Positions 1 to 64,000 of a DNA stretch of 64,000 nt are shown here, one piece after another. The DNA lies in the NCBI RefSeq assembly GCF_011516645.4, contig NZ_CP088285.1, positions 3,304,501-3,368,500 on the forward strand, in the 5' to 3' direction. This DNA is from Bradyrhizobium septentrionale. Its GTDB lineage: Bacteria > Pseudomonadota > Alphaproteobacteria > Rhizobiales > Xanthobacteraceae. How positions within the stretch are numbered: position 1 is the stretch's first letter; each line of letters starts with the position of its first letter. The translations under genes were made by a program, and so were the position numbers. The notes below the pieces were generated by a model. The model searched no databases. It saw nothing but the letters and a program-made list of their open reading frames with translations, and had not been told where the DNA came from.

Positions 1-25
1 ACTCCGCTCGTGACCCACACAAGCC

Positions 26-186
26 GTCGTCCCGGCCCAGTGCGCAATTGTGCACGGGAGCCGGGACGCATAACCACAGGCGGTGGTTGTGGCGCGAGAT
101 GCGGGTTACCAGCCTTCGCAAAACCCGATCCTGTGGTTATGGGTCCCGGATCTGCGCTCCGCTTCGCTGCGCTTGTCCGGGACGAC
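26..186. repeat. Intergenic imperfect palindrome, family C, copy 1
   Basis: The two halves face each other: CATAACCACAGG near 69 and its complement CCTGTGGTTATG near 130, enclosed by GTCGTCCCGG at the left end and CCGGGACGAC at the right. A related element lies at 2640-2764, and a fragment of the same end sequence lies near 41092. No convincing coding sequence overlaps it. The first 266 bases hold only this element and the start region of the dioxygenase gene. Confidence 0.75.
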
Positions 187-266
187 GGGCATGTTTGCGG
201 TGCGGATTGCGCTTCTGCCGATGCGCGCTACCATGCTCCTAATCAAGAACCATCGGGAGAACGCCC

Positions 267-1160
267 ATGAGCTCACTGTCCGGCAAGCAGGGTCCGCGCT
301 ATCGCCACCTCGCCGACCAATCCGAGCCCTATGAGACCATCGGCGTCGAGAAGCTGACGCCGATCATCGGCGCCGAAATCTCCGGCGTTGATATCGGCAA
401 GCTGGTCTCCGGCGATGTGCGCTCCAACCGCCAGATGGACGAGATCCATCGCGCGCTCGCCGAAAACCTCGTGATCTTCTTCCGCGACCAGCATATCAGC
501 CCCGACCAGCATCTCGCCTTCGGCCGCAAGTTCGGCGAGCTGCATGTGCATCCCGCCGCGCCCAACGAGGGCGATCCGGCGCTGATGAAGATCTATGCCG
601 ACAAGGATTCACCACGCGCCAACGGCGAGGGCTGGCACACCGACGTGTCCTGCGACCTCGAGCCGCCGATGGGCTCGATCCTCTACATCAAGCAATGCCC
701 GCCGCGCGGCGGCGACACGCTGTTCGCCAACATGTACGCCGCCTATGAGGCGCTGTCGGATCGCATGAAGGCCTATCTCGACGGGCTCACCGCGCTGCAC
801 GACGGCGAGCAGACTTATCGTGGGCTGTACGCGAATTACGGCGTCGCCGACAAACGGGAATATCCGCGCGCCGAGCACCCGGTGGTCCGCACCCATCCGG
901 TGACGCGCAAGAAGTCGCTCTACGTCAACCGCGGCTTCACCCGCTTCATCGTCGGTATCCCGCGCGACGAAAGCGACGCCATGCTGGCCTATCTCTACCA
1001 GCACGGCGAGAACCCGCTGTTCCAGTGCCGCTTCCGCTGGACCGAGAATGCCATCGCATTCTGGGACAATCGCTGCGCCCAGCACCGCGCGATGTGGGAT
1101 TACTGGCCGCACACCCGCTCGGGCACGCGCGTGACCGTCAAGGGAGAACGGCCGGTGTGA
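267..1160 (+). CDS. TauD/TfdA-family Fe(II)/2-oxoglutarate dioxygenase
   Basis: A 297-residue non-haem iron oxygenase that would couple decarboxylation of 2-oxoglutarate to substrate hydroxylation in the cytoplasm. The iron-binding triad is visible as H124-x-D126 in GWHTDVSCD and H273 in the CAQHRA context, followed by the 2-oxoglutarate-binding arginine in RSGTRVTVKG near the C-terminus. Length is normal for the family (about 280-300). The ATG follows GGGAGA by six bases. The substrate cannot be read from sequence; family members act on taurine, aryloxyalkanoates, sulfate esters and similar compounds. The next gene on the same strand is a Rieske oxygenase, so a shared catabolic role is plausible, but a palindrome separates them and co-transcription is not shown. 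Confidence 0.93.
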   Translation: MSSLSGKQGPRYRHLADQSEPYETIGVEKLTPIIGAEISGVDIGKLVSGDVRSNRQMDEIHRALAENLVIFFRDQHISPDQHLAFGRKFGELHVHPAAPNEGDPALMKIYADKDSPRANGEGWHTDVSCDLEPPMGSILYIKQCPPRGGDTLFANMYAAYEALSDRMKAYLDGLTALHDGEQTYRGLYANYGVADKREYPRAEHPVVRTHPVTRKKSLYVNRGFTRFIVGIPRDESDAMLAYLYQHGENPLFQCRFRWTENAIAFWDNRCAQHRAMWDYWPHTRSGTRVTVKGERPV

Positions 1161-1174
1161 GGATGAGCGTGGTG

Positions 1175-1258
1175 CGTAGGATGGGTAGAGCGCAGCGAAA
1201 CCCATCGTCACCGCGCGGATGCAAGTGATGGGTTTCGCTTCGCTCTACCCATCCTACG
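1175..1258. repeat. Near-perfect long palindrome, family D
   Basis: The left arm CGTAGGATGGGTAGAGCG is mirrored by the right arm CGCTCTACCCATCCTACG, continuing inward through GAAACCCATC / GATGGGTTTC with a short central loop. It fills the space between the dioxygenase stop codon and the Rieske oxygenase gene. As RNA it would fold into one long hairpin and could reduce read-through between the two genes. Only one copy was seen in this window. Confidence 0.8.
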
Positions 1259-1290
1259 AATAGAACCGAAAATAAATCGGGAGGTCGTCC

Positions 1291-2631
1291 ATGCTTCGCG
1301 CCGAAGACAACAAATTCCTCACCGAATCGGGTGCGGGGACGGGAATGGGCGAGCTCCTGCGCCGGTTCTGGATCCCGGTGCTGCTGTCGGAAGAACTCCC
1401 CGAGCCGGACAGCGATCCGAAGAAGATCGTGGTGATGGGCGAGGAGCTGCTGGTCTTCCGCGATAGCAGAGGCGTGGTCGGCGTCATCGATCAATACTGC
1501 CCGCATCGCGGCGCCAATCTCTGGCTCGGCCGCAACGAGGAATGCGGCATCCGCTGCGTCTATCACGGCTGGAAGTTCGACACCGACGGCCGCTGCGTCG
1601 ACATGCCGACATCCTATCCGGACCTCAATGCAAAGGATCTGATCCGCATCAAGTCCTATCCGGTGCGCGAATGGGGCGAGGTGATCTGGGCCTATATGGG
1701 CCCTGTCGAGGCGATGCCCGAATTGCCGGCGCTGGAGATGGCGCTGCTGCCGGCCTCGCACCGCTTCGTCACCAAGAAGTGGCAGGACTGCAACTGGGTA
1801 CAGGCGGTGGAAGGCTCGATCGACACCGCGCATTTCACCTTCGCGCATCTCTCCTTCGAGAAGCAGGAGAACGAGATCCTCGACATCAAGAAGCATTTCG
1901 TGAACCCGTTGACGCGGGTTGCGACCGACCACATGCGCTGGATCGCAGAGGATCCGCGGCCCGTGATCAAGATCAATCCGCATGAGGCCGGGCTGACGGT
2001 CGCGGGCGGGCGGCTCACCGGCAGCGACAACATCTACTGGCGCATCGCCCAGTTCCTGATGCCGTTCCACAGCTACGCACCGAGCTCGATGCCGGGTGAG
2101 AACATGTTCGGCCAGACCTTCGTGCCGGTCAGCGACACCAGTTGCTGGATCTACACTTATGCGTGGAATCCCGACCGGCCGCTGACCGAGGCGGAACGGG
2201 ATGGCTACCGCAACGGCAATGGCGTGATGGCGGTGGTCGACGAGAATTACGTGCCGCGGCGCAACAAGGCGAACGACTATCTGATCGACCGCCAGCTGCA
2301 GCGGACCAAGAGCTACACCGGCATCAAGGGCGTCTCCGAACAGGACGCCGCGGTGCAGGACAGCCAGGGCCCGATCGCCGATCGCACCCGCGAGCATCTC
2401 GGCCCGACCGATCTCGGTATCATGCATTTCCGCAAGCTGGTGATGGAGGCGGCCCGCGCGCTGCAGAAGGGCGAGGCGCCGCCGCATGTGGCGCACCAGG
2501 ATCGCTACACCGTGCGCTCCGGCGCCTGCGTCACCAGCAAGACCAAGGACCTTACCGCCGTGATGATCGAACGGTTCGGCGATCCCGCCGGCTTTGTCGG
2601 CGGCTCCGGGCAGAACGCGGCGGCGGAGTAG
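1291..2631 (+). CDS. Rieske [2Fe-2S] aromatic ring-hydroxylating oxygenase, alpha subunit
   Basis: A 446-residue oxygenase component of the phthalate 4,5-dioxygenase/phenoxybenzoate dioxygenase type. The Rieske cluster ligands are C70-x-H72 (CPHRGANL) and C89-x2-H92 (CVYHGWKF). The mononuclear iron site is visible as H181-x4-H186 in SIDTAHFTFAH. A GGGAGG six bases before the ATG fixes the start. No ferredoxin reductase or beta subunit lies beside it, so electrons must come from a component encoded elsewhere. The neighbouring TauD-type dioxygenase suggests a catabolic pair for an aromatic compound; the actual substrate is unknown. Confidence 0.95.
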   Translation: MLRAEDNKFLTESGAGTGMGELLRRFWIPVLLSEELPEPDSDPKKIVVMGEELLVFRDSRGVVGVIDQYCPHRGANLWLGRNEECGIRCVYHGWKFDTDGRCVDMPTSYPDLNAKDLIRIKSYPVREWGEVIWAYMGPVEAMPELPALEMALLPASHRFVTKKWQDCNWVQAVEGSIDTAHFTFAHLSFEKQENEILDIKKHFVNPLTRVATDHMRWIAEDPRPVIKINPHEAGLTVAGGRLTGSDNIYWRIAQFLMPFHSYAPSSMPGENMFGQTFVPVSDTSCWIYTYAWNPDRPLTEAERDGYRNGNGVMAVVDENYVPRRNKANDYLIDRQLQRTKSYTGIKGVSEQDAAVQDSQGPIADRTREHLGPTDLGIMHFRKLVMEAARALQKGEAPPHVAHQDRYTVRSGACVTSKTKDLTAVMIERFGDPAGFVGGSGQNAAAE

Positions 2632-2639
2632 ATGATGCT

Positions 2640-2764
2640 GTCGTCCCTGCGAAAGCCGGGACCCATAACCACCGAAAAAAATTGTCGGAGCACGCTGGGG
2701 CCGCAGCCTTCGCCAAACCAGCGACGGTGGTTATGGGTCCCGGCTCGCGCTTCACAGGGGCGAC
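2640..2764. repeat. Intergenic imperfect palindrome, family C, copy 2
   Basis: It reads TCGTCCCTGCGAAAGCCGGG, then CCCATAACCACC, and later the inverted GGTGGTTATGGGTCCCGG with a terminal GGGGCGAC. This matches the plan of the element at 26-186. It lies between two convergent genes, the Rieske oxygenase and the antiporter, where a folded transcript end could act as a bidirectional terminator. Confidence 0.75.
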
Positions 2765-2770
2765 GCAAAC

Positions 2771-4378
2771 CTACAACGGAATCCTGCGATACTCCCGGTT
2801 GGAGAGGCTCGCTTCCTCGAGATCGAGATCGCGCTCGATGCGCCGCCTGGTTTCGTCGGTGATCTTGCCGTCGCGCAGCAGCATATGGATGAACTTGCGC
2901 TCGGAGGAGATCAGCTCCCGCGTCAGCGCGGTGCCGGCCGCGGAGACGTCGTGCTTCTCGGGGTCGAGCGTATCGGGCAGCTGGTTGAAGCGGATCTCGT
3001 GCCGCGAGCGCAGCAGCTTCACCACTTCGTCGGAAAGCTCGCGGTCGTCGGTGATGGCATCGAGCGACTTCAGCGCGGCATTCAGCGCCTCGCGCCGCGC
3101 CGCGATTTCCTGCTCATGCTCGGCGATATGCTCGCTGCGGCCGTCCTGGGCGAGGCCGAGCCAGCGCACCACCGGCGGCAGGCCGAGGCCGAGCCCGACC
3201 AGTGTCACGAAGATCACGCCGAAGGCGACGAACAGGATCAGGTCGCGATACGGGAAGGCGTCTCCGCCAGGCAATGTCAAAGGCAGCGCCAGCGCCGCGG
3301 CAAGCGAGACCGCGCCGCGCACGCCGGTGAAGGCGACCACGAACACCGCCCGCCACGACGGCAGCGGATCGCGGTCGCGCATGCTCCGGCTGATCCAGCG
3401 CGGCAGATAGGTGCCGGGAAACACCCAGAGGAAGCGCGCGACGATCACGATGACGGCGACCAGCACGGTGGCGGTGAGGATGTCGTGCAGCGGGAACGAC
3501 TTCGACTTCTCGTACAGCGAGCGCATCTGGAAGCCGGTCATCAGGAACAGCAGACCCTCGATCAGAAAGATGACCAGGTCCCAGAAGAAGATGCCCTGCA
3601 GGCGCGTCGCGGCCGAGATCAACAGCGGTCCGTTCCAGCTCATGTAGAGACCGCAGGCAACGGTTGCGATCACGCCGCTGCCGCCGAAATGCTCCGGGAT
3701 CCAGTAGGCGAGATAGGGCGTGATCAGCGACAGCGTGATTTCAACCTGCGGATCGCGGGCTCTGCGGCGGGCGCGCAGGCTGAGCCAGCCGATCGCCGTG
3801 CCGAACGCGATCTCGCCGGCGACGATGACGAGGAAGGTGCCGGTCGCCTTCGGCAGCGAGAACAGCCCGGTGGTGATGGCGGCCAGCGCGAAGCGATAGA
3901 GGATCAGCGCGGTCGCGTCATTGGCGAGCCCTTCGCCCTCGAGCACCACCAGGACGCGCCGGGGCAGGCCGAGCTTGCGCGCGATCGCAAGCGGCGCCAC
4001 CACGTCCGGCGGCGCGACGATCGCGCCAAGCAGGAAGCCGACGCTCCAGGGCAGGCCGATCAGATAATGGGTCGCCGCCGCGACCATGAAGGCGGTGAAG
4101 ATCACGCAGCCGACCGACAGCAGGATGATCGGCCGCAGATTGGCCTTGAACTCGCGCCAGCTCATCGCGACGCTCGCCGAATAGATCAGCGGCGGCAGCA
4201 CCACCAGAAGCACGAGCTCCGGCGGCAGTTCCAGCGACGGCATGCCCGGCACGAAGGCGAGCACGACGCCGGTCAGCAGCAGCAGGATCGCCGGCGCGAT
4301 ATCGGTCCGCCGCGCCACCAGCGCGGTTCCCGCCAGCACGCCGAGCAGGGTGAGAAAAATCTGAAACTTGGCTTCCAT
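2771..4378 (-). CDS. CPA1-type Na+/H+ antiporter
   Basis: An integral membrane cation/proton antiporter of the monovalent cation:proton antiporter-1 family, 535 residues from the ATG at 4378; an in-frame GTG nine codons upstream is an alternative. About ten to twelve hydrophobic segments fill the first 420 residues. The functional region GEGLANDATALILYRFAL carries the conserved ND pair of the transport site, and GVRGAVSLAAALALP is the later conserved signature. A hydrophilic, charged C-terminal tail of about 110 residues is typical of bacterial NhaP-like members and may be regulatory. The ion (Na+ or K+) cannot be decided. The gene stands alone and is convergent with the Rieske oxygenase gene. 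Confidence 0.92.
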   Translation of the reverse strand: MEAKFQIFLTLLGVLAGTALVARRTDIAPAILLLLTGVVLAFVPGMPSLELPPELVLLVVLPPLIYSASVAMSWREFKANLRPIILLSVGCVIFTAFMVAAATHYLIGLPWSVGFLLGAIVAPPDVVAPLAIARKLGLPRRVLVVLEGEGLANDATALILYRFALAAITTGLFSLPKATGTFLVIVAGEIAFGTAIGWLSLRARRRARDPQVEITLSLITPYLAYWIPEHFGGSGVIATVACGLYMSWNGPLLISAATRLQGIFFWDLVIFLIEGLLFLMTGFQMRSLYEKSKSFPLHDILTATVLVAVIVIVARFLWVFPGTYLPRWISRSMRDRDPLPSWRAVFVVAFTGVRGAVSLAAALALPLTLPGGDAFPYRDLILFVAFGVIFVTLVGLGLGLPPVVRWLGLAQDGRSEHIAEHEQEIAARREALNAALKSLDAITDDRELSDEVVKLLRSRHEIRFNQLPDTLDPEKHDVSAAGTALTRELISSERKFIHMLLRDGKITDETRRRIERDLDLEEASLSNREYRRIPL

Positions 4379-4486
4379 AATGGGCTCAATTCGCCCGGAA
4401 ACCACCGGCAGTCAATGCGGTCCGGCCGGAGCCGGACCGCTGGGGTGTCTCACAATGCCGTCGTAGGGATACGGCGGGTCCGCCGG

Positions 4487-4861
4487 TCAGTCCCGCAGGT
4501 CGTAGCGGTACGACTTCGAGACGATCTGCCAGCCATCGGCGAGCTTCATCGCCACCAAATAGTCGGTGAAGTAGCGCGGCGGCAGCTGGCACCGCACCTT
4601 GATGAAGGCGGTGTTGTCGTCGGAGCGGTCGATGGTGACGATGAAATCCTCGCGAGCCTTGCCCTCGGCCCTCCCCGACGGCCGCTTGCGCACCCAGGCA
4701 AGCCAGTCCGGCACGGTCAGGACCTTCAGCTCGCCCTTCTCCACCCAGCGCAGGTCGGCGCTTGGATGAAAGGCCGCGGCGAGCTTGTCGGCGTCGCCCT
4801 CGTAGAGACCGTCGAAATAGGTTTGCACGACATTTTCGACGCTGGATCGATCTTGGCTCAT
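4487..4861 (-). CDS. SnoaL/NTF2-like protein (putative lumazine-binding type)
   Basis: A small protein of 124 residues beginning with the helix SVENVVQTYFDGLYEGDADKL and followed by the alternating strands of the NTF2-like cone fold, ending with the typical ADGWQIVSKSY strand. The pattern fits the nuclear transport factor 2/SnoaL superfamily, whose members include small isomerases, hydrolases and non-catalytic binding proteins. The usual catalytic residues cannot be assigned with confidence, so no reaction is proposed. It is divergent from the GFA gene, and a long palindrome (4896-4998) fills the space between them. Confidence 0.85.
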   Translation of the reverse strand: MSQDRSSVENVVQTYFDGLYEGDADKLAAAFHPSADLRWVEKGELKVLTVPDWLAWVRKRPSGRAEGKAREDFIVTIDRSDDNTAFIKVRCQLPPRYFTDYLVAMKLADGWQIVSKSYRYDLRD

Positions 4862-4895
4862 TGGTTGGTCCTCCCGGCAGGGTTTTGGTCTGTGA

Positions 4896-4998
4896 GAGCG
4901 TTTTCGAGCGAAGTGGGTACCGGTTCGCGTAAAGAAAACGCGTCAAACAGGAATCTAGAGCCCCCGTTCCGATTCAATCGGAACGGAAAGGGCTCTAG
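4896..4998 (+). repeat. Two-part palindromic repeat, family A, copy 1
   Basis: The left part is GAGCGTTTTCGAGCGAAG followed by CCGGTTCGCG and AAGAAAACGC, which can fold on itself. The right part (4955-4998) is a strong nested hairpin: the outer stem CTAGAGCCC/GGGCTCTAG encloses the inner stem CCGTTCCGATT/AATCGGAACGG. Two close relatives occur at 25358-25450 and, inverted, at 34391-34490. It sits in the divergent space before the GFA gene. Confidence 0.85.
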
Positions 4999-5063
4999 GA
5001 TTTAGCCATGAACCACCGGATTGCGCTATGGCCGCTAGCAAAATTCCGCGTGAGGAGAAAGCC

Positions 5064-5498
5064 GTGACCGCATCTGCAAATTCGAACGATCGCATCCTGA
5101 CGGGCGAATGCTTCTGCCGCGACGTGCGCTACGAGGTGGCTGATGCATTTTCCTATGCGCTGAATTGTCACTGCTCGAACTGCCGCCGCACCACGGGATC
5201 GGCGTTCAAGCCGTTCGCAGGAATCGCGCGCGAAAAATTCGCTGTCGTCAGCGGCGCCGATCGTCTGCTGATCTACGGCAATGAGCTGACCCACGACGCG
5301 CATTGCGGCCGCTGCGGCTCGCTGCTCTATTCGCTTGTCCGCGACGGCGCCTATGTCCATGTCACGATGGGAACGCTGCGCGATGCGCCGGCGATCCGGC
5401 CGACCGCGCATATCTTCGTCGGCTCCAAGGCGCCGTGGTACGCGATATTGGACGACCTGCCGCAGTATCAGGGGCACGTGACCAAAGGTGCGGAATAA
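5064..5498 (+). CDS. GFA-family protein (glutathione-dependent formaldehyde-activating enzyme-like)
   Basis: A protein of 144 residues from a GTG start at 5064, chosen because GAGGAG lies seven bases upstream; an in-frame ATG at 5028 would add 12 residues but has no clear ribosome-binding site. The zinc-binding cysteines of the GFA (CENP-V-like) fold are visible: C-x-C in ECFCRD, C-x-C-x2-C in NCHCSNCRR, and C-x2-C in HCGRCGS. The founding member, Gfa of Paracoccus, was linked to formaldehyde-glutathione adduct formation, but many homologues have no assigned function, so the name is only a family label. It is convergent with the lipoprotein gene that follows. Confidence 0.9.
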   Translation: MTASANSNDRILTGECFCRDVRYEVADAFSYALNCHCSNCRRTTGSAFKPFAGIAREKFAVVSGADRLLIYGNELTHDAHCGRCGSLLYSLVRDGAYVHVTMGTLRDAPAIRPTAHIFVGSKAPWYAILDDLPQYQGHVTKGAE

Positions 5499-5510
5499 AT
5501 CCGCGCCAGC

Positions 5511-5921
5511 TCAGTTCTTGCCCTGAGGTTGCTCCGCATGTGCCGAGGTCGTCGTGGACGGCCCCAGCGAGAAGGCGAGCACGACATTGTCGGCGCGCTG
5601 CTTGAACTCCTTGCCGACCGCGTTGCGCGCGGCGTCGGAGAGTTCCCGCAGCGGCTTGTCCTGTAACAGATTGGGGAAGGTGACGGTCACCGATGTCAGC
5701 CGGCCATTGCGCCAGTTGAATCCGACCTGTGGTTTGACCCCGACCGCCGCAAGGAGATCTTCCTCGACGGCCTTGGCATGCTTGAAGCCGTCGAACACGG
5801 CGTCGACCATGCCGCAGCCCGCGGCGCAGCCGGCCAGCAGCGCGAGGGCGACAAGGTTTCGGGCCATGCGGCCGATCGTGCCCGATCGCGCGAATGGAAC
5901 CGGTGCGGTTGCGCCCTGCAT
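5511..5921 (-). CDS. Small putative lipoprotein of unknown function
   Basis: A protein of 136 residues from the ATG at 5921, chosen because GGAGG lies five bases upstream. The N-terminal hydrophobic stretch ends in LVALALLAGCAAGCG, which offers a lipobox (LAGC), so the mature protein may be anchored to a membrane by lipidated cysteine. The rest is a soluble domain with the segment GVKPQVGFNWRNGRLTSVTV, which I do not assign to a family. The C-terminus is low-complexity. It is convergent with the GFA gene and isolated from its other neighbour. Confidence 0.75.
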   Translation of the reverse strand: MQGATAPVPFARSGTIGRMARNLVALALLAGCAAGCGMVDAVFDGFKHAKAVEEDLLAAVGVKPQVGFNWRNGRLTSVTVTFPNLLQDKPLRELSDAARNAVGKEFKQRADNVVLAFSLGPSTTTSAHAEQPQGKN

Positions 5922-6083
5922 GACGTCCTCCGTGGTATTGTTCTCGTTCCCATGATCGTGCACGAAATGTCGTGACGAGCCAAATCCGAACCGAAGGTCC
6001 CTCCCGCAGTGTCGCCATGAACGGATCTCGGCGGCTGCCCCGGCCTCGGCGGCGGCAATGTCGAGTCTGCAACTCGTGAGCAG

Positions 6084-6764
6084 CTAGATCGCGCTCGCCG
6101 CGATGTTCACCATCAGGGCCAGCAGCGCGGTGTTGAACACGAACGAGATGACGCCGTGCACGGTCGCGGTGCGGCGGATGATCTTGTCGGTGATGCCGAC
6201 GTCGGAGACCTGCGCGGTCATGCCGATCACGAACGAGAAGTAGATGAAGTCCCAGTAATCGGCGTCGACATGCTCGTCGCCGCTCGGAAACTGCAATCCG
6301 CCGGGCGTCTTGCCGCGGTAGAATTCATGAGCGTAGTGCAGCGCGAACGCGGTGTGAACCATGGTCCATGACAGCGTGATGGTGACGATCGCCGCCGCCA
6401 GTCCGGCCGGGCTGCCCTTGGCTGCGCCGAGTTCAAACACGATGGCTGCGAGGCTCGCCAGCGCGCCGAACGCAGTCACCAGCAGGATCAGGAAACGGCC
6501 ATCGTCCTGCAATATGGCGCTTCGCTTGATATAGGCGACGCCACAGCGCAGCATCATCGCATAGGCAAGAACGAGATACAGCGCGGCGAAGGCGTCCCAT
6601 CCGGCGAGCAGGCGCGTGACAATGCGCGGCGCTCCCGGCACCAGCAGGGCAGCCAGGATGCCGACCCCAAGCGAGACGAAGGTGCGCGGCCGGCCCACGA
6701 CGACGCGGACCGGCATCGGCAGCTTGCGGAAACGAACAAGGCGGTCGTCGGGCTCCTTGTTCAT
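6084..6764 (-). CDS. DUF1345 integral membrane protein
   Basis: A protein of 226 residues from the ATG at 6764. It has four to five hydrophobic segments, including GILAALLVPGAPRIVTRLLAGW and the later block FAALYLVLAYAMMLRC, and the family hallmark DVDYWDFIYFSF-like stretch, here VDADYWDFIYFSFVIGMTAQ with the downstream S-D-V motif. This matches the uncharacterised DUF1345 family. Function is unknown. The gene starts 17 bases after the stop codon of the polyprenyl synthase gene on the same strand, so the two are probably co-transcribed. Confidence 0.88.
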   Translation of the reverse strand: MNKEPDDRLVRFRKLPMPVRVVVGRPRTFVSLGVGILAALLVPGAPRIVTRLLAGWDAFAALYLVLAYAMMLRCGVAYIKRSAILQDDGRFLILLVTAFGALASLAAIVFELGAAKGSPAGLAAAIVTITLSWTMVHTAFALHYAHEFYRGKTPGGLQFPSGDEHVDADYWDFIYFSFVIGMTAQVSDVGITDKIIRRTATVHGVISFVFNTALLALMVNIAASAI

Positions 6765-6780
6765 TTCACGCGGCTTTCGG

Positions 6781-7701
6781 CTAGTTCTTGCGCTCAGCGA
6801 CGAAGCGGGCTGCCGCGCGCAGCACGTCGCCCCTGCCGTCAAAGATCGACAATGCGGCATCGGCGCGCGCCAGCAGGTCGCGCACGCGCTGCTTGGCGCC
6901 ATCGATGCCGAGCTGGGTGACGAAAGTGGTCTTGCCGAGCGCGGCGTCGGCGCCTGCCGGCTTGCCGAGCGCGGCGGCGTCGCCCTCGACGTCGAGCAGA
7001 TCGTCGGCGATCTGGAAGGCCTCACCGAGCGCTTTGCCGTAATCGTCGAGCGCCTGGTACTCCTTCTGCGAGGATTGGCCGAGGATCGCGCCGGCGATGC
7101 AGCCGAAGCGGAGCAGCGCGCCGGTCTTCATCTGCTGCAGGCGCGCGACGTCGACCGGCTCGCGATCGCCGAAGCGGCCTTCGCCGGCAAGGTCGAGGAT
7201 CTGGCCGCCGGCCATGCCGCCGATCCCGGAGGCGCGCGCCAGCGCGCGGGTCAGGAGCAGGCGGACCTGGGCGTCCTTGTGGATCGCATCGCGGGTGATG
7301 ATGTCGAAGGCGATCGTGAGCAGCGCGTCGCCGGCCAGGATCGCGGTCGCCTCGTCATAGGTCTTGTGCAGGGTCGGGCGGCCGCGGCGCAGATCGGAAT
7401 TGTCCATCGACGGCAGATCGTCGTGGATCAGCGAATAGCAGTGGATGCATTCGAGCGCGGCGCCCACCAGCAGGGCGGCTTCGCGCGGGATGCCGAACAC
7501 CGCCGCGCTCTCGACCGCGAGGAACGGCCGCAGCCGCTTGCCGCCGCCGAGGCTCGAATAGCGCATCGCCTCGATCAGCCGCTTCGGGCGCACGATTTCG
7601 TCGGTTTCGGTCGTGTCGGACAAAAGTTTCGCGAGCAGGGCTTCGGTATCCTCCGCGGTCTGGTCCAGCCGCTTGGAAAACTCTGCAGTACCGGTCGTCA
7701 T
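6781..7701 (-). CDS. ispA: Polyprenyl (farnesyl/geranylgeranyl-type) diphosphate synthase
   Basis: A short-chain trans-prenyltransferase of 306 residues that would condense isopentenyl diphosphate with allylic diphosphates in the cytoplasm. The first aspartate-rich motif is DDLPSMD at about 94-100, with two extra residues between the aspartates as in bacterial farnesyl diphosphate synthases. The second is DDLLD near residue 232, and the GGGKRLRP motif lies at about 52-59. The ATG at 7701 was chosen over an upstream in-frame start because it begins just before the family core and has GGAG upstream. FPP supports quinone, undecaprenyl and hopanoid synthesis; product length is inferred, not proven. 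It is divergent from mtgA. Confidence 0.92.
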   Translation of the reverse strand: MTTGTAEFSKRLDQTAEDTEALLAKLLSDTTETDEIVRPKRLIEAMRYSSLGGGKRLRPFLAVESAAVFGIPREAALLVGAALECIHCYSLIHDDLPSMDNSDLRRGRPTLHKTYDEATAILAGDALLTIAFDIITRDAIHKDAQVRLLLTRALARASGIGGMAGGQILDLAGEGRFGDREPVDVARLQQMKTGALLRFGCIAGAILGQSSQKEYQALDDYGKALGEAFQIADDLLDVEGDAAALGKPAGADAALGKTTFVTQLGIDGAKQRVRDLLARADAALSIFDGRGDVLRAAARFVAERKN

Positions 7702-7841
7702 TAAGAATTGCTCCAGATCGATTTTCGGCCGGACAATCGTTGATGGCACGGGCTTCGTCAATTCCACCCTGCGACGGATTCGCGCCTTAAAAGTGCTGGA
7801 AAAACCGTGAATTATCCCACAGACGTCTGACAGCGCCGGCC

Positions 7842-8573
7842 ATGTCCTGGCGGGCGGGGCCCAAATCCTTCCTGGAGAGGTTCTCCCCGGAAACCCTCGT
7901 TTTGCGCATCGTCCGAATTTTATTGCTGCTTTTGCTGGCCCTGCTGGTGCTGCCGTATCTGGTGACGCCGTTCTATCGCACCGGCCACCCGGTCTCGGCC
8001 CTGATGGCGTGGCGGACCCTGCGAGGCGCCCCGGTGACGCGGCACTGGATCGATTTCGGCGCGATGTCGCCGTATCTGCCGCGGTCCGTGGTCGGCGCGG
8101 AAGACGCCCATTTCTGCAAGCACCGGGGCGTCGATTGGGGCGCGCTGCGCGAGGTGATCGACGATGCCGGGGATGGTGAGGCGGCGCGCGGCGGCTCGAC
8201 CATCACCCAGCAGGTCGCCAAGAACCTGTTCCTGTGGCCCGGCCGCAGCATGATCCGGAAGGGGCTGGAACTGCCGCTGGCGCTCTGGATCGATTTCGTG
8301 CTGCCCAAGCAGCGAATCCTGGAAATCTACCTCAACATCGCGGAAATGGGCCCATCCGGGCAGTTTGGCGCCGAAGCGGGGGCGCAATATGCCTTCGGCC
8401 GGTCGGCAGCCGGGCTGTCAGCCCGCGAGGCCGCGCTTATGGCTTCGATCCTGCCGAATCCGGTCAAACGGAGCGCCCGGAACCCGGGTCCGGGGGTGCG
8501 CAGGCTGTCCGGGACCTATATGGCGAGGGGCAATGCGGTGGAGCGCTGCTGGCGCGAAAATCGCGGCTCCTGA
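7842..8573 (+). CDS. mtgA: Monofunctional biosynthetic peptidoglycan transglycosylase
   Basis: A GT51 glycosyltransferase of 243 residues that polymerises lipid II glycan chains at the outer face of the inner membrane. One transmembrane anchor ([19 protein letters not shown]) is near residues 27-45. The catalytic glutamate lies in [12 protein letters not shown], followed by the family motifs [25 protein letters not shown] [10 protein letters not shown], and [12 protein letters not shown]. Length agrees with MtgA (about 230-245). There is no transpeptidase domain. It is divergent from the prenyl synthase gene and is followed by rpmF. Confidence 0.97.
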
Positions 8574-8733
8574 GGCTGATTTCGGGCGGATTTTACCGTA
8601 TCGGACCCTAGATTTACGCGGTGCCTTCCTCTATAAGCGCGGCCTTACCGGCATCGCAGCTGGCGCTTTGAAGCGCTGTGCGCTCGTCCCCATTTCGGAC
8701 GATGCCTCCGCAACACCCCTAGAGGACACCGTC

Positions 8734-8919
8734 ATGGCCGTTCCCAGAAGAAAAACCTCGCCGTCGCGCCGTGGCATGCGCCGTTCGGCTGATGCGATCA
8801 AGACCCCGACCTATGTCGAGGACAAGGACTCCGGCGAACTGCGCCGCCCGCACCACCTCGACCTGAAGACCGGCATGTACAAGGGCCGCCAGGTCCTGAA
8901 GGCCAAGAAAGAGTCCTGA
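8734..8919 (+). CDS. rpmF: 50S ribosomal protein L32
   Basis: A protein of 61 residues beginning [18 protein letters not shown], the L32 N-terminus, with a basic C-terminus. It is a small component of the large ribosomal subunit. This version lacks the C-x2-C zinc ribbon seen in some L32 proteins. AGAGGA ten bases upstream of the ATG supports the start. A family B palindrome follows the gene. Confidence 0.97.
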
Positions 8920-8946
8920 TCGGACATTCGGCTGTCGCGCCGCAGG

Positions 8947-8992
8947 GCATGATCCGGAAAAGTGTGTAGCGGTTTTCCGATAAGATCATGCT
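8947..8992. repeat. Short palindrome, family B, copy 1
   Basis: GCATGATCCGGAAAA is mirrored by TTTTCCGATAAGATCATGC with a GTGTGTAGCGG loop. A near-identical copy lies at 21108-21152 and a diverged one at 24463-24507. Its position just after rpmF suits a transcription end. Confidence 0.85.
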
Positions 8993-9112
8993 CCGAACAA
9001 AACGGCGCTGCGCCTGAATTCGGCCAACGAGGCCGGTCAAGACGGGCGCGTCCGCGGCGAAGCGTAGGCATCGCCGCAATGCTGGTTCTCCCTCAATAAG
9101 GCGCAAGCCCCG

Positions 9113-9742
9113 ATGGTCGGTTTTCCGCTGCTGCTCGTTCCGCTCGCGGTCTACAACATCATCGCCTTCCTGATGCCCGGCGTGTCCGTCACCGACCCGC
9201 TGATCAGGCTGACATTGCTCTCGGGCGAGCAGTGGCAGATCACGCTCAGCGACATGCTGCTCGCTGCCGGCGTGCTGCTGTTGCTGCTCGAGGTCATCAA
9301 GGGCGCGCGCCCTGGCGCGAAATATCTCACCGACCACCTGCTGTCGCTGATCGTGTTCGGTGCGGCCGCCGCCGAATTCGTGCTCTGGCCGAAATTCGGC
9401 AACTCGACTTATGGCCTGCTCACGCTGCTGGCGCTGGTCGATTTCATTTCCGGAATTGCGCTGCGCGCCCGCCGCCGCGCGGTGGTCGCGGCGCCGAGCG
9501 CCAGCAAATCGCAGCCCGCCGCGGTTGAGGCGCCACGGCCCGCGCCGGTCGCCGAGCCCGCGCCGGCCCCGGCCGCTGTCGTCACACCGGCGCCCGCCGC
9601 GCCACCGCCGGCCGCAACCGTCCCTCCGGCGGCGTCGGTTGCGGAATCCGTGCTGCTCGATCAGTCCGCGCCAAAGCCGACGGTGACCTCGCCGGATTTG
9701 CAGCCGGGCGGCCAGCCGCCGTCGGACGCGCCGCAGCGCTGA
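9113..9742 (+). CDS. Membrane protein with Pro/Ala-rich tail, function unknown
   Basis: A protein of 209 residues. Four hydrophobic segments occupy the first 120 residues (starting FPLLLVPLAVYNIIAFLMP, then MLLAAGVLLLLLEVI, LLSLIVFGAAAAEFVLW and YGLLTLLALVDFISGIAL). A basic patch RARRRAVV follows, then about 85 residues rich in proline and alanine that are probably cytoplasmic and disordered. I do not recognise a functional family. It stands alone between rpmF and a convergent small gene. Confidence 0.8.
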   Translation: MVGFPLLLVPLAVYNIIAFLMPGVSVTDPLIRLTLLSGEQWQITLSDMLLAAGVLLLLLEVIKGARPGAKYLTDHLLSLIVFGAAAAEFVLWPKFGNSTYGLLTLLALVDFISGIALRARRRAVVAAPSASKSQPAAVEAPRPAPVAEPAPAPAAVVTPAPAAPPPAATVPPAASVAESVLLDQSAPKPTVTSPDLQPGGQPPSDAPQR

Positions 9743-9756
9743 TACTCTTCCGGAAT

Positions 9757-10041
9757 CTAGATGATCTGCCGGGTGCGCCGCGCGACGCTGCGGCGTTCGT
9801 CGATGTGCGGGCCGTAGGCGCTCTGCGCGTCGGCCAATGACCCACGCCGCAGCTCGCACGTCTGCGGTTCGTGGGCGGCGGTTGCGATCAGCTGGGCCAC
9901 GAACGACGGATCGGCGTGGGGTAGCGGGATCTTGGGGGCCCAATGGGTGTTAGCGGCCAGCTGCACCAAGGCGGTGCAGGGGGCTGCAGGTTCGCCTGTA
10001 ACCTCGCCGTCCAGGATTTCCGATTGATCGATATCAGGCAT
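9757..10041 (-). CDS. Small hypothetical protein
   Basis: A protein of 94 residues without a signal peptide or membrane segment. The segment FVAQLIATAAHEPQTCELRRGSLADA gives a predicted helix followed by a polar tail. No clear ribosome-binding site precedes the ATG, and no family is recognised. It is accepted because it fills a gap between convergent genes and has codon usage like its neighbours, but it may be spurious. Confidence 0.5.
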   Translation of the reverse strand: MPDIDQSEILDGEVTGEPAAPCTALVQLAANTHWAPKIPLPHADPSFVAQLIATAAHEPQTCELRRGSLADAQSAYGPHIDERRSVARRTRQII

Positions 10042-10260
10042 CGCACGCAGACCCGTTGACCGTCATACTCTGGGACGTTGCGTCCCTCCGCAACACCCCC
10101 GTGGCAAGGGTCATGCCCGCCATCCCCAGTTCGTTCCCCGGCAGTCGTAAACGTGGTTTCCAGATTATTTATCAACTTCTCCTAGCGTTGGATTCGCCGG
10201 AACCACTATCTTGAGGGCGTGCAGAATCACCGGGCGCCGTCCCAAATCGAGACATGTTCG

Positions 10261-11952
10261 ATGCCACCTGTCCCGCCAGCCGCCAGCATCCTCGCCTCGC
10301 TCGGCCAGGCAACATTCGCCTGGGACCTGGCGAGCGACGCGATCGCCTGGAGCGACAATGCGGCGACGGTCTTCCCGGATATCCCCGTCGCTGCGCTCGC
10401 GAGCGGCGCCGAGCTCGCCAAGCTGATCGAGCCATTGCGTTCGGTTCGATCAGATGCGCTCGGCCAGGCCGCGACTGTGCGCAGCGGGGAGGGCGTTCCC
10501 TACCGGATCGAATATGGCGTGCGCGCCGTCACCTCGGCGCCGGTGATCTGGATCGAGGAGACCGGCTGCTGGTTTGCCGGCGCCGACGGCAGGCCGGCGC
10601 TGGTGCAGGGCGTCGTCCGCATCAACAATGAACGGCACGCCCGCGACGAGCAGCTCATGAAGCTGTCGCGGCACGATCCGCTGACCAACGAGCTCAACCG
10701 CACCTATCTGATCGCCTCGCTCGCCGAGACGATCGAGGAGTGCGCGCGCTTCCGCACCTCCTGCGCCTTCATGCTGATCGGCATCGATCACCTGGCGCGG
10801 GTCAACGATGCCTTCGGCTTCGATGTCGCGGACGCCGTCATCGCCGAGGTTGCGAAGCGGATCCGCGCCCGGCTGCGCAGCGGCGACATGCTCGGCCGCT
10901 TCTCCGGCAACAAGTTCGGCCTGATCCTGCGCAACTGCACCGTCGATGACACCAATGTCGCGGCCGAGCGCTTCCTCGCCGCAGTCCGCGACGAGGTGGT
11001 GCCGACCAAATCCGGCCCGGTGTCGGTGACCGTGTCGATCGGCGCCGTCACCATCCCGCGCCATGCCAGGTCGGCGGAGGAGGCGGTCAATCGCGCCCAG
11101 GAGACGCTGGACGCCGCCAAGAGCCGCCGCGCCGGATCGTTCGCGCTGTGGAAGCCGAATGTCGAGCGCGACGCCCAGCGCCGCGTCAACATCCGCGTCA
11201 CCGACGAGATCGTCACCGCGCTGAACGAGCGCCGTATCGTGATCGGCTTCGAGCCGGTGGTCGATGCGCGTTCGCGGCAGGCTTCGTTTTACGAGTGCCT
11301 GGTCCGCATGGAGCAGGACGACGGCCGGGCGCTGCTCGCGCCTGATATCGTACCGGTCGCCGAGCGGCTCGGCCTGATCCGGATGGTCGATCATCGCGTG
11401 CTGGAGCTCGCCATCGCCGAGCTTGCCGCCGCGCCTGATGTCCAGCTCAGCCTCAACATCTCGCCCGACACCACGATGGATCCGGACTGGTGGGCGACCA
11501 TCGAATCGCTGATGCGGGCGCATCCCGGCGTCGGCGAGCGGCTGATCGTCGAGATCACCGAGACGGTCGCGATCCAGGACATCGACGATGTCCGTGGCTT
11601 CGTCACGCGGCTGAAGAATTTCGGCAGCCGGATCGCGATCGACGATTTCGGCGCCGGCTACACCTCGTTCCGCAACCTGCGCAAGCTCGGCGTCGATATT
11701 GTGAAGATCGACGGCGCCTTCGTGCAGAACATCGTGCGCTCGGCCGACGACCGCGCCTTCGTGCAGACGCTGATCGATCTCGCCCGCCGTCTTGAGATCA
11801 AGACGGTCGCCGAATGGGTGCAGGACGAAGAAGCCGCCGTGATGCTGCGCGAGTGGGGCTGCGACTTCATCCAGGGCCGCCTGATCGGCCTCGCCTCGCC
11901 GGACCGGCCGTGGAACGGGGCGACCGAGAAGGCCGTGCCCGCCGCGAGCTGA
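10261..11952 (+). CDS. Degenerate-GGDEF/EAL-domain protein (probable c-di-GMP phosphodiesterase or sensor)
   Basis: A protein of 563 residues from the ATG at 10261; an in-frame ATG at 10219 is an alternative. An N-terminal region of about 125 residues resembles a PAS-like sensor fold. A GGDEF domain follows, beginning near SRHDPLTNELNR, but its signature loop reads SGNKF at 215-219 instead of GG(D/E)EF, so diguanylate cyclase activity is unlikely. The EAL domain (about 320-555) reads ECL at 345, yet keeps the other metal and substrate residues: N in LSLNIS, E in EITET, the DD of IDDFGAGYTS, K in VKIDGAF, E in TVAEWV and Q in FIQG. Phosphodiesterase activity is therefore plausible, with the GGDEF part possibly only binding GTP. 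There is no membrane segment. Confidence 0.92.
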   Translation: MPPVPPAASILASLGQATFAWDLASDAIAWSDNAATVFPDIPVAALASGAELAKLIEPLRSVRSDALGQAATVRSGEGVPYRIEYGVRAVTSAPVIWIEETGCWFAGADGRPALVQGVVRINNERHARDEQLMKLSRHDPLTNELNRTYLIASLAETIEECARFRTSCAFMLIGIDHLARVNDAFGFDVADAVIAEVAKRIRARLRSGDMLGRFSGNKFGLILRNCTVDDTNVAAERFLAAVRDEVVPTKSGPVSVTVSIGAVTIPRHARSAEEAVNRAQETLDAAKSRRAGSFALWKPNVERDAQRRVNIRVTDEIVTALNERRIVIGFEPVVDARSRQASFYECLVRMEQDDGRALLAPDIVPVAERLGLIRMVDHRVLELAIAELAAAPDVQLSLNISPDTTMDPDWWATIESLMRAHPGVGERLIVEITETVAIQDIDDVRGFVTRLKNFGSRIAIDDFGAGYTSFRNLRKLGVDIVKIDGAFVQNIVRSADDRAFVQTLIDLARRLEIKTVAEWVQDEEAAVMLREWGCDFIQGRLIGLASPDRPWNGATEKAVPAAS

Positions 11953-12157
11953 AGCGCGATGATCGGCTGATCACCGCCCTCCCGCTCCGTTCTCGGCAGA
12001 GGTTGCTCAAAATATGAGCGCGTCGTGCCCAAGCTTTGGCGCGGGTTCATCCAATTTATTGTGCGTTCCCAGACAAGTTTTCCGGCGGCGATCGGCTTTT
12101 ACTTCTTCGAGGTTTGGACCGTGGCTTGCGCCATGACAATGTCGAAAGAGGGATCGA

Positions 12158-13051
12158 ATGGTCACGCAATCTTTTCCGCGCACGCACAAACTGATGCATA
12201 TCGCGGCGCTAGGGGCCCTGCTGCTTGTGGGCGTCGGTGCCCCGACCGGCGCCAAGGCCGCCGCGCCGGCCGCCTGTGCCGAGTTGCAGGCGAAATATCC
12301 GGACTGGAAGGGCAAGACCCTTGTCAACGCCATCAATCCGCATACGCCAGGCTACGAGTCGATCGATCCGAAGGATCCGAGCAAATATGTCGGCTTCGAT
12401 ATCGATCTCGGCGAGCAGATTGGTGAATGCCTCGGCTTCAAGCTGACCTACAAGGCGGTGACCTTCGCCGCACTCCTGACCACGCTGGCCAGCGGTCAGG
12501 CCGACATTGTGATCTCTGACATCTACGCCACGGAAGAGCGTGCCAAGGCGGCCGACTTCATCACCTATTCGAAGGTGTTCGACGGCGTATTGGTCGCCAA
12601 AGGAAATCCGAAGAAGATCACCGGCATCAATACCTCGATGTGCGGCGCGGCGGCGGCCGAGAACACCGGCTACGTCGAAGTCCCGCTGATCCAGGCACTG
12701 GTGCCGGAGTGCAAGAAGGAGGGCAAGCCTGAGCCGACCATTCAGCTCTATGACAACAACGCCAACTGCATCCAGGCGATCCTGGCCGGACGCGCCGATA
12801 CTTATGTCAACGACGTCAACACCGTCGACAATGCGGTGAAGGCCTATCCGGATAAGCTCGAAAAAGCCATCGCGGTGACGATACCGTATCGCGTCGGCAT
12901 CGCCGTGCCCAAGGACGAGCCGAAATTCCGCGATGCCGTGAAAGCGGCGCTGACCGAGATCCACAAGTCGGGTGACCAGCTCGCGCTGCTGAAGAAGTGG
13001 AACCTCGATCCGGAGAACCTGATCGAGCCCGGTCTGCTGATGGTCAAATAA
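12158..13051 (+). CDS. Family 3 (polar solute) ABC transporter substrate-binding protein
   Basis: A periplasmic binding protein of 297 residues. The Sec signal peptide covers about the first 35 residues (core IAALGALLLVGVGAPTG, cleavage near AKAAA). The mature part shows the class II binding-protein pattern of HisJ/GlnH relatives: YVGFDIDLGEQIGECLGFK, ALLTTLASGQADIVISDIYATEERAKAADF and the C-terminal helix LKKWNLDPENL. Several cysteine pairs could form disulfides. The fused permease-ATPase begins 32 bases downstream, so this is the binding component of that transporter. The ligand is probably an amino acid-like or amide compound, judged from the formamidase genes that follow; this is inference. 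Confidence 0.93.
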   Translation: MVTQSFPRTHKLMHIAALGALLLVGVGAPTGAKAAAPAACAELQAKYPDWKGKTLVNAINPHTPGYESIDPKDPSKYVGFDIDLGEQIGECLGFKLTYKAVTFAALLTTLASGQADIVISDIYATEERAKAADFITYSKVFDGVLVAKGNPKKITGINTSMCGAAAAENTGYVEVPLIQALVPECKKEGKPEPTIQLYDNNANCIQAILAGRADTYVNDVNTVDNAVKAYPDKLEKAIAVTIPYRVGIAVPKDEPKFRDAVKAALTEIHKSGDQLALLKKWNLDPENLIEPGLLMVK

Positions 13052-13082
13052 GGCCAGCGCTGACAAAAGGACGGCCCGCTCC

Positions 13083-14693
13083 ATGGAGCTGTTCCTCCAC
13101 TATTTGACCATGCCGTATATGATCGAGGGCATTCAGGCGACCTTGCAGGTCACCGCCCTCGGTCTACTCGGCGGCCTCGTCCTCGGTGTGATCCTGGCGT
13201 GGATGCAGCTCAGCCGCTTCAAGCTGCTGGCGTCCTTCGCCCGGGTCTACACTGTGATTTTTCGCGGCACACCGCTGATCCTGCAGATGGTGTTCGCCTA
13301 TAACGCCCTGCCGCAGATCGGCATCAAGCTGCCCGCCATTCTCGCCGCCGGCCTCGCGCTGGCTTGCAACGAAGCGCCATTCATCGCCGAGATGCTGCGC
13401 TCCGGCGTGCTCGGCGTCGATCGCGGCCAGGTGCTGGCCGGGCAGGCGCTCGGCATGACGCCCGGCGTCCTGATGCGCCGGATCATCGCGCCGCAGGCGA
13501 TCCGTTCGATGATCCCCGCTTTCGGCAACGAGACCGTCAGCGCATTGAAGAATTCGTCGCTGGCGTCGGTGATCGCCGTGCAGGAGCTGACGTTGCGCTC
13601 GACCCAGATGGCGTCGGCAACTTTCGATTTCTTCTCGATCTTCTTCGCTTCCGGCCTGATCTATCTGTTCCTCACTGCGGCGATCGCCGGCACCCAGCTG
13701 TTCCTCGAATGGCTGTTCGATCTCGACCGCGCGTCGAAGCAGATGAGGCTGATGCGGATGATGCCGTGGTATCGGGCGCAGGGGCTCGATGATCCGCTGA
13801 CCGCGGCGGACGAGACGCCGCCTGAGATCCTGCCCGATGTCGGCGTCGCCGAATTGCCGCCGCCGCGTTCGCAGCCCGGGCGTATCGATCGTGCCAAACG
13901 CACCGAGATGCTGGCGCGAAACAACGTGGCCGTCGATATCGCCGCGCTGCGCAAGAGCTATGACAAGCAGGTGGTGCTCGCAGGCATCGATCTCGCGGTG
14001 CGGATCGGCGAGGTGATCGCGCTGCTCGGGCCGTCCGGCTCCGGCAAGAGCACGCTGCTCCGCTGCATCAATAATCTCGAGCTCTGGAACGACGGCAGCA
14101 TCAAGGTCGGCGGTCGCCGGCTCGGCTTCAACGATCACGGCAAGGCGCTGTCGCCGCGGCTGCTGGCGCAGGCGCGTGCCGAAGTCGGCGTCGGCATGGT
14201 ATTCCAGCAGTTCAACCTGTTCGGCCACCTCACCGCGAGGGAGAATATCGCCGGGCCGCTGCGCTGGGTGCATGGCGTGTCGCGCCCCGATGCGGATCGC
14301 CGGGCGACCGAACTGCTCGCGCGCGTTGGCCTCAGCCACCGTGCCGATGCGCTGCCGCGGCATCTCTCCGGGGGCCAGCAGCAGCGCGTCGCCATCGCCC
14401 GTGCGATCGCGCCGAATCCCAGCGTGCTGTTGCTCGATGAACCGACTTCCGCGCTTGACCCCGAACTCGTCAATGAGGTGCTTGAAGTCATCCGTCGCCT
14501 TGTGGTGGAAGACGGCCTCACCATGATCATTTCAACGCATCAACTGCGCTTCGCCAGTGAAGTCGCCGATCGCGTGGTGCTGCTGGCGGACGGCGCGATC
14601 ATCGAGGATGGCCCGGCCAATGAGGTGCTGAGCAATCCGCGCAATCCGGTAGCGCAGCGTTTCCTCAATGCCATGGAGGCCGAAATCGCATGA
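13083..14693 (+). CDS. Fused ABC permease and ATP-binding protein (polar amino acid/amide type)
   Basis: A protein of 536 residues joining two parts usually encoded separately. Residues 1-220 form a HisM/GlnP-like permease with the EAA loop ALGMTPGVLMRRIIAPQA near 120-140 and about five membrane helices. A linker of about 60 residues, rich in Pro and charged residues, leads to a GlnQ/HisP-type ATPase at 280-536. The ATPase has Walker A GPSGSGKST near 316-323, a Q-loop in MVFQQFNLFG, signature LSGGQQQRVAIARA, Walker B VLLLDEPTSALD and the switch histidine in IISTHQL. A homodimer of this polypeptide would supply both permeases and both ATPases. Its 3' end comes within 41 bases of the formamidase start, suggesting one operon. 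Confidence 0.93.
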   Translation: MELFLHYLTMPYMIEGIQATLQVTALGLLGGLVLGVILAWMQLSRFKLLASFARVYTVIFRGTPLILQMVFAYNALPQIGIKLPAILAAGLALACNEAPFIAEMLRSGVLGVDRGQVLAGQALGMTPGVLMRRIIAPQAIRSMIPAFGNETVSALKNSSLASVIAVQELTLRSTQMASATFDFFSIFFASGLIYLFLTAAIAGTQLFLEWLFDLDRASKQMRLMRMMPWYRAQGLDDPLTAADETPPEILPDVGVAELPPPRSQPGRIDRAKRTEMLARNNVAVDIAALRKSYDKQVVLAGIDLAVRIGEVIALLGPSGSGKSTLLRCINNLELWNDGSIKVGGRRLGFNDHGKALSPRLLAQARAEVGVGMVFQQFNLFGHLTARENIAGPLRWVHGVSRPDADRRATELLARVGLSHRADALPRHLSGGQQQRVAIARAIAPNPSVLLLDEPTSALDPELVNEVLEVIRRLVVEDGLTMIISTHQLRFASEVADRVVLLADGAIIEDGPANEVLSNPRNPVAQRFLNAMEAEIA

Positions 14694-14733
14694 ACAAAAA
14701 TCAGTCCGCTTGCATCCGCGTGAGGGCCTTTGC

Positions 14734-15975
14734 GTGAAACATCATCTGTTGTCGGTATCTGCGAAGACCGTGCATTGGGGCTATTTCAGCAAGGTCGTGG
14801 CGCCGGCGCTGACGCTGAAGTCTGGCGACCGCGCCACCATCGAGACGCTGACGCATCACGCCAATGACGATTACGAGCGCATGATCGAGGGCGATCCCGG
14901 CGCCGAGAGCGTGTTCAAATGGACGCGCGAGCACAAGGCGGTGGCGCGGCGCGGCTCGGGGCCTACCGAAGGCCCGTTCATCCGCGGCTCCGGCGAAGGC
15001 GTCGGCGTGCATCTGCTCACCGGCCCGGTGGCGATCGAAGGCGCCGAGCCAGGCGACGTGCTGGAGGTGCGCATTCTCGACGTGCGTCCAAGGCCGGCCT
15101 GCAAGGCCTGCCATGCCGGCAAATGCTTCGGCTCCAATGTCGCGGCCAATTGGGGCTTTCACTATCACGACTTGATCGAAGCGCCGAAGCCGCGCGAGGT
15201 GGTGACGATCTTCGAGCTCGACACGTTGGGCGAACCCTTCGCCAAGGCGGTCTACAATTATGTCTGGACGCCGCAGACCGATCCCGACGGCATCGTGCAT
15301 TCGACCATCGACTATCCCGGCGTGCGCGTTGATCACGCCACCATCGTCAAGCGCGAGAATATTCTGAGCAATGTCCGTGTGCCCGCGCGGCTGCATTTCG
15401 GCACCATGGGCCTCGCGCCGTCGGAGCAGGATTTCGTGTCCTCGATCCCGCCGAGCTATACTGGCGGCAATATCGACGACTGGCGCGTCGGCAAGGGTGC
15501 CAAGATGTTCTATCCGGTCGCGGTGCCCGGTGCGTTCTTCTCGGTCGGTGATCCCCATGCCGCGCAGGGCGACAGCGAGCTCGGTGGCACGGCGATCGAG
15601 ACCTCGCTCACCGGCGATTTCGAGTTCATCCTGCACAAGCATCGCGATCTCGGCGGCACACAGCTCGAAGGCCTGATACATCCGATGCTGGAAACTCCCG
15701 ACGCCTGGTCGGTCTACGGCTTCACCTATCCCAACTATCTCGCCGAGCTCGGCGCCAATGCGCAGCTCGAAATCGCCGATCATTCCAGCCTCGACCGCGC
15801 GATGCGCGACGCCTTCCGCAAGATGCGTCGCTTCCTGATGACGGTGCACAAGCTCAGCGAGGACGAGGCGATCTCGCTGATGTCGGTGGGCGCGGATTTC
15901 GGCGTGACGCAGGTGGTCGACGCCAATTGGGGCGTGCACGGGACCATCCGCAAGAACGTGTTCCGGTGTGACTGA
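14734..15975 (+). CDS. Acetamidase/formamidase family protein
   Basis: An amide hydrolase of 413 residues of the FmdA/AmdA family, which releases ammonia from formamide, acetamide or related short amides. Family signatures seen are VHWGYFS at the start, GDPGAESVFKWT, and GDPHAAQGDSELGGTAIE in the middle. The GTG at 14734 is preferred because GAGG lies eight bases upstream; an in-frame ATG at 14668 would overlap the transporter gene. A cysteine-rich stretch CKACHAGKCFG could bind metal. The protein is closely similar to the C-terminal domain encoded by the next gene, so the two are tandem paralogues. The upstream transporter probably supplies the substrate. Confidence 0.93.
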   Translation: MKHHLLSVSAKTVHWGYFSKVVAPALTLKSGDRATIETLTHHANDDYERMIEGDPGAESVFKWTREHKAVARRGSGPTEGPFIRGSGEGVGVHLLTGPVAIEGAEPGDVLEVRILDVRPRPACKACHAGKCFGSNVAANWGFHYHDLIEAPKPREVVTIFELDTLGEPFAKAVYNYVWTPQTDPDGIVHSTIDYPGVRVDHATIVKRENILSNVRVPARLHFGTMGLAPSEQDFVSSIPPSYTGGNIDDWRVGKGAKMFYPVAVPGAFFSVGDPHAAQGDSELGGTAIETSLTGDFEFILHKHRDLGGTQLEGLIHPMLETPDAWSVYGFTYPNYLAELGANAQLEIADHSSLDRAMRDAFRKMRRFLMTVHKLSEDEAISLMSVGADFGVTQVVDANWGVHGTIRKNVFRCD

Positions 15976-16057
15976 TCAGGCGCCGGCCACAGGGCAGGAC
16001 GTGTCATCCTTTGGGCTGGCATGGAGATTGCTTGGCTTTGGCTCCGAAGGTCGGTGC

Positions 16058-18397
16058 ATGAGGCCGCGTCCATTCACGAGTGAATCCTACTCCGAAGGCG
16101 ACCGCCCCGAGGCCTGGCGGGACGTCCTGGCGTCTGTCGGCTTGCAGCCGACGGCCGCCACAACCACTCATGCCGGCCATGCCACCGCGGTGCGGCGCAA
16201 TTTTCAGGGCGTGACGCTGGCGAGGCTTTCGGCAGGGCCACAATCGGTGTCGTTGCGCAGCGATGTGGTAGCCGATCATCCGCTCGTGCTCCTGCCGATC
16301 GAAGACGGGGTGGCACTGAAGACGGCGGCCGGTTATCAGATCGTCGCGGCGCGACATCTTCTGCTGCTGCCGCGCGCGGGGGACTGGAGCGTATCGTTCC
16401 AGCGCGAGATGCGCGCGGTGGTGCTGTCGGTGGCTTCCGAACCGGCGTATCGCCGCCGCACCACGCCGCAAGACGGTGAGACGCGTGTGCTTCCGCCCGG
16501 TGGCTTTGGCAGCGTATTTGCGCAGATGATGGAACTCGCCGCGCGCGATCTCGAAGCGCTGTCCGATGTCGAATGGACCGCGCTCGCGCGAAGTCTCGCC
16601 GATCTGCTGCCGACATTCATGTGTCAGCACAGCGATACGGCAAGCGATCTCGGCGGCAGCAGCGCCTCCAAGGCGGCGACGTTGCATCGCCTGTGCGAGA
16701 CCGTTGAACGCTGCCTCGACGATCCCGATCTGACGCCGGCGAAGATCGCCGGCGCTGAGGGCATTTCAGAACGCTACCTGCAAAAACTGTTCGAGGGTGC
16801 CGGCACCAGTTTCACGCATTACCTACGTGAGCGCAGGCTGCAGCGCACCTGGGCCGATCTGTCCAACCCCGCCGAGGCGCATCACTCGATCTCCGAGATC
16901 GCCTTCCGCGTCGGCTTCAACGACTCCGCGCATTTCAGCCGCGCCTTTCGCCAGCGCTTCGGTCTATCGCCGCGCGAATTCCGCCAGCATGAAGCCGAGC
17001 GCCAAGCCGCATCGACAGCCACAGCCGGCCAACGCGGCTGGCCTCAACAAGCCCTGGCGCAACTGCGCAGCCGGCATGTCGCGCTCGTGCGCAAGACCGC
17101 CGCACCCTTTAACGCGCATGACGTGGAGGTCGCGGACGCGGCGCGCCATCACCATCTCGCCGCCGACGCTTCGCGCGTGCATTGGGGATATTTCAGCCGT
17201 TCGTTGCCACCGCAGGTCGAGATCGGCTCCGGCGACACCATCACCATTGAGACGCTGACCCAGCACGCCTCCGACGATCCCGAGCGCATGATCAAGGGCG
17301 ATCCGGGCGCCGAGAGTGTGTTCCACTGGACGCGCGATCGGAAGAACGTCGATCGTCGCGGCGCCGGCCCGCTCGATGCCTCGATCTATGGCCGCGGCGC
17401 CGGCGAGGGATTCGGCGTGCACATTTGCACCGGGCCGGTGGCCGTGAAGGACGCGGAGCCAGGCGACGTACTGGAAATCCGCATCCTCGACATCGTGCCG
17501 CGCGCGAGCCGCAATCCGAATTTCAAGGGGCGCGTGTTCGGTAGCAGCGTCGCGGCCTGGTGGGGCTATCACTACAAGGAATTCCTCGCCGAGCAGAACG
17601 CCCATGAGGCGGTGACGGTCTACGAGATCATCGACGACGATGACGCGCCGCATGCACGAGCGCTGTATTCCTACCGCTGGGAGCCGCAAACCGATCCGTT
17701 CGGGACGCTGCACAAGACTTACGACTATCCGGGTATTCCGATCCCGCCATCATCGGTACGGCGCCGGCACGATGTGCTCGACGGCATCCGCATTCCGCTG
17801 CGTCCGCATTTCGGAGTTATCGCGCTGGCGCCGCGCGAGGCCGAACTTGTCGATTCCGTCCCGCCCGCATATTTCGGCGGCAATCTCGACAACTGGCGGC
17901 TCGGCAAGGGCTCGACGATCTATCTGCCGGTGTCGGTGCCAGGCGCGCTGCTGTCGGTCGGCGATCCTCATGCTGCACAGGGTGACGGCGAACTCGGCGG
18001 CACCGCCATCGAATGTTCGATGACCGGCACATTCCAGGTCATCCTGCACAAGAAGAACACGTTCACGAATCAGCCCTTCGCCGATCTCACCTATCCACTA
18101 ATCGAGACCGAAGCCGACTGGGTGCTGATGGGCTTCAGTCATCCCAACTATCTCGCCGAATTCGGCGCCAACGGGCAGAGCGAGGTCTATGCGACCTCGT
18201 CGCTCGATCTCGCGATGAAGGATGCGTTTCGCAAGATGCGCCGCTTCCTAATGAACATCAAAGGCCTCACCGAGGACGAGGCGATCGCGCTGATGTCGGT
18301 GGCGGTGGATTTCGGCGTGACGCAGGTGGTGGACGGCAATTGGGGCGTCCATGCCATCCTCAGCAAGCGCGTCTTCGATCACGCGCCGCAAACCTAA
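16058..18397 (+). CDS. AraC-family regulator fused to an acetamidase/formamidase domain
   Basis: A protein of 779 residues from the ATG at 16058 (GAAGG seven bases upstream); a GTG at 15968 overlapping the previous stop is an alternative giving 809. Residues 1 to about 190 resemble the AraC-binding-like N-terminal domain (PEAWRDVLASVGL, then beta strands). Residues about 225-311 hold the two helix-turn-helix units: AKIAGAEGISERYLQKLFEG and ISEIAFRVGFNDSAHFSRAF with RFGLSPREFR. After a linker of about 50 residues, a complete formamidase domain runs from VHWGYFSRS (near 373) to the end, with GDPHAAQGDGELGGTAIE intact. It may sense or process an amide and control the adjacent operon; whether it is enzyme, sensor or both is unknown. 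No frameshift joins the halves. Confidence 0.9.
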   Translation: MRPRPFTSESYSEGDRPEAWRDVLASVGLQPTAATTTHAGHATAVRRNFQGVTLARLSAGPQSVSLRSDVVADHPLVLLPIEDGVALKTAAGYQIVAARHLLLLPRAGDWSVSFQREMRAVVLSVASEPAYRRRTTPQDGETRVLPPGGFGSVFAQMMELAARDLEALSDVEWTALARSLADLLPTFMCQHSDTASDLGGSSASKAATLHRLCETVERCLDDPDLTPAKIAGAEGISERYLQKLFEGAGTSFTHYLRERRLQRTWADLSNPAEAHHSISEIAFRVGFNDSAHFSRAFRQRFGLSPREFRQHEAERQAASTATAGQRGWPQQALAQLRSRHVALVRKTAAPFNAHDVEVADAARHHHLAADASRVHWGYFSRSLPPQVEIGSGDTITIETLTQHASDDPERMIKGDPGAESVFHWTRDRKNVDRRGAGPLDASIYGRGAGEGFGVHICTGPVAVKDAEPGDVLEIRILDIVPRASRNPNFKGRVFGSSVAAWWGYHYKEFLAEQNAHEAVTVYEIIDDDDAPHARALYSYRWEPQTDPFGTLHKTYDYPGIPIPPSSVRRRHDVLDGIRIPLRPHFGVIALAPREAELVDSVPPAYFGGNLDNWRLGKGSTIYLPVSVPGALLSVGDPHAAQGDGELGGTAIECSMTGTFQVILHKKNTFTNQPFADLTYPLIETEADWVLMGFSHPNYLAEFGANGQSEVYATSSLDLAMKDAFRKMRRFLMNIKGLTEDEAIALMSVAVDFGVTQVVDGNWGVHAILSKRVFDHAPQT

Positions 18398-18425
18398 CGA
18401 TCAAAGATCAGACGAGGAGACGTCG

Positions 18426-18812
18426 TTGCAGTTTCACATGATATCCGGTGGCCCGAAGCCGGTCGCGCCGTTCAGCCATGCGGTCGAGACCGACGGCTTC
18501 GTCTTCGTCACCGGCCAGATGCCGGATACGCCAGCCACACCCGGCATATTGCCCTGCAGCATCGCGGCGCAGACTCGCGCGGTGATGGAGAATTTGCGCG
18601 TGGTGCTTGCGGGCCTGGATCTCGGCTTCGAGCATATCGTGATGTCGCGCATCTATCTGACGCGCTTCGAGGACGATTATGCGGCGATGAACGAGATCTA
18701 TCGCGGCTACTTCCCGTCCGATCGCCTGCCGGCCCGCACCTGCGTTGGCGTGACCGGTCTAGCCTATGGTGCGTTGATCGAAATCGATCTCGTCTGCCGC
18801 CGACTTGCATAG
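18426..18812 (+). CDS. RidA/YjgF-family protein
   Basis: A protein of 128 residues from a TTG start with GAGGAGA five bases upstream; an ATG four codons later is an alternative. The RidA fold signatures are PVAPFSHAVETDGFVFVTGQ, a QTRAVMENLRVVL helix, and the C-terminal LPARTCVGV segment with the conserved arginine and glutamate (ALIEIDLV). RidA proteins deaminate reactive enamines/imines or act on related small metabolites. It begins 28 bases after the fusion gene, so it probably belongs to the same operon and might handle an intermediate of amide breakdown. The spacing in that operon is otherwise tight. Confidence 0.9.
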   Translation: MQFHMISGGPKPVAPFSHAVETDGFVFVTGQMPDTPATPGILPCSIAAQTRAVMENLRVVLAGLDLGFEHIVMSRIYLTRFEDDYAAMNEIYRGYFPSDRLPARTCVGVTGLAYGALIEIDLVCRRLA

Positions 18813-18918
18813 ACGCAGCGAACGCCGGCTGAAGAGAGGTTAGCGGCGCCTGACGCCGGGTTCGCCGGCATCAGATCCATGGTGCGGCCGGTCGGTCCGG
18901 CCGATCGGCGATCAGGAC

Positions 18919-19506
18919 CTACTCGTCCTTCTTCGTCGGCTGCGACATGCGCTCGAGGCGTTCCTGCATGTCCTTCATCTGGCGGCGAAGGTCGTCGATG
19001 TTGCCATCGTCAGCCGCAGGCTCCGGCAGCTTCTCGGCCTCACCACCGCGCTGCGGCACGAACGGCTTGAACATCGAGAAGGTCTGCTGGAACAGCTCCA
19101 TGTTGCGGCGGACCTGCTCTTCCAGCGGAGCAAACGGCGTACCGCTCAGGGCGCCCGCGATCTGCTTGCGAAATCTCTCCTGTTCCCGGGTCAGCTGATC
19201 GATCGACTGCTCGAGATATTTCGGCACCACCATCTGCATGCTGTCGCCATAGAACCGGATCAGCTGGCGCAGGAACGTGGTCGGCAGCAGGTTCTGGCCG
19301 GCCTTGTTCTCCTGCTCGAAGATGATTTGCGCGAGCACGGAGCGGGTGATGTCGTCGCCGGTCTTGGCGTCATAGACGAGGAAATCCTCGCCTTCCTTCA
19401 CCATCGCCGCGAGATCCTCGAGCGTCACATAGGTGCTCGTACCGGTATTATAGAGCCGCCGGTTCGCGTATTTCTTGATCGTGGTCGGTTGTTCAGATTT
19501 TGCCAT
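18919..19506 (-). CDS. phaR: Polyhydroxyalkanoate synthesis repressor
   Basis: A protein of 195 residues with the PHB/PHA accumulation regulator DNA-binding domain at the N-terminus (TTIKKYANRRLYNTGTSTYV, then the helix EDLAAMV), followed by the PHB_acc domains through about residue 130 and a charged coiled-coil-like tail ending DLRRQMKDMQERLERMS. PhaR represses phasin and PHA genes and binds polymer granules, so its DNA affinity changes as polymer forms. It is divergent from phaA across a 315-base region, a usual arrangement. Confidence 0.97.
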   Translation of the reverse strand: MAKSEQPTTIKKYANRRLYNTGTSTYVTLEDLAAMVKEGEDFLVYDAKTGDDITRSVLAQIIFEQENKAGQNLLPTTFLRQLIRFYGDSMQMVVPKYLEQSIDQLTREQERFRKQIAGALSGTPFAPLEEQVRRNMELFQQTFSMFKPFVPQRGGEAEKLPEPAADDGNIDDLRRQMKDMQERLERMSQPTKKDE

Positions 19507-21000
<1,494 letters not shown>

Positions 21001-21071
21001 ACAAAAGGCAGCGAGGTCGGTTAGGTGATGAAAAGATCATCTGTCAACCGCGGCGCGAGCTGATAGAAAAG

Positions 21072-21103
21072 ATGCCCGGCTTTGTGCCGGGCATTTTTGT
21101 TTC
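21072..21103 (+). terminator. Rho-independent terminator after phaA
   Basis: A nine-base-pair perfect stem ATGCCCGGC / GCCGGGCAT with a TTTGT loop is followed by TTTTTGTTT. It implies that phaB is at least partly transcribed from its own promoter or by read-through. A similar stem without a T-tract follows phaB at 22040-22062. Confidence 0.85.
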
Positions 21104-21107
21104 GAGG

Positions 21108-21206
21108 GCATGATCCGGAAAAGTGTGAAGCGGTTTTCCGAAAAGATCATGCTCAAAAAAGGGAGCTAAAGCGCGATGACAATTCAACCTGATCTCATCG
21201 CGCTTT
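21108..21206. repeat. Family B palindrome copy 2 with an adjoining second hairpin
   Basis: GCATGATCCGGAAAAGTGTG and the mirrored TTTTCCGAAAAGATCATGC form the B element at 21108-21152. Sixteen bases later AAAGCGCGATGA (21168-21179) pairs with TCATCGCGCTTT (21195-21206). Both lie in the leader before phaB. Confidence 0.85.
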
Positions 21207-21268
21207 GTTGAGTGAGTGCGAAGACCGGAGCGATCCGGTTATAAAAGACGGCCAAGGAGGAAACGGAC

Positions 21269-21994
21269 ATGGCACGTGTTGCATTGGTGACGGGCGGAAC
21301 GCGGGGCATTGGAGCTGCGATCAGCAAGGCGCTGAAAGCGGCGGGCTACAGCGTGGCGGCGAGCTACGCCGGCAATGACGCCGCGGCGGAGAAGTTCAAG
21401 GCGGAGAGCGGCATTCCTGTCTACAAGTGGGATGTCTCATCGTTCGACGCCTGCGCGGCCGGCGTGAAGCAGGTCGAGGCCGATCTCGGCCCGGTCGACG
21501 TGCTCGTCAACAATGCCGGCATCACCAAGGATACCGCATTCCACAAGATGACGCTGGAGCAGTGGAATGCCGTGATCAACACCAACCTCGGCTCGCTGTT
21601 CAACATGACGCGCCAGGTGATCGAGGGCATGCGCGCCCGCAAGTTCGGCCGTGTCATCTCGATCTCCTCGATCAATGGCCAGAAGGGCCAGTTCGGCCAG
21701 GTCAACTACTCCGCGGCAAAGGCTGGCGATATCGGCTTCACCAAGGCCCTGGCGCTGGAGAACGCCAAGGGCGGCATCACCGTCAACGTGATCTGCCCGG
21801 GCTATATCAACACCGAAATGGTGCAGGCGGTGCCGAAGGACGTGCTCGAGAAGAACGTGATCCCGCAGATCCCGGTCAATCGGCTCGGCGAGCCCGAGGA
21901 GATCGCGCGCGCCGTGGTGTTCCTCGCCGCCGACGATGCCGGCTTCATCACCGGCTCGACGCTGACCGTGAACGGCGGCCAGTATCACGCCTGA
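21269..21994 (+). CDS. phaB: Acetoacetyl-CoA reductase
   Basis: A short-chain dehydrogenase of 241 residues that reduces acetoacetyl-CoA to (R)-3-hydroxybutyryl-CoA with NADPH. The cofactor motif is VTGGTRGIGAAIS near 7-19. NNAG follows, then the catalytic serine in ISSINGQKGQFGQ and the Y-x3-K pair in NYSAAKAG. The C-terminus GSTLTVNGGQYHA is characteristic of PhaB. AAGGAGGAAACGGAC precedes the ATG. It completes the phaA-phaB pair; the PHA synthase gene is not in the window. Confidence 0.97.
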   Translation: MARVALVTGGTRGIGAAISKALKAAGYSVAASYAGNDAAAEKFKAESGIPVYKWDVSSFDACAAGVKQVEADLGPVDVLVNNAGITKDTAFHKMTLEQWNAVINTNLGSLFNMTRQVIEGMRARKFGRVISISSINGQKGQFGQVNYSAAKAGDIGFTKALALENAKGGITVNVICPGYINTEMVQAVPKDVLEKNVIPQIPVNRLGEPEEIARAVVFLAADDAGFITGSTLTVNGGQYHA

Positions 21995-22039
21995 CGCGAC
22001 AAGCGTCCTCGCGTCGCAGGCGCGACCGATCGAACCGTG

Positions 22040-22062
22040 ATGCCCGGCCTTGTGCCGGGCAT
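22040..22062 (+). terminator. Hairpin after phaB
   Basis: Stem ATGCCCGGC / GCCGGGCAT with loop CTTGT, nearly identical to the hairpin after phaA but followed by TCACG instead of a T-run. It could assist termination or be a copy of the same element. Confidence 0.55.
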
Positions 22063-22158
22063 TCACGTCTGTACAAGGGCAGCCGAAAGCGATGATGTAG
22101 ATGGCTGCGGCACCCTGAGCGCCTTGCGCTCGTGTCCGGCCGTGCCGGATAAGCCGTG

Positions 22159-23025
22159 ATGACGACCCGAACTGCCACCCTCGTCGGACTGACCGCCATT
22201 TTGATGTGGTCGCTGCTGTCGGTCATGACGGTCGCGACCGGCAAGATCCCGGCGTTCCAGCTCGCCGCGATGACCTTCGCGATCGGCGCCGCGGTTGCGT
22301 TCGCAAGCTTCCTGTTCCGTCCCGCAGCCTTCGGCGCATTGAAGCAGCCGCCGATTGCCTGGGTCGTCGGCGTCGGCGGGCTGTTCGGCTATCACGCGCT
22401 GTATTTCCTGGCGCTGCGTTTTGCGCCGCCGGCGGAGGCGGGCCTGCTCAACTATCTCTGGCCGCTGTTGATCGTGCTGTTCTCGTCGCTACTGCCGGGC
22501 GAGCGGCTTGCGATCCATCATATCGTCGGCGCACTGCTTGGTCTGGCCGGCACCGTGTTGCTGTTCGCGGGCAATACCGGCGCCTTCACAGCAGAGCAGA
22601 TTCCAGGCTTTGCGGCGGCCTTCGTCGCGGCGTTCGTCTGGGCCGCCTATTCGGTGATGTCGCGCCGGCTCAAGGCAGTGCCGACAGATGCGGTGACGGG
22701 CTTCTGCCTTGCGACCGCGGTGCTTGCCGCGCTGGTGCACATGATGGCGGAGACCACGGTGTGGCCCGCAACGCCGTTGCAATGGCTTGCTGTTGTGGCG
22801 CTCGGCATCGGTCCGGTGGGAGCTGCGTTCTTTGCCTGGGACATCGGCATGAAGCGCGGCGACATCCGCGTGCTCGGTGCCGCATCCTATGCCACGCCGC
22901 TGCTCTCGACCGCGTTCCTGATCCTCGCGGGTTTTGCCAAACCGAGCGCGAACATCGCAATCGCCGCGATCCTGATCGCCGGCGGCGGCCTGATCGCGGC
23001 GAAAGACATGGTGCTGAGAAAATAG
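22159..23025 (+). CDS. EamA/DMT-family transporter
   Basis: A membrane protein of 288 residues with ten hydrophobic segments arranged as two EamA repeats (about 1-140 and 145-288). Recognisable parts are the N-terminal LVGLTAILMWSLLSVMT, the PAEAGLLNYLWPLLIVLFS segment at the end of repeat 1 and VWAAYSVMSRRLK at the start of repeat 2. Drug/metabolite transporters of this type export amino acids or other small metabolites; the N-terminal pattern resembles aromatic amino acid exporters of the YddG group, but the substrate is not proven. The ATG at 22159 directly follows a GTG that could also start. Confidence 0.9.
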   Translation: MTTRTATLVGLTAILMWSLLSVMTVATGKIPAFQLAAMTFAIGAAVAFASFLFRPAAFGALKQPPIAWVVGVGGLFGYHALYFLALRFAPPAEAGLLNYLWPLLIVLFSSLLPGERLAIHHIVGALLGLAGTVLLFAGNTGAFTAEQIPGFAAAFVAAFVWAAYSVMSRRLKAVPTDAVTGFCLATAVLAALVHMMAETTVWPATPLQWLAVVALGIGPVGAAFFAWDIGMKRGDIRVLGAASYATPLLSTAFLILAGFAKPSANIAIAAILIAGGGLIAAKDMVLRK

Positions 23026-23050
23026 GGTGAGCAAAGCGAAGCCTGTTTCA

Positions 23051-23202
23051 CCGTCACCCTGAGGAGGCCGCAACGCGGCCGTCTCGAAGGGCGACGGCCC
23101 GACTGGGGCCGTGCATCCTTCGAGGCTCGCCCAGTGGCGCAATTGCGCCGCAAGGCTCGCACCTCCAGCGACAACGGCAAGGCCGTTGCGCGGGGATGAC
23201 GG
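23051..23202. repeat. Long imperfect palindrome, family H
   Basis: It begins CCGTCACCCTGAGGAGG and ends GGGGATGACGG, with inner paired blocks TCGAAGGGCGACGGCCC / GGGCCGTGCATCCTTCGA and GGCGCAATTGCGCC. It lies between the convergent DMT and cupin genes and could end both transcripts. One copy in the window. Confidence 0.7.
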
Positions 23203-23211
23203 GGAAAGATT

Positions 23212-23646
23212 CTACGACGCTGGCTCCCAGTCCTTCGGCGCCAGCTCGAATTTCGCGAACTCGAAACCCGGTGCCACCGTGCAGCCCACCAGCGTCCAGT
23301 CGCCGCTGCTTTCGGCGGCTTGCCAGGCGTTCGCCGGCACGATCGCCTGCGGCTGCTCGCCGCCGATGACGTCAGGCCCGAGCGTGATCGCATGCTGCGG
23401 CTCGCCGTCCTCAGCAATCCGCAGGGTCAGCGGCGCGCCGGCGTAATAGTGCCATATCTCGACTGCGTCGATGCGGTGCCAGTGCGAGCGTTCGCCGCGC
23501 GCCAGCAGGAAGTAGATTGCGGTCGAGCGGGCGCGCCCATTGGCGTCACAATTCTCGTCGCGAAACGTCTCGCGATAATGCCCGCCTTCCGGGTGCGGCT
23601 TCAGCGCGAGCCGCGCGATGACGTCGGCAGCCGAGAACTTAGACAT
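23212..23646 (-). CDS. Cupin-5 (DUF985) family protein
   Basis: A protein of 144 residues with the family signature PHPEGGHYRETFRD near the start, then TAIYFLLARGERSHWHRIDAVEIWHYYAG, which holds the metal-binding histidines and glutamate of the cupin barrel, and the later PANAWQAAE and GCTVAPGFEF segments. The biochemical role of DUF985 is unsettled. It lies nine bases downstream of gloB on the same strand, so the two are likely co-transcribed. Confidence 0.92.
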   Translation of the reverse strand: MSKFSAADVIARLALKPHPEGGHYRETFRDENCDANGRARSTAIYFLLARGERSHWHRIDAVEIWHYYAGAPLTLRIAEDGEPQHAITLGPDVIGGEQPQAIVPANAWQAAESSGDWTLVGCTVAPGFEFAKFELAPKDWEPAS

Positions 23647-23658
23647 CAAGGTCGGCCA

Positions 23659-24426
23659 TCACGACTTGTTCTTGCGCTCGCGCAGCTCGCCGAACACCTG
23701 GGCAGCGTCGGCGCCCTTCATGTGCAGCTTGGCCGCGACCACCGGCTCGTCGGCACGCAGGAACACGTTGGCCTTCTTCTCGTCGCCGAGCAGCACGGGT
23801 ATCGTCGGCTTGTTCTCGGCGCGCAGCCTGGTCACTTCCTCCGCGCGCGCCTGCAAGGCTGCGTTGTCGGGCTCGATGGTGAGCGCGAACTTGACGTTCG
23901 AGGCGGTATACTCATGGCCGCAATACAGACGAAAATCGTCCGGCAGCGAGCGCAGCTTCAAAAGCGAATCCCACATCATCGGGTAGGTGCCTTCGAACAC
24001 CCGCCCGCATCCGATCGAGAACAGCGTGTCGGCGGCGAACACCGCCTTCTCGCCGTCGAACACATAGGAGATATGGTCGAGCGTATGGCCGGGCGTTTCG
24101 ACCACACGGGCTAAGAGGCTGCCGACCTTGATCACGTCGGCATTGGCGGCGCGCAGGTCGACATTGGCGATCTTCGCCGACTTATCGTGCGGGGCGACGA
24201 CGCGGCAGCCATATTTCTGCTTCAGCTCGGCGACGCCGCCGACATGGTCGCCATGGTGATGGGTGATCAGGATGTCGGTCAGCGTCCAGCCTTCGCGCTC
24301 CAGCGCCTTGATGATCGGGCCGGCCTCCGGCGCGTCGATCGACGCGGTCGCCCCGGTCGCGGGATCGTGGATCAGGTACCCGAAATTGTCGGTGAGGCAG
24401 CTGAATGTGCGAATTTCGGCGGTCAT
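23659..24426 (-). CDS. gloB: Hydroxyacylglutathione hydrolase (glyoxalase II)
   Basis: A metallo-beta-lactamase-fold hydrolase of 255 residues that converts S-lactoylglutathione to lactate and glutathione. The dinuclear metal motif H56-x-H58-x-D60-H61 is visible in THHHGDHVGG, with later ligands in ETPGHTLDHISYV, FAADTLFS and LYCGHEYTASN, and the glutathione-binding C-terminal domain. The ATG at 24426 is preceded by GGAG and fits the family start; a longer in-frame ORF upstream enters a repeat. It is divergent from the methyltransferase gene. Confidence 0.96.
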   Translation of the reverse strand: MTAEIRTFSCLTDNFGYLIHDPATGATASIDAPEAGPIIKALEREGWTLTDILITHHHGDHVGGVAELKQKYGCRVVAPHDKSAKIANVDLRAANADVIKVGSLLARVVETPGHTLDHISYVFDGEKAVFAADTLFSIGCGRVFEGTYPMMWDSLLKLRSLPDDFRLYCGHEYTASNVKFALTIEPDNAALQARAEEVTRLRAENKPTIPVLLGDEKKANVFLRADEPVVAAKLHMKGADAAQVFGELRERKNKS

Positions 24427-24462
24427 GATATCTCCACGAACAAACGGGACGGACAGGTCAGA

Positions 24463-24507
24463 GCATGATGTTTCGAAAAAGCTGGTGCCCACGCTTTCGG
24501 ATCATGC
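24463..24507. repeat. Short palindrome, family B, copy 3 (diverged)
   Basis: GCATGATGTTTCGAAAAAGC is mirrored by GCTTTCGGATCATGC with a TGGTGCCCAC loop. It lies in the divergent space between gloB and the methyltransferase gene. Confidence 0.7.
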
Positions 24508-24608
24508 TTTTAACGCGTCCAGTATAGGGGTGAAATATGGCGTTAACGCTCCGGCGGCAACGCAAATTTCGGCGCTCCCCGGCAGCAGGGGGCATGTTAG
24601 GCTAGGGC

Positions 24609-25358
24609 ATGGACGTCATCGACCTGCGCGACTTTTATTCTCAGCGCCTCGGCATCGTGGCGCGGCAGCTGATTAACCGCGGCATCCGTGCACGGTGGCC
24701 GAACGCGGAGGGCCAGCGCGTGCTCGGTCTCGGCTATCCGACGCCCTATCTCGGCCTGTTCCGTGACACCTCCGAGCGCTGCATCGCCTTCATGCCGGCG
24801 GCCCAGGGCGTGCTGAAATGGCCGACCGGGCGGCCTGCGCTGGCGACCCTGATCGACGAATTCTCGATGCCGCTGCCGGATGCCGCGGTCGACCGCGTGC
24901 TGCTGGTTCATGCGCTGGAGATGTCTGATGATCCGGAGCGGCTGCTGCGCGAGGTGTGGCGGGTGCTGTCGCCGTCGGGGCGGCTGATCGCGATCATCCC
25001 GAACAGGCGCGGCGTCTGGACACGCACCGATGCCACGCCGTTCGGCCATGGCCGGCCCTATTCGCGGGCGCAGATCACGCAGCTGTTGCGGCAGACCTGG
25101 TTCACGCCGGCGTCGTGGGGTGAGGCGTTGTTTATGCCGCCGGTTCAGGGCAGCTGGTTTCTGCGCTCGGCGATGGCGTGGGAGCGCCTCGGCGCGGCGC
25201 TGTCGATGCCGTTCGCCGGCGTGCATATCGTGGAAGCGAGCAAGCAGGTCTATCGCGCGATCCCCGCGCGCCGCGAGCGCACGCAGCTGATCCCGTCATT
25301 GCGGCCGGTGCTGGTGCCGTCATCGACGGCGACGCGCAAGTCCATTCACCCGGAATAG
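24609..25358 (+). CDS. Class I SAM-dependent methyltransferase-like protein
   Basis: A protein of 249 residues with a methyltransferase-11-like fold: GQRVLGLGYPTPYLGLF replaces the usual GxGxG loop, followed by FSMPLPDAAVDRVLLVHALEMSDDPERLLREVWRVLSPSGRLIAIIPN, which is the standard core. The glycine loop is atypical (GLGYPTPY), so SAM binding may be altered. Homologues lie beside gloB in many alphaproteobacteria. The substrate is unknown. Confidence 0.85.
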   Translation: MDVIDLRDFYSQRLGIVARQLINRGIRARWPNAEGQRVLGLGYPTPYLGLFRDTSERCIAFMPAAQGVLKWPTGRPALATLIDEFSMPLPDAAVDRVLLVHALEMSDDPERLLREVWRVLSPSGRLIAIIPNRRGVWTRTDATPFGHGRPYSRAQITQLLRQTWFTPASWGEALFMPPVQGSWFLRSAMAWERLGAALSMPFAGVHIVEASKQVYRAIPARRERTQLIPSLRPVLVPSSTATRKSIHPE

Positions 25359-25450
25359 AGCGTTTTCGAGCGAAGCGGATGCCGGTTCGCGTGAAGAAAA
25401 CGCGCCAAAACAAAAAGCTTCGGTTCTGATTCAATCAGAACCGAAGCTCC
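25358..25450 (+). repeat. Two-part palindromic repeat, family A, copy 2
   Basis: It starts GAGCGTTTTCGAGCGAAG, continues CCGGTTCGCGTGAAGAAAACGC and ends with a perfect hairpin AGCTTCGGTTCTGATT / AATCAGAACCGAAGCT at 25416-25448. It lies between the convergent methyltransferase and DUF4167 genes, touching the methyltransferase stop codon. Confidence 0.88.
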
Positions 25451-25466
25451 AGTGACCCGATTTATT

Positions 25467-25490
25467 CACCCTCCCCGCGAAGGGAGGGTG
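25467..25490 (-). terminator. Hairpin after the DUF4167 gene
   Basis: On the reverse strand CACCCTCCC and GGGAGGGTG form a nine-base-pair stem with a TTCG-containing loop, followed by AATAAAT. It lies 15 bases after the DUF4167 stop codon. There is no true T-run. Confidence 0.6.
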
Positions 25491-25504
25491 GGAGATCTTC
25501 AGGG

Positions 25505-26263
25505 TTATTCGTTGCCCGGATTGAAGTCGTCGCTCGGCGCGGGCTGCGCCGCCATGTCGGCACGCGGGCCGTGCGGGCGGCGGCGGCGACGCGGGAAGCG
25601 CTCGCTGCGTTCGCCGCGTTCTGCGCCGCCATTGCCTTCATAGGCGCCGTTGACCTGCGGCTGGGCGCCACCGGTGATGAACGAGGGCAGGCGATCGACA
25701 CCGCCGGCATCGGCCAGCACGGGCTGCGGCTGGTTCGGCGGCTGCGGCTGATATTGCGGCTGCGGACGATGCTCACGCTCGCGGTGCTCGCGCGGCTGCT
25801 GCTCACGCTCGCGCGGCGGCTGCTCGCGCTGGTACGGCGGCTGGCCGTTCTCGCGGACGAAGGGCTGTTGCTGCTGCGGCACGAAGCCCGGCTCCTGGCC
25901 GAAGCTTGAATAGCCATCGCTGTCGTCGTCGCTGTCGTCGGTCGCGATCGGCTCGGCGTCGGGGCGCGGCTGCTGCTGATTCTGCCTGAACTGCTCCTGC
26001 GCCGCTGCGATGATCCGGTAGTAGTGCTCAGCGTGCTGGTAGTAGTTTTCAGCTGCCACCGGGTCGCCGGAGGAGCGCGCATCGCGCGCCAGCTGGACGT
26101 ATTTCTCGGCCACATGGGAGGCCGTGCCACGGATCTTGATGTCGGGTCCGTTCGATTCGTACACCCGTGTCAGGGGATTCTGGCCGCGCCGGTTATTGTT
26201 GTTGTTATTATTATTGTTGTTATTCCGGTTGCGCATCCGCTTGTTGTTCTGACCGTTTCTCAT
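25505..26263 (-). CDS. DUF4167 protein with asparagine run
   Basis: A basic protein of 252 residues. It begins MRNGQNNKRMRNR and is followed by 11 consecutive asparagines (residues 14-24). The DUF4167 core follows: NPLTRVYESNGPDIKIRGT, then AEKYVQLARDARSSGDPVAAENYYQHAEHYYRII. The remaining 150 residues are low-complexity, rich in Gln, Pro, Arg and Glu, ending with an RRRRRPHGP patch. The family is alphaproteobacterial and usually sits next to prmC. An RNA-related role has been guessed from its composition, without proof here. Confidence 0.93.
   Translation of the reverse strand: MRNGQNNKRMRNRNNNNNNNNNNNRRGQNPLTRVYESNGPDIKIRGTASHVAEKYVQLARDARSSGDPVAAENYYQHAEHYYRIIAAAQEQFRQNQQQPRPDAEPIATDDSDDDSDGYSSFGQEPGFVPQQQQPFVRENGQPPYQREQPPREREQQPREHREREHRPQPQYQPQPPNQPQPVLADAGGVDRLPSFITGGAQPQVNGAYEGNGGAERGERSERFPRRRRRPHGPRADMAAQPAPSDDFNPGNE
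26192..26224 (-). repeat. AAC/AAT trinucleotide run coding for poly-Asn
   Basis: Eleven consecutive codons on the reverse strand are AAT or AAC. The stretch is AT-rich inside a GC-rich genome and could change length by replication slippage in steps of one Asn. Confidence 0.9.
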
Positions 26264-26715
26264 CTGTCGCCTTTTATTCCAGCCCTGAAGTTATTGCAGT
26301 CCGTTCGATTCGGCGCGCGCCAAGGCACGCGGAATCGCAGTCCCGTTCGAAGTGGCTTCGATGTCGCCGACCATCTCGTTCAGCAAAGTCGCGTTCAGCA
26401 AAGACGCGTTCCCCAACCGCCGCCAGCGGATCTCGCTAGCGACCAAATCATTGCGCCCGTTGAGACAGGCCCAGTTCTCGTGCGTAAGTCTTCAAGCGCA
26501 ATAACAGGCTTTCGTTCGCTTGGCGGTCTAGAGCAGCACAGCTTTCAGCCATTGCGCTCAATGTGACCTGCGTTCCTGGAACCTTTCGATCGGCGGGCTC
26601 TGCTGAACCCTGGTCATCACCCGTAACGATTACGGGGCCAGCACCGATGTTGTGCCCGGAACGTAGTCGTTCCCGGGGGATATTCCAAGAGGTTTTTTTG
26701 CGTTCCAATAGGACT
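26264..26715. other. DUF4167-prmC intergenic region (452 bases)
   Basis: No convincing gene is seen. A reverse-strand open frame from a TTG near 26708 to 26448 would code for 86 residues ending ARELGLSQRAQ, but it lacks a ribosome-binding site and a recognised family. The region is less GC-rich than its surroundings and probably contains the DUF4167 promoter and a long leader. Confidence 0.5.
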
Positions 26716-27606
26716 TTATCGGGGCAGCCGACGGGCGGAAATGGCCCTCGGAACGCCGCCCAGATCGGCCCTGGGCGGCCCCGTTGGGGATAACCCGGAC
26801 GCCGTCATCAGGGCTTCAACGTCGCCGCTCTGGCCCTGCCCAACCTCCACAACCAAAAGTCCGTTCGAGACCAAAAGACCCGCTGATTGCGAAATCAGCG
26901 GGCGATAGGCGTCGAGCCCATCGGCACCGCCATCGAGCGCCGCGCGGGGATCATGCTCGCGCACCTCGATGTCGAGGCCGGCGATATCGGCGGAGGGGAT
27001 GTAGGGCGGATTGGACACGATCAGGTCGAACGCGCCGGTCAGCCCGCTGCCGTAATCGCATTTGATCCAGGTCGCGCGATCGGCAAGTCCGAGCTCGGCG
27101 GCGTTCCGGCTCGCCGTCTGCAATGCCTCGGCCGAGATGTCGGTGGCGAAGCCATGCGCGTTGGGCAATTCCGAGAGCAGCGCCAGCAGGATCGCGCCGG
27201 ACCCGGTGCCGAGATCGGCGATCCGCAGGGCGCGGCCGGCGGTGCCGTCGGCGCGCAGCAGTTCGAGCGCGCGCTCGACCACGGTCTCGGTGTCGGGCCG
27301 CGGCACCAGCGTGGCGGCGGAGAGCTGCAGCGGCAGTCCCCAAAATTCCTTCACGCCGAGAATGCGCGCAACCGGCTCGCCGGCGAGGCGGCGCACTGCG
27401 AGGCGCTCGAGGCGATCGGATTCGTCAGAGGTCAGCGCGCGCTTCGCTGCCGTGATCAAGCCGGTCAGATCGAGCCCCAGCGCGGCGCCGACCAAGAGCC
27501 GCGCGTCGAGTTCGGCGGCGTCGCCGCCGGCCGCCTTGAGGCGCGCGGCGAGTGCGCGCCGGGCGCTCTCGACGGTCTGGCTGCCATGTCCTGTTGATGC
27601 GCTCAT
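26716..27606 (-). CDS. prmC: Peptide chain release factor N5-glutamine methyltransferase
   Basis: A methyltransferase of 296 residues that modifies the GGQ glutamine of release factors 1 and 2. The N-terminal helical domain precedes the ARILGVKEFWGLPLQLS segment and VPRPDTETVVE. The SAM site is IADLGTGSGAILLALL and the catalytic NPPY is near 198-201 in LIVSNPPYIPSADI. The C-terminus RADLGGVPRAISARR is typical. It normally follows prfA directly; here prfA lies about 6.9 kb away on the same strand. Confidence 0.97.
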   Translation of the reverse strand: MSASTGHGSQTVESARRALAARLKAAGGDAAELDARLLVGAALGLDLTGLITAAKRALTSDESDRLERLAVRRLAGEPVARILGVKEFWGLPLQLSAATLVPRPDTETVVERALELLRADGTAGRALRIADLGTGSGAILLALLSELPNAHGFATDISAEALQTASRNAAELGLADRATWIKCDYGSGLTGAFDLIVSNPPYIPSADIAGLDIEVREHDPRAALDGGADGLDAYRPLISQSAGLLVSNGLLVVEVGQGQSGDVEALMTASGLSPTGPPRADLGGVPRAISARRLPR

Positions 27607-27712
27607 CGCGCGTTGTTAGCCGATGGTCGATGCGGCGTCGATATCACTTGCACCCTTTGCTGCCGGCGCGCACGGTCGGCGCCTAAAACGCATCGATCCG
27701 GAATGCGCGACC

Positions 27713-28138
27713 ATGACGGGCTATGACGACCAGAACATCTTCGCCAGGGTCCTGCGGGGCGAGGTGCCGAGTTTCAAGGTCCATGAAACCGACCGGACCT
27801 TTGCCTTTCTCGACATCATGCCGCGGTCGCCCGGACATACGCTGGTCATTCCGAAAGCGCCCGCGCGCGGAATCCTCGACATCGCGGAAGACGATCTTGC
27901 GGCGGTGGCGCGGTCGGCCAAGCGCATCGCCATCGCCGCGATGAAGGCGTTCTCCGCCGATGGCATCATCATCCAGCAATTCAGCGAACCCGCCAGCGGT
28001 CAGGTGGTGTTTCACCTGCATATGCATGTGATGCCGGTGAAGGCCGGCGTCGCGCTGCTGCCGGCGCAGACCCGCAAGGAGGAGATGGACGTGCTCGCCG
28101 ATCATGCCAAGCGCATGATCGCGGCGCTTGCCGGTTGA
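27713..28138 (+). CDS. HIT-family (histidine triad) protein
   Basis: A protein of 141 residues starting at the ATG at 27713, where the family N-terminus (DDQNIFARVLRGEVPSFKV) begins. The segment FLDIMPRSPGHTLVIPK and the triad HLHMHVMP (H-x-H-x-H) near the C-terminus are intact. HIT proteins hydrolyse or transfer nucleotidyl groups from substrates such as AMP-lysine or diadenosine polyphosphates; the substrate is not identified. It is divergent from prmC and convergent with the liv operon. Confidence 0.95.
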   Translation: MTGYDDQNIFARVLRGEVPSFKVHETDRTFAFLDIMPRSPGHTLVIPKAPARGILDIAEDDLAAVARSAKRIAIAAMKAFSADGIIIQQFSEPASGQVVFHLHMHVMPVKAGVALLPAQTRKEEMDVLADHAKRMIAALAG

Positions 28139-28147
28139 ACTTGCGGG

Positions 28148-28846
28148 CTAAACCCCGAGATAGCGCTGCAGGACCTCTGGCTGCGCCTTGATCTCCTGCG
28201 CGGGCCCTTCGTGGACGATGTGTCCATTGTTGATGATGTAAATGCGCTGCGCCAGCGCGAGCGTCGCGGCGAGGTTCTGCTCCACCAGCACGATGGTCTG
28301 TCCGGCCTCGGCCAGATCGCGGCACGCCTTCATCAGGTCGCGCACGATCACCGGCGCCAGTCCCTCGAACGGCTCGTCGAGCAGGATGATCTTCGGATCG
28401 CGCACCAGTGCGCGCGCGATCGCCAGCATCTGCTGCTCGCCGCCGGACAGGTCGGTGCCGCGATTGCTCCGCCGCTCCCGGAGCCGCGGGAACATCTCGT
28501 AGATGCGGTCGAGCGGCCAGCGCTGCGAGGCGGTCAGGCCGGCGATCACGAGGTTCTCCTCGACGCTCAGGCTGCCGAAGATGCGGCGCTCCTCATGGAC
28601 CAGCTGCATGCCGGCCTGCGCGATCTTGTGGCTCTTCCTGCCGGATATCTCGACACCGTCGAACATCACCGAGCCGCGGCGCGGGGTCACCACGCCCATC
28701 AGGCTCTTCAGCGTCGTGCTCTTGCCGGCGCCATTGCGGCCGAGCAGCGCCACCACCTCGTTGCGCTCGACCCGCATCGAGACGTCGAACAGGATGTGGG
28801 AATCCCCGTAATAGCTGTTTAGTCCATTGACCTCGAGCAGGCTCAT
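28148..28846 (-). CDS. Branched-chain-type ABC transporter ATP-binding protein (LivF-like)
   Basis: An ATPase of 232 residues. Walker A is GRNGAGKSTT near 36-45, the signature is LSGGEQQMLAIARAL, Walker B is IILLDEPFEGLAP and the switch histidine position is replaced by the LivF-type VLVEQN. Its start codon overlaps the stop codon of the livM-livG fusion gene (ATGA), so translation is probably coupled. It is the last gene of the operon SBP-livH-livMG-livF. Confidence 0.95.
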   Translation of the reverse strand: MSLLEVNGLNSYYGDSHILFDVSMRVERNEVVALLGRNGAGKSTTLKSLMGVVTPRRGSVMFDGVEISGRKSHKIAQAGMQLVHEERRIFGSLSVEENLVIAGLTASQRWPLDRIYEMFPRLRERRSNRGTDLSGGEQQMLAIARALVRDPKIILLDEPFEGLAPVIVRDLMKACRDLAEAGQTIVLVEQNLAATLALAQRIYIINNGHIVHEGPAQEIKAQPEVLQRYLGV

Positions 28847-30699
28847 GCGGCGAGCACTCCATGCACGCCGCCAAGATAGGCTTCCTGGACGGTCGAATTG
28901 TTCTTGATCTCTTCCGGCGTTCCCTCGACCAGCACGCGGCCCTCCTGCAGCACGGTGACGCGCTCGGCGAGCTCGAACAGCGCATCCATGTCGTGATCGA
29001 TGATGATCATGGTGCGGCCCTGGCTGATCGACTTCAGCAGCTTCACGGTTTCGACGCGTTCGCGCGGGCTCATGCCGGCCAAGGGCTCGTCGAGCAGCAA
29101 AAGGCTCGGCGACGTTGCCAGAGCCAGCCCGATCTCGAGCCGCCGCTTCTCGCCATAGGCGAGCTCCGACACGGGCGTATCGGGCCTCGAGGTCAGATTG
29201 ACCAGCTCGAGCGTCTGCTGCACGCGCTCGGACAGGCCGGGGATGCTGTCGATGCTGCGGAACAGATCGAGCTTGAACTTGCCGCGAAGCGCCGACAGCG
29301 CCGCGATCACCAGGTTCTCGCGCACCGTCAGGCCGGCGAACAGCTGGTTGACCTGGTAGCTTTTGGTCAGGCCGAGCTGACAGACGTCGGTGACGTTCAT
29401 CCCGGTGATGTCGCGGCCGCCAAATACGATGGTGCCCAAGGTCGGGTGGACCTCGCAGGTTAGCATCTTGAAGAAGGTCGATTTGCCGGCGCCGTTCGGG
29501 CCGATGATGCCGCGCAGCTCGCCGTGATTGACGGTGAAATCGATACCGCTGTTGGCGAGCAGGCCGCCATAGCGCTTGGTCAGGCCTCGGGCCTGAAGAA
29601 TGGGACCGGCCAACATGCTGTCGGCGCGGGGCGGCGCAGGTATCGGTGCGGCAACCTCCGCGGCACGGGGTTCGCTTGCCACAGCGACAACCTCGGACGC
29701 GCTCTCGTCCGGCTCCTTGGCGCCGCGCTGTCCGGTCAGGAGGCGATAGAGATCGGCGAGGCCGCCGATGATGCCGCGGCGCAGGAAGCAGACCAGCAGC
29801 ACGAAGACGATGCCGAGCACGAGCTTCCAGGCCGCGCCGAGCCCGAGCGCCGCCTGCAGGAAGTCCTGCAGCGACAGCCAGACCGCGGCGCCGACCAGTG
29901 GCCCGAACAGCGTGCCGCGGCCGCCGATCGCCGTCTGCATCACGAGCTGCCCCGAGGTGTCGAAAGTGAACGCGTCGGGCGGCATGAAGGCCTGCAGCAC
30001 GCCCAGCAGGCCACCGGCAAAACCGGCATAGGCGGCGGCGATCACGAAGGCGGTCAGCTTGTAACCGTGGATGTTGTGGCCGACCGCGGTCGCGCGCAGC
30101 GGATTGTCCCTGATCGCGCTGAACACGGCGCCGACCGGCGAACGCACGATGCGCAGCGCGATCACGACGCCGATGAAGTAGCACAGCGCCAGGAACTGGT
30201 AGAGCGACCAGCCGGTGGTGAAGTGCAGTGTGGTGAAGCCGAGATTGAAGCTCGGGGTCGGCACGCCGGGCAGCCCGTTCTCGCCGCCAGTGAAGTCCGA
30301 CAGCGGATTGAACTCGACGAAGAAGAACACCTCCGCGATCGCCACCGTGATCATGGCGAAATAGATGCCGGTGCGGCGCAGCGCGATCAGGCCGATCAGA
30401 TAGCCCGCGGCGGCCGCCGCGATCATGCCGATGACGAGCGCGAGGACGACGTTCGGAAAGCCGGCGCGGGTCAGCAGCCAGGCGGCGACGAAGCCGCCTG
30501 TGCCGTAAAAGGCCGACTGGCCGAACGACAGCAGGCCGGTGAAGCCGAACAGGATGTCGAAGCCGAGCCCGAACAGGCCCCAGACCAGGATCCGGTTCAC
30601 CGTGTTGGGTGCGAAGCCGAGCCACGGCAGCACGAAGGGCGCGGCGATCAGGCCGGCGGCCGTCAGAAACTCGATCAGGTATGGGCGCTGTTTCAGCAT
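28843..30699 (-). CDS. Fused LivM permease-LivG ATPase
   Basis: A protein of 618 residues. Residues 1-310 are a LivM-type permease with about nine membrane segments and the family stretch FGLGFDILFGFTGLLSFGQSAF. A linker of about 55 residues (about 315-370), with acidic and Ala/Pro-rich parts, leads to a LivG-type ATPase: Walker A GPNGAGKSTF, signature LAYGEKRRLEIGLAL, Walker B LLLLDEPLAGM and the switch histidine in IIDHDMD. The reading frame is continuous. LivM and LivG are usually separate, so the fusion fixes a one-to-one pairing of these subunits. Confidence 0.94.
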   Translation of the reverse strand: MLKQRPYLIEFLTAAGLIAAPFVLPWLGFAPNTVNRILVWGLFGLGFDILFGFTGLLSFGQSAFYGTGGFVAAWLLTRAGFPNVVLALVIGMIAAAAAGYLIGLIALRRTGIYFAMITVAIAEVFFFVEFNPLSDFTGGENGLPGVPTPSFNLGFTTLHFTTGWSLYQFLALCYFIGVVIALRIVRSPVGAVFSAIRDNPLRATAVGHNIHGYKLTAFVIAAAYAGFAGGLLGVLQAFMPPDAFTFDTSGQLVMQTAIGGRGTLFGPLVGAAVWLSLQDFLQAALGLGAAWKLVLGIVFVLLVCFLRRGIIGGLADLYRLLTGQRGAKEPDESASEVVAVASEPRAAEVAAPIPAPPRADSMLAGPILQARGLTKRYGGLLANSGIDFTVNHGELRGIIGPNGAGKSTFFKMLTCEVHPTLGTIVFGGRDITGMNVTDVCQLGLTKSYQVNQLFAGLTVRENLVIAALSALRGKFKLDLFRSIDSIPGLSERVQQTLELVNLTSRPDTPVSELAYGEKRRLEIGLALATSPSLLLLDEPLAGMSPRERVETVKLLKSISQGRTMIIIDHDMDALFELAERVTVLQEGRVLVEGTPEEIKNNSTVQEAYLGGVHGVLAA

Positions 30700-30713
30700 T
30701 TAATAATCCGTCG

Positions 30714-31589
30714 TCATTCGCGGCCCTGCGTGCCGAGCAGGCCGTGCGGTCTGAGCACGAGCACGAGCGTCATCGCCGCGAACGGCATGACGTAGGCGTA
30801 ACCGGGGTTGAACATCGAGGTGATGCTGATGATCTCGCCGGCGATCAGCCCGCCGAGGATCGCGCCGGGAAACGAACCGACGCCGCCGATCACCACCACC
30901 ACGAAGGTCTCGACCAGGATGTCGTCGCCGACGCCGGGTGTCAGCGACACCACGGGCGCGTTGATGATTCCGGCGAAGCCCGCGGCCATCGCGCCGATGC
31001 CGAACACGATCATGAAGACGCGGTAGACGTTGATGCCGAGCGAATCGACCATCACCGAATCCTCGATGCCGGCGCGCACGATCATGCCGAGCCGGGTGCG
31101 GTAGAGGATCAGGAACAGTGCGCCGAGCGCGACCGCGACGATGCCGACGACGGCGAGCCGGTAGGTCGGGTAGAACAGGAAGCCCATCGAGGTGATGCCC
31201 TGCAGCAGCGCCGGCGGCGGCACCACCTGCGACTGGCTGGTGAAGATCAGCCGCACGATCTCCACGAAACAGATGCCGAGGCCGAACGTCACCAGCAGCT
31301 GGTCCTCATGCGGGCGATGGTAGAAGTGGCGGATGATGATCCGCTCCATCGCGACGCCGAGCGCCATCACGAACAGCGATCCCGCGATCACGGCGAGAAT
31401 GAACGAGCCGGTGTAGGAATAGGTCACGTATCCGGCGTAGCCGCCGATCATGAACATGGCGCCGTGGGCGAGATTGAGCACCCCGAGCGTGCCGTAGATG
31501 ATCGTCAGTCCGGAGCTGATCAACGCAAGCAGCGCGCCGAGCGCCAGTCCGTTGAAAAGTTGCGAAACGAAATTTGGCCAGTTGATCAT
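30714..31589 (-). CDS. Branched-chain-type ABC transporter permease (LivH-like)
   Basis: A permease of 291 residues with about eight membrane helices. Family marks are NGLALGALLALISSGLTIIYG, NLAHGAMFMIGGYAGY near the N-terminus and VVVIGGVGSFPGAILGGLIAGE near the C-terminus. It lies 14 bases upstream of the fused livMG gene and 103 bases after the binding-protein gene. Confidence 0.95.
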   Translation of the reverse strand: MINWPNFVSQLFNGLALGALLALISSGLTIIYGTLGVLNLAHGAMFMIGGYAGYVTYSYTGSFILAVIAGSLFVMALGVAMERIIIRHFYHRPHEDQLLVTFGLGICFVEIVRLIFTSQSQVVPPPALLQGITSMGFLFYPTYRLAVVGIVAVALGALFLILYRTRLGMIVRAGIEDSVMVDSLGINVYRVFMIVFGIGAMAAGFAGIINAPVVSLTPGVGDDILVETFVVVVIGGVGSFPGAILGGLIAGEIISITSMFNPGYAYVMPFAAMTLVLVLRPHGLLGTQGRE

Positions 31590-31692
31590 GGCGTGCGTTC
31601 AGTCGGCCCAGTCAATGGAGGATGCGTTTCGACACAAAGCGGCGCCGCGGGTCGGGTCGCCCCGCCCACGGCGCCGGGTCGTCCCACGTTGA

Positions 31693-33048
31693 TCAGGTGT
31701 AGTCGCCGAGATGGCAGCCGAACGCATCCGGCTTCTGCATCAAGCCGTCGCCGGCGACGATCTCGATCACCTCGTAATAGTCCTCCTTGTTCTTCATCTC
31801 CTTTTCCATCTTGCCGCGGACGATGATGACGGGGCGGACGCATTGGTGATCTTCGGGGCGATAATGCACGTCGCCGACCAGCGAAGGGACGGTCTCGCCC
31901 TTCTCGTAGGCCTTGATGACGTCGGGCGGATAGAAGCTGCCGGCTTCCTCGACCATGCGGGCCCAGTGCGCGAAGCTGACATAGGCGTTCTCGGCGCCCC
32001 ATTCCGGCTTGTATCCGAACTTCTTCTCGAAGGTCTCGTTGAACATCTTGGCCAGCGGATACTTGTCCTCGATGGTCCACCAATAGTCGGTCGCGGCGTA
32101 GACGCCCTGCATCAGGCCGCCGGTCTCGCGGGCGATGAACGGCACCTGGTAGGGCACCACGAGCTTCATCTTGTCGAGCACGCCGAACTGCTTGGCCTGC
32201 TGCGTCGACAGCACGGCGTCGTGGCCCCAGTTGACGTTGATCAGCACGTCGGCACCGGAATTCGCGACATTGAGCAGATATGACGAATAGTCGGGTGCGC
32301 CGAGCGGCGACACCTGGTTGGTGACGGTGGTCCAGCCCGCCTCGGCGAGGCGGTCCTGCATCGACTTGGTCACCGTGTGGCCATAGGTGTAGTCGGGCGT
32401 CAGATAGGCGGCCTTCTTGTTCTTGCCGAACTGCTTGATCAGCACCGGCGCGATCGCAGCCGCGGCAGTCTGGCCGAAGAAGTTCTGGCGAAAGCCGTAG
32501 CGCACGCAATCCTTGCCGGTGGTGTCGTTGGAGCCGGAGATGCCGCAAACGAAGATCACCTTCTCGCGCTGGGCCAGCTTGTTCAGCGCGACCGCGACCG
32601 CACTCGACGTGCCGCCGGTGATCATCACCGCCTTGTTCTCGCTGATGAAGCGCTGCTGCGCCTGCACGGCCTCGTTCGGCTTCGCCGCGGAATCCGCAAC
32701 GCCGAACTTCAGGTCCTTGCCGAGCACGCCCTTTGAGGTCTTCGGCGAGATTTTCTTGATCAGCTCGTGGCCGCTGTTGATGTGCTCGATCGCGAGCTGA
32801 TAGCCCTTGAGCTCATCCTCGCCCTGCACCGCATAGGTGCCGGTGCGCGGGACCGAGATGCCGATGAAGGCCGAGGAGCCGGACGAGCCGGCGGGAAAGG
32901 TCCCGATCGCCGGGTGGTCCTCGGCGAATGCCCGCGACGCGATCGAGGCCGGCAGCACGCTGCCGCCGATCAGGCCGGCACCGGCCTGCAGCAGGGTGCG
33001 ACGCGAGACGTTCAGTGTTCTGCGCGGCAGGAAATCCTTGGTGCTCAT
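31693..33048 (-). CDS. Tat-exported ABC transporter substrate-binding protein (type I, Liv/urea/amide-like)
   Basis: A binding protein of 451 residues. The N-terminus carries a twin-arginine signal (SRRTLLQAGAGLIGG, cleavage near SRAFAE), so the protein is probably exported folded. The mature domain shows the type I bilobal pattern: IGISVPRTGTYAVQGEDELKG, INSGHELIKK, VMITGGTSSAVAVALN, and a C-terminal region ending with RGKMEKEMKNKEDYYEVIE. It resembles proteins for urea, short amides or branched-chain amino acids; the ligand is open. First gene of the operon, transcribed right to left. Confidence 0.93.
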   Translation of the reverse strand: MSTKDFLPRRTLNVSRRTLLQAGAGLIGGSVLPASIASRAFAEDHPAIGTFPAGSSGSSAFIGISVPRTGTYAVQGEDELKGYQLAIEHINSGHELIKKISPKTSKGVLGKDLKFGVADSAAKPNEAVQAQQRFISENKAVMITGGTSSAVAVALNKLAQREKVIFVCGISGSNDTTGKDCVRYGFRQNFFGQTAAAAIAPVLIKQFGKNKKAAYLTPDYTYGHTVTKSMQDRLAEAGWTTVTNQVSPLGAPDYSSYLLNVANSGADVLINVNWGHDAVLSTQQAKQFGVLDKMKLVVPYQVPFIARETGGLMQGVYAATDYWWTIEDKYPLAKMFNETFEKKFGYKPEWGAENAYVSFAHWARMVEEAGSFYPPDVIKAYEKGETVPSLVGDVHYRPEDHQCVRPVIIVRGKMEKEMKNKEDYYEVIEIVAGDGLMQKPDAFGCHLGDYT

Positions 33049-33062
33049 CGCTCACTATCCTC

Positions 33063-33073
33063 CAATTAAATTG
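33063..33073. promoter_or_regulatory. Short palindrome before the liv operon
   Basis: CAATT-A-AATTG is a perfect 11-base palindrome centred 20 bases upstream of the binding-protein ATG. It lies in an AT-rich stretch and could be an operator; with its small size this is weak. Confidence 0.25.
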
Positions 33074-33337
33074 ATTTTTGGCGCGCATGTTCATCGGTCG
33101 CCGGATCGGATCGATCGGCGGCTGGATGCGCCGGCTGCGATGGAGCAGCCCGTCGCAGCTACAATTCCCCACCGGCATATTTAGTCAATGTCGCCTTTCG
33201 TCGAATCATATCGGTCTACGATGGAATTAATGTCGGAATACGATATATCTGGGTTTACCGCCCGGGTGCGGGTCCTGTAGTGAGAGGCGATGATCCACGA
33301 GCCTTCAAATCGCGTCGGAAATCCCGGAGAGCACGCC

Positions 33338-33778
33338 GTGACCGAGGACGGCGGCGCTGAGCAATCGAGCACCCTGAGCATCCGCGCGATCAACGTTCTG
33401 AAGGAGTTGTCGGCCGAACTGCTCGACGAAGTGCCGCCAAAGCTGGGCTGGACGCCGCCGGACGATCTGCTTCGCCTGCTCACGGCGCGCCATCTTGCGA
33501 CCGCGCGAAACTGCGGACAGCAAACCATGCGTGAGATCATCGATTGGGCCGAGACGCGCGGGATATCGATCCCGGCGCCGCATCATACCGGCAAATCGCT
33601 GTCGGAGGTCTGGGGCGATCTGGTCGAGCGTGCCTCGGCCGGGCATCTCACCAAGAGCGAGATCACCGAGGCGCTGGAGAGGTCGATCCGCCGCCGGAGC
33701 CCGCGGATTCCGGTCGCCTTCCAGATCGTGCTGCTGAAGATCTTGAGTTCGAGCTACGATCACTGGCCGCAGCCGTGA
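33338..33778 (+). CDS. Orphan RNA polymerase alpha-CTD-like protein
   Basis: A protein of 146 residues from a GTG start with GGAGAG six bases upstream; an ATG at 33290 is an alternative with poor spacing. Residues about 13-75 read LSIRAINVLKEL and then ARNCGQQTMREIIDWAETRGISI, which align with the helix-hairpin-helix C-terminal domain of RNA polymerase alpha (E. coli: LTVRSANCLK and NLGKKSLTEI...RGLSL). R16 and N19 correspond to R265 and N268, which contact DNA UP elements. The lysines K297 and K298 of the hairpin are Q-Q here. No alpha N-terminal domain is present. A role as DNA-binding or polymerase-associated regulator is inferred. Confidence 0.75.
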   Translation: MTEDGGAEQSSTLSIRAINVLKELSAELLDEVPPKLGWTPPDDLLRLLTARHLATARNCGQQTMREIIDWAETRGISIPAPHHTGKSLSEVWGDLVERASAGHLTKSEITEALERSIRRRSPRIPVAFQIVLLKILSSSYDHWPQP

Positions 33779-33923
33779 TGCCACCCGGCCGCGCCACTCG
33801 ACCGTCAAACCGTTGAAAACATGAGTGCAAAGGCGGCCGGTAGGATGGTCCGCCGGGCCTGGACTTGATAGCGTCGCACCGCTCCTGCCGTCCGGCGGAG
33901 CGAGCCGGGAGCAGGACCAGCGA

Positions 33924-34391
33924 ATGCCTCAATCGAAGCAGCGGCGCGCGCCGGCCGCGACCGCAAAGCGCAGCGCCGCGGCCGCGACGGTCGATTACCC
34001 GGCGCTGGCGCGGTTTCGCTACCAGCTGCGCAGCTTCCTTGCGTTCAGCGAACAGGCGGCCCAGCAAGCCGGGTTGACGCCGCAGCAGCATCAGGCGCTG
34101 CTCGCCATCAAGGGATTCTCCGGCGAAGAGCCAACCACTGTCGGCGATATCGCCCGCTATTTGCTGATCCGCCATCACACCGCGGTCGAGCTGGTCAACC
34201 GGATGACGAAGCTCGGACTGTTGACGCGGGCGGTCGATGCCGCCGACGGCCGGCGTGTTCTGGTGACGCTGACGGCGCAGGGCGAGCGCAAGCTGCAAGC
34301 GCTGTCGAAGATTCACCTCGAGGAGCTGACCACGGCCGGTCCGGCGCTCGGCAAGATCCTGCGCCACTTCAGGCAGTCGCAAAAACGCTAG
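33924..34391 (+). CDS. MarR-family transcriptional regulator
   Basis: A winged-helix regulator of 155 residues from the ATG at 33924 (AGGA eight bases upstream). A basic, Ala-rich N-terminal tail of about 25 residues precedes YPALARFRYQLRSFLAFSEQAA. The helix-turn-helix is in TVGDIARYLLIRHHTAVELVNRMTKLGLL and the wing in RAVDAADGRRVLVTLTAQGERKL. The ligand and targets are unknown; the nearest plausible target is the liv operon 0.9 kb away on the other strand. A family A repeat begins at its stop codon. Confidence 0.93.
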   Translation: MPQSKQRRAPAATAKRSAAAATVDYPALARFRYQLRSFLAFSEQAAQQAGLTPQQHQALLAIKGFSGEEPTTVGDIARYLLIRHHTAVELVNRMTKLGLLTRAVDAADGRRVLVTLTAQGERKLQALSKIHLEELTTAGPALGKILRHFRQSQKR

Positions 34392-34490
34392 AGCATTTTC
34401 GGTTCTGATTGAATCAGAACCGAAGCTCCAGCTGCTTGTTTTGACGCGTTTTCTTCACGCGAACCGGTGTCCACTTCGCTCGAAAACGCT
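34391..34490 (-). repeat. Two-part palindromic repeat, family A, copy 3 (inverted)
   Basis: On the reverse strand it reads AGCGTTTTCGAGCGAAGTGG, then CCGGTTCGCGTGAAGAAAACGC and ends in the hairpin GCTTCGGTTCTGATT / AATCAGAACCGAAAA. It lies between the convergent MarR and prfA genes. Confidence 0.88.
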
Positions 34491-34495
34491 AGCGC

Positions 34496-35575
34496 TCACG
34501 CCGCCGCGCCCTGCGCCGCGAGCTGCGCGGCCTGGTGCTCGGTGGTCAGCGCATCGATCAGCTCGCCAAGCGCCTCGCCCGCGATCACCTGCGGCAGCTT
34601 GTAGAGCGTCAGATTGATGCGGTGGTCGGTGACCCTCCCTTGCGGGAAATTATAGGTGCGGATGCGCTCCGAGCGGTCGCCGGAGCCGACCTTCTCCTTG
34701 CGGTCGGCGGAGCGCGCGGCTTCGACGCGCTGGCGCTCGGCGTCATAGATGCGCGAACGCAATATGTTCATCGCCGACGCCCGGTTTTTGTGCTGCGAGC
34801 GGCTGTCCTGCATCATCACCACGATGCCGGTCGGCAGATGGGTGATGCGGATCGCCGATTCGGTCTTGTTGACGTGCTGACCGCCGGCGCCGCCCGCGCG
34901 CATGGTCTCGATCCTCAGATCGTCGTTCTTGATGTCGACGTCGACGTCCTCGACCTCCGGCAGCACCGCGACGGTCGCGGCCGAGGTGTGGATGCGGCCC
35001 TGCGTCTCGGTGTCGGGCACGCGCTGCACGCGGTGCACGCCGGACTCGAATTTCAGCTTGGCGAAGGCGCCGCGGCCCTGCACCTCGGCGATGATTTCCT
35101 TGTAGCCGCCGACGGTGCCTTCGCTCGCCGAAATCACCTCGACCTTCCAGCCCTGCAGGCCGGCGAAGCGCTCATACATCCGGAACAGGTCGCCGGCGAA
35201 CAGCGAGGCCTCGTCGCCGCCGGTGCCGGCGCGGATTTCCAGCACCACGTTGCGGTCGTCCATCGCGTCCTTGGGCAACAGCGCGATCCGGATATTCTGC
35301 TCGAGCTCGCCGATGCGCGCCTGCAGCGTTTCCAGCTCGGCTTCCGCCATGCCGCGCATCTCGGGGTCGGTCCCCGCATCCGCCAGCATCGCCTCGGTAT
35401 CGGCAAGCTCCGAGCGGGCGGAGCGATAGAGCTTCACCGCGTCGATCAACGGATGGAGCTCGGCGAGCTCGCGCGTGATCTGCACATAGCGCTCGGAATT
35501 GACCTGGCCGAGCAGCTCGGCTTCGAGCGAGGCATGATGGGCGAGCAGAACGTCGAGTTTGGCTTCGGGTAGCAT
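34496..35575 (-). CDS. prfA: Peptide chain release factor 1
   Basis: A protein of 359 residues that recognises UAA and UAG and triggers peptide release on the ribosome. The codon-recognition loop reads [19 protein letters not shown] (P-D-T in the PxT position) and the catalytic GGQ is in [17 protein letters not shown] near residue 230. The length matches RF1. It lies 57 bases downstream of ptsP on the same strand, but its usual partner prmC is separated by about 6.9 kb. Confidence 0.98.
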
Positions 35576-35632
35576 GGTGGTGTCTCGAATTGCGGGAGGC
35601 GAGAAAGTGCGGCAGCGGCGACGACAGCGTCG

Positions 35633-37900
35633 CTACAAGGCCAGCCCCTCGGTTTCCGCAAATTTCGTCAGCGCCGCGCGGATCGACACGCTGCCGACCG
35701 GCGCGTCGAGCAGCGGATTGATCATCGCCTCGGCCTTCGTGGCGTCGAGGTCGAGGATCATCGCCTTGACCGGGCCGTGCGCAGTTGCTGACAATGAAAG
35801 CGAACGGTAGCCAAGCGCGATCAGCGCCAGCGCGCCGATCGGTTTCGAGGCCATCTCGCCGCACAGCGAGGCGGCTTTCTTCGCGGTCTTGGCCTTGCGC
35901 ACGATGTCGCGCAGCGCGCGCAGGATCGGCGCCGACAGGATGTCGAAGCGTTCGGAGACCTTGGCGTTGCCGCGGTCGACCGCAAACAGGAACTGGAACA
36001 GGTCGTTGGAGCCGACCGAGACGAAGTCGACCTTCTTCAGGAGCTCGTCGAGCTGGTAGAGCAGGGCCGGCACTTCCACCATGGTGCCGATATCGATGCG
36101 CTCGGGCAGCGAATGGCCATGCTGGCGCAGATAGGTCAGCTCGCGCTCGACGATCGCCTTGGCCTGGTCGAACTCGGCGATCTCGGAAATCATCGGGAAC
36201 ATGATCTTCAGCGCACGGCCGCCGCCGGCGCGCAGCAGCGCGCGGATCTGGCCGCGCAACAGGCCGGGGCGGTCGAGGCCGAGCCGGATCGCGCGCCAGC
36301 CGAGCGCGGGATTTTCCTCGGTCACGGTCTCCATATAGGGCAGCGCCTTGTCGCCGCCGATGTCGAGCGTGCGGAAGGTGACGGGCTTGGTGCCCGCGGC
36401 GTCGAGCACGGTGCGATAGAGCGCGAGCTGGTCGCTCGAGCGCGGCAGGCTCGGGCTCACCATGAACTGCAGTTCGGTACGGAACAGGCCGATGCCGGCG
36501 CTGCCGGTGTCCTCGATATGCGGCAGGTCGATGGTGAGGCCGGCATTGATCAGAAGCTCGACCGGCTGGCCGTCCTTGGTCACGCACGCCTTGTCGCGCA
36601 GCGCCGAATATTGCGCCTGCCGCCGCGCCCGGAAGCGGACGCGCTCGGCGTAGGCCGATTCGATCTCGGCGGAGGGACGGACATAGATCTCGCCGGAAAT
36701 GCCGTCGACGATGATGGCGTCGCCCGGATCGGCGATGCCGGGCGCGTTCGGCACTTCGCCGACCGCGGGAATGCCGAGCGCGCGCGCCACGATCGAGACG
36801 TGGGAGTTCGCGGTGCCTTCCTCCAGCACCAGGCCGCGCAGCCGCTTGCGGTCGTAGTCGAGCAGCGCCGCGGGACCCATCGCGCGGGCGATCAGGATGG
36901 CGTTGTCGGGCAGCTGCTCGCGCGACGGCGCATGGTCCTGGCCGACCAGCTGCCGCATCAGGCGGTGGCCGAGATCCTCGAGGTCGTGCAGCCGGTCGCG
37001 CAGATAGGGATCGGTCGAGCGCAGCATGCGGGCGCGGGTATCGGACTGCACGCGTTCGACGGCGGCTTCCGCGGTGAGGCCGGTGGCGACCGCTTCATGC
37101 AGCTTGTGCGACCAGCCCTGGTCGTTGGCGAACATGCGGTAGGCTTCCAGCACCTCGCGGTGCTCGCCGCCTTCGGCGACGTCGCCGCGCTCCAGCATGC
37201 GGTCGAGATCGGCGCGCAGATTGGCCAGCGCGGTGTCGAGCCGCTTGACCTCCTTCGGCAGGTCCTCGGCGATGTAGTTGGTGATGACGACGCGCGGCTC
37301 GTGCAGCACGACATGGCCGAGCGCGATGCCGTCGGAGAGCACCGCGCCGGTCTTGTGCAGCGAGTGCCGTGCGGCGGGCTCGGCGCCGGGCTGGGCCAGC
37401 GCGGCAAGCTCGCCGGAGGCGATCATCTCCGCCAGCACCATGGCGGTGGTCTGCAGCGCCTCGACCTCTTCCTCGACATAGGTGCGCTTGGCGCGGTTCT
37501 GCACCACCAGCACGCCGAGCGTGTTGCCGGCGCGCAGGATCGGCACGCCGAGGAACGAGTGGTAGGCCTCTTCGCCGGTTTCCGGGCGGTAGGCGAAGGC
37601 CGGATGGCTTTGCGCGTCGGACAAATTGAGCGGCGTCGCCTCGCTGGCGACGAGGCCGACCAGGCCCTCATGCGCGCTCATCACGGTGCGGTGCACGGCG
37701 TCGCGGTTCAGACCTTCGGTGGCGTAGAGTTCGAGCGTGTTGTCGACGCGCAGCACGTAGCAGGAGCAGACCTCGGCCACCATGTTGGCCGCGATCAGCA
37801 CCACGATCTTGTCGAGGCGCTCCTGGGCGGAGACTTGCTCCGCCATGGTTTCGCGGAGCCGTCTCAACAGGATGCGGGGGCCTCCCGACGCGCTCCGCAT
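35633..37900 (-). CDS. ptsP: Phosphoenolpyruvate-protein phosphotransferase of the nitrogen PTS (EI-Ntr)
   Basis: A protein of 755 residues from the ATG at 37900 (GGAGG upstream). An N-terminal GAF domain (about 1-165) precedes the EI core. The phosphorylated histidine lies in GTANSHVSIVARALGIP near residue 367, and the PEP-binding barrel includes GSAGIGLFRTELQFM, FRTLDIGGDKALPY and the C-terminal SLCGEMASKPIGALALIALG with the active cysteine. It starts the EI-Ntr/NPr/EIIA-Ntr phosphorelay, which links nitrogen status to polymer and potassium regulation. It lies between prfA and lysC, a conserved alphaproteobacterial order. Confidence 0.96.
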   Translation of the reverse strand: MRSASGGPRILLRRLRETMAEQVSAQERLDKIVVLIAANMVAEVCSCYVLRVDNTLELYATEGLNRDAVHRTVMSAHEGLVGLVASEATPLNLSDAQSHPAFAYRPETGEEAYHSFLGVPILRAGNTLGVLVVQNRAKRTYVEEEVEALQTTAMVLAEMIASGELAALAQPGAEPAARHSLHKTGAVLSDGIALGHVVLHEPRVVITNYIAEDLPKEVKRLDTALANLRADLDRMLERGDVAEGGEHREVLEAYRMFANDQGWSHKLHEAVATGLTAEAAVERVQSDTRARMLRSTDPYLRDRLHDLEDLGHRLMRQLVGQDHAPSREQLPDNAILIARAMGPAALLDYDRKRLRGLVLEEGTANSHVSIVARALGIPAVGEVPNAPGIADPGDAIIVDGISGEIYVRPSAEIESAYAERVRFRARRQAQYSALRDKACVTKDGQPVELLINAGLTIDLPHIEDTGSAGIGLFRTELQFMVSPSLPRSSDQLALYRTVLDAAGTKPVTFRTLDIGGDKALPYMETVTEENPALGWRAIRLGLDRPGLLRGQIRALLRAGGGRALKIMFPMISEIAEFDQAKAIVERELTYLRQHGHSLPERIDIGTMVEVPALLYQLDELLKKVDFVSVGSNDLFQFLFAVDRGNAKVSERFDILSAPILRALRDIVRKAKTAKKAASLCGEMASKPIGALALIALGYRSLSLSATAHGPVKAMILDLDATKAEAMINPLLDAPVGSVSIRAALTKFAETEGLAL

Positions 37901-38354
37901 ATGCTTCAATCCCTCCCCACGAGGCCGGCGCACCGGGCCGGCCGGCCGCTGGCGCAAAACTCGTCAAAAACAACAATTTTAGTCATTCGGCGTCGCCGCT
38001 CGCGCCAGTTCCCGCCGATTCGGGATCGCTGAAACTGTGCCACAGTTTGCGACAGCCCACCTGACTGGCCGTATAGCCAATCGAGGCTCGCTTTGCCAAG
38101 CAAAACGCCTGCCAGTAGCAAATAACGTCTGCGTCAGCTCAATGCTGCGCCCGCTAAGAGAAATTCTAACTCCGGGACGGGGGTACTGGAGACCGCCTGT
38201 TCCGAGTGTGAGGGGCCGGGGCCATCCGCTCGTCATTCCGGGGCGCGCCCCTTGGCGCGAGCCCGGAATCCATCGGGCCGCAAGCCAAGCGGTGGAATGG
38301 ATTCCGGGCTCCCGCTTCGCGGGCCCCGGAATGACGAGGGCTGCTTTGCTAACC
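37901..38354. other. ptsP-lysC intergenic region (454 bases)
   Basis: The lysC-proximal part holds a family E palindrome (38229-38338). The remaining 330 bases have no convincing gene: two overlapping reverse-strand open frames of 71 and 85 codons near 37906-38236 lack a recognised family. I found no tRNA cloverleaf. Confidence 0.5.
38229..38338. repeat. Long imperfect palindrome, family E, copy 1
   Basis: CTCGTCATTCCGGGGC at the left end is mirrored by CCCCGGAATGACGAG at the right end, with inner blocks GAGCCCGGAATCCAT and ATGGATTCCGGGCTC. A second copy is at 63771-63875. It follows the lysC stop codon and could end that transcript. Confidence 0.88.
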
Positions 38355-39608
38355 CTACGCCTGATCCAGCCCGTACAGGGTGTGCAGCGTGCGCACCGCG
38401 AGTTCGGTGTAGGCGGCGTCGATCAGGACCGAGAACTTGATCTCGGAGGTGGTGATGGCGCGGATGTTGATGTTGCGCTCGGCCAGCGCCTTGAACGCCT
38501 TCGCGGCGACGCCGGCGTGGCTGCGCATGCCGCTGCCGATCACCGAGACCTTGGCGACGTCGGTCGCGGTGTCGAGCCTGATGTAGCCGATCTTGGCCTT
38601 GGCGGAGGTGATCGTGTCCTTGGCGCGATTATAGTCGGTGGCCGGCACGGTGAAGGTGAGGTCGGTGGTCTTGCCGTCCTCGGACACGTTCTGCACGATC
38701 ATGTCGACATTGATGTTGGCATCCGCGAGCGGCCCGAAGATCGCCGCGGCCACGCCGGGCTTGTCCTCGATCTGGCGCACGGAAATCTGGGCTTCGTCCT
38801 TGGAGAAGGCGATGCCGGTGACGACGTGCATTTCCATGATTTCCTCCTCGCTGCAGATCAGCGTGCCCGGCGGCGTGCCGTGCGGGTCGATATCCTCAGG
38901 CTTGTCGAAGCTGGAGCGCACGAAGATCGGCATGTTGTGCACCATGCCGAGTTCCACCGAGCGAACCTGCAGCACCTTGGCGCCTTGCGAGGCCAGCTCC
39001 AGCATGTCCTCGAACGCGATCTTGTCGAGCCGGCGCGCTTTCGGCACCACGCGGGGGTCGGTGGTGTAGACGCCGTCGACGTCGGTGTAGATGTCGCAGC
39101 GGTCGGCGCGCAGCGCGGCCGCGATCGCCACCGCCGAAGTGTCCGAACCGCCGCGGCCGAGCGTGGTGATGCGGCCGGTCTGCGGATTGATGCCCTGGAA
39201 GCCGGCGATGACAGCGACTTCCTTGCGCTCCTTGAAGCGGGTGATGATCTCGGTGCCGTCGATGTCGAGGATGCGCGCCGAGGCATGCGCTTCCGAGGTC
39301 TTGATCGGGATCTGCCAGCCCTGCCAGGAGCGCGCCTGGATCCCGATGCCCTGCAGCACGATCGCGAGCAGCCCGGAGGTGACCTGTTCGCCGGAGGCGA
39401 CCACCGCGTCATATTCGCGCGCGTCGTGCATCGGCGAGGCGTCGGTGCACCAGCCGACCAGTTCGTTGGTCTTGCCGGACATCGCGGAGACGACGACGGC
39501 GACCTCGTGGCCCGCGTCGACCTCGCGCTTCACATGCTGCGCGACATTGCGGATGCGATCGATATTGGCGACGGACGTACCGCCGAATTTCATCACGAGG
39601 CGGCCCAT
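38355..39608 (-). CDS. lysC: Aspartate kinase
   Basis: A protein of 417 residues that phosphorylates aspartate in the first step of lysine, threonine and methionine synthesis. The kinase domain starts MKFGGTSVANIDRI and includes VVSAMSGKTNELV, GFQGINPQTGRITTLGRGGSDTSAVA and the DVDGVYTTDPR segment. Two ACT domains form the last 150 residues (VSVIGSGMRSHAGVAAK is in the second), so feedback control by lysine and/or threonine is expected. It is divergent from the PH-domain/ubiG pair, a conserved neighbourhood. Confidence 0.98.
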   Translation of the reverse strand: MGRLVMKFGGTSVANIDRIRNVAQHVKREVDAGHEVAVVVSAMSGKTNELVGWCTDASPMHDAREYDAVVASGEQVTSGLLAIVLQGIGIQARSWQGWQIPIKTSEAHASARILDIDGTEIITRFKERKEVAVIAGFQGINPQTGRITTLGRGGSDTSAVAIAAALRADRCDIYTDVDGVYTTDPRVVPKARRLDKIAFEDMLELASQGAKVLQVRSVELGMVHNMPIFVRSSFDKPEDIDPHGTPPGTLICSEEEIMEMHVVTGIAFSKDEAQISVRQIEDKPGVAAAIFGPLADANINVDMIVQNVSEDGKTTDLTFTVPATDYNRAKDTITSAKAKIGYIRLDTATDVAKVSVIGSGMRSHAGVAAKAFKALAERNINIRAITTSEIKFSVLIDAAYTELAVRTLHTLYGLDQA

Positions 39609-39828
39609 GACGACGCGTCTATTCCTTTAAGAGGATAAGTAGGTTAACCCACGCCGAAAACCGCAAGCGCGGGGACCGAAAGGCGCGTATACATAGCGCC
39701 GCGCCCGGGGGCAAGCCGCTTCCTGGGGGTCCCTTGAGGGTCTTTTGGGGTGTTTCTACCGGTTGCGGGCGGGCTGTTGCGCGAGGGTAACGCAAGGGTA
39801 GCGCGAGGGTAATTCGAAGGCGGATCGG

Positions 39829-40296
39829 ATGGGGCGTTACATCGACGAAATCCTGCAGCCTGGCGAGAAGGTGCTGTATTCCACCAACGCGCACTGGATG
39901 TTCTATCTGCCGGCGATCGGGGCCTGGATCGTGGTGCTGGTGCTCCTGATCCTGTCGCGGATGACGGCGGTCGACGGCCTCACCCTGGCCTGCCTGGCGG
40001 CGGCTGCAGTGGTCGCCGTTGCGGCACTCTACTGGACCGTCACGGCCTGGTTCCATCGCTGGACCACGGAAACCGACGTCACCAATTTCCGCGTGGTGCA
40101 CAAGAGCGGCTTCATCAAGCGGCGCACCTTCGAGATGAGCCTCGACAAGGTCGAGAGCGTCGACGTCAACCAGAGCATCATGGGGCGGCTGCTCAATTAT
40201 GGCGACGTCACCATTCGCGGCGTCGGCGAGGGCATCGAGACCATCAAGACCATCGCCTCGCCGCTATCGTTCCGCAATTCGATCACCGCGCGATAG
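39829..40296 (+). CDS. Bacterial PH-domain (DUF304) membrane protein
   Basis: A protein of 155 residues. Two hydrophobic segments (FYLPAIGAWIVVLVLLILS and CLAAAAVVAVAALYWTV) are followed by the YdbS-like PH domain (TEFRVVHK-type TNFRVVHKSGFIKRRTFEMSLDKVESVDV). It is an inner membrane protein of unknown function. It lies 14 bases upstream of ubiG and is probably co-transcribed with it. Confidence 0.92.
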   Translation: MGRYIDEILQPGEKVLYSTNAHWMFYLPAIGAWIVVLVLLILSRMTAVDGLTLACLAAAAVVAVAALYWTVTAWFHRWTTETDVTNFRVVHKSGFIKRRTFEMSLDKVESVDVNQSIMGRLLNYGDVTIRGVGEGIETIKTIASPLSFRNSITAR

Positions 40297-40310
40297 GGGC
40301 GCGCGCAATC

Positions 40311-41063
40311 ATGGCCACAACGCTTTCCAACGCCTCCGCCAACTCGGTCGATCCGGCCGAGGTCGCGAAGTTCTCGAAACTGTCGGATGAATGGTGGGAT
40401 CCGCACGGCAAGATGGCGCCGCTGCACAAGATCAATCCGCTGCGCCTGACCTATATCCGCGACGCCGCCTGCCGCAAGTTCGAGCGCAACGCCAAGAGCC
40501 TGAACTGCCTGTCCGGCCTGCGCCTGCTCGACATCGGCTGCGGCGCCGGGCTGCTGTGCGAGCCGTTCACGCGGTTAGGGGCCCAGGTGATCGGGATCGA
40601 TCCATCCGCCACCAACATATCAGCGGCCAGGCTGCACGCCGACAAGGGTCATCTGTCGATCGACTACCGCTGCACCACGATCGAGGAGATGGACGTGCGC
40701 GAGCGCTTCGACATCGTGCTGGCGATGGAGGTGGTCGAGCATGTCGTCGATGTCGGCGCCTTCGTCAAGCGCTGCACGGCGATGCTCAAGCCCGGCGGGC
40801 TGATGGTGGTCTCGACCTTGAATCGCAACTGGAAGAGCTTTGCGCTGGCGATCGTCGGCGCCGAATATGTGCTGCGCTGGCTGCCGCGCGGCACCCATGA
40901 GTGGAGCAAGTTCGTCACCCCGGCCGAGCTCGAGCGCTATCTCGGCGACGCCGGTCTCACCGTCACCGAGCAGGCCGGCGTGGTCTACAACCCGATCGCC
41001 GACAAATGGAGCGTCTCGTCCGACATGGACGTGAACTACATGGTGGTGGCGGAGGAGGTGTGA
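40311..41063 (+). CDS. ubiG: Ubiquinone biosynthesis O-methyltransferase
   Basis: A protein of 250 residues that performs both O-methylations of ubiquinone synthesis. Family marks are FSKLSDEWWDPHGKMAPLHK near 21-40, the SAM loop DIGCGAGLL at 74-82 and the C-terminal segment TVTEQAGVVYNPIADKWSVS. Length is typical for UbiG. It shares an operon with the PH-domain protein. Confidence 0.97.
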   Translation: MATTLSNASANSVDPAEVAKFSKLSDEWWDPHGKMAPLHKINPLRLTYIRDAACRKFERNAKSLNCLSGLRLLDIGCGAGLLCEPFTRLGAQVIGIDPSATNISAARLHADKGHLSIDYRCTTIEEMDVRERFDIVLAMEVVEHVVDVGAFVKRCTAMLKPGGLMVVSTLNRNWKSFALAIVGAEYVLRWLPRGTHEWSKFVTPAELERYLGDAGLTVTEQAGVVYNPIADKWSVSSDMDVNYMVVAEEV

Positions 41064-41230
41064 GCTGAAGGTCTCGGCCACACGATAGGTGTCGTCCCTG
41101 CTTTCGCAGGGAAGACAGCGAGTTTGAGGCGGGCGCCCAGCCCTGTCATGCGGCGCGTCGGTTGACCGCACGCGCCGCGCCGGGCACGCTGCGCGCGTAC
41201 TCCCGCCCAGGCACACTTCCCTTATCCCGC

Positions 41231-42130
41231 ATGCTCACGATCGCCTCGCTCTGGATCCCCTTCACCATCGTCGCTGCGTTCGGGCAGGTGGCGCGCAATG
41301 CGATGCAGCGGCATCTGACCGGGCCGCTCGGGACCTGGGGCGCGACCAATATCCGCTTCCTGTTCGGCCTGCCGTTCTCGGTGGTGTTCTTCGCGCTGGC
41401 GGTGCTGCTGACCGGCGATGCCGTGCCGTGGCCGGCGTCGTCGTTCTGGCCGTGGCTGCTGTCCGGCGCGCTGAGCCAGATCGTCGGCACCGGCTTCATG
41501 CTGCTGGCGATGAACGACCGCTCCTTCGTGGTGACCACGGCCTACATGAAGACCGAGGCGATCCAGACCGCGATCTTCGGCTTCATCTTCCTCGGCGACC
41601 ATCTCACGACGCCTAAGGTGATCGCGATCGTGATCGCCACGGTCGGTGTCGTCATCACCGCGCTGCGGCCCGGCGGACAGAAGAGTTTTGGCGACCTGCG
41701 CCCGACCGTGCTCGGCCTCGGCGCGGCCGCGGTGTTCGCGATCTCGGCGGTGAGCTTTCGCGGCGCGATCATTGCCGTGCCGTCGGTCTCGTTCGTGACG
41801 GCGGCCTCCTACACGCTGATGTGGAGCCTGTTCGTCCAGACGCTGATCCTGTCGGTCTATCTGTTGCTGCGCGCGCCCGACGTGCTGCGGAAAATCCTCG
41901 GCCTGTGGCGGCCCTCGATGTTCGCGGGCTTCATGGGTGCGTTCTCCTCGCAGTTCTGGTTTTTGGCCTTCGCGCTCACCGCCGCCGCCAATGTGCGCAC
42001 GCTGGCGCTGATCGAGGTGCTGTTCGCGCAGGGCGTGGCGTATTTCTCGCTCAAGCAGCCGTTCTCGTTGCGTGAGGTGTTCGGCATTGTCCTGATCGTG
42101 ATCGGCGTCGCGCTGCTGATCGCGGCGTAG
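41231..42130 (+). CDS. EamA/DMT-family transporter
   Basis: A protein of 299 residues from the ATG at 41231; an upstream in-frame ATG (41162) would add 23 non-hydrophobic residues. Ten hydrophobic segments form two EamA repeats, with RNAMQRHL near the start and LIEVLFAQGVAYFSLKQPFS near the end. It is a small-metabolite exporter of unknown substrate. It is convergent with a half-size EamA protein, with one base between the two stop codons. Confidence 0.9.
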   Translation: MLTIASLWIPFTIVAAFGQVARNAMQRHLTGPLGTWGATNIRFLFGLPFSVVFFALAVLLTGDAVPWPASSFWPWLLSGALSQIVGTGFMLLAMNDRSFVVTTAYMKTEAIQTAIFGFIFLGDHLTTPKVIAIVIATVGVVITALRPGGQKSFGDLRPTVLGLGAAAVFAISAVSFRGAIIAVPSVSFVTAASYTLMWSLFVQTLILSVYLLLRAPDVLRKILGLWRPSMFAGFMGAFSSQFWFLAFALTAAANVRTLALIEVLFAQGVAYFSLKQPFSLREVFGIVLIVIGVALLIAA

Positions 42131-42131
42131 G

Positions 42132-42572
42132 TCAGCCCTTCACCGCGATCAGCACCGCGCCGGCCGAGATCAGCGCGATCCCGAGCCAGCCATAGGCCGA
42201 GGGGCGCTCGCCGAGGAAGACGGCGCCGAACAGCGCCACCAGCACCACGCTGAGCTTGTCGATCGGCGCCACCAGCGTCGCCGGGCCGAGCTTGAGCGCG
42301 CGGAAATAGCAGATCCACGAGGCGCCGGTGCCGAGCCCCGACAGCAGCAGGAACAGCCAGGTTTTGGCCGAGATCGGCCCGGACTGGGTGAACTGTCCGG
42401 TCGCGAACAGGATCGCCGATAGCGTGATCAGCACGATCACGGTGCGGATCAGCGTGGCGAGATCGGAATTGATGCCCTCGACGCCGACCTTGGCGAAGAT
42501 CGCGGTCAGCGCCGCGAAGATGGCCGAAAGAAACGCCCAGACCTGCCAGGAGGGAAATGTCTCGGGGGTCAT
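42132..42572 (-). CDS. Single-repeat EamA-family membrane protein
   Basis: A protein of 146 residues with about five hydrophobic segments and one EamA repeat: WQVWAFLSAIFAALTAIFAKVG, LIRTVIVLITLSAILFATG, WLFLLLSGLGTGASWICYFRALKLG and a GERPSAYGWLGIALISAGAVLIA end. Half-size proteins of this kind are thought to work as dimers in antiparallel topology. The start is chosen by the family N-terminus; ribosome binding looks weak. Confidence 0.88.
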   Translation of the reverse strand: MTPETFPSWQVWAFLSAIFAALTAIFAKVGVEGINSDLATLIRTVIVLITLSAILFATGQFTQSGPISAKTWLFLLLSGLGTGASWICYFRALKLGPATLVAPIDKLSVVLVALFGAVFLGERPSAYGWLGIALISAGAVLIAVKG

Positions 42573-42598
42573 TCGGGGGCTCGCCGGTTTAGCCCACC

Positions 42599-42682
42599 CG
42601 TCATTGCGAGCGAAGCGAAGCAATCCATAGCGCAACAAGCATGAAGCTGGATTGCTTCGTCGCTTCGCTCCTCGCAATGACG
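42599..42682. repeat. Imperfect palindrome, family F, copy 1
   Basis: CGTCATTGCGAGCGAAGCG and AAGCAATCCAT on the left face ATTGCTTCGTCGCTTCGCT and CCTCGCAATGACG on the right. It separates the start of the EamA gene from the DUF1178 gene. A longer relative is at 46815-46960. Confidence 0.85.
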
Positions 42683-42700
42683 AGAGCGAAACGGTGCGCG

Positions 42701-43180
42701 TCAGTTCCTGTCTTCCGGCAGCGTCGGCAGCGGCGAGACTTCGACGCCCTCGTCGATCAGCGCGCGCGCCTCTTCGGGCGAGGCCTCGCCATAGATCGGC
42801 CGATGCTCGATATCGCCGTAATGCATCTTGCGCGCCTCGTTGGGGAAGCGCTCGCCGACATTGTCGGCGTTCTTGACGATGTGGTCGCGCAGCTCCTTCA
42901 GCTTGGCGCGCAATTCGCGTTCCTGCGCCATCATCAGCGACGTCGATTCGCCGGCGGGTGCCTCGGCGGGGGCAGGCGACGCTGCGGGGGCTGGCTGAGC
43001 CTTTTCGCGGCCCTTCTTGCCGATGATCTGCGGCGCCATGATCGCGCGCTCGACCTTGCTCGACCCGCAGGCCGGGCAATCGATTAAATGACGCCGCTCC
43101 TGCGATTCATAGGCCGAGGAGCTTTGGAACCAGCTCTCGAACTGATGGCCGTGCTCGCAGCGCAGCGTGTAGCGGATCAT
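42701..43180 (-). CDS. DUF1178 family protein
   Basis: A protein of 159 residues. The N-terminal MIRYTLRCEHGHQFESWFQSS and CPACGSSKVERAIMAP hold two C-x2-C-like pairs that suggest a zinc ribbon. A central Pro/Ala-rich linker leads to a helical C-terminus with ELRDHIVKNADNVGERFPNEAR and MHYGD, the family signature. Function is unknown. Its start codon overlaps the stop of the Nit-type hydrolase gene (ATGA), so it is part of the grxC-nit-DUF1178 operon. Confidence 0.92.
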   Translation of the reverse strand: MIRYTLRCEHGHQFESWFQSSSAYESQERRHLIDCPACGSSKVERAIMAPQIIGKKGREKAQPAPAASPAPAEAPAGESTSLMMAQERELRAKLKELRDHIVKNADNVGERFPNEARKMHYGDIEHRPIYGEASPEEARALIDEGVEVSPLPTLPEDRN

Positions 43181-44055
43181 GCCGAACCCCGGACCAGGTG
43201 CAGATGTTCCGGGCCCGCCTTGGGGTCGGCGATGCCGAAACGCCTGCCGTGCTGCAGCGAGGGAATGGTCTTGCGCGCGGTCTCGACCTTGGCGGGATCG
43301 ATTTCGGCCAGGAACACGCCCGGCTCGACGCCACCCTCGGCGAGGATCTCGCCCCAGGGGTCGATGATCAGCGAATGGCCGAAGGTCTCGCGCTTGTTCT
43401 CATGCAGGCCGGCTTGCGCCGCGGCGAACACGAAGCAGCCGGTCTCGATGGCGCGGGCGCGCAGCAGCGTGTGCCAATGCGCCTCGCCGGTCTTGCGGGT
43501 GAAGGCGGACGGCACCGTGAGGAAGGAGGCGCCGGCCTCGGCCAGCGCGCGGTAGAGCGCCGGGAAGCGCACGTCGTAGCAGATCGTCAATCCGATCCGG
43601 CCCCAGGGCAGGTCAGAGATCACCGCGGTCTCGCCGGGCTGGTAATTGGCCGATTCGCGATAGCTCTCGCCGCCCGGCAGATCGATATCGAACATGTGGA
43701 TCTTGTCGTAGCTCGCGAGCACATTGCCCTCGGGCCCGATCAGGAACGAGCGGTTCACCGCCTTCTCCGGCGAATAGCGCAGCGCCAGCGAACCGATATG
43801 CAGATGGATCTTCAATTCGGCGGCGAGCGCGCGGTAGGCCTGCAGCGACTTGTCGTCCTCTTCGCTCGCTAAGTGCTCGAACAGCGCCTTGCGGTTCAGC
43901 TGCATCATGTTGCTGACCTCAGGGGTCAGCACGTAGTTGGCGCCCTGCGCCGCGGCTTCGCGGATCAGCCGCGTGCCCTGCTCCAGGCTCGGCTCCGGCA
44001 GCAGCCCGGTGCGCATCTGCACCATGGCGGCGGTGAAAGTGGTGCTGTCGGCCAT
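43177..44055 (-). CDS. Carbon-nitrogen hydrolase (Nit1/omega-amidase type)
   Basis: A nitrilase-superfamily protein of 292 residues with the triad E46 (LTPEVSN), K118 (YDKIHMFD) and C159 (TICYDVRFP). The YDKIHMFDIDLP stretch and the DVRFPALYRALA segment place it with the Nit proteins that hydrolyse deaminated glutathione or alpha-ketoglutaramate. Substrate is inferred only. The start codon shares one base with the grxC stop (TGATG), showing translational coupling. Confidence 0.94.
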   Translation of the reverse strand: MADSTTFTAAMVQMRTGLLPEPSLEQGTRLIREAAAQGANYVLTPEVSNMMQLNRKALFEHLASEEDDKSLQAYRALAAELKIHLHIGSLALRYSPEKAVNRSFLIGPEGNVLASYDKIHMFDIDLPGGESYRESANYQPGETAVISDLPWGRIGLTICYDVRFPALYRALAEAGASFLTVPSAFTRKTGEAHWHTLLRARAIETGCFVFAAAQAGLHENKRETFGHSLIIDPWGEILAEGGVEPGVFLAEIDPAKVETARKTIPSLQHGRRFGIADPKAGPEHLHLVRGSA

Positions 44056-44327
44056 CAGGCGCCGCCTCCGTTGCTGAGCAGGCGGTCGAGCTTGCCCTCG
44101 CGGTCGAGCGCGTAGAGCTCGTCGCAGCCGCCGACATGGGTCTTGTCGATGAAGATCTGCGGAAAGGTCGTGCCGGCCCCGGCCCGGTCGTACATCTCGT
44201 CGCGATAGGCCGGGTTGCTGGCGACGCTCAATTCGGTGAACGCGGCGTTCTTGCGGGTCAGCAACGATTTGGCCGCGGTGCAATAACCGCAGCCCGGGCG
44301 GGTGTAGATTTCGATGGCAGCGGTCAT
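44055..44327 (-). CDS. grxC: Glutaredoxin 3
   Basis: A protein of 90 residues with the thioredoxin fold. The redox motif reads C13-G-Y-C16 instead of the usual CPYC. The other family marks are TFPQIFIDKTHVGGCDELYAL, with the cis-proline and glutathione-binding GG. It reduces disulfides and mixed glutathione disulfides in the cytoplasm. It starts the operon that continues with the Nit-type hydrolase and DUF1178. Confidence 0.96.
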   Translation of the reverse strand: MTAAIEIYTRPGCGYCTAAKSLLTRKNAAFTELSVASNPAYRDEMYDRAGAGTTFPQIFIDKTHVGGCDELYALDREGKLDRLLSNGGGA

Positions 44328-44356
44328 GGTGCGCTCGGTTGAACCAGAATACGAGA

Positions 44357-45166
44357 TTATATGGGAGCGCGGTGGGTATCGACAACCCGGGCGAACACCA
44401 GCACGTCGACCTGCGACGCCTTGGCCCGCAGCAGCGCCCGCGCGCAGGCATCGACTGTCGCGCCCGAGGTCAGGACGTCGTCGACCAGGATCACGCGGCG
44501 GCCCTGGATCTCAGCTTTGCGTTCGGCGGCGACCCCGAATGCGCCCTGCACATTGCTGGCGCGGTCCTTGCGCGACAGCCCGATCTGCTGCTCGGTGGCG
44601 CGGACGCGCCGCAGCGCCTCGGACACCATTTTGACGCCGCTCTGGCGCGCGATCACCTTGGCGAGCGCGCCGGACTGGTTGTAGCGCCGGCTCCAGCCGC
44701 GCCGCCAGTGCAGGGGAACCGGCACCAGCATGTCGGCCTCTTGCAGCAATTCCTTCCCCGCGCGCGCCATCCATCGGCCCATTGTTGGCGCCAGATCGGT
44801 GCGATCCTGGTATTTCAACGCGTGCACCAGCGTGCGCGCGACGTCGTCATAGCGCACCGCGGCGCGGGCGCGGTGGTAGGACGGCGGATTGGCGATCGCC
44901 TCCATCGACAGCAGCTCGGGCCCGGGGTCATAGACGAAGGGAATGCCGAGCCGCGGGCAGAACGGCTGTGCGATGAACGACAATTTGGCCCAGCACGCCG
45001 CACAGACGCCCTCGCCATGAACCGGCTCGCGGCAGGACACGCACAGCGTCGGCAGCGCGATGTCGAGCGCCAGCCGCGCGGTGCGCAGCCACGCGCCCCC
45101 GACCGCGCCGAGCGCGCTGCGCAAATGGCTTGCAACGGAGCGTGTCGGTGATGCCTCGGCGTCCAT
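44357..45166 (-). CDS. comF: ComF-family phosphoribosyltransferase-like protein
   Basis: A protein of 269 residues. An N-terminal cysteine cluster (LCVSCREPV and VCAACWAKL) suggests a zinc ribbon. The phosphoribosyltransferase-like part ends in the PRPP-binding loop VILVDDVLTSGATV. The LVPVPLHWRRGWSRRYNQSGALAK motif is diagnostic for ComF. Homologues support DNA uptake or DNA-repair-related processes; the role here is unproven. It lies 29 bases upstream of grxC on the same strand. Confidence 0.93.
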   Translation of the reverse strand: MDAEASPTRSVASHLRSALGAVGGAWLRTARLALDIALPTLCVSCREPVHGEGVCAACWAKLSFIAQPFCPRLGIPFVYDPGPELLSMEAIANPPSYHRARAAVRYDDVARTLVHALKYQDRTDLAPTMGRWMARAGKELLQEADMLVPVPLHWRRGWSRRYNQSGALAKVIARQSGVKMVSEALRRVRATEQQIGLSRKDRASNVQGAFGVAAERKAEIQGRRVILVDDVLTSGATVDACARALLRAKASQVDVLVFARVVDTHRAPI

Positions 45167-45244
45167 GGAAGTCGAGGCTAGCGTTTGAGCCGCGTTGGCT
45201 CAAGGCGCATTGCCTGCGACCGCGGTCCGGCGTAACCAGCCGGC

Positions 45245-46087
45245 ATGGCACCGACCCCGGCAACTGCCCCCATTCTGTTCGATCGCGCCTTGCTCGGTGC
45301 GCGGCTTGCGCGCGCGCGGCGCGAGGGGGCGGCGACATTTTTGCTCGAGCGCGCCACGGAGGACATGGCAGACCGCTTGCAGGCGGTGTCGCGCAGCTTT
45401 TCCTCAGGCGTCGACGTCTGGACGCCGGGCGACGGGCTCGCGGACGCCTTGCGCGGGCGGGTCGCCTCGGTTGATGCGATCGGCTTTGCTGAGGCGGAGT
45501 CGCTCGGCCTGCCGCCGGAATCGCGCGATCTCGCGGTCTCTGCGCTCGCCTTCCAGTTCGTCAACGATCTGCCGGGCGTGCTGGCGCAGATCCGGCGCGC
45601 GCTGAAGCCGGACGGGCTCTTGCTCGCGGCGATGCTCGGCGGCGACACGCTGACCGAGCTCAGGCAAAGTTTTGCCGTGGCGGAGGCCGAATGCGAGGGC
45701 GGGCTGTCGCCGCGCGTCGCGCCGTTCGCCGATCTGCGCGACATCGGCGCGCTGTTGCAGCGGGCCGGCTTCGCGCTGCCGGTCACCGACGTCGACCGCG
45801 TCGTGGTGCGCTATGCCAGCGCGTTCGCGCTGATGGCCGATCTCAGGCGCATGGGCGCGACCAACGTGCTGCGCGAGCGCCGTCACACCCCGACCCGCCG
45901 CGCCACCATGCTGCGCATGGCGCAAATCTACGGCGAACGCTTCGCCGATCCCGACGGCCGCATCCGCGCCACCTTCGACATCGTCTGGCTCTCCGGCTGG
46001 GCGCCGCATGACAGCCAGCCGAAGCCGCTGCGGCCCGGCTCGGCGATGGCGAGTCTTGAAGCGGCGGTGAAGGGCGCGAAGCGTTAG
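45245..46087 (+). CDS. SAM-dependent methyltransferase (BioC/NDUFAF5-like)
   Basis: A protein of 280 residues with a methyltransferase fold. It starts with APILFDRALLGARLARARREG, typical of the NDUFAF5-like group, and contains LAFQFVNDLPGVLAQIRRALKPDGLLLAAMLGGDTLTELR. The usual glycine loop is not clear, and the C-terminal region includes LRRMGATNVLRERRHTPTRRATM, typical of this family. In mitochondria the relative acts on complex I assembly; here the role is unknown. It is divergent from comF. Confidence 0.9.
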   Translation: MAPTPATAPILFDRALLGARLARARREGAATFLLERATEDMADRLQAVSRSFSSGVDVWTPGDGLADALRGRVASVDAIGFAEAESLGLPPESRDLAVSALAFQFVNDLPGVLAQIRRALKPDGLLLAAMLGGDTLTELRQSFAVAEAECEGGLSPRVAPFADLRDIGALLQRAGFALPVTDVDRVVVRYASAFALMADLRRMGATNVLRERRHTPTRRATMLRMAQIYGERFADPDGRIRATFDIVWLSGWAPHDSQPKPLRPGSAMASLEAAVKGAKR

Positions 46088-46364
46088 GGACGCGAAGTGC
46101 CAGGGCTCCCTCTCCGTTTGCGGGCAGGGCTATCGCATCCGGCTATCGGCCATGACTGGAAACGTCGGCCGAAGCGCGCAACTGCCATACGCCCTGGGGC
46201 GAGCGTCCGTCTGTGCGATTTCGGAATATTGGAAGAATACCCGTGAGTTGCCCGAGGCGTCAAGTCGCATGGTCGAACGCCGGCCACCGCCGGCTACTTT
46301 GCATGGGGTTGTTTTCGATATTTTGGCAGCGCGCTTCCCTCGCAAGCGGGAGAGGCGAAGAAGA

Positions 46365-46775
46365 CTACAGCAACAAATCGATCAGATGCGGCAGCAGCGG
46401 GATGTCCGCGGGCGGCATCGGGTAGTCGCGCAGTTTGTTGGCGCGCACCCAGGCGAGGTTCTGGCCTTCGCGCGCCACGACCATGCCCTCCCAGCGCCGG
46501 CAGATGTAAAGCGGCATCAGCAGATGGAAGGTCTCGTAGGCGTGGCTGGCGAAAGTCAGCGGCGCGAGGCACGGCTCGCTCACGGTGATGCCGATCTCCT
46601 CGTGCAACTCGCGGATCAACGTCTGTTCCGGACGCTCGCCGGGCTCGATCTTGCCGCCCGGGAATTCCCACAGGCCGGCCAGCGCCTTGCCCGCGGGGCG
46701 CTGCGCCAGCAGCACGCGCTTGTCGGCATCGACCAGCGCGCAGGCGACGACGAGGGTTAGCTTGATGTCAGCCAT
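46365..46775 (-). CDS. mutT: MutT-type (d)NTP pyrophosphatase (Nudix)
   Basis: A Nudix hydrolase of 136 residues from the ATG at 46775, where the family N-terminus ADIKLTLVVACALVDADKRVLLAQRP begins. The Nudix box is GGKIEPGERPEQTLIRELHEE followed by IGI. It would hydrolyse 8-oxo-dGTP to the monophosphate and so prevent mutations. Longer in-frame extension runs into a family F repeat and is not credible. It is convergent with the methyltransferase gene. Confidence 0.95.
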   Translation of the reverse strand: MADIKLTLVVACALVDADKRVLLAQRPAGKALAGLWEFPGGKIEPGERPEQTLIRELHEEIGITVSEPCLAPLTFASHAYETFHLLMPLYICRRWEGMVVAREGQNLAWVRANKLRDYPMPPADIPLLPHLIDLLL

Positions 46776-46814
46776 GCGGGGCCAAGGTCCAGATGCGGTG
46801 TTGGCGGAGATTCT

Positions 46815-46960
46815 GTCATTGCGAGCGAAGCGAAGCAATCCATCTCTCTGCACGCTCGAACAGATGGATTGCTTCCGCCTTCGCTAAAGCTACGGCCGAC
46901 AGGTTGTCGCTTCAGCGTAAAATTGCTTTGCAATTTTGTCGCGAGCTCCTCGCGATGACG
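46815..46960. repeat. Family F palindrome copy 2, enlarged
   Basis: It begins GTCATTGCGAGCGAAGCGAA and CAATCCATCTCTCTGC, then has the facing AGATGGATTGCTTCCGCCTTCGC. A segment of about 60 bases (46885-46945) follows before the closing GAGCTCCTCGCGATGAC. The segment contains its own hairpin AAAATTGC/GCAATTTT. Compared with 42599-42682 the right arm is interrupted. Confidence 0.75.
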
Positions 46961-46967
46961 GCGATGC

Positions 46968-48209
46968 TTACGACCTGTAATCGCCGTTGATCGCGACGTA
47001 TTCCTTGGTGAGGTCGCAGGTCAGCACGCGGTCGCGGGCCTTGCCGAGGCCGAGCGCGACCTTGATCTGGATCTTCGGCGCCTTCATCGCCTCCGACACC
47101 TCTTTCTCGTTGTACGACGGATCGCGCGCGCCGCTCTTGGCGACGCGGATGCCGTTGAAGGAGATCGAGAGCTTGTCGCGGTTGGCGGGCTCGCCGGCCT
47201 TGCCGACCGCCATCACCACGCGGCCCCAATTGGCGTCCTCGCCGGCGATCGCGGTCTTCACCAGCGGCGAATTGGCGATCGACATCGCGATCTTGCGCGC
47301 CGACGGCTTTGTCGTCGCGCCCTCGATCACGACCTCGACCAGCTTGCGCGCGCCTTCGCCGTCGCGCGCCACCTGCTCGGACAAATTGGCGAGGATCTGC
47401 TGGAACGCCTTGGTGAACGCCTTCAGGCGCGGGTCGCTGGCGCGCGAGATTTTTGGCGCGCCATTGGCAGCCGCGGCGCCGGTTGCAAACGCCAGCAGCG
47501 TGTCCGAGGTCGAGGTATCGCCGTCGATGGTCAGCGCATTGAAGGTGTCCTCGACGCCGGTCTTGAGCAGCGATTGCAGCACCGACGCCGACAGCGGCGC
47601 GTCGGTGAAGATGAACGACAGCATGGTCGCCATGTCGGGCATGATCATGCCGGCGCCCTTGGCCATGCCGTTGATCGTCACCTTGGCCTTGCCGAGCTTC
47701 ACGGTCGCGGTGGCGACCTTCGGGAAGGTGTCGGTGGTCATGATCGCCTTGGCAGCGTCCATCCAGCGATCGGCCGTCGCGGTCTCCGCAAGCTGCGCCA
47801 GCACGCCGTCGAACTTGGTGGCGTCGAGCGGCTCGCCGATCACGCCGGTCGAGGCAAGGAACACCTCCGACGTCGAACAGCCGACCGCCTTCGCCGCGAT
47901 CTGCGCGGTCAGCGCGGTGGACACCTTGCCGGTCTTGCCGGTGAAGGCGTTGGCGTTGCCGGAATTGACCACCAGCGCACGCGCGTTCCCGCCCTTCAGC
48001 TTGGCACGGCACCATTCGACCGGCGCCGACGGGCATTTCGACTTGGTGAAGACGCCGGCCACCGTGGTGCCCTTGTCCAGCAGCGCGAGCAGCACGTCGG
48101 TACGCCCCTTGTAGCGGATGCCCGCGGCAGCGGTCGCAAGCCGCACACCCGCGATCACGGGCATCTCGGGAACGTCTGGCGGGGCGAGGGGGGAGACGGC
48201 GGTGGACAT
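46968..48209 (-). CDS. argJ: Bifunctional ornithine/glutamate N-acetyltransferase
   Basis: A protein of 413 residues for arginine synthesis, transferring acetyl from N-acetylornithine to glutamate and also making N-acetylglutamate. It is made as a precursor that cleaves itself before the threonine of MATMLSF, near residue 194. Family marks are [41 protein letters not shown] and the C-terminal [10 protein letters not shown]. It is followed on the other side by the parvulin-type gene and secA, a conserved order. Confidence 0.97.
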
Positions 48210-48328
48210 GAGGCGCTTCCGGCTACGGGGAGGGAAGCGCTGCTTATCATCTCGCAGGCCGAAGCGGGAGAGGGCGAAGCCACGATTGCGGCTGTCACTA
48301 ATTGTTCAAAAAACTTGGTCCGGGCCGC

Positions 48329-48466
48329 CTCTCACCTCCCCTTGAAAAGAGGAGGTCGCTTTGCTCGTCAGAGCAAAGCGGGTGGGGATCTGTTCCCTCC
48401 ACAAACAGTGTCGTATGCGGCTGACCCCCATCCCGACCTTCCCCCTTTCAGGGGGAAGGGGAAGAG
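48329..48466. repeat. Imperfect palindrome, family G, copy 1
   Basis: CCTCTCACCTCCCCTT and GAGGAGG are near the left end, CTTCCCCC...GGGGGAAG near the right, with an inner GCTTTGCTC / GAGCAAAGC hairpin. The layout matches the element at 56488-56607, which is more regular. Confidence 0.6.
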
Positions 48467-48514
48467 CTCGCGAGCTGGCTTTATTACGGGCTACACATCA
48501 CCCCTGAAACGCAA

Positions 48515-48537
48515 ATGGCCGGGACATGCCCGGCCAT
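48515..48537 (-). terminator. Terminator after the parvulin-type gene
   Basis: ATGGCCGGG and CCCGGCCAT form a nine-base-pair perfect stem with loop ACATG. On the reverse strand it lies 25 bases after the stop codon and is followed by TTTGCGTTTC. Confidence 0.75.
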
Positions 48538-48561
48538 CGCAACTGCGTCGTCTCGTGACGC

Positions 48562-49491
48562 TTACTTCTTCGCCGGCGCCATCTTGTTGTCGGCGGGCTT
48601 CGGCGCGTCCTTGGCCGCATCCGCCGGCGGGGTCGCCGCGTCGGCCGGCTTGTCCAGGCGCTCGACCTTGGCGGCCTCGCGCAGCTTGGCGACGTAGTCG
48701 GCCTGGGCCTTGCGGGTCACATAGGTCTCGATCTGGGCCTTCACCTGCTCGAAGTCGGGCGCCTTGCGGCTGCGCTTTTCCTCAACCTTGATGATGTGCC
48801 AGCCGAACTGCGACTTGACCGGATCGGAGATCTTGCCCGGCTCGAGCGAGAAGGCGACCGCGGAGAATTCCGGCACCATCTGCTCCTTGGTGAAGAAGCC
48901 GAGGTCGCCGCCGTCGGAGGCGCCGGGATCCTTGGACTTCTTCTTGGCGAGCTCGGCGAAGTCGGCGCCCTTGTCGAGCTCGGCCTTGATCGCCTTGGCC
49001 TCGTCCTCGGTCTCGACCAGGATGTGGCGGGCGCGCACCTCCTGCTCGCCGGTGATCTGCTTCGCCGCCTCGTCATAGACCTTCTTCATGGCGTCGTCGG
49101 TGGTCGCCGCCTTGCCCTCGCTGGCAAGCAGGCTGTCCATCAACAGGCGGTTGCGGGTGAAGGCGAGGCGCTTCTTGAAGTCGTCATTGTTCTCGATCTT
49201 CTTGTCCTCAGCGGCCTTGGACACGATCTTCATGTCGATCAGGAACGACAGCACGTTGTCTTTCTTGGTCGCGGGGTCCATCTGGGCCAGACTCGGGCCG
49301 AGTTCCTCCTCGGCGAGCGCCACGTCGCTGGCATGGATCTCGGAACCGTTGACCTTCGCCAGCACCGGGTCGGATTCCGCGGCGCGGACCGGAAGGCCGG
49401 CAGCCAGCACTGCGACAAGACAGCCCGTGGCGGCCAGGGTGGCGAGGCCGAGGCGCAGGCCGGTTTTGGTTTCCGGAGGCGAGGTGGTCAT
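48562..49491 (-). CDS. Parvulin-type peptidylprolyl isomerase (PrsA/SurA/PpiC-like)
   Basis: An exported protein of 309 residues from the ATG at 49491 (AAGGA six bases upstream). The signal peptide core is LGLATLAATGCLVAVLAAGL with cleavage near VRAAES. An N-terminal SurA-like helical part (about 35-150) precedes the PpiC rotamase domain: VRARHILVETEDEAKAI, DPGASDGGDLGFFTKEQMVPEF and FGWHIIKVEEKR. A Pro/Ala/Lys-rich tail ends the protein. It would help fold periplasmic proteins, in keeping with its position beside secA, from which it is divergent. Confidence 0.95.
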   Translation of the reverse strand: MTTSPPETKTGLRLGLATLAATGCLVAVLAAGLPVRAAESDPVLAKVNGSEIHASDVALAEEELGPSLAQMDPATKKDNVLSFLIDMKIVSKAAEDKKIENNDDFKKRLAFTRNRLLMDSLLASEGKAATTDDAMKKVYDEAAKQITGEQEVRARHILVETEDEAKAIKAELDKGADFAELAKKKSKDPGASDGGDLGFFTKEQMVPEFSAVAFSLEPGKISDPVKSQFGWHIIKVEEKRSRKAPDFEQVKAQIETYVTRKAQADYVAKLREAAKVERLDKPADAATPPADAAKDAPKPADNKMAPAKK

Positions 49492-49859
49492 GCAAAATCC
49501 TTGTCTCAAAGGGGGGGAGCTCGAGCGGGGCGGACACTCGCCCAATCGTGTTACATTGGCAACGCGAAAGTCTTGTCAAAATGATGAATTCCTTGACATC
49601 TTGCCAGCGTTGACAACCCCCCGACCGGGCCATATCTCTGGCCAACCGTGTCGGCGGTGAGAGCGCTTATTTTGCTGCGTTTTTCGCCGTTGAACCCAGG
49701 ATGGCCTGTTTCCCACTCAATTGGCGGAGGAGCCCCGGGTCGGGGCTCGAACCGTAGCGCGTCACGGTGAGTTGATAGGCGATCTGGCGGACCATCTCAG
49801 GCTGCAATCCAAGACCTAAATTCAAGACCTAACTCAAGACCGAAGAACAGGAATTTCGC
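49492..49859. other. Parvulin-secA divergent intergenic region (368 bases)
   Basis: No gene is seen. It must contain the promoters of both genes. The part near 49590-49640 has two TTGACA hexamers. The 200-base stretch before secA could be a leader for regulated translation, but no hairpin of note was found. Confidence 0.55.
49610..49638 (+). promoter_or_regulatory. Candidate secA promoter
   Basis: TTGACA at 49610-49615 is followed after 17 bases by TATCTC at 49633-49638. A second TTGACA lies at 49593-49598. This would leave a leader of about 215 bases before the secA ATG. Confidence 0.35.
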
Positions 49860-52724
<2,865 letters not shown>

Positions 52725-52743
52725 GCCGCCGCAGCCAATGACG

Positions 52744-52764
52744 CGGCGGGCGATTGGCCCGCCG
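52744..52764. terminator. Hairpin between secA and the VOC gene
   Basis: CGGCGGGC and GCCCGCCG form an eight-base-pair stem with loop GATTG between the convergent genes. There is no T-run, so it might act in both directions with help of Rho. Confidence 0.55.
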
Positions 52765-52781
52765 TCGAAGCCGCATCGCCG

Positions 52782-53216
52782 TCAGCCGGCGTAGGCCTTG
52801 TCGAGGTCGGCGATCACGATCTTCTGCATCTTCAGCATCGCCTGCATGACGCGGTCGGCCCTGACACGGTCGGGGTCGCTGAGATAGCGGCCGAGCGCGG
52901 ATGGGATCACCTGCCAGGACAGGCCGAAGCGGTCCTTGAGCCAGCCGCAGCGCGATTCCTGGCCGCCGTCGGTGAGCTTTTCCCAGAAGTAATCCACCTG
53001 CTGCTGGGTCTCGACGCTGAGGAAGAACGACACCGCCTCGTTGAACTTGTGCTGCGGCCCGCCATTGAGCGCGTAGAACCGCTGCCCTTCGAGCTCAAAA
53101 CTCGCCATGAAGTCGCTGACGGTCTCGATCTCGGCGTTCGGAAACACCGACTTGTAGAACGCGACCGCATCGCGGACGTTGTTGTCGAGCCAGAGGAACG
53201 GCGTGATCGAAGGCAT
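52782..53216 (-). CDS. VOC-superfamily (PhnB-like) protein
   Basis: A protein of 144 residues. The N-terminus SITPFLWLDNNVRDAVAFYKSVFP, then FELEGQRFYALNGGP and the C-terminal FGLSWQVIPSALGRYL match the 3-demethylubiquinone-9 3-methyltransferase-like (misnamed) branch of the vicinal oxygen chelate family. Such proteins bind metal or small molecules; no reaction can be given. It stands alone, convergent with secA. Confidence 0.93.
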   Translation of the reverse strand: MPSITPFLWLDNNVRDAVAFYKSVFPNAEIETVSDFMASFELEGQRFYALNGGPQHKFNEAVSFFLSVETQQQVDYFWEKLTDGGQESRCGWLKDRFGLSWQVIPSALGRYLSDPDRVRADRVMQAMLKMQKIVIADLDKAYAG

Positions 53217-53402
53217 GACGGGGTGTCCTCGCTATCTGTGGATCGGGTGGACCTCAAGCGCCCGGGCGCGAAGGCTGCGCCGCGGGCGCGCCCAAAGGAC
53301 GCAGCACATGGCCGCGTCCCGACATTTGCAGCCGGTCTTTTTTGAGGGTTCGAGAGCGGCCAGGACGGCGCGCCCCGTCGGTGCGTCAGGCCCGTCGCGG
53401 CG

Positions 53403-53846
53403 TCAGTTGGCGCTGCCGATCAGGCTTTCCAGCAGGCGCTTGAGCTCGGTGGTCGACTTGTCGCCATAGCTCTCGACGATGTGCTCTTCCTGGCTCACCG
53501 CGAGCGAGTTCAGTCTGCGGCACAGCGCCTTGCCGCGGTCGGAGACGAACATCAGCACCTTGCGGCGATCCTTGGGGTCCTGGACGCGGTAGACCAGGGC
53601 GTCCGACACCATGCGGTCGATCATCTTGGTCAGCGTCGGATGGTTGAGCAGCACCGCGTCGGCGAGCTCGCCCATCGAGTGGCCGTTGCCGTCGGATAGA
53701 ACTTTAAGGATGCGCCATTGCTCGACCGGGACGCCTTCCTTGGCGAGCCGCGTCTCCAACTGCCGGTTGATCTCCCGGTTGGCCTGCGCCAGCAGGTAGG
53801 TGAGATGTTCGGTGATCGGGGAATTTTCTTTCGGCGGTTTAGCCAC
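53403..53846 (-). CDS. MarR-family transcriptional regulator (divergent from amide cluster)
   Basis: A winged-helix protein of 147 residues from a GTG start at 53846; longer in-frame starts reach 53912. TEHLTYLLAQANREINRQLE begins the dimer helix, PVEQWRILKVLSDG and SMGELADAVLLNHPTLTKMIDRMVSDALV the DNA-binding helices, and RVQDPKDRRKVLMFVSDRG the wing. It is divergent from the two binding-protein genes, and palindromes at 53913-53932 lie between them. It is therefore the likely regulator of the 54-63 kb cluster. Confidence 0.93.
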   Translation of the reverse strand: MAKPPKENSPITEHLTYLLAQANREINRQLETRLAKEGVPVEQWRILKVLSDGNGHSMGELADAVLLNHPTLTKMIDRMVSDALVYRVQDPKDRRKVLMFVSDRGKALCRRLNSLAVSQEEHIVESYGDKSTTELKRLLESLIGSAN

Positions 53847-53912
53847 GGCGTGAGACCTGGTTCCTGACCCGGTGAATGAATGTCCGGCAACGCATGCCGT
53901 TTCTATATGCAC

Positions 53913-53932
53913 TTCAATTGTTGAATATTCAA
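53913..53932. promoter_or_regulatory. Overlapping palindromes, probable MarR operator
   Basis: TTCAATTGTTGAA (53913-53925) and TTGAATATTCAA (53921-53932) overlap. The second is a perfect 12-base palindrome and the first has perfect five-base arms. The AT-rich stretch lies between the divergent marR and binding-protein genes, as expected for a MarR-type operator controlling both. Confidence 0.5.
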
Positions 53933-54024
53933 TATTTTCCCCTAGGATATTCCCCCAACCAAAGGGCGGATGCCGCGACCGCCCGCTGGCTGCGTTGCGT
54001 ACTGCTTCCCAGACAGGAGTTGGC

Positions 54025-55206
54025 GTGCTCTCGACGGTCTCTTTTCAGGCGTATGGCGGCTTGCCCGTCGCGCCGCCGCACCTGTTTCGAAGCCCGTCAT
54101 CCAGCGCGGCCGATCTTGCTTTGACCGTCCGGCCGGGCTCCTCGCGCCGGCGCGGCACCGACGGCAAGCTCCGGATCGGCAATTTCATCACCTTCTCGGG
54201 CGCGCCCGGGATCTGGGGACCGATCTCGGCCAACAGCGTCATGCTGGCGATCGCCGAGATCAACAAGCGCGGCGGCATCCGCGGCCGCGAGGTCGAATTG
54301 TCGATGTACGACGCCGGCGGTCCGATCGAGGACGTGGTGCGCCGCGCCGAGCGGGCGATCGCCTTCGACGAGATCGACGTGATCATGGGCTCGCACATCA
54401 GCGCGGTCCGCCTTGCGCTGCGCAAGGTCACACGCGGCCGTATCCCCTATGTCTACACGCCGGTCTATGAGGGCGGCGAGCGGACGCATGGCGTGATGGC
54501 GATCGGCGAGACGCCGCGCGCCGAAAGCCGGCCGGCGATCCACTGGCTCGCCGAGGTCAAGAAGGCGCGGCGCTGGTACCTGATCGGCAGCGACTATGTC
54601 TGGCCCTGGCAGGCGCATCGCGCGGTGAAGCGCTACATCAAGGAAGCCGGCGGCCAGGTGGTCGGCGAGGAATTCGTTCCGCTCGGCGAGGACAATCACG
54701 AGCCGCATCTGGCGCGCATCCGCGCCGCCAGGCCCGACGTCGTGCTGATCACCCTGATCGGGACCGACAGCATCACCTTCAACCGCGCCTTTGCCGAGGC
54801 CGGGCTCGCCGCCACCACGCTGCGTTATGCGGGCGCGATGGACGAGACCGTGATGCTCGGCATCGGGCCCGACGCGACCGAGAACCTGTTCTGCGCCTCC
54901 GGCTATTTCGGCTGCGTCGATTCGCGCGCCAATGACGACTTCCGGACCAGCTACCGTGCGATGTTCGGGGCGCACGCGCCGCCGATCGGCTCGGTCGGGC
55001 AGTCCAATTACGAGGGCATGCGCTTCCTCGAGGCGGCGGCCAGCCGTGCCCGCTCGCTGTCGCTGGGGCCCTTGCTCGCCGCCGGGCGCAACGTCGTCTA
55101 CAGCGGCGCGCGCGGCACTGTGACCATTCGCGACGGCCGCGCCGAAATGCCGATCTATCTTGCCGAAGCCGACGGTCTCGACTTCAATGTGATCAAGACG
55201 ATCTAG
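54025..55206 (+). CDS. Type I periplasmic-binding-fold protein without signal peptide (AmiC/amide-binding-like), copy 1
   Basis: A protein of 393 residues from a GTG start with AGGAG six bases upstream. The first 40 residues lack a hydrophobic core and contain GSSRRRGTDG, so no Sec or Tat signal is seen and the protein is probably cytoplasmic. The fold starts LRIGNFITFSGAPGIWGPIS and continues with AIAEINKRGGIRGREVELS, IPYVYTPVYEGGERTHG and GSDYVWPWQAHRAVKRYIKE, matching AmiC/urea-binding relatives. In Pseudomonas AmiC is a cytosolic amide sensor; the same is a hypothesis here. It is closely similar to the next gene. Confidence 0.88.
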   Translation: MLSTVSFQAYGGLPVAPPHLFRSPSSSAADLALTVRPGSSRRRGTDGKLRIGNFITFSGAPGIWGPISANSVMLAIAEINKRGGIRGREVELSMYDAGGPIEDVVRRAERAIAFDEIDVIMGSHISAVRLALRKVTRGRIPYVYTPVYEGGERTHGVMAIGETPRAESRPAIHWLAEVKKARRWYLIGSDYVWPWQAHRAVKRYIKEAGGQVVGEEFVPLGEDNHEPHLARIRAARPDVVLITLIGTDSITFNRAFAEAGLAATTLRYAGAMDETVMLGIGPDATENLFCASGYFGCVDSRANDDFRTSYRAMFGAHAPPIGSVGQSNYEGMRFLEAAASRARSLSLGPLLAAGRNVVYSGARGTVTIRDGRAEMPIYLAEADGLDFNVIKTI

Positions 55207-55275
55207 AATGGTACCGTCGCCGGTGAGGGCGATGCCGCGCTCGCCGCGGCGGGCCGGTGCCAGACAGGAGCAGGT

Positions 55276-56478
55276 GTGCATTCGAGGCTCAACGTCATGG
55301 CAAGAAACTTGAATTACAGGGGTGGAGGCCTCCCGTTCCCGCCGTCCCTGCTGTTCAGGAACCTGGCGTCGGCGTCCGATCGGGTATTTTCGCCGATGGA
55401 TCGCGGTGGTTTCGGTCCGCGCGGTGCCCGGAACCGGCTGCGGATCGGCGGCTTCGTCTGTTGCACCGGCTCGCCCGGGATGTGGGGTCCAGCCGCCACC
55501 TCGATCGCGCAGCTCGCTGTCGCCGACATCAACCGGCGCGGCGGCATCCTCGGCCGCGAGATCGAGTTCTCGGTCTACGACGCCGGCGGGCCGCTCGACG
55601 ACGTGCTCGACCGCGCCGAGCAGGCGATCGCGTCCGACGAAGTCGATCTCATCATGGGCTTGCACACCAGCGCGGTGCGCGTCGCGCTGCGCGACCTCAT
55701 CACTCGCAGCCGCATCCCCTACATCTACACGCCGGTCTATGAGGGCGGCGAGCGGACGCCGGGCGTCATCGCGATCGGCGAGACGCCGCGCTGGCAGAGC
55801 CGGCCGTCGATCCACTGGCTGGCCGAGGCGAAGCGTGCCTCGCGCTGGTACCTGATCGGCAGCGATTATGTCTGGCCGTGGCAGTCGCATCGCGCGGTCA
55901 AGCGCTACATCAAGGAGACCGGCGGCGAGGTTGTCGGCGAGGAGTTCGTCCCGGTCGGCGAGGACAATCACGAGGCGCATCTGGCGCGGATCCGTGCGGC
56001 AAAGCCCGATGTGGTGCTGATCTCGCTGATCGGCACCGACAGCGTGACCTTCAACCGCGCCTTCGCCGATGCCGGGCTCGCCGCCACCACGTTGCGCTTT
56101 GCCACCTGTTTCGACGAAACGGCGCTGCTCGGGATCGGCGCTGACAAGACCGAGAACCTATTCTGCGCCTCCGGCTATTTCCCCGGCGCCGGCTCGCAGG
56201 CCGGCGACGAATTCAGGGACCGCTATCGCGCGATGTTCGGTCCGTTCGCGCCGCCGGTCGGATCGTGCAGCGAGTCCGCCTATGAAGGATTTTGCCTGCT
56301 CGAGGCCGCCGCCAGCCGCGCCGGCACGCTGGAGATGCGGCCGCTGCTCGCGGCAGCTGACAACCTCGTCTACCGCGGCCCGCGCGGGCCCGTGACGGTT
56401 CGCAGTGGCCATGCCAGGATGCCGATGTATCTTGCCGAAGCCGACGGCCTCGACTTCAGGGTGGTCAGGGCGATCTGA
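55276..56478 (+). CDS. Type I periplasmic-binding-fold protein without signal peptide (AmiC/amide-binding-like), copy 2
   Basis: A protein of 400 residues starting from GTG with AGGAG five bases upstream, in nearly the same leader (CCAGACAGGAG) as copy 1. An ATG at 55297 could also start. The N-terminus has no signal peptide. The folded part matches copy 1 along its length, for example VGEEFVPVGEDNHEAHLARI and GLAATTLRFATCFDETALLG. It is followed by a family G palindrome and then the amidase gene. The two copies arose by tandem duplication. Confidence 0.88.
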   Translation: MHSRLNVMARNLNYRGGGLPFPPSLLFRNLASASDRVFSPMDRGGFGPRGARNRLRIGGFVCCTGSPGMWGPAATSIAQLAVADINRRGGILGREIEFSVYDAGGPLDDVLDRAEQAIASDEVDLIMGLHTSAVRVALRDLITRSRIPYIYTPVYEGGERTPGVIAIGETPRWQSRPSIHWLAEAKRASRWYLIGSDYVWPWQSHRAVKRYIKETGGEVVGEEFVPVGEDNHEAHLARIRAAKPDVVLISLIGTDSVTFNRAFADAGLAATTLRFATCFDETALLGIGADKTENLFCASGYFPGAGSQAGDEFRDRYRAMFGPFAPPVGSCSESAYEGFCLLEAAASRAGTLEMRPLLAAADNLVYRGPRGPVTVRSGHARMPMYLAEADGLDFRVVRAI

Positions 56479-56487
56479 CCTTTCTTA

Positions 56488-56607
56488 CCTCTCCCGCTTG
56501 CGGGGGAGGTCGGATTGCATCGAAGATGCAATCCGGGTGGGGGCTCTCTCCACGATACGACTTGTGGCGGCACCCCCACCCCGGCCCTCCCCCGCAAGCG
56601 GGAGAGG
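56488..56607. repeat. Imperfect palindrome, family G, copy 2
   Basis: CCTCTCCCGCTTGCGGGGGA at the left is mirrored by TCCCCCGCAAGCGGGAGAGG at the right, with GGTGGGGG / CCCCCACC inside. It lies between the second binding-protein gene and the amidase gene and may separate their transcripts. Confidence 0.85.
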
Positions 56608-56632
56608 GGTTTTGCGAAATAATACTTGAAAA

Positions 56633-56645
56633 GGAAAATATTTCC
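56633..56645. promoter_or_regulatory. Possible operator before the amidase gene
   Basis: GGAAA-ATA-TTTCC is a short palindrome in an AT-rich stretch about 105 bases upstream of the amidase start. It differs from the MarR-region palindromes. Weak evidence. Confidence 0.2.
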
Positions 56646-56750
56646 GTTTTGAATACAGCGACGGGGTGAGCGGTTCGCGCGTGCCAACGCGCCGCTGCTG
56701 CCCTGCGCCGAGGGGATCAATTCCAAGTTCAAAAGCTTCAGGAGAGCGCC

Positions 56751-58265
56751 GTGACCGTCGTCCTTCCCACGCCAACGCAACTTCGTGCCGTCGCCGAGCA
56801 GTGTGGCCTGTCCCTGACCGATGAGGACGTGGCCTCGTTCCGCGGCCTGATGCAGGGCTCGATCGATGCCTACAACGTCGTGGCCGCGATGCCGGACGAG
56901 CTGCCGGTGGTGAAATATCCGCGCACGCCGGGCTATCGCCCGAGCCCAGAGGAAAACCCGCGCAACGCCTGGTACCGCAAGGCGACCGTGAAGGGCGCGA
57001 GTTCCGGCAAGCTCAAGGGCAAGACGGTGGCGCTGAAGGACAATATCATGCTGGCCGGCGTGCCGATGACCAACGGTTCGTCGACGCTGGAAGGCTATAT
57101 GCCCGATTTCGACGCCACCATCGTCACGCGTATGCTCGACGCCGGCGCCGAGATCGCCGGCAAGGTGCACTGCGAACATTTCTGCCTGTCCGGCGGCAGC
57201 CACACCGGGTCCTACGGGCCGGTGCACAATCCGCACAAGATGGGCTATTCGGCCGGCGGCTCGTCGTCGGGTTCCGGTGTCGTGGTCGCGCTCGGCGAGG
57301 TCGACATGGCGATCGGCGGCGACCAGGGCGGCTCGATCCGCATGCCGTCCTCGTTCTGCGGCACCTACGGCATGAAGCCGACCTGGGGCCTCGTGCCCTA
57401 TACCGGCATCATGCCGATCGAGATCTACGTCGACCACACCGGCCCGATGACCGCGACGGTGGAAGACAATGCGCTGCTGCTCGAAGTGATCGCCGGCGAC
57501 GACGGCTATGACCCGCGCATCAAGGCGCCGAAGGTCGAGCAATACACCAAGGCGCTCGGGGCCGGCGTCAAAGGCATGAAGATCGGCATCCTCAAGGAAG
57601 GCTTTGAGCAGCCGACCGCCGAGGCCGCGGTCAACGAAAGCGTCCGCGAGGCGGCCAAGCGCTTCAAGGATCTCGGCGCGTCGGTCGAAAACGTCTCGAT
57701 CCCGATGCACATGGCCGGCGGTGCGATCTGGACCCCGATCGGCACCGAAGGCCTGACCCAGACCATGATGTTCGGCGACGGCTACGGCCTCAGCCGCTCC
57801 GACCTCTATTCGACCTCGCTGATGGACTTCCATCGCGGCTGGCGCCGTCAGGCGGATTCCCTGTCCGAGACCACCAAGCTGTTCATGATGCTCGGCACCT
57901 ACATCAACAACAATTTCGGTCCGCGCTTCTACGGCAAGGCGCTCAACATCTCCCGCCGGCTGGCCGCGGCCTACGACAAGGCGTTCAAGGATTACGATCT
58001 GCTGCTGATGCCGACCACGCCGATGAAGGCGACGAAGTTGCCCGAGGCCAATGCAAGCCGCGAGGAATATGTCGCCCGCGCGCTCGAGATGATCTCCAAC
58101 ACCGCGCCGTTCGACATCACCCATCACCCGGCGATGTCGCTGCCCTGCGGCATGGTCGACGGGCTGCCGGTCGGCCTGATGCTGGTCGGCCGGATGTTCG
58201 AGGAGCAGACCATCTACCGCGCCGCGCATGCCTTCGAGCAGGCCGGCGACTGGAAGAAGATGTGA
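56751..58265 (+). CDS. Amidase-signature-family amidase
   Basis: A protein of 504 residues from a GTG start with AGGAG seven bases upstream. The catalytic Ser-cisSer-Lys triad is K96 (ALKDN), S171 (YSAGGSSSGSG) and S195 (DQGGSIRMPSS). These numbers coincide with those I recall for the nitrile-hydratase-associated amidase of Rhodococcus sp. N-771. The helical N-terminal region of about 80 residues is also typical of that group. It would hydrolyse aliphatic or aromatic amides to acids and ammonia. No nitrile hydratase gene is in the window. It lies between the binding-protein pair and the ABC transporter genes. Confidence 0.96.
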   Translation: MTVVLPTPTQLRAVAEQCGLSLTDEDVASFRGLMQGSIDAYNVVAAMPDELPVVKYPRTPGYRPSPEENPRNAWYRKATVKGASSGKLKGKTVALKDNIMLAGVPMTNGSSTLEGYMPDFDATIVTRMLDAGAEIAGKVHCEHFCLSGGSHTGSYGPVHNPHKMGYSAGGSSSGSGVVVALGEVDMAIGGDQGGSIRMPSSFCGTYGMKPTWGLVPYTGIMPIEIYVDHTGPMTATVEDNALLLEVIAGDDGYDPRIKAPKVEQYTKALGAGVKGMKIGILKEGFEQPTAEAAVNESVREAAKRFKDLGASVENVSIPMHMAGGAIWTPIGTEGLTQTMMFGDGYGLSRSDLYSTSLMDFHRGWRRQADSLSETTKLFMMLGTYINNNFGPRFYGKALNISRRLAAAYDKAFKDYDLLLMPTTPMKATKLPEANASREEYVARALEMISNTAPFDITHHPAMSLPCGMVDGLPVGLMLVGRMFEEQTIYRAAHAFEQAGDWKKM

Positions 58266-58307
58266 GGCGCCGCTTGTCGCAGACGCACAGGGTACGGATC
58301 GGACGCC

Positions 58308-59165
58308 ATGGCCACTAGCTTCGCCGCGGCGTTCGAGATCATCAGCTTCGGCGCGATCATCGTCCTGGTCGTGCTCGGGCTCGGCATCATCGCCAGCATG
58401 ATGGGCATCTTCAACTTCGCGCAGGGCGAGTTCGTCCTGCTCGGAGCCTATGTGACCTATCTGGCCTACGCCCACGGGGCGCCGGTCTGGGCCGGCATGA
58501 TCGCCGCGCCCTTTGTGGTTGGCGCGCTCGGCTTCGTGCTCGAGGCGCTGATCATCCGGCGGTTCTACGCCGCGCCGATCGTGGCGATGCTCGGCACCTA
58601 TGCGCTCGGCCTGATCATCCGCGAAAGCGTGCGCGGCCTGATCGGCGGCTTCTATCTCACGGTGCCGGAGCCGATCGGCGGTTCGATCGACCTCGGCTCG
58701 ATCCACATCTCGGCCTGGCGCTTCACCATCATCGTGATCACGCTTTTGGTGATGGGCGGCTGCTATCTCTTGCTGGCGCGCACCAGCTTTGGGCTGCGGG
58801 TCCGCGCCACGCTGGAGAACCCGGCGCTGGCGCGCGCCTCGGGCATCTCGACGCCCCTGATCTACGGCGCGACCTTCGCGTTCGGCGCGGCGCTGGCCGG
58901 ACTTGCCGGCGCGCTGATCGTACCGGTGTTCAGCCTCTTTGCCGATCTTGGCATACGATTCCTGATCCAGGGCTTCGTCGCCGTGATGGTCGGCGGGGTC
59001 GGCTCCTTCATCGGGCCGGTCGCCGGTGCCGGTCTGATCGGCACGCTCAGCGCGGCGCTGCCATGGGTGATGTCGCCTGTTGTCGCCGACGTCCTCGTCT
59101 TCGTGCTCGCCATTGCCTTCATCAAATTCCGGCCGCAAGGCCTCATTGCTGGGAAAGGGGTCTAA
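58308..59165 (+). CDS. Branched-chain-type ABC permease (LivH/UrtB-like)
   Basis: A permease of 285 residues with about eight membrane segments. LGLGIIASMMGIFNFAQGEFVLLGAYVTY near the start and VAVMVGGVGSFIGPVAGAGLIG near the end are family motifs. It lies 42 bases after the amidase gene and just ahead of the binding-protein gene, so it belongs to the amide operon. Confidence 0.94.
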   Translation: MATSFAAAFEIISFGAIIVLVVLGLGIIASMMGIFNFAQGEFVLLGAYVTYLAYAHGAPVWAGMIAAPFVVGALGFVLEALIIRRFYAAPIVAMLGTYALGLIIRESVRGLIGGFYLTVPEPIGGSIDLGSIHISAWRFTIIVITLLVMGGCYLLLARTSFGLRVRATLENPALARASGISTPLIYGATFAFGAALAGLAGALIVPVFSLFADLGIRFLIQGFVAVMVGGVGSFIGPVAGAGLIGTLSAALPWVMSPVVADVLVFVLAIAFIKFRPQGLIAGKGV

Positions 59166-59169
59166 TCAG

Positions 59170-60389
59170 ATGTCGATTGAACGCATGAACCTTACGCGCC
59201 GCCGCTTCATGAGCAACTTTGCCTTCGCGACCGGCGCGCTCGCGACCGGGGTCGGCAGCTGGGTGGTCAGGCCCGACTGGGCCAACGCCGCCGACGGCCC
59301 GATCAAGGTCGGCATCGCGACCGATTTGACCGGCCCGATCGCCTATGCCGGCAACGCCGACGCCAACGTCGCCAAGATGGTGATCAAGGAGATCAACGCC
59401 GGCGGCGGCCTGCTCGGCCGGCCGCTCGAACTCTATATCGAGGACACCGCCTCGAACGAATCGGTCGCGGTCGGCAATGTCCGCAAGCTGATCCAGCGCG
59501 ACAAGGTCGACATGGTGCTGGGCGGCATCACCTCGTCGATGCGCAACGCGATCAAGGACCCGATCGTGGCGCGCGGCAAGACGCTCTACATCTACCCGCA
59601 GCTCTACGAGGGCAAGGAGTGCACGCCCTATCTGTTCTGCACCGGGCCGACCCGGCGCAGCAATGCGACGAATTCATTCCCTGGCTGATCAAGAACGGCG
59701 GCAAGAAGTTCGCGCTGCCGAGCGCCAACTACGTCTGGCCGCACACGCTCAACGTCTACGCCCGCAAGGTGATCGAACAGAACGGCGGCGAGGTCGTGTT
59801 CGAGGAATACTACCCGCTCGACCAGGTCGACTTCTCGTCGACCGTCAACCGCATCGTCTCCAACAAGGTCGACGTCGTCTTCAACACCGTGATCCCGCCG
59901 GGCGTCGGCCCGTTCTTCAAGCAGCTCTATGAAGCCGGCTTCCTGAAGAACGGCGGGCGGCTCGCCTGCGTCTACTATGACGAGAACACGCTCAACATCA
60001 ACCAGGCCAACGAGATCGAGGGCCTTGCCAGCTGCCTCGACTATTTCAAGGTGCTGACCAAGGAGAGTCCGTTCGATGCCAAGCTCCAGGCGGCCTATGA
60101 TAAGGAGTTTCCCGGCAACATCCTGTTCGCCGCTGGCAGCGCCGCAACCGGAACCTATCGCGGCCTCAAGCTGTGGGAAGCGGCGGTCAAGGAAGCCGGC
60201 AAGGTCGACCGCGATTCGGTCGCGGCCGCCCTCGACCACGCCAAGATCGCCGAAGGGCCCGGCGGCCCCGCCGAGATGGTTCCCGGCAAGCGTCACTGCA
60301 AGATGAAAATGTACACGGCCGTTGCCAAAGGCGGGAACTATGAGATCGTGGCACGCAGCAACGGTCTCGTTGATCCCAAGGAATGCTGA
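59170..60389 (+). pseudogene. Frameshifted Tat-exported ABC substrate-binding protein gene (amide/urea type)
   Basis: The gene starts at ATG 59170 after GGGG and codes for a Tat signal (NLTRRRFMSNFAFATGALATG) and the first half of a type I binding protein (KVGIATDLTGPIAYAGNADANVA, LGGITSSMRNAIKDPIVARG). Near 59651-59653 the frame shifts: the expected TGPTPAQQCDEFIPW is read as TGPTRRSNATNSF and ends at 59688. The rest continues in another frame to 60389 (DEFIPWLIKNGGKKFALPS to NGLVDPKEC). One missing C in a run of three explains it. This may be a real inactivating mutation or a sequencing error; the rest of the gene looks intact. Confidence 0.88.
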
Positions 60390-60396
60390 GCGATCG

Positions 60397-61515
60397 ATGA
60401 GTGGAGCAAAGCAGGCCGTCGCACGCCTCGGCGAGGAGCCAGATGTCGTGACGGGTGAGGGTACACCGGCCGCAAGCGCGCCGGCGGGACAGGCATCGGC
60501 AGGATGGAAAGTCCTGCCGATCGTGGAAGGGCTGGTGCTTTTGATCGCACTGGTCCTGCCGTGGGTGCTTCAGGATTATCTCACGGTGTTCGCCACCCGC
60601 GTGGCGATCCTCGCGCTGTTCGCGCTGTCGTTCGACCTGGTGTGGGGCTATGCCGGCATCATGAGCTTCGGCCAGGCGCTGTTCTTTGGTGCCGCGGGCT
60701 ACGGCGTGGCGCTGATGGCGCGCGACCTCAACGTCACGTCGATCCTGCTGATCCTGCCTGCGGGCGCGCTGATCGGGCTCACCGCGTCGCTGCTGCTCGG
60801 CGGCTTCCTCCTGCTCGGGCGTTATCCCTCGAGCGTGATCTTCGTCTCGCTCGGCACCCTGACCGGCTCCTATGCCGCGGACCGGCTGGCGCGCGGCTGG
60901 TACTATCTCGGCGGCCAGAACGGCATCCCGTCGATCCCGCCGCTCACGCTCGGCAGCTACGAGCTCGAGGAAGGGCCGGTCTACTACTACATGGTGCTCG
61001 GCATCCTGGTCGTCGTCTACCTGCTCAGCCGCTTCCTGGTCCGTTCGCAATTCGGTCTCGCGCTCGCCGGCCTGCGCGAGAACGAGCAGCGCATCGCCTT
61101 CTTCGGCTACAAGGCGCAGCACCTGAAGGCGATCATCTTCGCGGTCGGCGGCACCATCGCCGGTCTCGCCGGCAGCCTCTATGCCTTCCACGAAGGCTTC
61201 GTCTGGCCCAACATGCTGGGCGTCGTGTTCTCGACCCAGGTCGTGCTTTACGTCTTGTTCGGTGGCTCCGGCACGCTGATCGGCGCCGTGATCGGCACTG
61301 TGATCATCGAGGGCGTCAGCTTCTGGCTGTCGGACAATTACCGCGACGTCTGGCCGATCATCCTCGGCGTGCTGCTGCTGCTGGTCATCATGTTCCGCCC
61401 GCTCGGGCTGATCTCCTTCGTGCTCGGCGAGCGCGAGCGGGTCGGCAGTTTCGGCAAGGGGCCAAACAAGGGACCAAACAAGTCGCCAAAGGAGACCGGC
61501 AATGCCGCTCCTTGA
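60397..61515 (+). CDS. Branched-chain-type ABC permease (LivM/UrtC-like)
   Basis: A permease of 372 residues from the ATG at 60397. A polar N-terminal extension of about 40 residues precedes about ten membrane helices. Family marks are ALFALSFDLVWGYAGIMSFGQALFFGAAGYG and GLRENEQRIAFFGYKAQHLK. A basic tail follows the last helix. Its 3' end overlaps the next gene by 14 bases, so translation is probably coupled. Confidence 0.94.
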   Translation: MSGAKQAVARLGEEPDVVTGEGTPAASAPAGQASAGWKVLPIVEGLVLLIALVLPWVLQDYLTVFATRVAILALFALSFDLVWGYAGIMSFGQALFFGAAGYGVALMARDLNVTSILLILPAGALIGLTASLLLGGFLLLGRYPSSVIFVSLGTLTGSYAADRLARGWYYLGGQNGIPSIPPLTLGSYELEEGPVYYYMVLGILVVVYLLSRFLVRSQFGLALAGLRENEQRIAFFGYKAQHLKAIIFAVGGTIAGLAGSLYAFHEGFVWPNMLGVVFSTQVVLYVLFGGSGTLIGAVIGTVIIEGVSFWLSDNYRDVWPIILGVLLLLVIMFRPLGLISFVLGERERVGSFGKGPNKGPNKSPKETGNAAP

Positions 61516-62236
61516 GGCGTCAGGCATCAGCAAGGTGTACGGCAAGCTCACCGCGCTGGACGGCGCAGGCTTGACCGTCGGCGAGAACGAGTTTCACGGC
61601 CTGATCGGCCCCAACGGCTCGGGCAAGAGCACGCTGATGAAATGCGTCGCCGGCGCCGAGGTGCCGACCACGGGCAAGGTGTCCTTCATCAACGCCGACA
61701 TCACCGCGTTCACACCGACCGAGCGCGCCCGCGCAGGCATGAGCCTGAAATTCCAGATCACCTCGGTGCTGCCGACGCTGACGCTGTACGACAACATCCT
61801 GCTGGCGCTGCAGGCACAGTCCTCGCTGTTCGATCTGGTGCTGTCGCGCACCCGCAAGAGCCTGCACGATCAGGTGATGACGATGCTGACCCAGTTCCGC
61901 CTCGCCGACCGCGCGCATGATGCCGCCGCGGCGCTGTCGCACGGCCAGCAGCAATGGCTCGAGATCGCGATGGCGCTCGCCGGCAAGCCGCGGCTGCTGC
62001 TGCTGGACGAGCCGACCGGCGGCATGAGCCTCGAGGAGCGCCGCGTCACCGGCGAGCTGCTGCAGCCGATCAAGCAGCATTGCTCGCTCGTCATTGTCGA
62101 ACACGACCTCGATTTCATCCGCGACATCTGCGACCGCCTCACCGTGCTCGACCAGGGCAAGGTGCTGGCGTCGGGCACCGTCGCGGAAATCCAGGCCAAC
62201 AAGAGTGTCCAGGAGATTTATCTTCGCCGTGCCTGA
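61502..62236 (+). CDS. Branched-chain-type ABC ATP-binding protein (LivG/UrtD-like)
   Basis: An ATPase of 244 residues: Walker A GPNGSGKSTL near 38-46, signature LSHGQQQWLEIAMAL, Walker B LLLLDEPTGGMS and the switch histidine in VIVEHDLDFI. The signature motif LSHGQ is a variant typical of the urea/amide group. It overlaps its neighbours on both sides. Confidence 0.95.
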   Translation: MPLLEASGISKVYGKLTALDGAGLTVGENEFHGLIGPNGSGKSTLMKCVAGAEVPTTGKVSFINADITAFTPTERARAGMSLKFQITSVLPTLTLYDNILLALQAQSSLFDLVLSRTRKSLHDQVMTMLTQFRLADRAHDAAAALSHGQQQWLEIAMALAGKPRLLLLDEPTGGMSLEERRVTGELLQPIKQHCSLVIVEHDLDFIRDICDRLTVLDQGKVLASGTVAEIQANKSVQEIYLRRA

Positions 62237-62930
62237 CCAGTCCTTCCTCGATATCAGGCATCTCGATGCCGGTTATGGCCGCAGCCAGGTTCTGTTCGAT
62301 GTCAACATCGGCATTCCCTGGCGCGGCGGCGTCGCGGTGCTCGGCCGCAACGGCGCCGGCAAGACCACGCTGATGAAGACCATCGTCGGCGAGCTCGCAA
62401 GCTCGCAAGGCGAATTGTTCTTCGACGGCCGCGACATCACCCGGCGCCGCACCGAGGAGCGGGTGCGCTCCGGCATCGGCTATGTACCGCAGGAGCATTC
62501 GGTGTTCGCCCGCCTTTCGGTGCGCGACAATCTCGCGGTCGGCTCGCTGTCCAATTCGGATGCCAGCGCGGTCGATCGCGTGCTGGCGATCTTCCCGAAG
62601 CTCGGCCAGCGCCTCGACCAGCCGGCCGGCACGCTGTCCGGCGGCGAACGCAAGATGCTGGCGATCGGCCGCGCCATGCTCGGCAATCCAAGACTGCTGC
62701 TGCTGGACGAGCCGACCGAAGGCGTCTGGATCGGCGTCATCGAGGAGATCACCGAGCGGCTGATCGAGCTCGCCAAGAGCATTTCGGTCGTGATCGTCGA
62801 GCAGCATCTCGACCTCGCGCTGCGCGTCGCCGACTATGCCTATGTGCTGGACCGCGGCCGCGTCGCGCTGCAGGGCGGCGCGGGCGAGGTGCGCAACGAT
62901 CCGGAACTGCTGCGGTATCTGGCGCCGTAG
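62229..62930 (+). CDS. Branched-chain-type ABC ATP-binding protein (LivF/UrtE-like)
   Basis: An ATPase of 233 residues from a GTG start at 62229, overlapping the previous gene by eight bases; a clear ribosome-binding site is lacking at the usual distance (AGGAG is 13 bases upstream). Walker A is GRNGAGKTTL, the signature LSGGERKMLAIGRAM and Walker B LLLLDEPTEGVWIGV, where W-I-G replaces the usual L-A-P as in UrtE-like proteins. It is the last gene of the transporter set. Confidence 0.93.
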   Translation: MPDQSFLDIRHLDAGYGRSQVLFDVNIGIPWRGGVAVLGRNGAGKTTLMKTIVGELASSQGELFFDGRDITRRRTEERVRSGIGYVPQEHSVFARLSVRDNLAVGSLSNSDASAVDRVLAIFPKLGQRLDQPAGTLSGGERKMLAIGRAMLGNPRLLLLDEPTEGVWIGVIEEITERLIELAKSISVVIVEQHLDLALRVADYAYVLDRGRVALQGGAGEVRNDPELLRYLAP

Positions 62931-62993
62931 AATCCGTGGTTCCACAGGAACGAACGGCTCCGGCTGCCGTTGGGCAGCGGGAGGAGTTCATCC

Positions 62994-63224
62994 ATGCGTT
63001 ATCTTTCGATCGTAGCTCTTAGTGCTGTTGCCATGATGAGCAGCGGCGCCGCGCTGGCGCAGCATTCCGGCACCAAGGCGGAACAGAATGCGTGCTCGCG
63101 CGATGCACAGCGCTTCTGCCGAAAAGACCTCGGCAACGACGGCGCCGTGCAGAACTGTCTGCAGATGAAGCGGGCCAGCCTGAGCTCCAGCTGCAAGAAG
63201 GTCTTTGAAAGCCACGGCATGTAG
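62994..63224 (+). CDS. Small secreted cysteine-containing protein
   Basis: A protein of 76 residues. The Sec signal peptide covers about the first 24 residues (LSIVALSAVAMMSSGAALAQ). The mature part has four cysteines in the pattern CSRDAQRFC and NCLQMKRASLSSSC, as in the cysteine-rich repeat (CR) family. GAGGAG seven bases upstream of the ATG is strong. The function is unknown. It is not part of the transporter operon in any obvious way. Confidence 0.88.
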   Translation: MRYLSIVALSAVAMMSSGAALAQHSGTKAEQNACSRDAQRFCRKDLGNDGAVQNCLQMKRASLSSSCKKVFESHGM

Positions 63225-63263
63225 CCGTCACCGGCCAGCGCAGTCGCAAGTCTTCTTACGCGG

Positions 63264-63659
63264 TCAACGCGTCGGCGTTCCGCCGACGTGCTCGACAAGG
63301 TGTGCGCGCGACGGCGACGGCTCGAACCGGTCGGCGAAATACTGCGTTTCGTGCACCACCTGGCCGTCGCGGAATTCCATGATGCTCACCGTGTAGGACG
63401 GGATGCCGTCATAGGTCAGCACGAATTCGGTGACCCAGAGGTCGCCGCCACCGATCATGCGCTGGATCGTGAAGCGCTTCCTGTTCGGCTGCACCGTGCG
63501 GCTCTGTTGAATGTTGCGCCGGCCGCGGATTCGCTCGCCCGATTGCGGATAATCAAGCACAGCATCCGCGTGGTAGATCTCATGCTCGCGCGCGAAATCG
63601 CTCGCGTCCGACGCCTCCCAATGGCGCTGCAGCGCCGCCCGCACGGTTCGATCATCCAT
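63264..63659 (-). CDS. SnoaL/NTF2-like protein
   Basis: A protein of 131 residues from the ATG at 63659 (GGGAGG five bases upstream). The helix TVRAALQRHWEASDASDFAREHEIY and the following EYP-type DYPQSGERIRGRRNIQ segment, then TEFVLTYDG and VHETQYFAD, match the SnoaL-like polyketide-cyclase group. Substrate and reaction are unknown. It is convergent with the small secreted protein gene. Confidence 0.88.
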   Translation of the reverse strand: MDDRTVRAALQRHWEASDASDFAREHEIYHADAVLDYPQSGERIRGRRNIQQSRTVQPNRKRFTIQRMIGGGDLWVTEFVLTYDGIPSYTVSIMEFRDGQVVHETQYFADRFEPSPSRAHLVEHVGGTPTR

Positions 63660-64000
63660 CGCAACCTCCCGGCTGTGCCTCGTGTCGCATCTCACGATCG
63701 TCTGCGCGTGATTGGCAAGAGGAATGTGGTGGCGATGGGTGACGATGATGCGAGGCCGCCGCTGTTCCGCTGTCATTCCGGGGCTCGCGAAGCGAGAGCC
63801 CGGAATCCATTGGGCCGCAATGTTGGTGGATGAATGGATTCCGGGCTCAGCCCTGCGGGCTGCCCCGGAATGACAGTGAGGTGAGCGCGTGGCGTGGGCT
63901 CCCTCACGCGCGCGTGCCACTGAGTTGCCCGACGGCGCAAGCCCCCGCGACAAAAATATTTCGCTTTATCAGAAGTGCAACTCAGTGTATGAATCGTCCG
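63660..64000. other. Terminal 341 bases without a gene
   Basis: The stretch holds a family E palindrome (63771-63875) and otherwise no convincing reading frame. The last 60 bases become AT-richer (AAAAATATTTCGCTTTATC), which may mark the promoter of a gene beyond the window. Confidence 0.55.
63771..63875. repeat. Long imperfect palindrome, family E, copy 2
   Basis: TGTCATTCCGGGGCTCGCGA at the left is mirrored by CCCCGGAATGACA at the right, with GAGCCCGGAATCCATT / AATGGATTCCGGGCTC inside. It closely matches the copy at 38229-38338. Confidence 0.9.

Follow-up and report, generated by a model that had tools for sequence, protein, structure and literature searches.

An open reading frame in the stretch of Bradyrhizobium septentrionale DNA analyzed here (64,000 nucleotides, hereafter the window) joins an AraC-type regulator to an acetamidase/formamidase (FmdA/AmdA) domain. 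The fusion is widely conserved, its DNA-binding and FmdA parts are both under strong selection, and a conserved DNA element tracks it. The element is what is new here, whereas the domain combination itself already appears in database names. The protein is probably an activator of the AraC family that acts locally and whose cytosolic sensor domain was once an FmdA-type amidase. A small amide or amide-like compound would enter through the neighboring transporter, or would arise in the periplasm where FmdA is exported, and would bind in the pocket that the fused FmdA domain has retained. Tandem half-sites upstream of the operon would then be occupied by the AraC part, which would recruit RNA polymerase, and production of the transporter, the free FmdA enzyme, RidA and the regulator itself would follow.

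The fusion gene and its operon

The fusion can be read with 0 stops and 0 frameshifts from either ATG 16058 or GTG 15968 to position 18397. Alignments of relatives begin near ATG 16058, though the frame is open upstream to GTG 15968. Pfam recognized HTH_18 (3e-22; 79.1 bits against a cut-off of 33.6) and HTH_AraC (7.1e-11; 42.4 bits against 26.6), which places the DNA-binding part with the AraC/XylS helix-turn-helix (HTH) proteins. It also recognized a full-length FmdA_AmdA domain (PF03069; 4.1e-30; 105.4 bits against 27), a member of that superfamily. Among solved proteins, 3b9t is the best match to the C-terminal part (E 1.5e-178), and because it aligns across residues 361-774 the enzyme domain is full length. 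The earlier note had described one continuous frame encoding an AraC-type N-terminal domain, two HTH units and a whole FmdA/AmdA domain with the sequence GDPHAAQGDGELGGTAIE; this architecture was borne out and the quoted sequence is present in the fusion.

The N-terminal region of the window protein gave no match to Pfam AraC_binding_2, a domain found in many full-length relatives including that of locus L108. The RG-x-P motif of the linker reads RGWP in the window protein and RGRP in many relatives, and R326, G327 and P329 are invariant in 60 aligned fusions. Like other AraC/XylS regulators, the fusion has two HTH units, and its N-terminal region may be AraC-binding-like. FeaR is the best-scoring named model (equivalog NF007243), the fusion reaching 108.6 bits, below the cut-off of 199. 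The FeaR model ends at the HTH, whereas the fusion continues with a 413-residue enzyme domain. Both the fusion (61.4 bits) and the free enzyme (63.3 bits) fall below the cut-off of 500 for the formamidase FmdA equivalog (NF045496), and therefore formamidase activity should not be assumed for either protein. PADLOC, searched for defense systems, gave 0 matches for the fusion or the free FmdA.

All genes from the solute-binding protein to the fusion lie on the same strand, separated by intergenic gaps of 31, 40 and 82 bases (Table 1). The top NCBIfam models for the permease-ATPase are amino acid transporters, with scores under their cut-offs. The gene upstream of the fusion, previously called a stand-alone paralog, does encode a free FmdA homolog that is 56% identical to the fused domain and appears to lack an export signal. 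It is not the closest relative, as FmdA proteins of mostly exported type are closer. An upstream RNA element was rejected, Rfam at the gathering threshold having given 0 matches between window positions 9000 and 20000.

Table 1. Features of the fusion gene, its operon and the upstream region in the window
Feature	Position	Strand	Basis
Possible auxiliary half-site TGCCCAAGCTTTGGC	12026..12040	+	TGCC-N-AAA stands out at that offset among 18 context A sites; putative function
Candidate operator, consensus CAA-N-TTTTTGTGCG-N7-ACAAG, 1/18 mismatch	12052..12077	+	Recurrence, genome scan, hold-out test
Possible -10 element TTACTT, 21 nt past operator	12099..12104	+	Putative
Solute-binding protein family 3 (ABC uptake)	12158..13051	+	Pfam SBP_bac_3 4.6e-28
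Fused permease and ATPase, polar amino acid type ABC transporter	13083..14693	+	BPD_transp_1 and ABC_tran in one protein
Stand-alone FmdA/AmdA homolog	14734..15975	+	FmdA_AmdA 7.4e-30; 3b9t E 1.1e-179
AraC-FmdA fusion, putative regulator, 779 aa	16058..18397	+	Single open frame, Pfam, 3b9t alignment, homologs
N-terminal AraC-binding-like region, residues 1-200	16058..16657	+	AraC_binding_2 in many relatives; mean dN/dS 0.374
Two helix-turn-helix units, residues 205-315	16670..17002	+	HTH_18 and HTH_AraC; mean dN/dS 0.166
Linker, residues 316-361, conserved RG-x-P	17003..17140	+	Mean dN/dS 0.568
FmdA/AmdA domain, residues 362-774	17141..18379	+	Pfam, 3b9t, alignment; mean dN/dS 0.133
Gln402 codon (ETLTQH), His in free FmdA homologs	17261..17263	+	Residue comparison
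RidA family protein, last operon gene, start uncertain	18426..18812	+	Ribonuc_L-PSP 2.1e-28 for the longer frame from 18351

Distribution, ancestry and selection

Two protein searches were carried out, and in each of them HTH_18, HTH_AraC and FmdA_AmdA occurred together in 120/120 proteins (the best 120 of about 3100); the architecture is therefore conserved. An AraC HTH combined with FmdA_AmdA was found in 240/240 homologs among the matches listed, on which ground a frameshift or misassembly was rejected. By our count the fusion is present in 27/100 genomes including its own, one copy being cut by a contig end. A GTDB scan confirmed at least 367 relatives, and the fusion was recovered in 78 of the best 80 loci by our own gene calls, in which gene starts and some strands come from a simple script and L169 and L179 may hold a missed FmdA gene. 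The fusion is found in Alpha-, Beta- and Gammaproteobacteria. Its GTDB loci include Bradyrhizobium, Tardiphaga, Rhodopseudomonas, Ancylobacter, Roseibium, Martelella, Paraburkholderia, Caballeronia, Variovorax, Rubrivivax, Cupriavidus, Pseudomonas kuykendallii, Pseudoxanthomonas and Aliiglaciecola. Searches of open-licence papers found no study of the AraC plus FmdA/AmdA architecture, in line with the earlier note, which knew of no such system; databases, however, already carry the combination under the names 'acetamidase/formamidase/AraC-like DNA-binding protein' and 'Transcriptional regulator, AraC family with acetamidase/formamidase'.

The fusion lies in three main contexts. In context A (18 loci: the window, L040-L049, L059 and L119-L124) the genes for the solute-binding protein, the permease-ATPase, FmdA (mostly without a twin-arginine sign), the fusion and RidA follow one another on one strand, with RidA adjoining the fusion in 14/18 loci, window counted. 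In context B (L050-L052, L107, L109-L112, L114 and L117) the fusion is divergent from an FmdA gene whose product has a twin-arginine-like N-terminus. In context C (L108, L113, L115 and L116, assigned by clustering, with Pfam run for four L116 genes) it is divergent from the TRAP genes DctP, DctQ and DctM and an enzyme of the gamma-glutamyltranspeptidase (GGT) family. Other loci hold a short FmdA, a GGT-family gene (L199, L202), or dioxygenase, isochorismatase and TonB receptor genes. The enzyme at fusion loci thus varies among cytosolic-type, exported-type and short FmdA proteins and an HpxW-like enzyme with TRAP genes. Here 'exported' denotes a crude sign (RR within the first 60 residues) and a few sequences read by eye. 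Six of the lone-FmdA loci L053-L058 and L125 carry the RR sign, and L057 is without it.

The context C enzyme matches 5hft over the length of both its chains (E 6e-94 and 1.4e-78). This entry, deposited as a gamma-glutamyltranspeptidase, is presumably HpxW, the oxamate amidohydrolase of Klebsiella described by Hicks and Ealick 2016. HpxW resembles the neighbor enzyme of context C, not the fusion, and oxamate would be a putative substrate. A passage of PMC5270733 credits oxamate amidohydrolase activity to the work of Hicks and Ealick 2016. For the TRAP binding protein of L116 the closest match is 7ug8, named a ketoacid-binding protein. Oxamate is close to pyruvate in shape, which makes it a fair guess, no more, for context C.

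In a tree of 82 rows (81 different), the 44 fused-domain rows (43 different) form one clade with support 100/96, nested among FmdA proteins that are mostly of exported type. A separate clade (100/100) unites the FmdA partners of context A. Recent duplication of the neighboring free enzyme was rejected as the source of the fused domain, since its clade (StdA) lies outside the group of fused domains and most exported-type FmdA proteins. Separate fusions in each context are not favored, as the fused domains are one clade and the label needs one change on the tree. Distances of the fusion, the free FmdA and the binding protein correlate (r 0.82 to 0.90, 57 loci), which fits joint inheritance and equally fits ordinary species divergence.

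Selection was examined as mean dN/dS between the window and 12 context A relatives. Values were low in the HTH units and the FmdA domain (Table 1), the free enzyme giving 0.122; DNA-binding and enzyme parts are therefore both strongly constrained. Fusions of neighboring genes are common, and the protein might simply be bifunctional, a chance fusion without regulatory coupling, or an artefact of annotation or a frameshift. Any of these is very improbable, as the fusion is one clade across three classes of Proteobacteria, its HTH is constrained and the element tracks it.

The fused domain as sensor or enzyme

Residues were compared among 65 free homologs, 6 short FmdA proteins (the truncated pieces L034 and L035 omitted) and 275 distinct fused domains, incompletely covered ones having been dropped beforehand; close relatives are over-represented among the 275 because most come from the best 120 of each search. 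E398, D406, D470, R482, E517, D611, D636, H638, D643, E645, E652, E683 and D759 are invariant in 275/275 fused domains. R482 and E517 occur in 5/6 short FmdA proteins and the other invariant residues in 6/6. The invariant residues also hold in the GTDB set, except that D759 is Asn in 2/75 fusions; K665 is Arg in 3/76. From their conservation, these would be active-site residues.

Position 402 is Gln in 270/275 fused domains and His in 65/65 free homologs, and in the GTDB set it is Gln in 73/78 fusions and His in 68/70 companions. Four changes between Q and H at this position are needed on the tree. Position 623 is Leu in 275/275 fused domains and Tyr or Phe in 65/65 free homologs; the GTDB set has Leu in 77/77 aligned fusions and Tyr or Phe in 70/70 companions. 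Positions 381 and 644 likewise separate the fused from the free set (275 against 65), although the split at 644 fails in the GTDB set, where 46 of 77 fusions have Gly and 31 have Ser. These substitutions suggest that the chemistry or specificity of the fused domain may be altered, short of proven loss. Loss of catalysis cannot be concluded because the acetamidase 2ii1 has Leu at 623 and some more distant family members are without the His motif at 402. Like the 3b9t subgroup of the FmdA/AmdA family, then, the fusion has a full-length domain, the conserved acidic residues and His638. It differs from that subgroup in His402 to Gln, in Tyr623 to Leu and in its tether to an AraC regulator, and, whereas the name of 3b9t marks it as a twin-arginine signal protein, an export signal appears to be lacking in the fusion.

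Sensing by the FmdA domain is favored on indirect grounds, because this domain is the most constrained part of the protein, keeps the conserved residues and has no evident export signal even beside an exported partner, and because it is kept in context C, where the operon enzyme belongs to another family. We infer that ligand sensing falls to this domain and that an amide is what it binds. Sensing may instead reside in the AraC-type N-terminal region. Regions of this kind often bind ligands, and the FmdA domain could then be mainly an oligomerization scaffold for AraC units on tandem sites; solved FmdA relatives, with 4 to 8 chains per entry, hint at oligomers. We regard this arrangement as improbable, since a scaffold has no need for family-wide conserved residues, yet they are kept throughout the fused set, and the N-terminal region is less constrained than the HTH and FmdA domain.

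The main rival is a trigger enzyme, in which the fused domain would still be an active amidase and DNA binding would be switched, in the manner of PutA, by turnover or absence of its substrate. The 13 invariant residues from E398 to D759 agree with such an activity, as does selection on the fused domain about as strong as that on the free enzyme. Furthermore, the four context C loci have no separate FmdA within the 12.7-18 kb examined, G343, G397 and G409 having one elsewhere. However, a separate FmdA gene lies within the examined stretch in 69/78 GTDB fusion loci (from the best 80), where a second enzyme looks redundant, and nearly all fusions have Gln in place of the free enzymes' His402. 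A trigger enzyme is on balance rather unlikely, and sensing by a former amidase remains the preferred reading.

The folds of PutA differ from those of the fusion. PutA nevertheless resembles it in combining an enzyme fold and a DNA-binding part in one protein encoded beside genes that it may control. A passage of PMC6978683 describes PutA as a proline dehydrogenase and repressor of the put operon. PutA is thus a repressor, whereas the fusion is probably an activator with putative catalysis by its fused domain. Enzyme-derived sensor domains are known: MocR-type regulators join an HTH to an aminotransferase-like domain, and some AraC regulators carry DJ-1/PfpI-like domains. These likewise use an enzyme-derived sensor, of other folds, and the fusion keeps its AraC-type N-terminal region too. 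Few comparable proteins have a probably active relative in the same operon. Because both copies, a candidate operator and a separating substitution are in hand, the conversion of enzyme into receptor can be tested one residue at a time. Finding the ligand would aid substrate assignment for many transporters and FmdA-like enzymes that so far bear only family names, and would provide an amide-responsive expression switch.

A candidate operator upstream of fusion operons

The window carries the sequence CAATTTATTGTGCGTTCCCAGACAAG 80 bp ahead of the transporter gene. It is a copy of an element in which 22 bp separate two CAA-type half-sites; such candidate tandem half-sites, spaced by about two helical turns, would be a further likeness to AraC/XylS regulators. 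The earlier note had suggested that the fusion may control the transporter-formamidase operon and had named positions 11953-12157 as the place to look for DNA binding. The candidate operator falls inside this region and tracks the fusion, so that such control is well supported, if indirectly. We infer that the fusion protein binds the element at 12052-12077 and activates the operon, though another regulator could in principle bind it.

With at most 2 mismatches the element occurs in 23/32 upstream regions (14/18 in context A, 9/14 in contexts B and C) compared with 0/3200 shuffles. Because its consensus was drawn from the same 32 regions, reliance was placed on further tests, the first of them at the same threshold. 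Among 716,689 bases from 39 loci, 22/22 matches fall at the target regions of fusion operons, and the element is absent from the seven lone long FmdA loci (L053-L058, L125). The window copy is the sole match in its own 10.4-Mb genome. The 100 genomes hold 37 matches, 23 of them at 23/23 assessable context A fusions (G016 was left out, its contig being too short to judge), 1 in G013 and 13 elsewhere, against 11 matches for a reversed control pattern. At the fusion site of G004, G010 and G096, which are context B genomes, there is no match. G013, which has the element and no fusion, was rejected as an exception, since an in-frame deletion that starts inside the solute-binding gene and ends inside RidA has removed its operon and left the element. 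In 397 genomes of the order, a set partly overlapping the 100, the element is present at 17/23 fusion loci, with 31 matches elsewhere against 34 for the reversed control by our count.

A hold-out test used a matrix built from 10 distinct own-family sites. The top site lay on target in 47/62 loci, a number that overstates independent cases because several loci come from related species; with 60 column-permuted matrices the number on target was 6.4 on average and at most 14, the expected places making up 10.4% of bases. Loci of the own genus or copies of L120 and L124 (L167, L176, L178) and loci with no fusion called (L190, L197) were left out; L122, L123, L135-L162 and L171-L174, which belong to the own family, were unused. 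In Rubrivivax (L209) the element has 0 mismatches and the fusion is 49% identical. Against the activator reading, the top site was off target in 15/62 loci, L186 being scored so because its start was placed too far upstream. Some fusions, moreover, have a weak element or none, with 4 to 6 mismatches at L050-L052, L110, L111, L119-L121 and L124. The top matrix score was below 4 at L121, L175, L180, L199, L200, L205, L212, L214 and L208, the last of which is cut by its contig.

Spacing within the element is constant, both ahead of the operons of context A and between the divergent genes of contexts B and C. In context C it sits closer to the fusion gene, which suggests autoregulation or action in both directions. 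A TAnnnT hexamer was seen by eye 20-21 nt past ACAAG in 15/18 context A loci, the window, L044 and L121 being those without it. A -35 box that abuts or overlaps the proximal half-site is the layout of AraC-type activation. From the position of the hexamer, such a box may lie beside the proximal half-site or slightly overlap it here, a geometry that is only suggestive because the window's own -10-like sequence is weak.

A broader scenario is conceivable and is put forward tentatively. A single ancient fusion would have made an amidase into a sensor, with His402 changed to Gln and the rest of the core nearly frozen, and this regulator with one type of operator would have been recruited to varied operons in three Proteobacteria classes for a variety of small amides, oxamate in the TRAP/HpxW-like case among them. 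If so, an enzyme pocket would be a transferable amide receptor.

Among the off-target top sites in the hold-out test, one precedes a TauD dioxygenase gene (L118) and another a TonB receptor gene (L187). These may be real further targets.

The linker between the HTH units and the FmdA domain

The fusion possesses RG-x-P in the linker between its two HTH units and the FmdA/AmdA domain. The motif is invariant among 60 aligned fusions, and many of these have the form RGRP. This motif resembles the core of an AT-hook. The candidate operator contains an AT-rich stretch.

Feature coordinates in the window and in locus L131 of a relative
Feature	Sequence	Positions	Residues
Linker RG-x-P	window	17033-17044	326-329
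ABC transporter permease-ATPase	window	13083-14693	
Site matched in G004 and G010	window	10219-19506	
In-frame operon loss in G013	L131	6786-7553	

Possible exchange of fusion cassettes and loss of an operon

In the window, the operon encodes the ABC transporter permease and ATPase as a single protein, as do the relatives compared that share this one-strand arrangement (context A). In genome G013 an in-frame deletion, with its ends in the solute-binding gene and RidA, has removed the operon; a hybrid solute-binding protein-RidA reading frame and the candidate operator remain.

In genomes G004 and G010 (loci L050 and L051), the chromosomal site matching that of the window carries an exported-type FmdA with a divergent fusion (context B), and the window carries the context A operon. 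In all three the site is flanked by an EAL-GGDEF gene on one side and a PhaR-like gene on the other. It appears as if the two cassettes were exchanged at a single site.

Other neighbors of the fusions

Fusions in six loci (L118, L187, L193, L196, L210 and L212) have genes nearby for TauD or Rieske dioxygenases, LigB, isochorismatase-type hydrolases or TonB receptors. Such neighbors hint at a further role for the fusions in the breakdown of nitrogen-containing aromatic compounds. ABC-type fusion operons also have gamma-glutamyltranspeptidase-family genes nearby, with strong matches in L199 and L202 and weak matches in L157 and L174.
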